DNA from: Epinephelus fuscoguttatus | Taxonomy: Eukaryota > Chordata > Actinopteri > Perciformes > Serranidae | DNA length: 64,000 nt | Direction of reading: 5' to 3' | NCBI RefSeq assembly: GCF_011397635.1 | Contig: NC_064771.1 | Span: forward strand, 16,679,379 to 16,743,378 | In this document: positions 1 to 64,000 of the stretch, piece after piece | Layout of the letters: each line of letters opens with the position of its first letter | How positions within the stretch are numbered: the first letter of the stretch is position 1 | The notes under the pieces: model-generated | The model's input: only the letters and a program-made list of their open reading frames with translations | What the model was told of the DNA's origin: nothing | Databases searched by the model: none | Program-made: the position numbers and the translations under genes

Positions 1-1419
1 GGGACAGGTCTGCCTCCAAAATATCAGTCACTATTTTTGACATTATAGTGTCACAGTGCCACTTGTGTTTGAGTTGAGCACAGGCTTTCTAAGCAGCTTC
101 TTGTGATGGGAAGGTTTGGGAGTCACAGCACTAAGGTTTGAGTTTGGAGAGACCTCTGGTGTCTAAAGCTGCAGTTGCAACCTAAAATGAGGGCAGCCCT
201 GTTTGTCGACATGCACATAAACAAACGGCAAGAGTATCCAAGGATACGATGTCCCACCTGAGTTAACCTGAAATAACCAGACCTCAGTACTCCCGTACTT
301 TTACGAAGATCGTATTTAAGATACGACACATATCAACATAGCTCAGCGTCTTTCCTGCCTACATTTACTGTACAGTTTCCACTTTCATCACTATCTTATA
401 TACCTGTATGACACAATTATCTATCCTGTTTGTGTAACAGCACTAATTACATTTAAGCCAAGTCTAAAATTATATGGATTGCAAATAGAACAATTAATTA
501 CTTGTATTTAAGCTGCTACTGCCCTCTGTTGGTGAAAGCAACTCAGATCAGAGGGACTTGGGGCAGAATACCTCTGCCTGCTCTTAGAAATTTGGCAAAT
601 GTGCTTACAGTTTCATCTCTTTAAAGGGAAACACCGCCTAAATTAAGAATTCAAATGTTATTTCCACAGCCTGGTAAAGTTCAATGAATTTTTGTAAACA
701 TAAGCTGCTCTCTTTGAATGCCAGAAACCAGACAAGCAAGTCCCAAACTCGTAATGCCAAAGGGTATCAAGTCTGGAGTTACTCTATAGACAAGAATTGG
801 AGTCTGATTTTGTTGATCTACAGAATGTTTGTTTCCTATCTTACACCCAAATGAGCTTCATTCTATTTTAGTGTTCTCAGTCCTATAACAGAAAATGTAC
901 ACATGTACTCAAAACATTCCCCTGGGTGCTCTCAGTGTCATCTAGAACATCTTTCCCAATTCATTGTCAGTGGAGCAGCTCCAGACTTCAGATCCTATGA
1001 CATCGAATCTATATTTGAGTTTTAGCACTCTAATTTTTGGATTTGGGAAAGAGATGTTCATGTTTACTTATTTTCTGGACTGTCTTAGACCACAGGAATA
1101 ACATTTAAAAATTAGTGTACAGGCCCTTTAATGTTCATCTGTACTAATGTTCCACTGTTATCTTGTTACCACTCTGACAGCGTTTGTCCAGGTAAGTTAT
1201 GCATAAAGCAGTATAGGACTAAGCGTGTATGTAGTCCTGAAATAAACATAATTAACACACACAAAAAAAGCATTCAGTGTACTAATTTGTCATTTAACCC
1301 TGAAAATAATTATTACATAAAGATAATGTGTAGTCCTGATAATACTGGCAACCTTAAATAATAACATTAAGTATCTGTGTGAGACAAATAGACAAAATCA
1401 ACTTATATGAATTAACAAC
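1..1419. other. Gene-free flank, left edge
   Basis: No exon-like reading frame with plausible splice sites and no recognisable protein similarity was seen on either strand. The stretch is AT-rich single-copy-looking DNA. At 520-535 there is a short 'ctgccctctgttggtg' motif of the kind common in fish repeat remnants. I see no function to assign. Confidence 0.5.
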
Positions 1420-1640
1420 TTAAAGGTATATTATGCAGGATTGTCGGTTTCTTTTGTAAACATGCTCGCCAGCAAAAGGGAAGGTAAAAGCCAACCCCAG
1501 ATTCACTCTTACTTGGTGTTAAACCTCGCTATATTTGCATTTTTCTGTGCTGTCTCTTGGATGCTGCTTACAGTCTGGTACTTGGTCACTATCTTTTTAC
1601 AAAGCCCAAACGTCACCTGATCACCGTGGGGGTACACAGC
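1420..1640. repeat. Dispersed repeat, copy 1 (matches 16,329-16,545)
   Basis: The stretch starting 'taaaggtatattatgcagga' and running through 'aaagccaaccccagattcac' is repeated with small differences at 16,329-16,545 inside a RHOT2 intron. Both copies contain, in the same order, the 'gcaggattgtcggtt' block, the 'aacccc' block and 'tatatttgcattttt'. This makes it an interspersed element, probably a non-autonomous DNA transposon of fishes. I could not define both termini. An open frame on the - strand across 1,509-1,730 is part of the repeat and not a gene. Confidence 0.7.
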
Positions 1641-1740
1641 CATGAACGTTCCAAACACAGAAAACGATAAGACAACAAGAAACAACTGGCAGGGGGTCGA
1701 GTTTCCGCAGATAAATACACCGCCAGACATTTCTAAAGGG

Positions 1741-4700
1741 TTATAAGTGTGGATTGAGATGAATTACTTACTGTAAAAGTCTATATGTTGTTTTTCATAT
1801 TTGTTATCTTTGATATCCAGTAACTTCATGCGGTCAAAACAACAACTTGGACCGATTAATGAGGGTAACCCCACATAAATAGGAGCTCATTGATGACAGC
1901 ACACTAATACACAACACAAATAATATAGTTTTACAGTTCAGGCTACATTAATAACACTTAAACAAAGAATGTTTGCCTGCTTGGCTTCTTACTTTAGTCA
2001 GCTACACACTCTACGAAAGGAGGAAAAAAATACAGATGGCTTCCTCATTAAAGTATAAAGAGAGCACAAGAGCCATAAAATCTATTTCAATCATTGCTTT
2101 AAGTGTAAAGTTTTGCCAAAGTCACAGAAGACCAAGTGGAAGAAAGAAAAGTTTGTTCATGAAACAGTCATTCTCATTGTGTGCAAAGGACTAAAGACAG
2201 TTTAAGGTTTAATTTTAAAACATAATATATGGCTCTGGTTTAGTGGCAGCCTGTTGAAGAAGCTTATGTTACTCATGTACTCTACCTAAGTCTTCATGTA
2301 TTAAAGGGGAGAGGGTTAAAGTCAGGATTGGGGCTAAATGCAGCATTCTTGAACATTAATGTATCAGTGGCTAATCAGATGTGTTATCTTGTGGTCAGTA
2401 AGTTACATGTGTAACAGTTAGGTTAAAACTTGGAAAGAGAGCATCAGAGTTGTGGTTTTATAACTTTGCATTTTAGTTTAATCATTAATACAACCGTAAT
2501 AACTGACTGGTTATTTTTCAGTGGAGCACCTCTGTTTAAAAAAAAAAACACCCTTTCAAATGTTTGACAAAAATGCTGTGTCATCTTGTAGCACGAGAGA
2601 CAATGACACAACACAATAGCTGTTAGAATCATCTCTGCTGGTTTGACTGACAGCTCACAGGTGCTCTGAAAGACTGCGTCCACTGACGAGCCTGTCATGT
2701 GAGAAACGTTTTGACAGCTGACATTGCGGAAATAGTTACCTGCGCTATATAATGAGATGGGGGGGGCGAGGGTGTGGGGGTGGGGGCGGGTAAGACATTC
2801 ACAAAGAGCGCCTTGGTGTGGGCCAAACTGACGGGCCTCCATTGGCTCAGTTGTGCAGCAGTCAGCACAGCACTTGGCCACTGACACCTGCTCACGCATC
2901 CAAGTGTTGTCACAACTGTTGAAGCCCCGTGCGCACACAAACACTACCTCTACAGAGTGCACTCACACCCCAGCTGGCCCCAGGACAAGTGTATTAAAAC
3001 CGCAAGTGTGTCAATGCCTTGTTCTCACTTTCAGTCATCTTGACATGGCACGCTGTTGGTTTAGAGCCGGTCTAATTAACAAGAAATAAACAGTTTTATC
3101 TGAGGCAGCTTAATGGGCAGCTGAACTAAACGATGTCCATCATGGCACTTTGGAACTGTACACAGGAATATATTTATTATATATGCAAGTAGGGAAGATG
3201 CAGCTGATCAAAGAAGAAATTTTTTTCTTTTTTCTTTCATTTTCTTGTGTTGATAAACTACCACAAACTGTACTTGTATACATGTTTCTGAATTTTTTGT
3301 CTGAGTTCTATTCAAAGCAGTCCGCTAGAGTGGGACCAGTGTTACACCCTGTCACATGCAAATGATGACAGCCCATTTGGTGTATTGCATGCAAAGTATG
3401 TTTTAAAAACACTTGCTAACTGTAATTACCAGCTGAAGTTGCTGTTCATTGATATTACATTACATTCATTTATGATAAACCAGTAGTTTTTTTTGCTTTA
3501 ACTTATCATTATCAAGGAAATGTTGATACACAATGTATAGAAAAATGACGCCATTGGACTGGTTCCCTATAAGCTTTGCTTTCACTATGCAATTCTGTCT
3601 ACAAGCGGGTACAATCTGCCGGAAAAATGAAGGCTTGATTTACAGTGACTATCTCCAGTAGCAAACGGCAAACAGTGGAACAACCAAAGTAACTGTGGAA
3701 ACTGTGGTAGTTGCTAGGCTCTGAGGGAAGCGGAAAGCAATCCAGTTGTCTTTGAAACAGCAGCACCAACAATAATACCACCTGGAAATGCTAAGAGAAG
3801 TTAAAAAGTCGTCTGTTTCCTCCTCACTAATACGGTGATTTTGTATCAGAAGGTAGATTCCTTTTTTTAAATTACCGAGTGACATCTATTAGTAAAGTAA
3901 ATTAGTAAAGCTGGCAAGTTTACAGCACACAACTAAATTACATAGCAACACAGCAAATGGGCGTGAAGAATCTACATCCTGGAAACCACAACATTGCTCA
4001 CAATCCCAAACGTCAGCCTAAATATGAGATTTGATGTATGTGTAACTGTAGTTAGAGCGTTTTATTAACTAGCTGAGTGACTGATACTTGTTCTAAATAC
4101 ACAATCAGTTCATCATAGAGCTATAAACTTTTTACTGTATACAAATGTACTGTATGTGTAGGAGTAAAATACATACAGTAACAAATCTGATGAGCAAACA
4201 TACTTTTGTATCTAGTGTATCTACTCTACTATTCATATTAATGTTGAAGACTTTTGGCTGGTGCCTTTTTTTGTTTCAAAGGTGCTCTTGCCCTAATCTT
4301 GGTTTTAGGGTGCAGGATGGTCTCTAGGTTACAAAATGTTTACAGTGTAAAATATGCAGACCTACACAGCTTGAAAAAAAGGTTTGTGAGATGTGATTAT
4401 AAGAGTGTAGAAACCCTGAGGATTCATATCAGAAAAAGAAGAATAATTCAATCTAAAAGCCGTCTCCAGACTTTGTATTCTTGCCACCAGAGTGAATAAA
4501 AAGAAGACCTGATTTAATTTCACCTTATCTGACTTTTAAGCCAGGGTAAACAAAGAGACAGCCTTCGAATCAAGGCAACTCAGAAAGAATGCTTTTAGCT
4601 GCGTACAGTGTGATCATGGGCTAGATAGTTTTGGACATTTTTTCGACAACTGATCCTGCAGCCCTGATACGGAGCACGTTGAGGCCTTTGGTAGTAAAAT

Positions 4701-5630
4701 GGTGGGTGATGTTACCCAGAATGCTGTGGGGCTTAAGGCAGGACGAGACTTGAGAGGGGTTTTAGGCAGCTAAAATTACAAACTGGCATCAGATAAATTT
4801 AGATTTGCAACACTTAAACACTCCTGACAGGATGGTGTAGCCATCTTCTGTAAATACATGTGTACTATTACCTCCCACTTGACTCTCTCAAACTTGTGAT
4901 GAATAAACCAGCACTCGGTGAAGCATTACGTAAGCTGAATATAGTTGCAACTCAGACATTGGTATGACTAAATATACAACTGGGAAGCTGGGTTTCAGTG
5001 TGTTGGCAGCAGCAGCGGTTGAGTTTGTATTGACCAACTGACTAATTAATTAATTAATCAAGCAATCTTATGAGCTCTGTCCACACCACAAAGACACCAA
5101 TCCTCAAATAAATAAATAATAAGAAAATAAAAATGGTGTTATCCTGGCAGGGGCAATTCAAGACCAATCCCTGGGTAACTATTAATTATGTCCAATTATC
5201 AGTGGCTTATGAAACAAGAAGGCACTGCAAGTGGCCTAATAAAATGTGCAGGTCATTAAGTTACATCTCATTATGGCGATAATTAGTTTGCAGTAGTGCG
5301 TGGAGCAGGGCTCGGGAGGTCCAGTTAGTGTGGAGGACGTCCCTCTGTCGGCGGATAAAGGGAGTGGTCTAACCGCGGAGAGAAGTCTGCTTTCCAGCAA
5401 CGCTTCCTAAACGGGGCACAAGCGGCCAAAGATAATAACACACCTCACCGGACAATCGGTGACAAAAACAACGGGCCCAATACTCTACAACCCCCATATG
5501 ACCAAGACCAGCCGAAAGCTGCTCCTGCAACACATGGCCCGAATAGGAGTCGCAAACAATAGGCATGTTCATATTAACACACAGCCATCACTGCTTATTT
5601 ATACTGTAACCATATAAGCACCGCTGCCTA
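1741..5630. other. Gene-free intergenic stretch
   Basis: No supported gene. Contents seen: a strongly G-rich tract at 2,759-2,790, a run of TTAA/AATT repeats near 5,044-5,060, an AATA-rich run near 5,105-5,130, and an AT-rich block at 5,150-5,300 containing several TAAT-type homeodomain-like cores. Open frames in the region lack splice context and protein similarity. Confidence 0.5.
2759..2790 (+). other. G-rich tract, possible G-quadruplex
   Basis: Five G runs of three or more bases occur within about 32 bases, separated by loops of one to three bases (seven G, CGA, three G, TGT, five G, T, five G, C, three G). This fits the usual G4 pattern on the + strand. No gene start is recognised nearby, so any role is unknown. 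Confidence 0.5.
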
Positions 5631-5639
5631 ATTACGCTC

Positions 5640-5960
5640 CTCCCTCCTTCACTCACTCATCCATTTGCGCCGCACAAATATCTTTATTCACCCACTCACT
5701 CCTGCTCTCCGCACCCGCTTTATTCACTCATTCATTCCTTCACCCTGCCATCTATTCACTCCCCCCTCCCTCTTGTGCACTTGTGCTGTGTAGTAGCCTC
5801 CAACTCACCCTTTCATACTCCCTCCCACTTCTGTGCCACATAAAAAAAATCACTCATTCACTCCTCCCTCCCTCTCTCCTCGTTTTCACTCATTCAATCC
5901 CTCCTTGCTCACTAACCCACTAACTCACCCACCCTCCCTTAAACACACACGCGCTCGCAC
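5640..5960 (+). repeat. Low-complexity CACTCATTC-rich stretch
   Basis: Degenerate pyrimidine-rich simple sequence with repeated 'cactcattc', 'ctccctcc' and 'cactcactcc' units. It looks like a decayed minisatellite. Open frames through it are compositional artefacts. Confidence 0.65.
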
Positions 5961-7300
5961 CAAAAAACAAAAACACTCAACTCAGTGTGAGGACACAGGT
6001 GGAGACAGAGGGGCAGATATTTCCCCTCATTGGATTTAATTTCATTTTGATTATTTACACTATTTATCGTTTAAAGTGTTAAAAAAACCCCACAGGTGAG
6101 ATATAAATAATTTGGCATAATTATTATTATTTGAACAACAGTGGAGACTTCAATGCTCCAAAATGGATAATAAGCTGAACCACTGCACTCCACACTGTAG
6201 AGGACCACCTCTCTGCCTGGTGTTGTTTTGCACTATGATGTGAATGAGGACAGAAATTTGGTTATTATCCAAAAATAGTGTCCATTAACTCCAATAAGCA
6301 TGCCACAAAAAGTCGGGGGGAAAAGCACTACTCCAGTGGCTGTGACTTTCATATATAGGAATCAAAATGGCGTTGCAGGGAGGGACATGAGACCTGATAT
6401 TAAAAGAAGAAATAATTCAGGAGTATTATAGTAAAGTTTGTTATTTGGGAGGTTTTTGTTGTTGAGGACTGGCACCACAGACCCTCATAAAAAAAAGTGG
6501 AGTGCCATATGTCAGACCTGTTATTGACTGTGGTCTGATGCGCCAGTTCCTGAACAAAAGAAAGCCATCACTGCGTCCTATATTGAAGGACTTTGGTTTC
6601 GGCTGCAGCCCCCCCTCCCGCAGCTGGACTCACACCTGGTCACACAGCAGCCCTTTACACCCCTGTCGAAAATATGGTGATCAATTTTATGATCCGGTAT
6701 CAGAGTCCCTGATCTTTGGAGGTGTTGGCAACTTTCCTGACAATGGAGCTCGAGTGGCGACTGCCATAGTGACAGTTATAAGCAATTCTGTCCAAAAAGC
6801 AGCAAACACAGCAAACCCATCCGCCGCATTCCAACCTATATACACCCATATCATCGTCCCAAGGGTCACCTGCCACTTAGATATTGTGACATTTAATTTA
6901 TAGGAGGTTTAACAGCAAATAATCTCGACCACGTCACTCAAAGTCAATGGCCGGACTGTGTTAGTTGGGAAAATGTATCGATGTATTAAAAGCAAAAACG
7001 GAAACGGAATCCCGTCGAACCGCGTGCATCCGTTTGAGCATAGATATAATTTCAATATGCATTGGATGATTTTGCCCCAGGTTCCGTCTGTTTGGGTCAA
7101 TTTAACGCGAATTGTGCAAAATTGTTCACAGCCCCCGTTACTTCCAGCGGGTTTTCCTGGAATAAAAGTTGTTCGCCGGCGCGGACGGAGAGAAAAAAGT
7201 GTGTCCCCGTAAAGCCCAATGTCCCTGCTATCAGCCCATGGCGTTTTGTGGATCAGTACTCCGCCGTGGTTTTTATATTTGTCGGAAGTTGGAGGATGAA
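5961..7300. other. Intergenic DNA upstream of the histone gene
   Basis: No supported gene. A 133-codon open frame on the + strand (6,502-6,903) has no recognisable domain and was not accepted. From about 6,900 rightwards CpG content rises, consistent with the 5' flank of the H1-0 gene. Confidence 0.5.
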
Positions 7301-7301
7301 G

Positions 7302-7310
7302 AAACACAAA
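7302..7310 (+). promoter_or_regulatory. H1-box-like element of the linker histone promoter
   Basis: The sequence AAACACAAA lies 345 bases upstream of the H1-0 start codon. It is the established H1-box (AC box) sequence of vertebrate H1 gene promoters, including H1-0, and normally sits about 100 bases upstream of the transcription start. On that basis transcription would begin near 7,400 with a 5' UTR of roughly 250 bases; the start site itself is not visible from sequence. Confidence 0.55.
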
Positions 7311-7654
7311 CGGGACGGCGCCAGTTCCATGGAGTCCGCTAGATCAGCTGCTGGCAGTTGGTGTTCTCAATCACGTCCGCAGAAAGGCTTCATAGGCTCA
7401 CCGAGGCGCCTGTGGAATAAGACACTTAAGTGAACCGGTGTACTGACGCGTCACTTTGTGTGGACAATTACATTATCTGTTTTTTACTGTGAAAACAGTT
7501 TAATTGGCTGCCTTCTCGGACTTTGTGGGGAAACGCTTTATTCCTGGCTGTGCATTTATTTTGCTGTTTCTGACGTTCCGGTGTACCAGCTGAGCCGGGT
7601 GAAATTACACCCCCTGGACTTTTTTTTGTTACCAAACTCCAAAGAAAAGTCACC

Positions 7655-8242
7655 ATGGCAGAGACGTCGGCAGCTCCAGCCAAAGCCAAAAAGACAGCCA
7701 AGCCCAAGAAACCTGCTTCTCATCCCAAATACTCGGAGATGATTAAAGCGGCCATCGTTCACGACGCGAGCCGGGGTGGAGCGTCCCGGCAGTCCATCCA
7801 GAAGTACGTGAGGAAGAACTACAAGGTGGGCGACAACGCCGATGTGCAGATTAAAATGGCCCTGAAGAGGCTGGTGGCATCTGGAATCCTGCGCCACACC
7901 AAAGGCATCGGCGCGTCCGGATCCTTCAGGTTGACCAAACCAGAGGACTCCAAGAAGTCAACCAAGGCAGCGGCACCTGCCAAACCAAAGAAGGCAGCCA
8001 AGCCAGCCAAACCCAAGAAGGCTGCAAAGCCCAAGAAGGTGGCCAAGACGCCGGAAAAACCCAAGAAGGCAGCTGCAAAGAAAGTGAAAAAGGTCACGAA
8101 AAAGCCGACACCTGTGAAACCCAAAAAGGCAGCAGCGAAGAAAGCTAAGCCAGCAGCCAAGCCCAAGGCAAAACCAGCAAAGAGGGCAGCCAAGCCCAAG
8201 CCAAAGCCATCCAAAAAGGCAACCAAAGGAAAAAAGAAGTAA
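7655..8242 (+). CDS. h1-0: Linker histone H1.0 (replacement H1)
   Basis: Single-exon reading frame of 195 codons, close to the 194 residues of human H1.0. Known role: H1.0 binds linker DNA at the nucleosome dyad, is associated with differentiated or quiescent cells, and is made from polyadenylated mRNA. Seen: a short basic N-tail (residues 1-22); a winged-helix H15 domain (about 23-96) beginning HPKYSEMI, with the RQSIQKYV segment and ending near GASGSFRL; then a Lys/Ala/Pro tail of about 100 residues with many AKPKK-type units. HPKYS and the SRQSIQKY and GASGSFRL blocks favour H1-0 over the replication-dependent H1 variants. The start ATG has good context (gtcaccATGG). No stem-loop was noticed after the stop, and an AATAAA lies about 500 bases downstream, both as expected for H1-0. 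The gene stands alone, not in a histone cluster. Confidence 0.95.
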
Positions 8243-8770
8243 AGGGACAATATCAGAGACAAAGTCACTGTAAATACTTAAGGAAATGTTTTCGTATATG
8301 TATTATTTTTGTAAGGTCTCATGCAAACTTAAGCTGTTTTTACCAGTAGTTTCCTCTCCATTGCACTATAGCCTATAGATGCTGTAGAAATAATTGTGAG
8401 CATTTTTATTTGGCGTTAATAATACTGTTAATTTCTGTCACATCCTTTGATAGGCTAGACCTGGGTCTTGCTTTAAAAAGGACAAACATGTATATACAGT
8501 TGAACTTATGAGTAGCTGTTAGTGCACGGGGTCATACTGAAAATACAAATGTGACAATGGTGAGCATTGTTGAGCTTTTACAATGTACAGACCAGAGGCA
8601 GTGGACGTCAGCAAGATTTTCCTAAAGGCTCCATAGTTGTCATTCAAGCTCCATTCTGTATATTTCCTCATGTTCAGACGACTCTTAACATACAAACATC
8701 ACACTGTGTCCAGTCACTTTTGAAGACTGTTTATACTGCAATTCAATAAACCTTTGTCATCTTCTACAAA
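8243..8770 (+). other. h1-0: 3' UTR of h1-0
   Basis: AT-rich non-coding sequence between the stop codon and the polyadenylation signal at 8,745. A 3' UTR of about 520 bases fits a polyadenylated replacement histone mRNA. The end is inferred from the signal, not from a transcript. Confidence 0.65.
8745..8750 (+). terminator. Polyadenylation signal AATAAA of h1-0
   Basis: AATAAA in the context 'attcaataaacc', followed by T-rich sequence. It is the first canonical signal after the H1-0 stop codon on this strand. Confidence 0.7.
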
Positions 8771-10250
8771 AATGTGTTGTCAACTTATTGCGCGCATTTT
8801 ACGCGTGCGTAAAAATGGTTGGTAAAGTGGACGGAGGTATTTCTGTGCATATTAAAGATTAATAGACGTAACGTAATCTACCGAAGAGCCCAATAATATT
8901 GTCTCCGACATTTTAATACACCATATTTTTTTTTATCTCAGACATGTTAACCACGTTAACGCGCGGTATTAAATTACAACTGTTGTGCGCCAAGGTGCTG
9001 CAGACAAAGCGCACTTACGGAGGCTCCGATGAGGGATGATATTCTGTTGCAGGAGGGTTGATACACTAGTGGACATGGACATGACATTTAGGTAGACTGC
9101 AAGTTATAACGTGATAAATTAGACTAAGTGTTAAATATCATGGTATATAAATGAGTAGAATCGTGCTCTCTGATAACATTACTGCTTTACCAACTGGTCA
9201 TGGACACTTATTGGTATAAAGTAAAAGCCCTGTGTACCATGGTGATGCTGTTGGTAAACAGAAGTGCACAGAAATAAAGTCCCTTAAGGGAATAGTGGCG
9301 TTAAATAAGGCAAAAACATTAATTTGCGGGGAAAATTAACGAAGTTCTCCATAAAACTACTCAAAACATCTCAGTGTGTGTTCAAAACTTCCCTAAACAC
9401 AGGACATAAAGCTTCAGTTACACCAGTTATTTTTTTGGCTGTTCCAGCACGAGACTACACTCAAAATCCCGACATCCTCCTTCCTGAGTGGGTGCTGAGC
9501 AGCGAGGAGGTGGCTTTGAAGGCACACCCAGCGCTCACTACTCTCTCACCTGACGTGCCACACTGCCATCTTGTGGTGTCTCGCAAGAACAGGCGACTCC
9601 TCTTCGCTGCAGTTGGGACTGTGGGACGCCACCAGCAGACAGACTGGAGTCAAACTGATGAAAGTCAAGATTGCACACACAGATTACCCTCTGTACTGTA
9701 TTACTCATTATCAGCTTTAAAGACAGGTGTAAGATCATCAAACCAACCTTGTGAAACAGCTTCAGGCTGAATGATCAGAGCAGAGTGTCCACACTCGCAA
9801 AGGCGTGCTGTTCCTGTATTTTGACATGCTATGTGGAAAAGGGTAGTAATTGGTGTTGCTTTAACAGAGTTACCAAACATGAACAGCAGAACAGCACCCT
9901 TAAAATCCATTACTATTAGCAACCAATGTGTGATTAAGATGATATGGTACCTGGAACATGAATGATACTCCTATAATACAGCAACACTTTTAAAGAGCAA
10001 TGTGTCACACACACTCAAAGTGTCACAGAGATTAAAAAGTGTGTCACGTGTCTTAAGTCTGATATTTGTGTATTAATGCTGAAAATAAAAACTAAACATA
10101 ATTCAAAATGCATCATTTAAATCAATCAGCCATAAGAAGATACTACAAATCAAGAAGGTGAATATGAGGGGCACAAACTGTCAAACATATTAAAATAAAG
10201 CACATCATTCATTTCAATCCCAACGTCCATAAAGTCTCGGGCAAAATGTC
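8771..10250. other. Intergenic DNA between convergent h1-0 and RHOT2
   Basis: The two genes converge here. No gene is supported. A 148-codon open frame on the + strand (9,324-9,770) has no recognisable domain and contains a fish-repeat-like 'gccatcttgtggtg' motif. Confidence 0.45.
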
Positions 10251-10272
10251 CCCACCCAGTCTAGTCTGGTCT

Positions 10273-10278
10273 TTTATT
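10273..10278 (-). terminator. Candidate polyadenylation signal of RHOT2
   Basis: TTTATT on the + strand reads AATAAA on the - strand. It is the first canonical signal I found downstream of the RHOT2 stop codon and would give a 3' UTR of about 1.17 kb. An upstream variant signal cannot be excluded. Confidence 0.35.
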
Positions 10279-11445
10279 AAGCATCTAAATCAGTTCAATT
10301 TCAGTAAGAAAAACAGCCATCTTTTAAAAGTCACAGAAGTGTATTCTGCAGAAACAGCAGGTCCCGAGCTAAATCAAGCAACAAAACATACATAACATGA
10401 CTGACTCATGTTGGGGAAACAATTCAATGGCGGATTATGTAAGAAGGTCAAAGTGTATGCACAGTGTCAGGTGTATCTAAATAGAATCACAGACCTATTG
10501 CAGTCTCAATCAAAAATCAATGAATCTCATTTCAGTGTGAACAGAAGGAAGCTGATTGTGAGCAGAGATTAATTTGACCCAATTGCTCTTTTAACATTTT
10601 GTCATTCTCAAGGCTCGTCTCCTTCTACAGGAGAAAATATTTTCTGTCTTACTGCAGATGCATAAACAATCCATCGTTTTTCTTCATGCACACCCCTCCC
10701 TGCCACAGCAGATCAGTGTCAGCAGAGACCTCACTGCTAAAAACATTAAAATAATTAATTCTCAGGCAAGATAATATGCCTGAGGAGCAGATAACATGCT
10801 ATGACTACTCGTTGCTCCTGGAGTTATTTGGCAAAACAGATATGAACATTGACTATCTGTGGTGGCATGGTCAGAAGACAGAGCGTAGTTCATTGGGGAG
10901 TTCCAGCAAAAGATTCAGTGGCAGCTAATGCTCCACGTGCTGCCCTTTGGTTCCTTCAGTCTAGTCAATTTGGCATTTTTCTACATTATGCTTAGGAAAC
11001 ACTGCATATGCTGTATATAAAAACGCTCCCTTCTCACCATTAACACTTCACAGATCATTTAGGGGAAAGCAATAGATTTGACTCATCATTTCCTCCCCTT
11101 TGATAAAGCACCTGTTTGGATGTGAACAGTTCTTCGTGTATCAATGCACCGAGCGCTGACAGGCTAACTCCTACTTAACCTGGCTGGACAATGTAAGGCA
11201 GAAAAAGTTGGGCACAGCAGCGTGGGGAAAAGTATGATCACTTGCTTTTGGGCTGCTGCGATCAACTGACTCAGAGGGTGGGACAAAGTGAAGAAGGGCA
11301 GAGATATGAAGAGTTTTCTGGAAGCCTTTGGGGTGAAACGTAAAATGATACGGTGGCTCTGAATCTGGTCGCTGAGGTTTGGTCTTGATGGATGGATCAA
11401 TGGAGCATCAGGATAAAATAAAAACAAACAAAAATTGGTTGTTGA

Positions 11446-21309
<9,864 letters not shown>

Positions 21310-22826
21310 GTTTGCTCTCTGTTTGACGGACAGTCCGGCTCGCTGCGGTGCTACAGTGACATTTATCTTTCATTTGAATGTCAAATTTCGTATTAAAATA
21401 AAGCGTGTGCCTCTCCACAGCGATATGCACCCAAGGTGAAAACATATGATTCCGGTTCACAGAGGAGACCGGGAAAACACGCCCTCTGCTGGCCGAACTG
21501 GTACACTGCAGCCCACGTTTACTTCACGTTGTGCTCAATGAGATGCTAATGACTTGTCTATAAAACATTCAACACATGGTTAATCCTTTACTGTAATAAT
21601 AGTTATTAATATAAAGGAATAGGGTTTAATCTAATCCAATCAATTAAGATTATTCGTATCCATATATCTATTATAATTGCAGCTCTTTTGAAAAGACAGA
21701 CAAGATATATCACTCATTTTTAGGAGTCTAACACCTCAGTAAACCAATTTCTCCTTAAAAACAGTGAGATGACCATTCTTACTGAGTAAAACAATCCCTT
21801 ATAACAACAGTAGTATTATCATGTACATGTAATATGCTGTTCCATAATTAAAATGATGGTCCTTTGCCTGAGTTTTTAATATATAGCCATATACAGGGTC
21901 CCTACAACAACCTAGATTTAAGAATTCTTAAGACTTCTTTTAATGCTACCTGGAGTGAAATTTAAGACCATTATTACAATAATTAAAAGTTAAATTAATA
22001 CCTTAAGTTAATTAATTCAGTGCCCCTCTTTGGGAACCCTGCTATAAAGGTCTGGACTAGTTTGATTCTGAAATTTGAATCAAGAAGTAACAATAACTCA
22101 TAAGGTTTATAGCAGCCGCTTCAAAACTGTCAGTGGCGGAGTGCCATCATTACTGTCGGAAATGACGGGTAATTTTCAACATCTTAACACCAAACCTCCA
22201 CTTCTGCTTTAGAAAAAGAAGACAGAATTGGGGGTTTGTTGTTGAGGCCATTATACAGGGAGATAAAAAAGAATGTGTGTATTATATAATAATCTTCAAA
22301 GCACAAACAGGAGAAGAAACGTGGATAATTTGAGCTTTCAACAAGGACAGCTGTTGTTTATCAGTCAGTTTGTTGACCAGCTTTGCTCACATTTCAGTAT
22401 CAAATGGAATATTAATTACAAATAATTACCCTCTCTGTGTCACCATTGAATCTGCCTGTGTCAGCCTTATTTTCTACTTCCAGCTGGTTTTTGTATTCGA
22501 TTAAATGCTCCTAATCTCCTTAGACTGGTTTGTATGATATTTCCTACAAGAACAGAGCAGTGAAGGAGGAGGCACCTACAGTATGCAGGCAGCATTTCTA
22601 CTGAAGACAACCTCTGACAGAAGAGTCATACAGAACCAGTAATAAGGGAGACTGTCATTCAAATTGGGAAGCCAGAATTCAAGTCCTTGTGACAGTAAGG
22701 AACTTTTGTCAGTGTCCTTTAACAAAAATAGAAACTGGAGAAGATTCATGCAAAATATTCTCAACAGTGTACCTGTCCTCCACCATTCTGGTGGAAAGAC
22801 ATGCATAAGTACAAAGGTCTTTGCTC

Positions 22827-22877
<51 letters not shown>

Positions 22878-22930
22878 ACCATCCTTGCAAAGTTGGAGTC
22901 ATCTTATACCAGTGTTATTTTACATGCTGC
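21310..22930. other. Intergenic region between WDR90 3' end and RHOT2 promoter
   Basis: About 2 kb separates the WDR90 stop from the RHOT2 start codon. The first 150 bases upstream of RHOT2 are moderately GC-rich and would hold its promoter. A 'ccctctgctggc' fish-repeat motif lies at 21,483. A degenerate repeat-like segment ('acagggtccctacaac...', from about 21,893 to 22,030) is present. A TG microsatellite follows at 22,833. Confidence 0.5.
22833..22876 (+). repeat. (TG)22 microsatellite
   Basis: Uninterrupted TG dinucleotide repeat of 44 bases, just beyond the predicted WDR90 3' UTR. Open frames on both strands across it (Cys-Val or His-Thr runs) are artefacts. Confidence 0.95.
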
Positions 22931-22932
22931 CT

Positions 22933-22938
22933 TTTATT
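22933..22938 (-). terminator. Candidate polyadenylation signal of WDR90
   Basis: TTTATT on the + strand gives AATAAA on the - strand, about 350 bases downstream of the WDR90 stop codon. This would end a short 3' UTR before the TG microsatellite. Confidence 0.45.
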
Positions 22939-23287
22939 TCAAACTCATCTAATCCCAAAGCAGCTACCAGTGAAAAATGGCAGGTAATGACAGCAACTGG
23001 TTATCACTCATCAGTATTCATACACGTTCTAATTCACATTTAAAAAAGTAAAATAAATAGTCAAACATTAGAAGTGATTGAACATGTAAAACAATTCCTG
23101 CTACAAAAATGGATTTTAAAACTATACATGAAAAAACTCCAACGTGGCAAACCGTACGCAACCCTCCACAAATTATGGCTATTTCCCTACAAATATTTGA
23201 TTCATAAAAAATAAATACAGATCAATAAAATCGTATAAAGTAACAGTGAAAGCTGGGTATGTGTGTGTAAAAACAGATCTAAGGCCC

Positions 23288-26200
23288 TCAGAGGCCCTGC
23301 ACCTCCCACAGCAGGATCTCATTATAAGCTACAGTAAAAAGAAGAGTCCCTGAGGGAGAGAAATGGCACGTCTGCAGTGAGTCGCTGTGCTGCAGGAAGT
23401 CCTGGAACTTGCCGCTCGTTGACTCAATCAATTTCATCACTCGCTCTGATAAGAGATTAGACATAGAGGGAGAAGTTAATTATACTCTAAAGTACCACTA
23501 CTGGAATCTAATATCTTTATTGGAGCCATATATGGATGCATGATGAAAAATAAGCTCTGAGTTTACCTTTCGATCCCACAGCTATGAGCTGGTTCTTACA
23601 GGAGAGGCTGAAGCATGTGGCCCAGTCAGGCAGGGCAATCTTTTTTATTATCTGTAGATAGGAAAAAAACATATTGTATGAGATTACACACATATTTGTG
23701 AATCCTGTCAGCAACATCTGCCTTGCACGGGTTATGCTTGGGTGGTATTAAGTTATTAAGGTACATCAGGTTAATTAGAAATCTTCACAATTTGATTTTC
23801 AATCTGTCAAAAACACAGACGCTCCTCTTTCTATTAAACTGATGTGGAGATACTGTATTGAGGCGATGTGTTGTAGTGCACTCGCCACCAGAGGTCAGTC
23901 TGTACTGTGGAACAAGCAGCTGAGCTTGGGAAGAAGATGTGGGGATAATGTTGCAGAGCTACTAAACAGCAGGCCAGCAATGGCAGAGAGTAAAAGTGGG
24001 GGAAAATGATATCTTCACATATAACTCTGTGAATTGAGGTGTCCCGCTTGTATGGCTGTCAGTAGCTTCTATCATCAGCACCACAGCTTTTTTTTTTGAC
24101 ACTGTGAAATGTCAGGGAAGTATGTACGTCTCAAAAAATACAAAGCACCAAAGTCTAGTACTGGGAAAATCACAACACAGTGTTAGAGGAGTGAAGCAGG
24201 GGGAGCTACAGTACCTGCTTTTTGGCCAGGCTGTAGAAGGACAGCTCTTTCTCTACTCCGTAGCCAGTGTAGACCACCAGGCCGGGGTCTGTGGGGCAAA
24301 AGGCAGCCAAGCTGGGAGGTGGGCTGTCATCCTATAACACATGCATGACAGACAAACATGAACTGAGCTTAGTAGAGATTTCCAAAAAGGGCTAAAAATA
24401 ATAAGTATGCAGAGACTGAGTATCCATGAGCCTTAAAAAGAGATATGCAGCAGCACTCAACATTTAGAGTGTCATCTCTATCCATTACCATGAACTACTA
24501 CTTAAAATACAGACGGTACCCCAAAATAGGCCGGAGCAGGAAATGTCAGCCAGTCAAGCAGATCACATTTGTCCTTCAGCCAATCGGCAGCCCACACACT
24601 GACGCGTCTGTCGGCACTGGCCGCCAACCACATCTCGTTTCCTTCCAGTCCGAAATTCTTACACTGAGGATTAGAAGATGAAACTGCTTCAGATACGTGC
24701 TGATGAAAAAAAAAAATGTCAGAAAATGTCACAACCAAAGTAGGAATTTCAGAGAGCACTCATTTCTATAACCTGGCACACTGTAGATGGAGAGAGCAGA
24801 TGAGGGAACATGGATAAGAGGAAGGCAGATAACCTGTCGAGAGCACTTGTATTTCATTTCCTATAATATGTGTTTCATTTTAGGATAAATTCATGAAATG
24901 TATCCAATGCCTCTGAAATAGACAGACTAACTACTGTTTTATTATTCTGCCGAATATTCACTAAATTATCAATAAACATTTGAAATAAATTCCATGTGGT
25001 TTTTTAAGGCTGTACGCAGTCTCTAAATGAACTAATGGCACTTGAAACAAAAATCTACATTTTCTAGACTAATGACTGATGACATTTACAGATAATTAAA
25101 TGTCAGAGTTTCTATTTTCTATTACTGATTAATCCTGATTATACAGTATAAAAATAGTTCATTTACGAGTTTAAAGTTGCAATTTTGGGAAAGTCTTTCT
25201 ATGTAACAAAGCTTCAGGCAAACAGAAATGATTCGTGTTGTTTGCGCCTGCAGAAATATCAGTTTCAAGTAAATTCAAGAGGGAAATTTAAACTTCATGG
25301 AGAATCAAGCTCCAGGGAGAAATAACACAGAGTAAAAGGTGTTTGATTAATAAGTATGTGATGTTGCAGAAATGCCTCAGCAGTGCACTGTCAGAATCAT
25401 TACTGTCACTGTAATCACTGTAAATGAAGCTCATCGGGGGCTACTTTAACCTCTCTCACTGTTTCTAATGTGCTGTAATGTTAAGTTCTGTTGGTAACTT
25501 TTATATTTCATAACACAGCACTAAGATGCATAATCTGTGAAAAAAAAAACAATCATACTCCTCTACCTACGCTATTGCCTTGTAGCGCTTCTAATGGCCT
25601 CCCTGGAGTCAGGGAGTCTCAAACACAGCTGTCAAATCACGTCAATCACTGCTCGTGATCTGCTTTCAAACTGTCAAACCAGGCAGTGCTGATCAAATAT
25701 GACCCATGATTTTGTTGTGCAATGCCTATTTCTCACCTCAGATGTTTTCAGAAACATATTTTAGTGTACTGTTTAGCTGTCTCATGTGCTTCTGTCAGAA
25801 TATAGTGACAGTTTCATCAAATACGACACATTTATTTTGAAGCTCTGTTAAACCCTCACTCCTTGGTCTGACTCAGTGAGCTGACCTGTTCATTCACACA
25901 CTGGATGGTGGTAATCTGTGCTCCTTTGTGGTCCTTGATGACACGCACAGTCGCTCCATTCACCGGGCTGCTGACGGCTACCAGACCATTCTTCCCTGCT
26001 GAAAGGATCACATGACCTGTAGGGGGCCAAAAAGAGTCACACGGGCAAACTAGATGAAACAAAGCAACTTTGATATAACATTAAAGTAACTGCAAGCACA
26101 TGAGCTTCATCATAGGTCTTTGAATTCGAAGGGAAGTTCACCCCCTGACTGCTCAAATCTGCACTGACCTGTCCTTTGATCATTTATACATTGTCCTTTT

Positions 26201-29200
26201 AGTGTTTGACCGCTATAACAGTAACACACATTTATAGCTCTTCTCTGAAGGATGTTAAAAGGCATGACACAAACACTAAAAGATACAGACTGAGACAGGG
26301 AAAACTGGGGCAAAGCAAGGGGGCACAAAAACACAGTTACATTTTTTTCATTAAACAATGCAATTAGTGCACTTATTGTAAATTCAATAGAAATTCAATG
26401 AACAGAAAGAACATTGGACTGTTTGCCACGTTCATTTGACCAATTCAATAGAAAATGGCAGTTGTTGTTAGTTGTTACGGTGACAACACAGGTCAGTGAG
26501 GCTGTAAAGTGTTGGTTTATTTATACGAAAGTTAGCCTGCTACAATGGCTGCAATGGCAACAGTACACATAACAATGCCACTCTGACCATAACGCTTTGT
26601 TGATTTGAACGTGAATGTCCATTTTACTCTCACTCTATTTCTGTGGTAACTTCAGAAGATGGAGGTTTTTGACACTGCTATCCCCTCTCACCGTTAGCAG
26701 AGTACTGGATGGCAGTGACAGCCACTTGATGGGGATGCAGCTTCATCTCCATCTCTGAGGAAGAAAGCCGGAAAATCCTCAAGGTCCCGTCGCTGTATCC
26801 TGCAGCCACACATGCGCTCTCAATACTGGAAGAGGTGCTCCAGCACACACAGCCACAGGCCTGACCCACAGAGAAAAACCGGAGGGCGTATGACGTTGCA
26901 ATCAAATCAGAAGTTGTACAAGTTACTCTATTTGTGTAAATTGTAAAATCCCCCAATTTTTGCTGACTTTCCTGACAAATAAACAGAAGTCTAAGATGTT
27001 CGGCCGAGGTGTCAGTTAGAGAAAGGATCACAAGTCCTTTAGTTTATACTTGACCTGACCCACCTATTCATTAAGAGGTGTATTCACTCACCTGGTTGAG
27101 CACCTGGAACTGCACCACCAGTTCGTTGCTGGGGGCTGACCACACCCTCACGCTGCCGTCCTCGCTGCAGGTGGCAAAATATCTCTCATCAGAGCTGAAC
27201 ACCACATCATTGACCTGGACAGCACATAGCAGTACACAGAGAATGAACATCCTGAGAAGTCACATCATGGAAATTTCATCCTTCTTGTCTGGCCATTTTT
27301 GTGAGGTTGCTACTCTCTCCTGCTGCACTTAAAATCATACTTCTTTTCTTTTGTTTTTGTAAATATCACCCCTTGCCCAAATCAGTGAGCAATGCTTTTT
27401 TAATTAGACATCATCAGAAATAATCATCATAATTATTAATGTTGACTCACCAAAAAAGCTGACAGGTAAATGAATAAAACACAAAAAGGAAACCGTTTAC
27501 GGTCGACAGCCTATTTCATCAGTATCATTACAAGTAATGATAGGCTAGTAATGATACAGCAAAATTGCTGTTTGCATAAATTAAAATAATTAAGTATAAT
27601 TAAGAATCTAAACTAAAGTGAGGCTATAATGACATTTTGTAAAAAATAATTAGCAAGTCTACATTCCTCCAGCAGGGCTGTCCACAATCTGGGTAGTCCT
27701 AACAGCAAAAACCAATTCTTTGATCTGAAATGGCCTTTAAGTTTGATAAAGAAGCCAATTAAGTAGTAAAACCAGTGTTTTCCTCGTATCAAAGCAACTC
27801 TGTGTTTTCAATCCTTTCAAGAGCTGAGGAGTTATTTTAGTTTTCCTGACGTACACCGACTGAAAGCTTGAAGTAAAAAACAATTGCAATTAATATGTGT
27901 TAATTGTGCTGGTGGCCTTGCCATCAGTTCATTGAAATGTCATCAATAACTCTTAATTGCTTCCCTGCTGCCTCCTTACTTTGATTTTATCATCTTTATA
28001 TATCCTGGTTCAAACACTCTGTAATATGAAATACTCCTCTTCCCCAGGGATCACCTTTGATGTGTGATTGACAGGTCATTAATACAGATTCTCACAGCAG
28101 ACATTTGGACTCTCAGATTAGTGGGACAAGCAGATGTTAAGTAATTACATTCATGATGTCTCAGTAATAAGTTTCAGCAGGGGTTTCCACAGTGTGTTAT
28201 AGTGGAGATGACAGTTATAAGCTGTATGCTCCAGCTCATGATGTGCATATGGTTATTTTTCATATCCAGAGGCTCACACTGGTACCTTGGTTTTGTGCCC
28301 GCTGACCAGCCGGATGCTGCTGTTGTCGGACCAGTTGATGTACCAGAGGGTTCCTGCTGTGGTGCCCACAATGCCCATGTCCATTGTGTTATCAAATGCT
28401 GCACTGACAGTCGTCCCATCCAGCATTATCTCCTGCTCCAACGCCACCATGGTTGCTCTGAAGGAAACACCAAAAACAATGAGGTCATTAACTTAAATCT
28501 AGACATGACTGCTTGAGGATGAATTGTGACCACATTCTTACTTATTATCTGTTTCACACAATACATTGTAACAAACAATTCTTCTAATTTGTCTGCTTTA
28601 TATGCATGAAGGAGAGCTTACTGCCAAAAAAAGTCTACAAGTCAGGTCTAGCAAAAGTGAAAAAGCGCCATCAAACGACATTAAACCATTACCACACATT
28701 TGTATACAGTATCCATATGGGCGTGTAGTAGAGAGGTGCTACATTCCCATATAGAATCATCAGCCACATCAATAAATGGCTGCTGTGGCAGACACTACAT
28801 CTCCCAGAATGCCCCACCACTCACACAGGTGTAGGTGTGTAAGGCATTTAATTGAAGCAGGAATGAGGAGTGAGACCTATGGCAGAAGAAAGGAAGTAAA
28901 GGAACAGAGAGCACACTGCTAGAAGGAGATGGGCAAACTGACTTAGAAAAGCCCAACTACATTCAGGAAAGCACCTCAGCCAGTATCATTCAAGTGGAAA
29001 AAGATAGACTTTATGTTATCTAATATTCTTAATTTAAATTAGTTTTTATGTTTTACCCATTTCTAGCTCTTTACTTTTAATGAGACTCATGGGGGGTGTA
29101 CAACTACACTTTTTAACAAGTCTCTTGATGTAAAAAAATACCCACAATCACACAGGAAAAAAAATTAGACTTAGTTCTTGCCCTTTTGCAGAATCTTATA

Positions 29201-32200
29201 GAAACTAAAATGAAACAACACAGGCATGCCACCATGGTTCTCTGAGTAAACTTATGTATGTATTCATCATAAGATAATGGAATAAAAGGAACTGCTGCCT
29301 TCATAAGATGCAAAGTTAGTAGAGAATGAGCTACAGACCTGTCTTCCCCATTGCAGACATTTTCCTGAGGCTTCACGCCCTGTACGGCTTCTACCTCCCA
29401 CAGTCGCAACCAGCGGGTGTTGCTGCCAGTCAACAGACGGTTCCCTCGACACAGCAGAACTCCTACACCAAGACACCATCAATTCTGTTACAGGTTGTAG
29501 AAACCCAGGACTGGAATACATTTAAACCACATGACTCAAAATGACAGCAATGTTTTAGGCAACTTTGTGAAATAAAAAATAGCAGACGATAATGGTGTTG
29601 TGTGTTTTTTCCCATCAAAATTATTAAGAGTATTCAGCTTAAAAAAATATTGTTGTCCAAATTAGATGGTTAGAATACATTCCATTTGTACCTATCTCTC
29701 CCTCATCAGCTTCCCAGGTCATGAAGCATCGCTGTGTGTTTACGTCCCAGACGCAAACGTGTCCTCGATTGGTGGCGGTGAACAGAAACGAGTCCATGTG
29801 GTAGCACAGAGCCGTCAGCTCCACATCACCCACCTCTGCTGGTGCTCTCACCCTCTGGACCTACAAGTGTCAATGAGTGGTTAATCTTTACTGTATGTAC
29901 AAAGCAAATACATCCGAAACATCTGTGTTTTTTGGTGGTCACTTACCTTGAGGTCTACATCGGAGCCATGCGTGTGGAGGAGACAGAAGTAAACCCCTTG
30001 GCTGCCCACACAGGCCAGCTGGCTGGCTGCGGAGGGGCTGAAGGCCATGTCGTGGATCGGCCCTGACACACTCACACTGGACAGCAGCTGGAAGGTCTTA
30101 GTGCTCCACAGAGCCACCTCTGGAGCTGAGAAGTCTCCTACAGTGGTATGGCAAGAATCAGAGTCATTTGATTGGCCGCAGTGGAGACATTTTCTGTATT
30201 TTAATCAACCATGTCAAGTGGTGCAGCACATCAAGTTGAAACACTCACGACAAATGGATGCAATCCAATTCACATTTTACTGACCAGCAGAGAGAAAGAA
30301 GCGATCATCCCTGGAGAAAGCAAGACTCTGCACCGCCCCTCTGTGGTAGGAGATGGTATTACAGCAAGTTCCATTCTGGACATCCCAAATGCAGATGAGG
30401 CTTCTGCTACCATTACTGCCAACAGCTGCTGATGCCACTGTCTGGACAGGAAGTGACAAAGACACAGAGCACCTTCATGTTAAGCTATGGGCTTTCCTCA
30501 TTTGTCTGTTTTGTGCCTCCTTGTCTCCTCCATTCTCCATCCTCCTGCCTGTGACCTAAATATTGATCTCAGCACGCCAACTTGAGGGATGTGTGTGTCC
30601 TTTGCGGAAGTCTTTTCAGCACCCGTTAAGTCAGCTGTGCCACACATCATATTTAATGGATGCCACTTTAAATTGATGACTCCGAAGCACGGATGTCACA
30701 TTTTGTTAAATGCCAGTTAACTCATCTCCTCTCTCCTTGTGCTTCTCCCTTGCCTCCTCCGCTTGCATCTTGAGTGAGAGGAACTAAGACGCGATTAAAA
30801 GAATCAAGGATGTACAAACGTAGACATGAGAAAAGCCTTCTGACACCATATGACACGGAGCTAACAGGATGCATGTTGAACATCAGAAAATAGCCTGCTT
30901 CATAATCCTGGATTTCTTAGGCCTCAAGACTGTTGGATCTGAATTTTTCTGAAAGATGATTCGCAGACATCTGATCTAATAGTTTTTGATTAGACTAAAA
31001 AAATTACTTCAACCCTCTTTGTTAGGCAAGGACATTCATTTAAATGGAACCAGCTGCTTTAATACTTTTATGAAGCAGCCTTGTGATTTTCCTCTGGCCG
31101 TTTACAATCCTCTGTGTTGACTGCCACTTATTCAACGCATTAAAAGTGTTTTCAGAGCCTCACTTGGAGCCAGCTTCTGTTTGAAGGTAAGACTGAGTGC
31201 TGACTCCCCACTTAGACAAGTGCTGAACACAAAGAGCTCACACAACACTGACCAACCAAGCAGTACAATGAAGTGTGAAAGCCAGTTCAAGTCCTGACAA
31301 GACATCCCTGTCTCTGGTCTCCTGGTGAGAACAGACTCAAGGATGTTAGTTTCCCTCTGTGTCTCTTGCCTGATGTGAACCCATTAGTGATCCCCTGCAG
31401 TGACCAACCAACTCGCTGATATACCAAATTTTGTTCCCTGCTGAGCTGAACAGCTGAGGCTGGTTGAGTAAATTTTGCTGCTTTCCTCGTGGCACCAAGT
31501 ATCCACAGTAGATATTATATACTGTATGTTTTCTTGAGAGTGGCGCATGTTGAGACAAGACCACCGAGTATCCCTATATTGCTTAAACAGTTATGTATGG
31601 AATGAGTAAATTTTCACAAATGTCAGAAGCATTTCACAAAATTCTCATACCTGTGCAAAGATGTTGACAGCCGTATATGTGTCTGAATATGATCTTCTTT
31701 TCCATCAGTTTCTTTCTCAGAGGAATAGACTTTGGCTAGGTTTACAGACACTAACTTTCGGAGTGCGTTTAGCACAACAGCTGTTGTCAGAGTAACAAAA
31801 ATGTCAAACTTGAGACTAGACTTTTAGAAGTAAACCAAACAGCACAAAAAAGAAGAATGTGTCCCAGAAAAATCTTGAGCAGTACTTTGTCCACCCCCCC
31901 CAACACACTGCTGGCTGATGCAAATCCTCTCTCAACAGTTTAATACTCTACTACCTTTAGCAACATGACCAGCTGTACCGACACTATTTAAAAAGACACC
32001 AGGAGGAGTACCCAAGAGACCTGAGTGGACAGTAACATGAGCTCTGTCATTATTGCTATCGATACACCACAAAATCACTGTTATAAACTGCGAAGTCCAG
32101 AACTATGAAAAGTACCTGTGCATCATTTGTGACTGCCAGACAGGAGATCTCCTCGGTGTGACCCTGCAAGTGCCTCTGACTTCCTGTATGAAGGTACTCC

Positions 32201-32525
32201 ACCACCACCACACAGCCACACGAGTATGCAAACAAACCTGCAACAGAAACCAATTGTTGGATAGGCTGAAAAAGTCAAGTTATGACTTTTAAATTTGAGA
32301 ATTTTTCTGTATACATACTACACACTAAGCACTTGGATTTGACAGACAATAATTATACTTTAAGTTTTCCCAAATAATATTTCCACACAGTTTTTATTTT
32401 GCTTTCTGTGTACTATAATAACCTTGGTCAGGGCTCCACACCATGTTTCCACGCCCATTGCCATTGTAGCCAATCATTGCCTTCAGCTTCATGCCCTCTT
32501 TGCCTGGTTGGGGAGCCACAGCACC
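23288..32525 (-). CDS. wdr90: WDR90 exons 30-43: second WD40 propeller region and C-terminus
   Basis: Exons: 32,423-32,525; 32,116-32,237; 30,285-30,441; 29,947-30,137; 29,692-29,860; 29,339-29,462; 28,286-28,457; 27,092-27,214; 26,692-26,860; 25,886-26,016; 24,520-24,699; 24,215-24,331; 23,567-23,651; 23,288-23,445 (residues about 1,184-1,849). Landmarks: [69 protein letters not shown] and the terminal [10 protein letters not shown], all close to human. The stop TGA is at 23,288-23,290. Confidence 0.95.
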
Positions 32526-35500
32526 CTGCGTCGGAGACAACATTAAAACTGGACAGAAAACAAACTAATACACCCGGTGACTGCAGTTAGTCATTGTAGT
32601 CATTATACAAAGAGTTCTTTACCTGATCAAGAGTGGAGGTCTTGAAACGTGGTATAAAGTGTCTGTAACAATCAGGACGTACTGGCATCCTCCCTTTTAA
32701 TTCACCTAAATGACAAAAAGAGCAGACAGAAGCAGTTAATAGAAGCAGAAGCAGAAACTCAGTAAACTGTTAATGCAGGACAATGCAGTGGGGCAGTTTC
32801 CAGCACCTATGTGATTTGTATTCAGGGAAGATGTGTTGAGCAACTCTGTGACTTTGAGGAAAGAGGAAGCAGGTATGGAGTTAGGGGAAAGACCTGAACC
32901 AGGGGCTGGGACGGCAGCGGTTGTGATGGTTGGGGTGCCATCACAAATCGACAAGGAGCCCAAACCTGCCAAGGGGAAACACAAGGGAAAATATGACTGA
33001 GGGTGACAATAAAGTCAATCATCAAATCTCTCCATCCATTGAACACCTCTGTTATGGCCATTGTGCATGAATCTTCGTGTCACTAAGCAGCTACTAAAAA
33101 ACTTGACATTCATTGCTGAGAGCCGGGATATTTCTTGGTAAACCACTGATGCCAATCACTTTTAAAATATCATTGTGGTTCTCCTTTAAATAGAAACTAT
33201 ATATCCCTGTATGCGCAAATGAAATAAACAAGGCCACAATTTAAAGGCTATTACTTATATTTTAGTAAAAGTGCACTCCTGAATAGTCTTAAAATATCAA
33301 TAAAAAATCCTGTGGAGAAAGCTTTGCCTCCTTCAGTTCAATAATAATCTAACTGAATGGTAAGTTGGCTTCCAGCAGGAGGGTGGCAATTTACACTGAA
33401 CGGTGAAGGAGCATGAATGCGAATTAGAAATGCATTTCTCTTTCCTGCACTGCTCAAAACTACAACTGTGTCAATACCTTGCAATTATCTGAAGTCTACA
33501 AATTCATGAATGGACTAGTCAATTACGCATCACAGTAAATCCAGAGGGAGAGGCGTTTTCCAAATCTGGAACGCTTCAAAAATGTCAGTCACGACAGAAC
33601 AGTCAGAGCAGTTTCGCTAATGCACGCTGACATTTGAAAAAAGAGCTGTTGATGACATATTAAGGAATTGGTGGAAAAGTTTCCAACAGTAATAACACCT
33701 GACTCACTGCTAATTCAAGATTCTAAGTTTTCTACTGAATAGATGTAAATCTACTCAATGTAGCTGAATTTTTAGCCACTGAAACTATATGGACATCAGC
33801 TACGCGTGTGCATTTTGACAGCTATTCATACAGTTAAATGTAGATAGAATGTACTGGTGGGTAATTTTAGAAACAAAGAAAGAGAACTCACCCCCTTGGT
33901 CGACTTGGTCAAGGGTGCTGATGTTAAGTTGTGGTGGCGGTGACGAGGGGAGGGGCGCTGTCTGTCGGGGCATCCCATTGGACAACTGAACTCCACTCGC
34001 TTCAGCTTCTGGTTGAACTGTTGCATGAAAACACAACAGTACCAATTTATTTGTAATAGGTGGGACCATGTGAATCAGGTTGATCTTTTATTATTGTAAA
34101 ATAAATATTCTAAATTAAGTTACCTGATTTAGGAGCTGAGATGTAGCTTACTCTGAGAGGTGAACTGTGTGTGAGGAGAGAGTGTGTGACATTTTACTAA
34201 TAAATCTTATAGAATCAAACACACACATTAACACCAAGATTCAAACATGTAACAAAGATTATTACCGGCTATCAGTCAAAGAGTCGACAGGATGTGCCAG
34301 GAAGTCCCAAATGAATATGGCATCCCCCACTGAGACTACGCCCAGTTGGTCAGGGGTGAAGCTCACCTGGCGGATCGGCTGACTGTGGCCTATGAACATC
34401 TGGTACAGAGAAACACGTTTCAGACTCTGCTGACACAATATGAGCCACTGATAGTCCTGAAGCTAAAATCAATGAAGACAACATGCTTTAGTGATGAATA
34501 AACTGTTTACCACACAAGTGCACCGCAAGATGTACATGTTCAACAGTATATGGTGAGGTGAATGATTAATTAGACGATCTACAGAACATGAATTGACAAC
34601 AATTCTGATTATCGAGTGAACGTTGTAGTGTTTCCAAGGAAAAATTACAAAAATCTTTTTGTTTCAGCTTCTCAGATGTTAACATTTGCTGTTTTTCTGT
34701 GTTAACTGAAGTTAACTCAAGACCTGAATAACTGAATTGGATTTTGAACTTTAAAGCAGACTATTATTGATACTGGAATTTCTAAGTTTACAATATTTAC
34801 AATATACAATGTAGATACAATATTTTGAAACATATTGATATTAAATACCTTTTTTTGACGGGGAAAAACTGACATTAAAGGCATAGTTAAAAGTTACATT
34901 CTGTTATTTCTTTAATTGCCTTTATGAAACAAGGCTATAACATGACAACGACAGCATCACCTTTATTGGTCAGCAGCAGTGAACCAAAGAATGATTAAAG
35001 CAAGTATTAAGAGAGAGTGTAAATGACTTAAAATTGGTAAGGTAAAAGGTAAATTAAGGTTTGTAAAAAGGGTTGAAGCTAAGATAAAAATTACTTCCTG
35101 TCCCCTTTTTTCTTTGATCCAACAGGGCTTTTATTTTGACGCCCTCTCCTAGCCGAAACAGGATATTAAAGCAGAAAAGTTTGAGAGCAAAGGAGGGAAG
35201 ACAAGCAACTTTGCTCTGCAATATCAAGCTCTTGCTTCTTATATAGCTAAGCACCTGGCTGGAATGGGAACAAGGTACAGTGTCATTTAATGTTTTATGA
35301 TCTCTGTGTGGTGATGTGCGTTTTAATTGATTCGACAGTAAACAAGTGTTTAAACTGAAATGTATTGCTGACGCAGCAGTCATGCTTACAATAGCTGCGG
35401 GCTTAATTGAATAATGGTAACCTCACTGTGATACTGACCTTCCTTTGTGTTTAAAGGTTGATAATGTAGATATGTATTTGCTGTGGTATTTATGGATTAT

Positions 35501-38500
35501 GTACACATATATAAGCAAGAGCTAATTTTATCTATTTGTGTGCTTTGTAGCTCTTACAGTGTTTTCAGAAGAAACTGTGTTTTTTGGAGGAAATGTGTTG
35601 TGTAGAAAAAGGTGATTCAGAAGGAAAAGGTTAATGACCGTGTTCACTAGATGCTTATTTGTCTCACTTGTAAAGTAAATAAAGCAGCGGCAGAGACTTT
35701 ATCAAATATTCATCCGAAGAGAAAAGATTATATTCCAGTCGACAGTACTCATTCTAAAAGGTATCAACTGTTGACTACCTGTGAGTTGATGTCGAGCTGC
35801 ATGTTATAATCCCACACTTTCACAGCATTGTGTCCTGCCGTCAGCATAAATCGACTGTCTTCACTCACAGCCAGGGACGAGCACTGGTGTTTGTCGACCT
35901 TAGACACCTGTCAGGAGGACAGAAATCCAGTCAGAAACACACACTCCACCATATGGGTGAATAAGAATAGTAATAAGATGACTGTGTGAAGACAAACTGT
36001 ACATATTGCATCAAAACTCAAATTACAGACACATTTGCTACATTTGTAATGACACCTCTTTACTTTTCTTTCTACATCTCAAGTAAATGCTCAATCTTAG
36101 ACCCCCTTAGCAAGCCATTTGTTGATCTTGAGGACCTAACATGGTCGGGCTAATGTGTTAAAGATCAGTATTGGTACCTCTCTGAGCAGACGGCCCGTCT
36201 TGGTGCTAACCCAGAGGATCTTGTTAGCAGATGTGGCGACCAACAGGTGTTCCGTGGAGGCTGGAGAGAAGCAGATCCTCAGTGCAGAATCAAGACGGGT
36301 GCTTTGTACGTCCAAAATACTCACATCTACATGAAGCAGCTAGACAGAGATGGAGTGGGTCAGTGTGGACATGCAAGAACATACAATAAGACATAAGCTC
36401 AGGTGTTATGATGAAAATATTATCTTCCTGGAATGTGAATATTATGCACATATAGATAAACCTTGGGTACATCTTCTGTATGGTTCTGGGGAAGGGGTGA
36501 TGCTGCCTCACTACTACTTCATAACAGTTTTCTTAAATCTGATTTTAATTCACGTTAGCAATATGACAAATTATACTGAAAGGTGACAGTGTGTAAGATA
36601 CCTCATCCAGAGACTGTGAGTCAGCGACAGTGACAATGTACTCTGAGGGACCGATAAAAGCCAGGCAGCGGCTGTCACTGCTCACTTTGAGAGCATCTGG
36701 AGCGTGCTCGGTGCCACGGGCCACCACATTACCTAGCCAGTCAAGGACAGAGCAAATCAAATAACGTAGATGTTGAATGTGGCTGCCTGATATGCTTAAA
36801 ATGATAAGCTATTGAGTAATTCACTATCTCAACTTTTGAAGTTCTTATTTCTGATAAGTGTAACATAGGATGGACTGAGATTAACTCAAGGTGTGTTTGT
36901 GCAGTGGTTTGTGCCAGAGTATACATACACACAACTCTGATCATGTTGTGGTCTTCCTCGGAGGCATTGTACAGTGCCAGAGAGCCTTGAGAGTCAGCAC
37001 TGTACATGAACTCCCCGTCCGGAGAAAAAGCAAGACCCACCACTTCACTTCTGTGCTGCCTATAATACACATATGTATATGTAAATACAAACAAACACAA
37101 AAATAAACAAGAGCACAAAAGCAGTCAGTATTCTCTTGGTGGACACACACAAAAGGCATGTTAAAATGCACTTAAACAAACACACACAAGACACACAAGG
37201 TTTAGTGCATCAAACCAGATGAGAATTTTTTTATCTGAACGTGCAGTCAAAACTGCATGTTTTAGCTATATCAAATTACAACTGTGAATGTGTGTCCTTA
37301 CCATCAATGCCAAAGTAGTAGTACAGTACTACTATTTCTTCCAGTCATTTGATGATTTATTGTAGAACTTTGAATAGGTGAATAGGTGTCGCAACATGTC
37401 AATGATTTCAGAGTGGATAGGCCTGCGTGCATATACAAAATATCACCATAATCCAAGACTGACATTATAGTTAACTGAACAATTGTCACTCCGTTTTCTA
37501 AAGTGAAGCATGACAGAATGCTGTACAGTGCACCTAGTATAATACCTTCTTTGTGAGCTTGAGCACTTGTTTTAAATGAAAGCTTGTCATCTAGCCAGAC
37601 ACCCAGATATTTGTATTCTGTAATGTGTTCAATTTGGGCCCCATTTAGGAATGGATGTGGTAGGCATCACAATCACACTTCCTTGACATTATAAATAGCA
37701 TAAATTTAGTCTTAGACCCATGTAAAACTAAAAATCTGAGATTTTTCAAGGATTTCTGCACACAGCACAAATAACTATCATCTGCATAAAAATGTGCTTT
37801 GACTTTTTCTACTTAGGCACAGATATCATGTATGTACGGAACAACAGTGGGCCTATTATTGAACCTTGTGGCACACCATTTTTAATCTTAAAAAAAACCC
37901 ACTAAAAATGCATCATCAAACCCATTAAAGGCCAATTTATCCAGAAGTAGCCTGTGATTAACAGTGTCAAAAGCCTTTGATAAATCTAGAAACAAAGCTG
38001 CACAGTATTTTCTATGATCAAGAGCAGAAACTACATAATTTACAACCACATTCGCTGCTGTAATGGTGCTGTGGCGAGCTCTAAACCCAGACTGACAGGG
38101 ACATAAAATAGTATTTGCAGGCAAGAAAGTATAGAGCTGTTCGTTTACAAAAGATTCCAACACTTTTGCTAGACATGTGAGTTTGAAGACAGGCCTATAG
38201 CTATTCAGATCATCTGTCTCTCCTCCTTAATGTAGAGGAGTTACTAAGACTTGAGTTTGAACCAGAGCAGAGTATTACATTAAAATGTGTCAAGGGCACA
38301 GCAATGATGGGTGCAGCAAGCTTCGATGTCAGCTCTTCCTGTCATTGTGAAGCAGAATTCACCAAGCACTGGATTGCTCACCCACTAACAGGGAACGTGA
38401 GCTGGGTTTAGACCGTCGTTAGACAGGTTAGTTTTACCCTATTGATGATATGTTGTTGCAATAGTTATCCAATAGTAATCATACTCACTATATTGTGCTT

Positions 38501-41500
38501 CTAACAGCTGGCCTGCAGCTGAGACTGGCCAAGCTGGCAAGAACTGTATCTAGCTGAACTTTCCAGTATTTTGACATTACTTGACACTTCATATAATAGC
38601 ATATCATTATTGTGCCCACGCAAGTATACAAAATAAAGAACTGCAATCACTGCTGGAGCTCGAGCTTCCACCTTATTTTAGACGTACTTGTGTTCAGCCA
38701 GCAGTTTGGCACTGGAGATGTCAAAGACTCTGACGATGCCGGTGCTGAAGCCACAAGAGAAGACCTGCTCGCTGGGATGGAAGGTCACTGAGCAGGGGCT
38801 GTCCTCTGACACAAAATCATACAACTAAGAACAGGAGACAACAGACATTTAGTTAAAGATCAAATAAGCCAACTGTAAACCGACAGTGCCATTTTCTTTA
38901 GTTTAAAGTTACACTCATTAGAGGAGTGCCTTCACATCAGTAGAAAAAAAAAAGAAATACTTTTTTGTTATTCAAAGTCTCTTAAACAAGTCCAAATAGT
39001 TTGCTTTGTGGTTAAGTTTGTTGTTGTGGAGATGGGAGTGCAAAGTCAAATACATAACATTTTCAAAATTCTTCAAAATGGGGAGTTTGATGCTCAGTTT
39101 TGCCAACAAACACAGATGACTGAAGCAACCATCTCTTCTTTTTCTAAAGCACAAAACAGTCTGACAGAGAACAAAAACAGAGCCTTGAATGTCTTGGCAT
39201 CAACAGAGAAAGGCCAACTGACAAAAAGCCACATACTTTTTTTTTCCCTTCATTTTTTTGTCTGGTGCAACACATTGAAAGATATGGTGAATATATATTA
39301 AATGACTTCAAAAAATACAGTATGATTATTATGAGGAGGTGAAGAAAAAGTTGCTGAAAACCAAAAACGTGTTGTTGAGTGACCTGATGCAGGGAATCCA
39401 TGTTCCAAATGCGCACTGTGCCGTCAGAAGAGGCTGTTGTGAGATGCCGACGGATGCCATCCACACTGAAGCACAGCACAGTGTCTGTATGAGACCTCAT
39501 CAGTGTGTTGTAACCACGGCTGCTCACATCGAGGAAGCCTAGGTTACCAGTAGAGGTGGCTGCAAGGACCTGAAGGCTGTCTGATGAGACTGACGCCAGA
39601 CTCACAGGTCCCTCATGCTCTGGAAAAAAAAACCAACAAAAAAACACGTGTATGAGTTTCTCCAAACAGATTCTTTAGTCTGTGTGAGGATGTAAGAGTG
39701 CTCACACACATCTCATATTAATGGTTCAAACATGGTGGGAAACTCCTTACTTCCAATTTGCTGGAAGTTTATAGGCACTGTCAATCACAACAGATGAAAC
39801 CCGACAAACAACCCCCCGCAAACTAGAAAATGACAATCTAAACATACATAAACTAAAGATTATATCGCTGCCTGTGGAGTGGGAACTGTCACCTACTGTT
39901 TGCTGGCTGCAGGTAAAATACTATGTTACATCCCACTGAGCTATGCCTACCAGCCTCCAAGAAGACGGCAGAAAAATCAAGGGGCCAGAGTCGCAGGAAG
40001 CCATCTTCAGAGCCCGTGGCACAAAAAGACGAGGACACACTGATGCTGTTGATGGCAATGCCTGGACCTGGGACACACACAAACACAACACAACAGCGAT
40101 GTCTTTACAGGCTCTTCACAAAGTTTTTTTTCCATCCACCCAACCCCCACTTGAAACCAATAACACACCTGTGTTGAAAGTCCATTTCTCCCTGCGGTTT
40201 GCATGCTGCTGCTGTGCAGGCAACAGCCTCCTGACATTTCTAATAGTAACTCTGCTGTAGTCGATCTCAAAGATGTAGCCACTCCGACTGCTGGCAAATC
40301 TATGGGAGGACAGTCAGAGAGTTAAAATAGTCATCTTTTAATATAAATGCTCTAATCTAATTCTGATTAGAGTCAAACCTATATCAACTTCATGTAAACT
40401 TGGATGGTTTCCACCACTGGTTTGCTCACTCACAGTGTTCGATCATCAAGGTGCTGGTTGAAGTTTCCCTCCTCAAAGGCCACATCAGTGAAGTCAAGTG
40501 AGTGATATTCACCCAGGTTGACTGGACAGGATCGCAGCGTCCCATTTCTCACTCGCCACAGGCGAATATTGTCACGACCACATGACACCATCCTGAAACA
40601 AGCACACTTGCCGATTAAAGCATGTTCTCAAGAGTGGGCACATGTCTTTTCTACTCCTGTGGCTAGAACTTTTTACCTTTCCCACACTCTCACCACATCC
40701 TTCTACACCTTTCTGCACTTGAGACACCTGACACAGGAAGTGTGTGAGCGAATAGATCGAAATCAGAGTGTGAAAATGAATTATTTGCTGCAGACCTCTA
40801 ACATGACATGAAACAGTATACATGGAATACAGGAGCACTCTTTGCATTGCTGTGCATGAAGATTACGAAGTAAAAACACCTGAGTGACAGCTGAAGATAA
40901 AGAAAGGACTGGACTGGGCTCCATTTAACTCTATATAACCAATCCCGATCAGTTAAAAAATGCCTTTATCAGGCCCACTATCAATCTTTGAGATCGGTTC
41001 AAGTCATCTCAACCAAACATGCAGACACAACACCATATACAACCAAAAATACAAACACAGAGAATAGAGGGTACCTTGTATCATCAAAGAAGGCAATTTT
41101 CATGGTGTGGATGTCAACATCTGTGTGTGCTTTGGCTAAGACGGTCACCTCTCCACCTTTAGTAACATTCAGAGTGTTCCACACCACCACCATCTATGAA
41201 AAAAACACAGACAGTTGTAAGTCACCACAGTCTCTCTCTACAGATTCAGCTCATGCAGCTCATAATTACCTTTATACACATTAGAAAACTAAGCCCTTTC
41301 ATTTTCATGTGGGAAAATTTGCATTTGTGGCACTTACGGTTTTACTGTGGCTGTCTTTACCCACTCCACAGAGAACACCACCGCCGTATGAGAAGCTTCA
41401 AAAAGGGAAAGAGAACAAAAAAGAGTGAGCAGTGTTCAACATAACAATACACCTTGTTGTATGGGGTATAAAAGCTTATCTTAAGATAGTTGTGTGTGCA

Positions 41501-44500
41501 CAAGTGTATGTATGCAGTGTATGTAGTTGGTTACCTAAGCGAGGACAATGAATGAGCATGAATCCTAAACATGGCCAGACAGTTTCCTTTGTGGTAGTTC
41601 CACACTCGAACTACACTGTGGTTGCCAGTTTGTGCGGAGGCCAGCAGCGTTGTGTTGCCATTAAAAGCCAGGGCAGATACCTAAAGAGAAAACACATGGA
41701 CACATATTGGAAAAATGTAGTTTAGGCAATGCAGGGCGGTTTAACTTTTTTTGCACATAGGTATGAAAAAATTCAGACATTGTTTTAAATATCTTGAGGA
41801 TATTCTTATTATCTTGGCACATAGCATGGGTGTGGGAAGTAGGGGTGGTGAGTGGGCTGAAGCACCTCTTAAATTCAGGTGTTATAAAAACCTTAAAAGT
41901 TTTCACTTAGTGTTAAAAATATAGTATTTCCCCTTTCTTACCAGGATACAGGCTTTATGTGTAGTACACAAGTAAGAGTAGACAATAATCAATTAATTCT
42001 GTGATATAGTTGGAGAACAGCGCTATTTGTAGTGGATTAACAAGGGTACTTATTGTAAAAATTTGAGTGCTCTAACACACACATTGAGTGTGTTGTAGAT
42101 GCTGTGACATAACGTGTTACAACCTTCCCATGTCTCTCTGCACTGGCTCCTTGTAAAATCCAGAATTGAATTTAAAATCCTACAGTTAACTTATAAAGCT
42201 CTAAATGGTAAGGCTCTGTCATATCTTAGAGAGCTCATAGTGCCATATTATCCCACCAGAACACTGCGCTCTGAGAATGCAGGGTTACTCGTGGTCCCTA
42301 AAATCTCCAAAAGTAGATCAGGAGCCAGAGTCCCGTTGTTTATGTGTTGTTGCCACAATGAGCTAACACAAGCTAAAGGAGCTAATGGTCTTCGGAGGTC
42401 CCTTTACTATGGTTCGGGGGACTGCCAGCTTGGCGTTGGTAACACTTATTTATCTTATTTACACAACGGCATGTCATTTATGTCCCTACACGATGCGCGT
42501 CTAAAATCCTCCTCTGCTCTCTGTGTCTCGCACGGCGGAGTTCGGCTATGATGCGCGCGCGGATTTTAAATAGAAACTCGATTTTCATTAAAACAAATAA
42601 GCCTAAACTACAAATTTGAATTAATCGATAAAATCGATTTATCACCCAGCCCTGCATACAGATTACTGTTAATTTATTATGTCGATCTGTTCTGTACATC
42701 ATCTATTGTACGTCTGTCCGTCCTGGAAAAGGGATCCCTCCCCAGTTGCTCTTCCTGAGGGTTCTACCGTTTTTTTCCCCCGTTAAAGGGTTTTTTGGGG
42801 GGAGTTTTTCCTTATCCGCTGCAAAGGTCCAAAGGACAGAGGGATGTTGTATGCTGTAAAGCCCTGTGAGGCAAATTGTGATTTGTGATATTGGGCTTTA
42901 TAAATAAAATTGACTGATTCATTGACAACCAAGCGGCTCTTTTGCATACACACACAGCACAAAGCTGGATCACATTGATGTTACCACAGTAATTTCATTC
43001 ACTGCACAGACCAATTTTTGCGTAGCACATGCACTGTACAGCCCAGTAATGAGCACAATCCCTCTTTACAGAATCTCACTGCAGGAGTTAAGTGAATCAT
43101 CAAAGTACCTTGTTAGGACGCTGCCAGAATCAGCTGTGCTATCCGACAGATCGAGAATGATTCTCCATCAAAAATAGCACAGCACATCTCAGCTCATTTA
43201 CCTTATCAGTGTGGCCAATAAAAAATCTCTGCTGGTTAGAGGATATCTTCATAGAGACGATAACTGCATGACACGGATAGACCACTGCGTCCCCCGATTT
43301 GGTCCACAGGGCCTACAGTGTTAGAAAGTACTGCTGTTAGGCCTCCATTTGTTTGACCTTTGATTTAATTCATATCTGACCTTGAAAATCTAAAAATAAG
43401 CATTAAAGATCAATAAAGCATACACATTTAGTAGTGGCTCCTCCAAAGCCGATGATTCGGTTGAGCCTGAGAATCGGGTCTGGAAGCAGCATCTGAAAAA
43501 GTCGAACACTTTTAATGAGCTCAAACACATAATGTCACAGCAGCTGGTTTCATTTCCCTCTCCCCATCTCTTACCTGCTGCCTGGTTTCTTTGGACGATG
43601 ACAGATGGACAGGATGTGGATCTAGAGTGCAAACAATCTGGAAATATAACGAGATCAACAGTGTTTCCAGTGCTGCCACAAAACTGTACAAAAAGACATG
43701 CACTGTACTGAACATGGTGTTAAAAGAGAGAGGGATGTGGTAAATAAAAGGTTATCTTCAGCTTTTAAGTTTGGTTGAATGTACAGTCTCATCAATATAA
43801 AACTTTACCTCCTCTTCACTCTCCTCCCCATGTTTGCAGAAGCCGTCCTCAGGATAAACGTGCACATGAACTCCCCCCGCATCGGTATACTGCTGTGAAC
43901 TGGAGCATGCTGACTCCTGCTGATACTGCTCATCATTTTGGAGAAGCCAGTCATCGTTCTGGTGAGTGGAAACTACGCCCAGCTCTGGTATGTTGGTCAC
44001 CATAGGGGTTCGATTCCTCGGGAGCTGAGGAGACAGAAGGAGAAAACTGTGAAGACAGAACAAATAAATAGCAGCCTCAGAGAAAACTATATTTGCATTT
44101 CAAAGGCTTGAGCTCAACCATCTGCCATATTTTCACAAAGTTCAAGCTGACTGGGATTACAGAGACTTTATTTAAAGGGGCTCAAGTCTTACTGATTTCG
44201 GAGTGGTGATCTGCTGGATGAGGGACACACGGTCCTGTACTGGTTTGCTGAGGCTGACACAGCGAGACTCCTCTCTAATAGGGATTCTTTGGTTAGAAGC
44301 ACAACCTGGGAGAGAAAAGAATATTAAAGTCAGACATCTGCCATGCATTCCTCTTAGAGAAAATGGGTTTTGCCAGAACACCTCTGATCCCATGTATTTG
44401 TCTATGTATTTATTTTAAACTCAAATGGCCCTCTCTCATTTAGATTAATAAATAATGAAAACAATTTCACAAATGAGAGCTGAACAAAAGATATCCTACA

Positions 44501-47500
44501 GGAAGAAATTATTTTCTGGTACAGAGCAAAGTAAAAAAAAGTATCTCAAATTTCTTGTAAAAACATGTGGGGAAAAAAAAATACATTTTGTATTTCTTTG
44601 ACAGTTTGAAGGGGAAAAAAAATATATACAAGTCAGACCCAAAGAGTACAGCATGCAAAAGCAGTAAAAGCTTTAAATACTGTATAATGAGAATGATGAG
44701 GAGCATGACTTACCAGCCTCAGGCCTGGAATCGCCTTTTTGAATGGAGTCAAAGGGTAACTTTGTTCCCTCTGAGGGAAACCTGTTAGAGTAGGACAAGA
44801 TGAGGACCTGCATCGCAGTACACTGTGACAAAAGCAGGTAACTGTAGCTTTTTAAATTAATAGCATAATAGCCTGCAGATCTTATTCTGTACAACTCAGG
44901 GGCGTACCACAAAGCATGTTCAACAGTCAGGCTTTTCTCGCCTTAGTTGGCTTGACAAAGCCTAGAACCTGAGTCAGAGATAACAGACGCCACAAATGTA
45001 TCAACTCTCTATGTTAACACAGGTTTTCTGCCTAGAAGTCTGTGTACTGTCCCATAAAAGAGACCGTTGAACAGGTCATTTGACTCCTCTACCGCACAAA
45101 ATGGATCGATCGAATGCCGCCTGCTTCTGCCTATGAAGAATATTAAGAAATTATTACAGTAAAAATCAACACTCTTCAAATTTTATTATTTATTATTCAA
45201 ATAAAGTAATATTGATTAATAATATAGTGAACTATTAATGTAATGCTACCTGTGGTTTTACAGATGTCTTCTTTTAGAGCCACCTTGGGCAAATGACCAG
45301 AAAACACTCCAAACAAGCTCAAACATACCTCACTAAGCCATTAATTTCACTTCATGGTACAGCCCTCTGGTGTTTTAAGCAAATAACTCTGATAGTCATA
45401 GATCACTACTGATAGTCTCTCTGTTATATGAAAAGAAAAAATAAATCTCTGACTCTCTGGTAAAGGTGCACTGAAACAACCATCAATGGTGCTGTTACAT
45501 TAAGTTCTCACTCGTCACCCAAATGAGGATACAAACAATAAAACACTACCAAACATTACGGCCCCAGAAATGATAAAAATTAGTTCAGGGTAGATTTAGC
45601 ATTTGGCAGTTACCGAACCTTATATAATCATAAAGGTCATGCCAGGAACCACCCTTGGGCACAGGAAACGACATTTCTCTGGGCATGGGACCTGTTCCCT
45701 GAGAAGAAGCCAGACCCATCAACTTGGCTTCACTGAAAGAAATTCCTGTTCAAAGAGACAATTGCACGAGTTAGTAAGGGAGGTAAAGACATCATGCATG
45801 CACTTAGAGGACACTATGCAATTAATTCAGAAATCTGAGGATGCGGTCTTACACTAAATGATACATATGTGACGGAAATGTTTTTCCTACTAACAGGATT
45901 TGAAGTGCTCTCAAAATTTTGTTACTATTCAATGTAGCTCATATAGGTAGAGTTTTGATTTTTGCATTGAGTGCTTTGCATATGAAGTGGGTTTAATGAA
46001 ATATATTTTTTCAGTGAAAAGTACTTTGGACAATCTCTCTATATCAACATGCCCTTTGAAGAAGAAAACAAGAAGAGTACATGGCATTTCTTTATTATCC
46101 TAATGTCACCTCAAACTCTGTGAAAACCAGGGGTGATATTCATATATAAAAACAAAATGTGCATATATAATATCTATCTCTAGATATCTAGATCTCACCT
46201 GGATCTAGCAGCAGATCGCTGGTAAACAAGTTTTTCACTGCCATGTTGGCACAAAGTTTAATGCTCTTTATTTGTCTGTAGCAGCAGTTGAGGTAGACAG
46301 AGAGTGTGTACTGCAGGTCCAACATCAAACAGGTCCAACGCACTGAAGTGGGGGCTGGACCCACCAAACCTGGAGCACATAAAGATTAAGTATTGCAGTA
46401 AGATATGTAAGACATTATATACAAAATGACAGCAACCTATCAAAACAAATGCATATGAACAATGGCTCATATCTTTATAAGTATGATTCCATTATGTGAA
46501 CATATGTTTTACCATGTCTTGCGGATTTGGCTGTGCTTTCATAGACTGAATCCTTTGCAGCTCCACACAGGAAAGGGAACTGAAGCCAAGTAGCTGTGGA
46601 CTTGAACTCTTTGAACTTATTGGAAAAAGAGATACGGACCACCTGGCCCTCCTACACATCACATCACAGAAAGAGAATCCATTTTAATCAATGAGATCTT
46701 CAAAACTAAGCAAGTAGCTAGTGTTTTAATTCGGACAGTTCTAAAATGCCAACATCTACAGTACATATATCTCCCACTGCCTGAGATGATCACACGATAC
46801 AGTATGATATGCTGAATCTGACTCAAAAAAACTGGATTCAAATAAGAACAAAGAAACCCAAAAAGAGGAAGCTGAACATGTTTCACACAATTAGATGGTA
46901 TTTAATGTGAGAACATGAAGAGTGCTTGTTCCCACTTCTAAATTTTAATTAGATTGAAAGGACAACACATTAATAAGGCATGTTTTACTCTCCTCTATGC
47001 CTCAAGTGCAAAATACAGATGGGTAGTTTCACCCACTGCCTGTGGTCTTGCAGAAAAATACAGACATTTTGGAATATTAGAAGGCAGGAATTTAATAAAA
47101 TTTTAGCCATTAATCTAGAAAGTGGTCCAACGTGCATGCTTTCTGGGACACCACATAGCTCCATTACTGATCAATACAAAATGAAATTCGTATTCTGTGT
47201 AAGAAAGTGCATACTTCTAAACTGGGTAACAGATAAAGTCCCAACTAAAACACAGTGACATAAGGGGGAAAAAAGCACACTATGAAATGTCAATCATAAA
47301 GAAAGCAAAAAAGCATTTTATGAATGAGTCACCTGAACAATACACTTCATATCATCACTCATACACGTGCTCAGGATCACTGAATAAAATCAAGTCAGAT
47401 ACCTCCACAGAAACATCCAGGTGGACCACAAAGTATTTGTCAGGGCTGGGCCGGAAGAGAAGGTAGAAGTAGCGACCGGTCAGCCCCAGAGACTGGCTGC

Positions 47501-48620
47501 TGTGTTTGGGTATCAGGATGTAGCTGTTGGCAGGAATAGGACCCCTGATCCTGAACACTGAACACTTCAGTCTCTTGTCCTGTAGGATTTCAGGGAAGGT
47601 AGACATAAAATAAATCAACTTTGGTCTGAATACTTGTTGGTAAAACAGAGGCTCCACACAAAATCAATCATCTTGTGTGCTACAGGATTGTATTCAAAAG
47701 CTTTTAGTGTAATAATTGTAATAATTGTGTGGCACTTTAAAGGGCACTCAAAAGCACTTTATATGGTAACTACATGAATGAAAAGTAAAGGGGTGGGACT
47801 AACAGATGGGTTTTGGGGGCTTTTTTAAAAGAGAGGAGCGAAGAAGAATGTCTGAGGTGTTAGGGACGAGAGTTAGAGAGGGAGAGGTCAGCACTATAGA
47901 AGGCCCTGACCTGGACTGGGTGGCAGATGGGTGAGGACGCTGAGGCTGCAGGTGGGTGTACGTCTGCACAGGAGGTCACTGAGGTAGTAAGGGGCCAGGC
48001 TGTGTGGGGTTTTGTAGGTGATAAGGAGAATTTTGAACTGGATTCTTTGTTGAATGGGGAGCAAGTGGAAGTTTTGAAGTAGTCAGGTGATGTGGTCTCT
48101 GGGGCATGAATGGGTGAGCAGCAGCTGAGTTTTGGATGTACTGTATTTTGTTGAGGGTGTTGGTGGATTTGCTGTACAGCATGCTGCTGCAATAGTCAAG
48201 TCATGGAGGCTTTGCAACATGAAAACTGGTTATTGAAATCCTTTGTAAATGACAATACTTCGGACAAACTCACAACGTTTTACAGCCACCATTCAAGCCT
48301 ACTGTTTGATATTCAATAGATGATTCGGGGGTCAAGTATAACGTTCAATATCACTACTACAGTGTGCAGCAAAGTTACCATGTATGTTGACACATCCCCC
48401 TCTTTTGCCGACCTCTTCCAGTCCTCAACTCGGACATGTCTGAATATGTTGACGTAAGGATGCTGCCAACCTGCTAAGTCAAAACAGGGTTCAGTGACAG
48501 TCAGTTATAACATAACGTTACAGCTTCCATGTTACGCAGTCATTGCTGCATAACTTGATGTATTCATACCTAGCGACTTTAATTAAAAACTTTGAAGTTA
48601 ATTTTACCTTTGGAGGCCAT
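23288..48620 (-). CDS. wdr90: WD repeat-containing protein 90 (POC16 family), complete 43-exon gene
   Basis: WDR90/POC16 binds microtubules and is part of the inner scaffold of the centriole wall, needed for centriole stability and cilium formation. I joined 43 coding exons, all GT-AG and in phase, totalling 5,550 bases or 1,849 residues; human WDR90 is about 1,750. Order: an N-terminal CFAP20/DUF667 domain, a Ser/Gln-rich linker, a first set of WD40 repeats, a second Pro/Ser-rich linker, and a second set of WD40 repeats ending LLWEVQGL, very close to the human C-terminus. The start ATG is in a 13-base first coding exon (MASK), chosen because exon 2 continues with the conserved [11 protein letters not shown]. 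Introns carry several retroelement fragments. RHOT2 follows 2 kb downstream and the glucagon-type receptor lies less than 1 kb upstream, all on the same strand. Confidence 0.96.
30442..32115. other. WDR90 intron 31, no feature recognised
   Basis: About 1.7 kb between exons 31 and 32. No transposon domain or additional exon seen; a C run (CCACCCCCCCC-like) near 31,890 is the only simple sequence of note. Confidence 0.4.
32623..34017 (-). CDS. wdr90: WDR90 exons 27-29: inter-propeller linker
   Basis: Exons: 33,892-34,017; 32,807-32,965; 32,623-32,705 (residues about 1,061-1,183). Low-complexity Pro/Ser/Thr/Gln sequence, likely disordered, matching the position of the Pro-rich linker in human WDR90 but without clear residue-level conservation. 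Accepted because splice sites and phase agree with the flanking conserved exons. Confidence 0.8.
34124..43492 (-). CDS. wdr90: WDR90 exons 11-26: first WD40 propeller region
   Basis: Exons: 43,424-43,492; 43,202-43,312; 41,535-41,680; 41,338-41,395; 41,075-41,193; 40,434-40,592; 40,169-40,299; 39,951-40,067; 39,384-39,619; 38,688-38,824; 36,929-37,059; 36,602-36,732; 36,178-36,339; 35,779-35,907; 34,266-34,399; 34,124-34,152 (residues about 395-1,060). Typical repeat ends are visible: [63 protein letters not shown] and [12 protein letters not shown] align with human WDR90. The exon 21 donor is set at GTATGT (36,923-36,928) because only that site keeps the frame into exon 22. Exon 26 is 29 bases. 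Confidence 0.94.
34400..35778. other. WDR90 intron 24, no feature recognised
   Basis: About 1.4 kb of AT-rich intron between exons 24 and 25. An open frame on the - strand across 35,054-35,383 has no recognisable similarity and is not part of the WDR90 chain. Confidence 0.4.
37300..38270 (-). mobile_element. Degenerate LINE with reverse transcriptase remnant
   Basis: Read on the - strand, this WDR90 intron segment contains, in order, NSYRP-like and LAKVLES motifs, [24 protein letters not shown] (RT catalytic block), a GVPQGS-like block, the YADD catalytic motif near 37,790, and a C-terminal [13 protein letters not shown] block. These are the standard RT landmarks of a fish non-LTR retrotransposon. 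Stops and frameshifts break the frame, so it is inactive. It lies in the sense orientation of WDR90. The clade is probably L2- or Rex-like, not certain. Confidence 0.9.
38322..38475 (+). pseudogene. 28S rRNA-derived fragment
   Basis: From 'cttcgatgtcagctcttcct' through 'ttgtgaagcagaattcacca', 'gggaacgtgagctgggttta', 'gaccgtcgttagacaggtta' to 'gatgatatgttgttgc' the sequence follows the 3' region of vertebrate 28S rRNA (normally CTTCGATGTCGGCTCTTCCT ... GACCGTCGTGAGACAGGTTA ... TGATGTGTTGTTGCC) with scattered substitutions. About 155 bases are recognisable, on the + strand, inside a WDR90 intron and directly beside the LINE remnant at 37,300-38,270. It is a fragment, not a working rRNA gene; it could be a rRNA retropseudogene or the head of a 28S-derived SINE. 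Confidence 0.85.
42095..42335 (+). mobile_element. LINE 3' part (RT C-terminal region), interrupted
   Basis: The + strand encodes [30 protein letters not shown] and [19 protein letters not shown], the well-known C-terminal segment after the RT domain of common fish LINEs (L2-like). It sits antisense in the WDR90 intron between exons 12 and 13. The reading is cut off at about 42,335, where unrelated sequence begins; the 3' end of the same LINE resumes at about 42,655. Confidence 0.85.
42336..42655. mobile_element. Insertion nested in the LINE
   Basis: This block separates the two halves of the LINE. Its right end, read on the - strand, is 'cagggctgggtgataaatcg', a terminus common to fish hAT-type elements that begin CAGGGCTGGG. 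The left terminus is not recognisable, so the nested copy may be truncated. No coding capacity is supported. Confidence 0.5.
42656..42925 (+). mobile_element. 3' end of the interrupted LINE
   Basis: Contains the common fish LINE 3' tail landmarks 'tctattgtacgtctgtccgt', 'gggatccctcc', 'cctgagggttctaccg', 'gttaaagggttttttgggg' and 'gggctttataaataaaattg', ending in short ATTGACTG-type repeats. Same orientation as 42,095-42,335. Confidence 0.85.
43575..44781 (-). CDS. wdr90: WDR90 exons 7-10: variable linker
   Basis: Exons: 44,714-44,781; 44,193-44,305; 43,809-44,024; 43,575-43,637 (residues about 241-394). The segment is poorly conserved, Ser/Gln/Glu-rich and predicted disordered, including an acidic EESEEE stretch. 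It is placed in the gene by phase continuity and by conserved flanking exons rather than by similarity. Confidence 0.85.
44782..45618. other. WDR90 intron 6, no feature recognised
   Basis: About 840 bases of AT-rich intron without recognisable coding or transposon domain. Confidence 0.4.
45619..48620 (-). CDS. wdr90: WDR90 exons 1-6: CFAP20/DUF667 domain
   Basis: Exons: 48,608-48,620; 48,379-48,473; 47,403-47,579; 46,513-46,651; 46,199-46,369; 45,619-45,745 (residues 1 to about 240). Landmarks shared with human WDR90: [64 protein letters not shown]. In the family this domain is related to CFAP20 and binds microtubules. The first coding exon has only 13 bases. Introns 2 and 3 contain LINE remnants. 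The exon 6 donor reads GTTCGG, which is canonical GT but weak. Confidence 0.94.
46975..47275 (+). mobile_element. L1-type LINE ORF2 C-terminal remnant
   Basis: The + strand frame includes [20 protein letters not shown] followed by IQTFWNI, the zinc-knuckle-like CxxC...H...C block near the C-terminus of fish L1 ORF2 proteins. The fragment is short, lacks the RT domain, and lies antisense in WDR90 intron 3. Confidence 0.7.
47705..48215 (-). mobile_element. LINE fragment, RT C-terminal region, frameshifted
   Basis: On the - strand, in two or three overlapping frames, are [18 protein letters not shown]-like and [21 protein letters not shown]-like segments, matching the usual '[13 protein letters not shown] ... 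[14 protein letters not shown]' block of fish LINEs, with frameshifts between them. It lies in WDR90 intron 2 in the sense orientation. Decayed. Confidence 0.8.
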
Positions 48621-49500
48621 TGATAGTGAATATCGCCAATGGGAAATCCACCTGTTGGTGTCTCAGTCTTGCTACAACTTGTCAAAACCAAAACTCGAGC
48701 AGCTAGTGTACATTTAGCTAGCAAACACACAGCTTAAAGTGACCGGAAATGTCCCTTGTCCATTTCCCACAAACTAAAACGATAAAACATTTAGTTTCAC
48801 ATCATTATGAGGTGCGAGGGCTCTTCCAGTTCTTCCACGTACCGCGTAAACAACGGTTTTGATTTGACACCAAACATTTGCAGCAGCGGTTATATCCTTC
48901 CCGCTCCAGCCTCCGCCGTTGCCAACGACACGCACGACGCTCATGACGTTGGCGCGTTGCTTTCCCTGGTGCTTCTGGGTAATGAAGTTCACAGAGCAAA
49001 CAGTAATACAGAATAAAAACTGGCATTTTGGAGTACGACAGCCAAAACTCCATACATTATCACCCTGTATATGTTGATAAGAAGACACTACATATAACAC
49101 TAGTGTGGATTAATTTAACAATTTGGAATTTACAACCTTTTTTGTTTAGTTGCAAGTTTCTGTTGAGTACAGTACTGCTCTTATTTACTCGCCTTTGTTT
49201 ATTCCACCCACCAGTCATATCAAGTAATATAGGTGATCACTCCACAGTCTACTTTCTTACAATGAACTACCCATCCTGCAGTACAAATACTCAGCTTCCG
49301 TCATCACATTAAAAAAGCCAGTTTGAACAAATATCATTTTAATGATAATGTTTAAGTTTAAGTTTAAGTTTTAAATGATCACAAATACTTATCCACATAT
49401 TCACAACAGATTTACAGTTTACATAATAACAGTTACTTATGTACAGTTTTACATATCTACAGCAAACCGCAAATAATCTTAAAATGTACAGTGAATGCAA
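48621..49500. promoter_or_regulatory. WDR90 5' UTR/promoter and spacer to the upstream receptor gene
   Basis: Between the WDR90 start codon (48,620) and the end of the receptor's extended reading frame (49,509). 48,800-48,960 is CpG-rich compared with its surroundings and contains a TGACG core near 48,946 and a GTTGCC RFX-type half-site at 48,918, so it is the likely WDR90 promoter. Candidate receptor polyadenylation signals (AATAAA on the - strand) include 49,198-49,203. Open frames here show no protein similarity. Confidence 0.5.
49198..49203 (-). terminator. Candidate polyadenylation signal of the receptor gene
   Basis: TTTATT on the + strand, AATAAA on the - strand, about 310 bases beyond the second in-frame stop of the receptor. 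It lies close to the WDR90 promoter, so the two tandem genes would be separated by only a few hundred bases. Confidence 0.35.
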
Positions 49501-49508
49501 AAATGTAT

Positions 49509-49907
49509 TCAATCTGAGTCTATATTTACAACATGTGGGAGTAACTCCACAGGATCTGGTAGGTGAATGACGAAGGACATCGCCACAGATGATTGTCCAG
49601 CGTGATGCTGAGCCCCATGCTGCAGGGTGTCGTCTCTGTGTACCACTGAAGGACAGTGCAGCAAAGAAGCGTCAGGCTGTGGGGACGTTGGCTGAACTTG
49701 CCGTCTAAAAATCATTGAACTCTCCGGAGTGGGTGAACCATCAGGCACTGCTCTCATTGTTGTGGCAGAGGATCTGTTGCGCTCTGGCACCGTGGCGATG
49801 GAGAAAGTGTCCACTCGGGAGTCAAGGACGGCTAGTCACTGTCCACAGCATACAATCTGGGCCTCTATCCTCCAGCTGCGTAATTTTCTCTGCAGCTCGG
49901 TCCTAAC
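49509..49907 (-). CDS. Receptor last exon: short tail, TGA-CTAG stop, and 108-codon in-frame extension
   Basis: The exon begins at 49,907 after a CTGGGTGCAG acceptor with [17 protein letters not shown], matching helix 8 of the family, and meets TGA at 49,836-49,838 after 23 codons. The bases after the stop are CTAG. The same frame is then open for 108 codons to TGA at 49,509-49,511. The extension is Ser/Thr/Pro/His-rich (e.g. PERNRSSATTM, DGSPTPESS), like the phosphorylated tails of related receptors. Either the tail is made by stop-codon readthrough, or a recent nonsense change shortened it, or the base is a sequencing error. The entry spans the whole open frame; the conventional CDS ends at 49,836. 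Confidence 0.75.
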
Positions 49908-52900
49908 CTGCACCCAGAGCAGAGTGGAGTCATGTAAGAGTTAATGTGCCATTTTGTGTAGGCTACCAACTTTGTGACATCTTCCAGTTTGAAGCTTGAA
50001 GGAAAACTGGATTTAAATTTGGAAGGTAAGGCTCTTGGACAAGAATAGATGACTAAAACATAAATTCTATCTTTTAATTCTAATGCATCTTCAGATGATC
50101 CGTCCAGCCCTGTGTCCCCATCTGAGGAAGATAAACACAGATCCTCCCTTGGCCTTTCATGATAACTATTTTATTGGAGGACATATTGTCCCAAAAATAA
50201 ATGTGATAAACAATATTATTGTCATTTTATGTTATTAAGACCATTTAATGCCACTGATATGATGATTATATAGTAGCATAACGATGCAAAGGCATGCAGA
50301 CACAAGTGCAATTTTGCCCAATCCTCCCATTATCAGGATTAACAGTGTTTGAATATGATTCAAGTTAAATTTTACACTGATACACCCATGTAGATTCATG
50401 TATGTTGTCTCTCTGACACTGTCACTGTAACATATGGCTAATCAGTACCTTCTATGTAAGTTAAGAAAAATGAAATGAGAACATGAGATCAAACAAACCT
50501 CTTTATTGGCATAGCAGTAGAGCACAGCCACCAGAAAGCCCTGCAGAGAGGTCACAGAAAAGTCCTGTTTACTATATTTGCTATACAGTAACACATCAGA
50601 TAATTGTTTTTATAATATCATCAATAGCAAACAGTCACTCTCTGGCCCACATGAACCTACCTGAAACGAATTGAGAAAAAGGGTGAAGAAGACTTTAACG
50701 TAGCGCAGAACACCTGTTGTCTGCTCATCTGTTGCAAAGATAAATATGACCTCGTGAACCCCAAACAGAGGGATGAGGGTAAGGGTTGCCTTGGCAAGCC
50801 TAACAGAACAAATCAAACAGAGCAATTTGTCACAACACCATACACACTGTTTCTGACATTTTGTGATGCCTTGGTTTGAAAAAATAAAAAATAAAATAGA
50901 CAAAAGAGCACGCTGACACAACTTGCCGAAGTTTGTAATCAGGGTCTCCTGTCTGGTTGCTGGCTCGTAATTTGGAAAAAATGACCCTCAGCACCTTCAT
51001 GAAAATCAGAAAGTTGATCTGTTGATCAAAGAAAATTTATATTTTAATTGTTGTATCCAATGCAAACAGTGTATATGATACAATATATTACACAGAGGAG
51101 CTTAAATTGTCAGATTATTTTTCATGCACTGAGTAGACTATTTGCATAAGTCATCCTTACTATTGAAGCAAAAAGAATTGGGAAACGAATGATCCACCAG
51201 TAGTTCATGTTCTCATTGACAGCCCAACACCTGAGAAGAAAAGGCAGCTGTTACAATTTCTCCACTATCTAATCTGGATCAGCGGGGGGTCAGAGGTCTA
51301 GACATGAAGGGATCAGGCACATGAGGACACGACACACACACCTGCTCACACACTTACTCTTTGTTTTCTTTCAATTGCTTCATCACTACCCAGGGAACCA
51401 CAAATAGAAGTGGAGATCCTAAGACAGTGACAGAAAAGACTGCAGAATTCAGTGCTGCAGGTGCTTTTAAAGCAAGTTTAAAGGGACAGTTCAGCCCAGA
51501 ATCGAAAAATTACATTTTTCCTTTTTCCTGCAGTGCTATTTATAAGTCTAGACTGTTTTGGTGTGGGTTGCTGAGTGCTGGAGATATCAGCAAAAGAGAT
51601 GTCTGCCTTCTTTGAAATATAATGGCGCTAGATGGCACTCGGCTTGTAGTGCTCAAAGTGCACAAATTATACTTTTGAGAAACTCAACAGCAGTGTCTCT
51701 TTCCAGAAATCATGACCTAGCTACTCAAGATAATCCACAGACCTTGTTGTGAGCAGTGTTGGAACTATTTTCTTTCTACCAAACTATACCTGTCAACCAT
51801 ATCACTGCACAGATGAAGGCATGCAGCTACTCATCAGGCCCTCAGGAAGTGTGCTGGGCTTTGAGGCCAGTTGTTGTAGTGGGCAAACAGTGTAATTACA
51901 CCATCCCATGATGTCATGTGGCCCAAAAAGACCCTTTTCCATTGATTTACATGTCAACAAAGACATCTGTAAATTAGTGGACACATTGTTTTGAGCATCA
52001 AAACTCCCACAAAATGACTTGTTTCAGTCTCAGGATTTGATCCATTCGGTCTGATAACATTTGGAAAGTCTAGAAGGACCCCACGATTAACTCATTGTAT
52101 CCCCATTCAAGTTAGCGGTGTGCTCAAGCAGCAGTAGCCAGCTTGGCTGGTGGAAGTTTCTAGTGCACCTGATCTATGGGCACAATGATGCTGATACAGC
52201 TCTGATCATCCGAGTGAGTTACAGTTAAACGTTTTCAGCTTCACAAGCAACTGAGCAAGCATCATAGGAATTGATGAGGCCCCTTGTCCAAAGCTGTATC
52301 CAGTTCTCTTTACACATCAATGTTACTCATGAATAAGAGGCTCGTGCTCGTGACAGTGCAAGAAGTAAACATCGATGGCATCCTCCACAGCTGAGCTCAG
52401 TGGTGTTAGATTAGCTTGCAGTAGATGCAAGCTTCCCTCTGTGCGATGATATGGTAGGCAGGGGCAGTAGAAAGAAAATAATTCCTACATGAAGCTGCTC
52501 ACGGTCATGACTTCTGGAAAATGACATTGCCGTTGAGTTTTTTTTTTGCCGTTGAGCTGTCTGGGTCATGAGTCCTAGACGAACCTTTTGATGCATGTTA
52601 ATTTGGACACAAAGAGATGGAACTTACCCCAGCCAAGACAGATGTAAGGTAAGTATTTGTTGTTGTCGATGAACACTGAGGCAATAAGCACAGAGTACAA
52701 ATAAATTGCCTCTCCAAAGAACCAATAGTGATTGGCCAGGACACAGTACTGCATCATTACCTGAGCTACCCTGCAGCCAATAGCAGCCTAGAGGACATGG
52801 ACATAAAAAATGTACATTACATAAAGCTAATTTTTATTACAACAAATAATAATAAACAATCAGTGGTAGTTTTTAAGACCCACCTGGTGACTGAGCATCT

Positions 52901-55900
52901 CACTCACATCGGTCTGTTTCATGATTTCTCGTCCCCAGTGGCGGTCCAGCATGGTGTCTTTGATAATGACAGATACAGCTCGCAGTATGAAGGACAGGAA
53001 GAGGTTAGCATGAATATAGTTCCTGGTGCAATGTAGTTTCCTGTCAGAGGACATAAAGAAATTCCCCTTAATTTGAATTTTGTGCATCAGAGCTTCACGT
53101 ATGTATTTTATCTAGTGTCTTTGTTCTTGTGTGTGTTTTATCAGACCTGCAAAAGCACATAGTTTGCATCTGTTTTGTCCTTAAGTTGTTTTTTAGATGC
53201 AACCCATTGTTTGAGCACCGTCTAATTGCTTTACTTGTTCTGTTTCATTACTGTGCACACTGAAGGTAAAGTTAATTAAACATATATTACATTAAACAGC
53301 CCTCTGTACCTGCATGAGTAATTGATTGTTATGTATGCAGAAGATCTTGATAAGTGTTTGCTACGTTGCTGCCTTTTTTCTGATTGTCTGTTTGCATTTT
53401 AAAGCCTTTATTATAGCATTGGTAACAGAGGAAGGACTGAGGAGGAAGTAAGGCAGACTGTTAGTGGTCTTAATTACTATTTGGTCAGATCGATGAGATA
53501 TGTTTGACGAATATATTGGACAGCTTACCTAAAGCTCAAAAGAATGATAAGAGCAGTCACGAGTGTGAAGAGGGACAAGGAATGGCCGACAGTGTACAAC
53601 ATCCTGAAGCTCACCATCAGTTCTTTGAACCACAGCTGTGAAAACAAATCACGCCAGTCACTTTTTGGAAGTGCAGACCCCATACATTGCTTTACTAATG
53701 TGACCTCAAACAAAAGACTCTGAAGACAGGACAAGAGCTAAAACATCAAGAGCGCATGTGCAAATAACTGTCTCTGTGGTTTGTGATATCAAGATAATTC
53801 AAACTGTGTTGTCTGAGGTAAAATTCATGCTACAACTGCACTTATTGGTAATATCCGTCAGAGACCCATTTTGTATTTTTCCACATCGCTTCAGGGATGT
53901 GAGTTTAATGCTTGAATGAAAGACATGACTGTGGTAGGAAAGAGAGAAAGCAGTGAGAGCTGACAAACCCACCAGACCTCTTCTCTGTTAACGCACTCAC
54001 AATCTTGCAGGCATGAAGCCTTGAATGCCTTGTAATTTTCTGATCCCAAATGCTGATAAGGCCAAAGGGATGGCATTTTGTCCTGCGGTATAGGGAATGT
54101 GTAGGCTTGCTCAGTGCACAAGCAGCTGGATCTTTCTAGTGACATTACATGAGCTCACCAAAGTTTGCAAGCCAATAAGAATGATAAAGCTGCAACTTTT
54201 CCCACCCAAACAGGTGCGACAAATTAATAGAAGAGTCAGAGAGATGTAAGTCAAACACACTAGATGCTTCTCAAAGTCAAGGAAGGATCCTTAAATGGCT
54301 GCATTTCAAGGATGCTATGTCACCAAACATCAAATCCCGCCGAAGGACTGCTTCAGTGTCTAGGATGGATGACTGAGTGCTTCGTTCAGAGAATTTTTAA
54401 GGATGCTTGTGTGTATCCTAAGCACTCTTACAGCACCCACAATCCTACAGGCATTGGTCCTGTACCCCGATTTGGATACAAGGAAAATATGCTAGTAAAA
54501 TTTCTCAAAGCCCACCAAATGTTTTTTTGAGAAAAACTGAAGTTGAAAATGGGCACTCCAGTTAGCGAATCTTCAGTCATATTATTTCGTACTCGTCCAT
54601 ACTCGTTTCGTCATGTTATCTACAAAGCATAATTCAAAAGTTTGTTCTGACTTTCGTAAGGCGAGGGCACTGATGCATTGTCAGTTCTTTGCCAAGGTTG
54701 TCTTTTAAAAGGCAAAGAATGAGAGGAACGCAACAGCACTGCAACAGTAGGCAATCTTCTTCTTCTTTCTGCTCTTCCCTTTAGGGGTGGCCACAGGAGG
54801 AGGAGCACATCTGCAGGAGGGGCACATCTGCCTCCATATAACCCTGTCCTCTGCATTCTCTTCTGTCACACCAACTGACTTCAAGTTCTCTTTCACAACA
54901 TCCATAAATCTCCTCTTTGGCAATACTGCGTCCATTTCCTCCACTCTTTTTGAAATTATGTGGAATTGAAGGCAGGACCTTTTCAATGACACACCTGCAC
55001 ACTCACTTGAATGATCCATTATGTGTTGTCTGGATGCTCGGAAGGGGAGTCTTGCCGCTGTAGGACCTGACTTTGAAGCATCCATCCAACCAAGGAAACA
55101 TCCTCAACTTTGAGAAGAATCTAGCCTTTACACGCCCCCAATGTCCTGAAAGAAGACTAATTAGGGAGCACGCACTCAATGAAAACGCCTGTGTTTGTGG
55201 ATTCTGGGTATGTAGGGCATTCAGGGTATTTTATGTAGGGTATTTTTTAGTCACTTGAAGGCTGCGGAAATAAGCTGGAAACACAAGAAGTGGATCTTGG
55301 CTCTCTGATTCAGTGCTTATTGCTCGTGTTAATAAAGACCATTCTCACCCTAGTCACCACCTATTCAACCTGCTACCCTCTGGGAAGCACTGCAGGTACA
55401 TTAAAAGCAAGACAAACAGGCTCAGGAACAGTTTCTCTCCCTGGGCCATCAGAACGTTTAACTCCAGCACATACCATAGAGAATTACCGTCATCTGCTGA
55501 GCACTTTACCCTCTCAGCATTTAAGAGCAATACACGTTTTTTAAGTAAAAGAATCCATCCTTTTACGCATACCCATCCTTTTATAGTATTTAGTTTAGGT
55601 TCATATTAATTGAATGGGTGATTGTTGTCTGTCTTAATTTGTCCTGTCACTTTCATTAATTGCACTGACCAGGAGTAGCACTCCTAATTCCGTTGTACTC
55701 GTACAATGACAATAAAGGCTTTCTGTTTCTTCTGTTTCTATATTATTATAAATAAAGTTGCAGAGTAGTAGCTGCCAATGATTCCAGTCATTATTGCAAA
55801 GGTGAGTCATGTTAGTTTGACTCAGCTCCTTATACACCACATGTCTCCATCATATCCCTTATGGTTAATTAGTGCTTATCATATATGTCATCTTTTTATT

Positions 55901-58461
55901 ACACCTGCAGTCTGGGGGTGACAAGTGCTGCTAACTGGGATTCAGTCTTATACGAGTACATGTCAGTTACTTCAGACTTTGTTCTTTTCCTTTAAATGTT
56001 TACATGTTGATCTGGGTCTGACAGGAAACAACCCCGGCCTAAGCAGCGCAGTGACAGTTAAACAAATCTTCCTCAATGGAGAATACACATACTGAAATAC
56101 AAATGTTTAAGCAACAAGATGTCCCTATGGCTGCAGCAAATGTCATACCTCCTGAGACGTGACCTCTTTCTCTTCCTCACACTCGGTCATGTCCCTCCAC
56201 ACCTCTCCAATGTCGTCTCTCACCCAGAGGCCGTCAGTGCCACACAGTCGACGCACGACACCCTGGGACACTGGAGGAGAAACAGTCAGTTCTCCAGTCA
56301 TTACCTGCTCACTCCTAATAAGGGCCATAGGGGGTTGAAGCCAATCGCAGTATACACTGGGCTCAAAACAGGTAAACAGACTGGACAGGTTATCAATCCA
56401 GCATACAAAGGGAACAGAAACACAAAGTGCATACTCACAATAAACACATAAACACACTAAACAATCAAATCAGATCCATAAATATTATTTAAAAAATACT
56501 CTAAAGTGCTTCAAAGGTATAGTTTGACTTTTTTAAGTCAAACTTTCTTCTTTACTTTTTTAAATATTAGATGAGGAGATTAATTTTACCCTCTGGGATT
56601 AATAAAGTATATAAAAAAAAAAATAAAAAAAATACTCTCATGTCTATACGATAGCTAAATATAAAACTAGAACCACTAGCTGTATAGCTTAGCTTAGCTT
56701 AGCTTAGCTTAGCACAAAGACTGTAAACAGAGGAAAACAGCTAGCTAGCATGTTGTTTTTACACTAACTGTTTGAACTTTTAAACAAACAAGATATAACA
56801 TGTTAAATAGTGAGCTTTTGAGGTGCTGGTAGGTTCATTTTGTTACCTTCGAAGAGAGACAGGCCAGCAGCTCTGCCCGTTTCCAGGCATAGTGCTAAGC
56901 TAAGCTAACTGCGATCTGGTTGTAGCCTCCTACTAAATGGACAGACATAAACGTGACATCAATCTTTTCACTAACTAACTAACTAACTAAGTAACTCACT
57001 AAGTAACTCACTAACTCTTAGTAAGAAAGTGAGTGAGCATATTTGCAAAAATGTTTGTCATGTTGTGTCGTATCTTATCATGTCGTGTGTTGTCTACCCC
57101 TGCACACTGTTTGCTACAGGGTCATCCTTATGTTCCCAGGGTGTAGTGGTGTAATGGCAGTTTATGAGGTGGGTGTACTACGTGGTTAATGGGTAGGTTG
57201 CTGAGGAGGAAGCGGGTATACTGTCCTATATACTGTATACTAATGTTTTTTTGGCGGATAGGTGGGTATACTGTAAACAGCCAGGAACAGAGGTTGGTAT
57301 ACCCTGTATACCTGCATATACCCTCCACTATACACCACTGGTCCTATGTCTCTAAATTAACATTAGAAGAGATTGTTAAGGGCTAGCTTCACAGTTGATA
57401 TTGCAAATAAAGGGATATGAACGGGCCTTTAACGTCAATAAGCTATAAGCCATAGGTGCATGATTTCAACATATTCCCCCAGGGTAACATACACTTGATA
57501 TTTGACTGAGGGAAAAAAAAATGCTGAGAGCATAACACCCTTTTAAAGGTCTCCTTAACAAGTCATATTAGGAGGATACTGAATTGATGAACACAGGACC
57601 CAGGGAATAAAGAGACACTCCCCTTTAAGCAAGTCTACTCTCATTCTTAGGGTGCGTCCGAAAATGTAATCTGACGCTCTACACTAAAATGAGAGCGCTG
57701 TTGTTCAAAGAAACAAGCATTCTAAGCATTCTATTTCTATGTGAGTTAACGAACCATTACGTGCATCACACATTTGCTTCAATTGGTACTCTGCTGCTCC
57801 TACGCTCCAACGTTACATTTCAACAGATGGTTCAGTTTGTGCCAGAGTGCACCTCTACACTGAATGAGTATTTCTGAATCCAGTTATAGCTTCAGTCATG
57901 GGGATATAAATGTTACCTTCTGAAGAACTTGAATATTGTTAGCAAATTTCCACTGACTCACCACAGTCAAATGGAAGCTGATAGGAATACATTTATATTT
58001 CAGTTTGTTTTGTCGAAGTTAAACTCACTGAAAATGTGATTTACCTTTGTCATACCAGGGCAGGTAGAAAGGACATGAGATGTTGACCACAGAGCCGGCA
58101 GGAGTATCTGGCCAGCAGGCATATCTGTCAAATGTCCGGTTACAGAACAAGCCTGCTAGAAATACAAACAATACGAAACTTTCAGAAAAGAGAAGATATT
58201 TGTCCCTCAACAAAAAAACAGAGATGATAATTTTTGGTGCAAGTAAAAAAAAACATAATTTGATATTTTCCTTGTACTCTGTCCCTAACCTTTCCACTTC
58301 TTGTCATATTTCCTTTTGAATGATGACTCAGTACTAAATAAATAAAAGTTCTCCATACCTTGAGGGAGCGGCTCTCTCTCTATCATTTTGACACAGTCTT
58401 CTTTGTATTGGACCCATTTCAGATAAGTCTCCTCTAAGACTTTCCCACTGGCCATTTCACA
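49836..58461 (-). CDS. Class B1 GPCR of the glucagon-receptor family, probable GRLR/GCRPR type (5' end incomplete)
   Basis: Twelve coding exons join in phase to 411 residues plus stop, lacking only the signal-peptide exon. Family knowledge: such receptors bind glucagon-like peptides through a disulfide-rich extracellular domain and signal mainly through Gs. Seen: six ectodomain cysteines with [19 protein letters not shown]2 [14 protein letters not shown]; the TM3 Cys (IGCRVAQ) paired with ECL2 KECW; GWG in TM4; [17 protein letters not shown] in TM6; [17 protein letters not shown] in TM7. The N-terminal [16 protein letters not shown] resembles GLP2R, whereas the CWPDTPAG block resembles GCGR and TM3 resembles neither. 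Given the locus beside WDR90-RHOT2, where mammals have no such gene, the mammal-lost glucagon-receptor-like receptor is my best guess, unproven. The frame ends at TGA 49,836 but stays open beyond it. One intron is GC-AG. Confidence 0.88.
50499..53635 (-). CDS. Receptor exons for TM1-TM7
   Basis: Exons: 53,529-53,635 (TM1); 52,884-53,040 (TM2, ECL1); 52,628-52,787 (TM3 to TM4); 51,358-51,418 (TM4 end); 51,161-51,230 (ECL2 to TM5); 50,927-51,018 (TM5, ICL3); 50,661-50,799 (TM6 to TM7); 50,499-50,540 (TM7). Exon sizes and junctions match the GCGR/GLP1R gene layout, e.g. breaks before KLHCTRN, after GWG and before LAK in TM6. The intron after 50,927 starts GC (GCAAGT), supported by frame. TM3 reads [18 protein letters not shown] instead of the usual WLLVEG-type motif, keeping the key Glu and Tyr-Leu. 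Confidence 0.93.
51480..52560. mobile_element. Fold-back DNA element in receptor intron
   Basis: The left arm (51,655-51,785, with 'aaactcaacagcagtg', 'cagaaatcatgacctag', 'ctattttctttctacc') recurs as an approximate reverse complement at 52,455-52,545 ('gtagaaagaaaataattc', 'ggtcatgacttctgg', 'gccgttgagttt'). The outer left sequence beginning 'aaagggacagttcagcccag' is a widespread fish repeat terminus. The middle 650 bases show no transposase frame. It is probably a non-autonomous DNA transposon between the TM4 and TM3 exons; the outer right end has decayed. Confidence 0.65.
54245..55130. mobile_element. Inverted-repeat element carrying a LINE insertion
   Basis: Left flank 'ctagatgcttctcaaagtca' and the reverse complement of the right flank, 'ctagattcttctcaaagttg', match closely at about 54,259 and 55,124, so the region looks like an element with terminal inverted repeats. 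A LINE tail (54,690-54,960) lies inside. No transposase was recognised. Confidence 0.5.
54690..54960 (-). mobile_element. LINE ORF2 C-terminal tail
   Basis: On the - strand: [19 protein letters not shown], then [14 protein letters not shown] and a terminal KGKSRKKKK run encoded by a GAAGAAG tail. This is the very common C-terminal end of a fish non-LTR element ('GRPKRRFMDAVKEDMKLVGV...DAEDRVRWRQ'). Only the 3' end is present. Confidence 0.85.
55300..55735 (+). mobile_element. LINE 3' end with AATAAAGG tail
   Basis: The + strand encodes [19 protein letters not shown], then [20 protein letters not shown], the frequent C-terminal segment of fish LINEs, followed by a 3' UTR ending 'ttgtactcgtacaatgacaa' plus TAAAGG and TTTCTGTTTC repeats. 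Sense is opposite to the receptor gene. Confidence 0.85.
56149..58461 (-). CDS. Receptor exons for the extracellular domain
   Basis: Exons: 58,359-58,461; 58,045-58,155; 56,149-56,270, encoding the hormone-binding domain. Cysteines are at EDC, LFC, YAC, ISC, RLC and TEC, the six conserved class B positions, plus one extra Cys at the first residue of the 58 kb exon. N-glycosylation sequons are visible at NRT and NIS. The third exon's acceptor is CTCCAG before TGTCCC; a second AG nine bases further in would break the frame. The exon before 58,461 (signal peptide) was not found, and no ATG precedes it in frame except one lying in the unspliced sequence at 58,473. Confidence 0.9.
56583..56632 (+). 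mobile_element. Solitary LINE 3' tail
   Basis: 'ccctctgggattaataaagt' followed by an A/T-rich tail resembles the 3' terminus of many fish LINEs ('gggattaataaagtatctatc'). No upstream body is recognisable. Confidence 0.45.
56684..56912. mobile_element. MITE with TTAGC-type terminal inverted repeats
   Basis: Left end: tandem 'agctt' units running into 'agcacaaagactgtaaacag'. Right end, reverse-complemented: 'gttagcttagcttagcacta' continuing 'tgcctggaaac'. The ends match well and enclose about 220 bases with no coding capacity. This is a typical fish non-autonomous DNA element located in a receptor intron. Confidence 0.65.
56968..57020 (+). repeat. (AACT)n microsatellite
   Basis: Tandem 'aact' units with 'aagtaactcact' variants over about 50 bases. 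Confidence 0.8.
57135..57345. mobile_element. MITE-like element with GTGGTGTA ends
   Basis: The left part 'agggtgtagtggtgtaatgg' and the reverse complement of the right part 'gaccagtggtgtatagtgga' share the GTGGTGTA core. The interior is rich in 'gtatac' units, as in a common fish repeat ending 'ccactatacaccactg'. About 210 bases, non-coding, in a receptor intron. Confidence 0.55.
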
Positions 58462-58473
58462 CTGTAAGGACAT

Positions 58474-61455
58474 TTAAAAAAATACTTAAGAAAAACTTTC
58501 CTTGGCTTTTATGTGCAACATATTATGAAGCCCACTTTGAAGAAGAAATGTTCTACAGTTGTGTTACTTTAAAAATCGCCCTAGGTTATCAAATATTTCA
58601 CTCAAAAGAAAAAATGATTGACATTGAACTTTTTCCCCCAAAAAATAAGCTTTGGCAGCTTGAGAAACAGCAGGCAGATCAAAGCCATTATGCCATTATG
58701 TCCTGTCCATCACTTGTGCTTGTAAATGGGTTCAAAGTGGCACACACTGTAAATACAGTGCAGTTTATCAACACACTGTGTACTTTTTATAATGGTATCT
58801 GAGAGTTAAGTGCATTTTTTGGTATTGGTATAAATGACACAGTAAGTGTGCTGACAGACACAGTGACTTTGAGGTACCACTGCAAATTAACCTTGACAAA
58901 CAAAAAGCCTAACATTTTCCAAAAGATTATTTTTTAAATCTCAGTCAAAACCATCATCAGCTGCCTCCTCATCTCGTCGTCATCTCGTCTTGTCTCATCT
59001 CATCACCACCATTACCACTAGCGTCTAGACTCCGGGGGGGGGGTTCCCTAATCCAGTGGTTCCAAACTGGTCCAGCCACAACAGTCATTAGTTTAAGGTT
59101 CCAACTTTCCACATCATTGGACTCTGACTGACTTCCTAACTAGTTGAGATGTCAGTGAGTCATTTAAACTGAGATTCCAGGTGAGCAAAAACACACTTTC
59201 CTCCTGCAGCAGGTGCATGTCAAAACAGCCTTCTAGTGTCAAACTCTGCCCCAACATCGTTCTGCTCAGTGAAGCTCAAATACCCAAGCAAGTCACATCT
59301 TTGAGTGGAGTGGAATTTTAATCATGACACTGGCAAAATACCGTATCCACAAAACTAAATATGCAAATTCAAAAACTTGCGTTTGTTACTAATTGATGTA
59401 ATGAAACAGACAATGACACAGTCTCCTCAAACAATTAAAGGGCAGTTTTGTTCATGAATGAACACACACTCAGACCCTCATTAGTAATATGGACGTGGGA
59501 CTTAGCTATCACTGGAACTCATCAGGACAGTCTACAGACACAACATTATGCCATCAGAATATCTTTAATGATTCTAAAATTCATACTATTATACCACCAT
59601 CACTGCTGTCAGACTTGCATCACAGGCTGTCTGGCTTGGATGGACAGAACAGGATGTAGTTAGCCAAATATAATGACTATGGTGTCTGCTGTGAAAAATG
59701 GACGGGCAAATGAGGGTCCTGCCTGTTTCTTTTTTAACCGAGTGCACCCTTAAGTCATGAATAATGTGCGATTCTGGAGTAAGTAATTGGGAGAGGGTAG
59801 ACATTCGATTAGAGACATGACATATTTGTTGCCACAGTGATTCAGTGGGTTCTTTCCTACGACATATCCTCATATGTGTTAATCCCTCTCACAGCAGCTG
59901 TCTGGTGGTGGCAGATAATGGTACAGTGCATTACTCTGTGTGAGACCAGCTGAGGTAAAACAGTTTCAAATGTGAAAACACAGGCACATAAATCTCAAAA
60001 AACATATCAATTATAACTGCCTTTTAAATTCTGGCGGAGGAGATTTTCACAATCCCACTTGGCTGTATCCTGCTTTTGTTTCAGTTTTCTGTTAATCAAA
60101 ATCCTTGACCAGCAGGCCTTGTAAATTACCCATAGGACTTGGATGAAATGTTTTTTCATGATGTCCCATTTGTCAGAAAATATGATATTGCTTTGACAAG
60201 TATTTGAAGTTAGCAGCGTGGCCTGTGGCCCTGCATGCCGAACTGCATTTATTGGCAAAGTGAGCTCAGAGGGCCCTGTGTTTCCGTCATCTGTGGGGGT
60301 CCCACCTGAGGCTCAGCACAGCCCACCATCGTGTATCAGACTGCCAAAACACTGATTTGATTTCTCTGTCCTGGTAGGTGGCTATTGACAGTCATTGCCT
60401 GTAGCAGCTCATAGAATGAGACCACAGTGGGACCTTGGTTTCATAAAACCAGGGCTTTACACAACCTCCTTTCCCACACTCCTTTGCAAACAGGACTTTC
60501 AAGCATAAAATGTAAAGACTTATCCCTACTAAACCCCACTGCAGATCAGGTTGACCACAACTCTTCAGGGTTGTCCAAAAAACCCCAGTGTTAGTGCCTC
60601 AACAAGCTGTGAACGGCGTGAAGATAGAAGAGTCTGGTGAGAATCCTCAAACCCGGGCTCACTGAAAGAGCACCACAGCTAGCGAGAAATCAACATAAAT
60701 GAACAACTTAGCCATCACACAGCAACAAAAACAACAAAAAACAAACTATAAGAAATACACTAAGTGCAAAATGCAGCTATAGGAAGATTCACCAGTAGTT
60801 ACAGGTCTATTTGCTTCTAAACTTGTGACCACATGCATTTTTTGGGTAAATGACATCTTAAACCGGCTCCTCAAATTTACCAATTATTTTTGCGCTATAG
60901 CCTGGCAGGAGAATATATAATGCACTGACTACACTGAGTCATGAAAAGACAACAAAGCAAACAACACTGTTGAGCAGAACACCTGTAGCAGCCGCAGCAG
61001 CTGAACACCACATGAAAATCCCTAACAAGCTTAACTCGCAGCAGTTACAAACAGAATGTGCATGAACTAAACCTCATACACATGCTTTTAAGTGATAGTG
61101 CACGCACTTCAAAACAGTTGCGCTGGAAATACTACAGGCATTGCATCCCTTAAACTAAGCACAAAAGTAGGCTGTAATGACCTTTTATATATTTTTATTA
61201 AGTGTAAGAATAAGCTGCTGATTTACCCTCGCAATAATTTCAGTCAGAAATAGATTCAAAAGTAAAGCACAGATTTAAAAAAAGCCTCTAATATTGTTAA
61301 TTAAGTTTATTAATCTTACTTTTTTCAACAGACTGCTGATGTAACATTTCTCTTTAATGCGTATTGGATAAATCCCTTTCTTTTTGGGGACATCTTCTGC
61401 GTAAAACAGTTTGCTTAGGCTGAAAACAAAGACAAAACATGTGCATGACACTTAC
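58474..61455. other. First receptor intron(s), signal-peptide exon expected here
   Basis: About 3 kb between the 5' UTR exon and the first recognised coding exon. The signal peptide must be encoded here or upstream. The only short hydrophobic frame with an ATG and nearby GT that I noticed starts at 60,715 on the - strand, but its splice phase does not fit. A G run lies at 59,034-59,043. Otherwise nothing recognisable. Confidence 0.45.
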
Positions 61456-61620
61456 AGATGAATGGTCCTTTGGAGAGCAGACAGCTGCTGTCAAAGATGC
61501 GGTGCGGAGATGATCCGTCCTGAGCGTCGCTACGTGACAGACGCAGTGCACCTGAACCTGCACAGACACAGAGCAGCTTGTCCGCTCGTGATGCTCTGCC
61601 CAGCGCAGAGTGCCTTTGAG
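61456..61620 (-). other. Probable 5' UTR exon of the receptor gene
   Basis: A strong donor (CATCT/GTAAGTG on the - strand, ending the exon at 61,456) closes a moderately CpG-rich stretch. The frame that would join in phase to the 58 kb exon has a stop and no ATG here, so the exon is best read as non-coding leader. The 5' limit is unknown. Confidence 0.45.
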
Positions 61621-61639
61621 TCATTATTGGGGATGCTGA

Positions 61640-62345
61640 GCAAATTTAGAAACAAGCAACTCCGTGCTTATAGAGTACAGACTGCCTGCTGCAGCGCGTT
61701 ACAGTCCTCTGTGGTGCGTTTTCGCTCTCCACTTTTCTTGAAAGCGCATGAGATGGGCACCCTATGGGGTATTTTATCATGTTCTGTTGAATTTCTTCCC
61801 TTCCATAAAATTTTGTTCAAACAGAATATTGAATACAGTAATCTCAATTCAAAGTGCTATAATTTAAGTAGAAAACACATTTTCTTTTTAATACTAGACT
61901 AGAAAAAAGGTTTTGAGTAATGCTTACTAATGTAATAAGTAATGTGGACTAATTATTTTGAGTAAAGGCTATGTCAGTACAAAACTAAAGTGGTTTAAGG
62001 TAACAGCTTTCCATGCAATTTTCTAGTAATGTCTAATTCAGGCTAAGAGTGTACACTGAAAATTCCAATCAATCCATGACACATGTAAAGTCTACACAAA
62101 TGCCCCAGATTATCAAAATGACATAAAAACTTTATTTTGACTCGACACAAAAACTCATCCCTTGTTGACATTTTTCATATGTAAAGTCAGCAAGTTTTGA
62201 GTTGTTGTGAGACAATGTGTTTAAGGTCATAAGCTATTCTATGTATTTCATAATTGTTCTAATTGGTTACAGTTACTGTTGTGGTAAAAGACATTTTGCA
62301 TCATCAGTTAAGTCATATGCACAGTTAATGATGTCTTCTGTGGGT
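61640..62345. other. Gene-free flank upstream of the receptor
   Basis: Apart from possible receptor promoter sequence next to 61,640, this is AT-rich DNA with no recognised exon. The 146-codon + strand frame at 61,462-61,902 overlaps the receptor 5' exon on the other strand and has no protein similarity. Confidence 0.45.
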
Positions 62346-62348
62346 ATA

Positions 62349-63210
62349 CTTTAAGGGACATTGTGTAACATTTTCAGTTGTTTATTGGCAAAAATTGATG
62401 TCTGCATTCATACGTATGTCATCATTGGTGTATTATCACCTCCACCAATAATCTGACTTATTCACATAAAAGGAGAATTTCAGATTTGTTTGTATATTGT
62501 GCGGGTTAGTCGTCTGGGGGGTTCCATAACGTTCGCCATCTTGAGAATACACCCGCCAGCAAGGGACATACAGCCGAGCCTTTTGCGTTTTCGTCGAGAG
62601 CCAGGCCAGCGCTGCATGACTGAGAGGCTGAAGGAGAGGAGCAAGAGGCGCTTTGCAAAGTCCCACTCTTTGAGCATAATGCAGGATCATGCATATGCAG
62701 CATCACGGGAGACGGAATCCTCGTCGCCAAGAAAGCGCAAAAGGGAATCAAAAAGGCAATGTGACCGGCGAATTAAAACAACGAGGGTCAACATCAGGGT
62801 AGCCTTCCCCAGCTGGAAAGAGCTGCTGAAGGAGAAAGGTAATGCAATCACAGGCGGGATGAGGTGTGTGAGGTTGAGCCACTTGTCATTTGTCAAAAGA
62901 CAAGACTTGATTGGTTTGTTTCGATTTACACCCGCCCCAACAGTCCTACATTGTAAACACAGCCAGCATGGTGAGGGGGGGGTTTGTCAACTCGCGCCAT
63001 GTGTGTCTGTGAAGGAGCCTGAATGAATGCTCCATGAAGTATCAGATGACATGGTTTCATCAATGTTATCATAGCTTTTTGGTACACAGCGGCTACTGTT
63101 GTTGCAATACGTGTTTGAAACAGTGAGGCGCTACGGTGCGCTATCCGTTTGATTGCAATATACGATTTCAACGTTAGATGGGAGAAATTCCTACACACTG
63201 TGGCTTTAAG
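62349..63210 (+). mobile_element. DNA element with terminal inverted repeats and a degenerate coding remnant
   Basis: The left end 'ctttaagggacattgtgtaa' and the reverse complement of the right end 'cttaaagccacagtgtgtag' match over roughly 28 bases with mismatches, bounding 862 bases. Inside, the + strand frame near 62,720-62,850 encodes basic PRKRKRESKRQ, then RVNIRVAFPSWKELLKEKG, a segment I recognise as recurring in fish repeats (usual form RINIGVAFxRWRELKxxKG). No complete transposase is present, so the copy is non-autonomous or decayed. Confidence 0.65.
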
Positions 63211-64000
63211 CACTTAACAAAAAAAATGTTTTGAGATGAAACAATGAGCACTACCTGGTTCAAAGTTCATCACCTTATTCTAGGCCTCAGGAAAATGACA
63301 CCAGCTACAATATATCTTTATTTTCAATGAAATTAAAAAAAACAAAATAGTGGGAAAATGTGTACACAATGTTTTTATGTTCCTATGACCTGGAATTAAA
63401 TGCTCAAACAACAAAAATGTTATATTAAACTGACATAAAATTCCTGTCTGACATTTGTTTGCATCTGGTGTACTCAAAACCTTTATGTTACGGTATTGTG
63501 CTATAATAAAGTTTCAAGCTGTTTCCAAAGAAATTTAGGTTGAGTGAGCAAATTTGGGTTTACAGTGTGTCACAGCTCAAGTTTCTTAGCTTATGTTTTA
63601 TTTCATTCATTCATGTTGTTTCCTGTTTTACTCTGAAACTAACATCTCCTCTCGTTTCAGATCACTTCACTTCCTGCCCCTGTGCCCCCCCCCCCCCCCC
63701 TTTTTGATGACTTCACCTGTGCCTGATTGTCTGTCCCACCCTGATTAGCTCCTTCTGTGTCTAGTGTTTCAGCCTTTTGTTACGCTGTGTCCTTTTCTTG
63801 TTGTTGTTTTTTTTTTTAGCCTGTTGATTGACTCTGCCTCATCCCTATGAGGTTTGTTTGCCTCCACTGATTGTCCTTCTGTGAACCCAACTCACCTTTT
63901 GACCTACTAAAGACTGTTATTTTCCCTCAACTCTCTCCAGAGTGGTGCGTTTGTGTCCCCTCTCACCTGGTCCACCAGTTGTTACAGTGTACCATAGATT
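63211..64000. other. Gene-free right edge with poly-C run and repeat-like sequence
   Basis: A run of 16 C lies at 63,685-63,700. From about 63,590 to the window end the sequence, with short pyrimidine-rich phrases such as 'cacctgtgcctgattgtctg' and 'cacctggtccaccagttgtt', resembles LTR-like or solo retroelement sequence common in fishes, but I could not define ends. No gene is supported. Confidence 0.4.

Follow-up and report, generated by a model that had tools for sequence, protein, structure and literature searches.

The receptor gene and its neighbours

The window, by which we mean the whole stretch of 64,000 nucleotides of Epinephelus fuscoguttatus DNA that was analysed, lies at C20:16,679,379-16,743,378 in a genome of 1.047 Gb and 26 contigs and carries on its minus strand a class B1 receptor gene at 58,461-49,509, of which 12 exons can be joined in one frame by reconstruction from splice signals. 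This exon set comprises the 12 resolved exons, without the signal-peptide exon, and ten of the 11 donors of the joined exons are GT while one is GC. The intron with the GC donor (50,926-50,800, minus strand, CTTCG/GCAAGT) leaves the frame unbroken. The 11 exons before the last one, as given by the splice reconstruction, are as follows:

58461-58359, 58152-58045, 56270-56149, 53635-53529, 53040-52884, 52787-52628, minus strand: receptor exons before the last
51418-51358, 51230-51161, 51018-50927 (GC donor), 50799-50661, 50540-50499, minus strand: receptor exons before the last, continued

As these resolved upstream exons are intact, the gene does not have the look of a decayed one. Its product carries HRM and 7tm_2 domains (Pfam, 2e-19 and 6e-76, respectively), and its best match among solved proteins is the human glucagon receptor (452 bits, E 2.1e-134), compared with 431 bits for GLP1R, 394 for GIPR and 359 for GLP2R. 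It is a secretin-family (class B1) GPCR of the glucagon subfamily. Elsewhere in the same genome we found glucagon receptor genes on C19 and C3 and a GLP-2 receptor gene on C20 at 0.39 Mb, named by the best PDB match of the stretches tested (GCGR 112 vs GLP1R 99 bits on C19, GCGR 62 vs GLP1R 50 on C3, and GLP2R 55.5 vs GCGR 43 on C20), and no close ohnologue of the receptor was seen in this genome. According to PMC8312260, Glp1r was lost in bony fish and Grlr is absent from mammals; PMC3679108 reports GCRPR from medaka, fugu, tetraodon and stickleback and not from zebrafish, and both sources describe the receptor as missing in mammals. Given that two gcgr genes and one glp2r gene lie elsewhere and that bony fish have lost Glp1r, the gene is most likely, by elimination, that of the glucagon-related-peptide receptor, gcrpr (grlr), with Gipr as the alternative.

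Downstream of the receptor, also on the minus strand, lie exons of a WDR90-like beta-propeller gene (about 26,700-39,700; Pfam WDR90_beta-prop_4th, 1.6e-26), and between them a reverse-transcriptase fragment (37,888-38,226, minus strand; RVT_1, 8e-15) that is probably a LINE-type remnant. A linker histone (H1-0-like) gene occupies a single exon at 7,646-8,242 on the plus strand (Pfam Linker_histone, 6.5e-26).

A stop codon followed by CTAG and a long open frame

The features around the end of the receptor gene are the following:

49839..49907, minus strand: last exon, part before the stop, with a putative helix 8 (placed by position) and a 23-residue tail ending in VCCGQ
49836..49838, minus strand: first stop TGA, read from the sequence and followed by CTAGCC
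49832..49835, minus strand: CTAG motif directly 3' of the TGA, next letters CCGTCCTTG
49512..49835, minus strand: in-frame extension of 108 sense codons, LAVLDSRVD...VNIDSD, G+C 0.53
49509..49511, minus strand: second in-frame stop TGA, with the best G+C change point near it, at 49,534
49338..49343, minus strand: ATTAAA, a candidate polyadenylation signal from a motif scan, in A+T-rich 3'UTR

The sequence-only reading had reported a TGA at 49,836-49,838, a CTAG directly after it and 108 open codons down to 49,509, and all of this was confirmed. From the first stop onward the sequence runs CTAGCCGTC..., so that the extension begins LAVL. While the last 23 residues of the short form hold two Ser/Thr, the extension would add 21 more.

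The readthrough motif in published work and in the opioid genes of this fish

Readthrough is described in PMC5868278 as known from few vertebrate genes, and candidates with UGA-CUAG were, according to PMC4132726, found with alignments of 29 mammals. In the same sources, all 17 newly tested human UGA_CUAG stops leak, at 1.3-6.7% compared with 0.7% for UGA_C, the other six having been leaky in earlier work (PMC5868278), while readthrough reaches 6-17% in the four best genes (PMC5868278) and about 31% in OPRL1, with 1.5% for UGA-CUA alone (PMC4132726). PhyloCSF is positive in 4 of the 23 human UGA_CUAG genes and not in the other 19 (PMC4132726), so the motif alone is no proof of function.

The same motif is found in opioid-receptor genes of the genome studied here. 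A search with the human OPRK1 tail found six such genes. In five of them the stop is TGA-CTAG and the frame runs on for a further 27-34 codons; the signal is therefore kept in this fish. By type, two of the five are kappa, two delta and one nociceptin, and the sixth, the mu-type gene L060, has TAA as its stop. L055 is of delta type by its matches (272 bits vs 255 for mu, 241 for kappa and 188 for nociceptin), and the types of the others are assigned by tail likeness. The two kappa-type extensions begin LAVE (CTAGCAGTG) and LAMD (CTAGCCATG), and the context of the receptor's stop, given above, resembles both.

Among the opioid genes themselves, the two delta-type (OPRD1) copies, L055 (C17:34098570-34098692, plus strand) and L056 (C8:25774741-25774860, minus strand, called delta type by likeness), both have TGA-CTAGGC and extensions of 31 and 27 codons that end alike (LQSEVTQISTT and LQTEVTQFSTT), with five synonymous and two replacing changes in 11 codons when compared by eye. 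L057 (nociceptin-type), L058 and L059 (both kappa-type) have TGA-CTAG and extensions of 34, 28 and 28 codons, and a motif [LV]T[QH][IVF][ST], also recognised by eye, lies near the end of all five opioid extensions.

Readthrough needs no more than 12 nt 3' of the stop, and the search for downstream RNA structure after the receptor's first stop found none beyond that of shuffled sequences (z +0.79). The earlier proposal that this is a UGA-CUAG readthrough stop is backed by the motif itself, by the leak tests on human stops (PMC5868278) and by the five opioid genes of the same genome.

How much could be due to chance

One rival explanation is that the gene ends in an ordinary terminator after a short tail, with a frame that is open by chance in a G+C-rich stretch of 3'UTR and a CTAG that is coincidental, possibly with a slight and functionless leak. 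Such an explanation needs the motif and the open frame together. Of 9,286 other TGAs in this genome, 11 (0.12%) have CTAG directly after them. A frame open for 108 codons or more is found after 79 of 8,755 TGAs overall and, where G+C is 0.50-0.56, after 28 of 488 (about 6%). This background covers 215,648 bases, real exons included; the receptor's own TGA had been removed from it, as had overlapping loci, the opioid loci and those fetched for TGACTAG. A looser background gave near-identical values (12/9,432 for CTAG, own TGA included, and 86/9,812 and 29/554 for the open frame). In a first-order Markov simulation on the extension's composition, 469 of 20,000 sequences stayed open as long. The statement of the sequence-only reading that a random frame would rarely remain open over this length was therefore too strong for the frame alone, and the matched count speaks in favour of chance. 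What is unusual is the combination of CTAG, an open frame and a fall in G+C that lies near the second stop and not the first.

This fall is clear from the composition around the two stops: G+C is 0.51 between the start of the last exon and the first stop, 0.53 over the extension and 0.25 in the next 209 bases, and values after the extension range over 0.25-0.31. The best composition change point, at 49,534, has a log-likelihood higher by 24.7 than a change at the first stop and by 3.8 than one at the exact end of the extension. We compared the receptor with 12 control stops, namely those of the two gcgr genes, glp2r, a crhr-like, a vipr-like and the H1-0 gene, five opioid second stops and an OPRM1-like first stop (the names crhr-like, vipr-like and OPRM1-like being given by eye). 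The 327 nt after the receptor's first stop exceed all 12 controls both in G+C (0.529 vs 0.349-0.498) and in the length of the open run (108 codons vs 1-39), and after the second stop the corresponding values are 0.306 and 9. Left out of the controls were six single-exon 7tm_2 frames (L009, L010, L011, L013, L014 and L018; G+C 0.306-0.394, open 8-46), the end of which may be an intron, the five motif-bearing opioid first stops (G+C 0.367-0.535, open 27-34) and the OPRM1-like second stop (G+C 0.437, open 44). One of those left out, the first stop of L057, lies above the receptor with 0.535 and is followed by a G+C of still 0.498 after the second stop, which argues for the chance explanation. On the other hand, that explanation needs an unusually G+C-rich 3'UTR stretch whose end and the next stop are about 25 bases apart.

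Tail length, homology and coding signal

Measured from where the last exon begins, tail and extension together make 23+1+108 = 132 codons, compared with 121, 122 and 140 in the three paralogues of the same genome, and the presence of tails about as long in these genes argues against a chance 3'UTR. Homology searches with the extension gave no informative match: it found only itself and one match at E 3.1 in its own genome, one chance match at E 6.6 in the PDB and none in Pfam, and the best 60 of the 75 PDB matches of the receptor end before the TGA. Smith-Waterman comparisons were not significant with either human tails (score reached by 171/2000 shuffles for GIPR and 340/2000 for GCGR) or fish tails (1529/2000 for gcgr on C19, 1004/2000 for gcgr on C3 and 1935/2000 for glp2r), and the fish and human GCGR tails are likewise without significant homology to each other. 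A visual likeness of the extension to the human GIPR tail (RA[LV]PxGS) was dropped because of the shuffles that reach its score. For the receptor, the two sequence collections scanned, one bacterial and archaeal and one viral, contained no orthologue, which was to be expected.

The sequence-only reading had also described a phosphorylatable tail with Ser/Thr clusters. Ser/Thr motifs in the extension are not enriched over shuffles, and two PxPxxP-type phospho-code matches, with 1.1 expected in shuffles, are therefore not evidence. The extension has one acidic dileucine-like sequence, DPVELL, which is a weak signal (P 0.08).

The tests for coding do not all agree, but most of them speak against a well-kept coding tail. 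A codon-position model, for which 11.2 kb of coding sequence from the same genome served as the training set, gives the whole extension a score of 0.055. All 30 coding segments score higher (lowest 0.065), and among 500 non-coding windows of matched G+C 21% reach this value. However, its first 30 codons are coding-like (frame difference 0.24), and while the five opioid extensions pooled score 0.164, one ordinary opioid tail (L055) scores 0.052; the extension may thus be under constraint in its part close to the stop, or under none. Base use differs between codon positions (chi-square 16.5, P 0.011); among 1,643 windows of matched G+C, 4.6% have a chi-square at least this large, and of the 46 open ones none does. 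The codon-usage score is no better in frame than in the other frames; its model was trained partly on mis-oriented loci, and the later codon-position tests led to a like conclusion.

The weak codon-position and codon-usage signals both favour an ordinary terminator with a lucky 3'UTR, as do the 19 of 23 human UGA_CUAG genes without a positive PhyloCSF extension (PMC4132726). Taking these points together with the coincidences that it requires, we regard this explanation as unlikely.

Other explanations and the favoured reading

Under a recent stop gain, an ancestral tail of 132 codons would have been cut short, either in the lineage or in this one animal, perhaps through decay of the CpG in an Arg codon, and the CTAG would again be coincidental. 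Such a history fits both the 121-140 codons of the paralogue tails and the otherwise intact state of the resolved part of the gene, but a random gain precedes CTAG about once in 840, and a freshly silenced tail would keep its full coding signal, while that of the extension is weak; we consider it improbable. More improbable still is an alternative splice by which the TGA is removed, so that the long tail needs no readthrough. Some donors and acceptors do match in phase, for instance a GT at 49,846 and an acceptor at 49,645 (pyrimidine fraction 0.8), but the donor at 49,846 is poor (GCT/GTGGAC). Of the seven acceptors to which the preceding exon could be joined in frame, none exceeds 60% pyrimidine over a 20-base tract, and splicing to them would cost the receptor its helix 8. 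That the UGA encodes selenocysteine, or that the TGA is an assembly error, is hardly to be believed even though the codon is the right one and a single wrong base would do, given that a search of the 1,301 bases at 48800-50100 gave three Rfam matches with E up to 10, none of them a SECIS family, and that an error creating exactly TGA before CTAG is unlikely.

On balance, we therefore lean towards genuine readthrough at UGA-CUAG into a tail that either still codes or did so until recently, and the receptor probably joins the class of UGA-CUAG readthrough genes as a new case. Under readthrough, most ribosomes would stop at the UGA at 49,838 and leave a receptor that ends just past helix 8 with a Cys pair (...VCCGQ). 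The CUAG after the UGA would let a near-cognate tRNA decode the stop in a few per cent of ribosomes, which would then translate 108 more codons and produce a minority receptor whose tail matches in length those of this fish's glucagon and GLP-2 receptors.

The strength of this reading differs between its parts. Since the human UGA_CUAG stops are all leaky, a minority long isoform is likely, and by analogy biochemical leakage would likely give a few per cent of the receptor with the extension, whatever the evolutionary status of the latter. A selected function of the extension is about an even bet. Starting from the 4 of 23 human genes with positive PhyloCSF, we moved the odds up for the composition shift and the tail length of the paralogues and down for the weak codon signal. 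Of what the sequence-only reading proposed, the readthrough stop is well supported, and a functional phosphorylatable tail kept by selection is a possibility for which the codon-position signal is weak; we infer that a tail kept by selection could alter arrestin binding or trafficking.

Implications and comparison with known systems

Our results are also compatible with a broader idea, which we put forward tentatively and with slightly less than even confidence, namely that a secretin-family receptor lost in mammals uses a conserved UGA-CUAG to switch the ratio of an almost tail-free form to one with a full tail. If so, readthrough would toggle phosphorylation or endocytosis of a glucagon-type receptor. 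As GCRPR is missing in mammals, mammal-based screens would be blind to it, and the literature that we searched, consisting mostly of papers available without subscription, contained no earlier readthrough case in a secretin-family or glucagon-type receptor. Confirmation would bring class B1 receptors, besides those of class A, into the range of UGA-CUAG readthrough and would mean that tail length is set by translation and not by splicing, so that one mRNA gives forms with and without a regulatory tail.

Within the same genome, the glucagon receptors on C19 and C3 and the GLP-2 receptor on C20 belong to the same subfamily and have a C-terminal tail of comparable length in one last exon, but they differ in having a single stop after this long tail, without CTAG. 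The kappa-type opioid copies share the LA[VM] start with the receptor's extension. Among characterised genes, OPRL1 and OPRK1 (Loughran 2014, PMC4132726) are like the receptor in being GPCRs with UGA followed by CUAG and a cytoplasmic, Ser/Thr-bearing C-terminal extension; they are, however, class A receptors with extensions of 28-34 residues that are conserved beyond mammals, whereas the receptor is of class B1, with 108 codons seen in one genome. Another parallel is VDRx, the readthrough form of the human vitamin D receptor, which according to PMC5868278 also combines UGA_CUAG with a long extension (67 aa) that has no known domain and weak evidence of selection, although it is a nuclear receptor and its readthrough has been measured, at 6.7%. 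Finally, the AMD1 C-tail, likened here by extension length, is also a long extension past a stop that is read through, with the second stop 384 nt downstream, and differs in that ribosomes pause at this second stop (PMC13025110).
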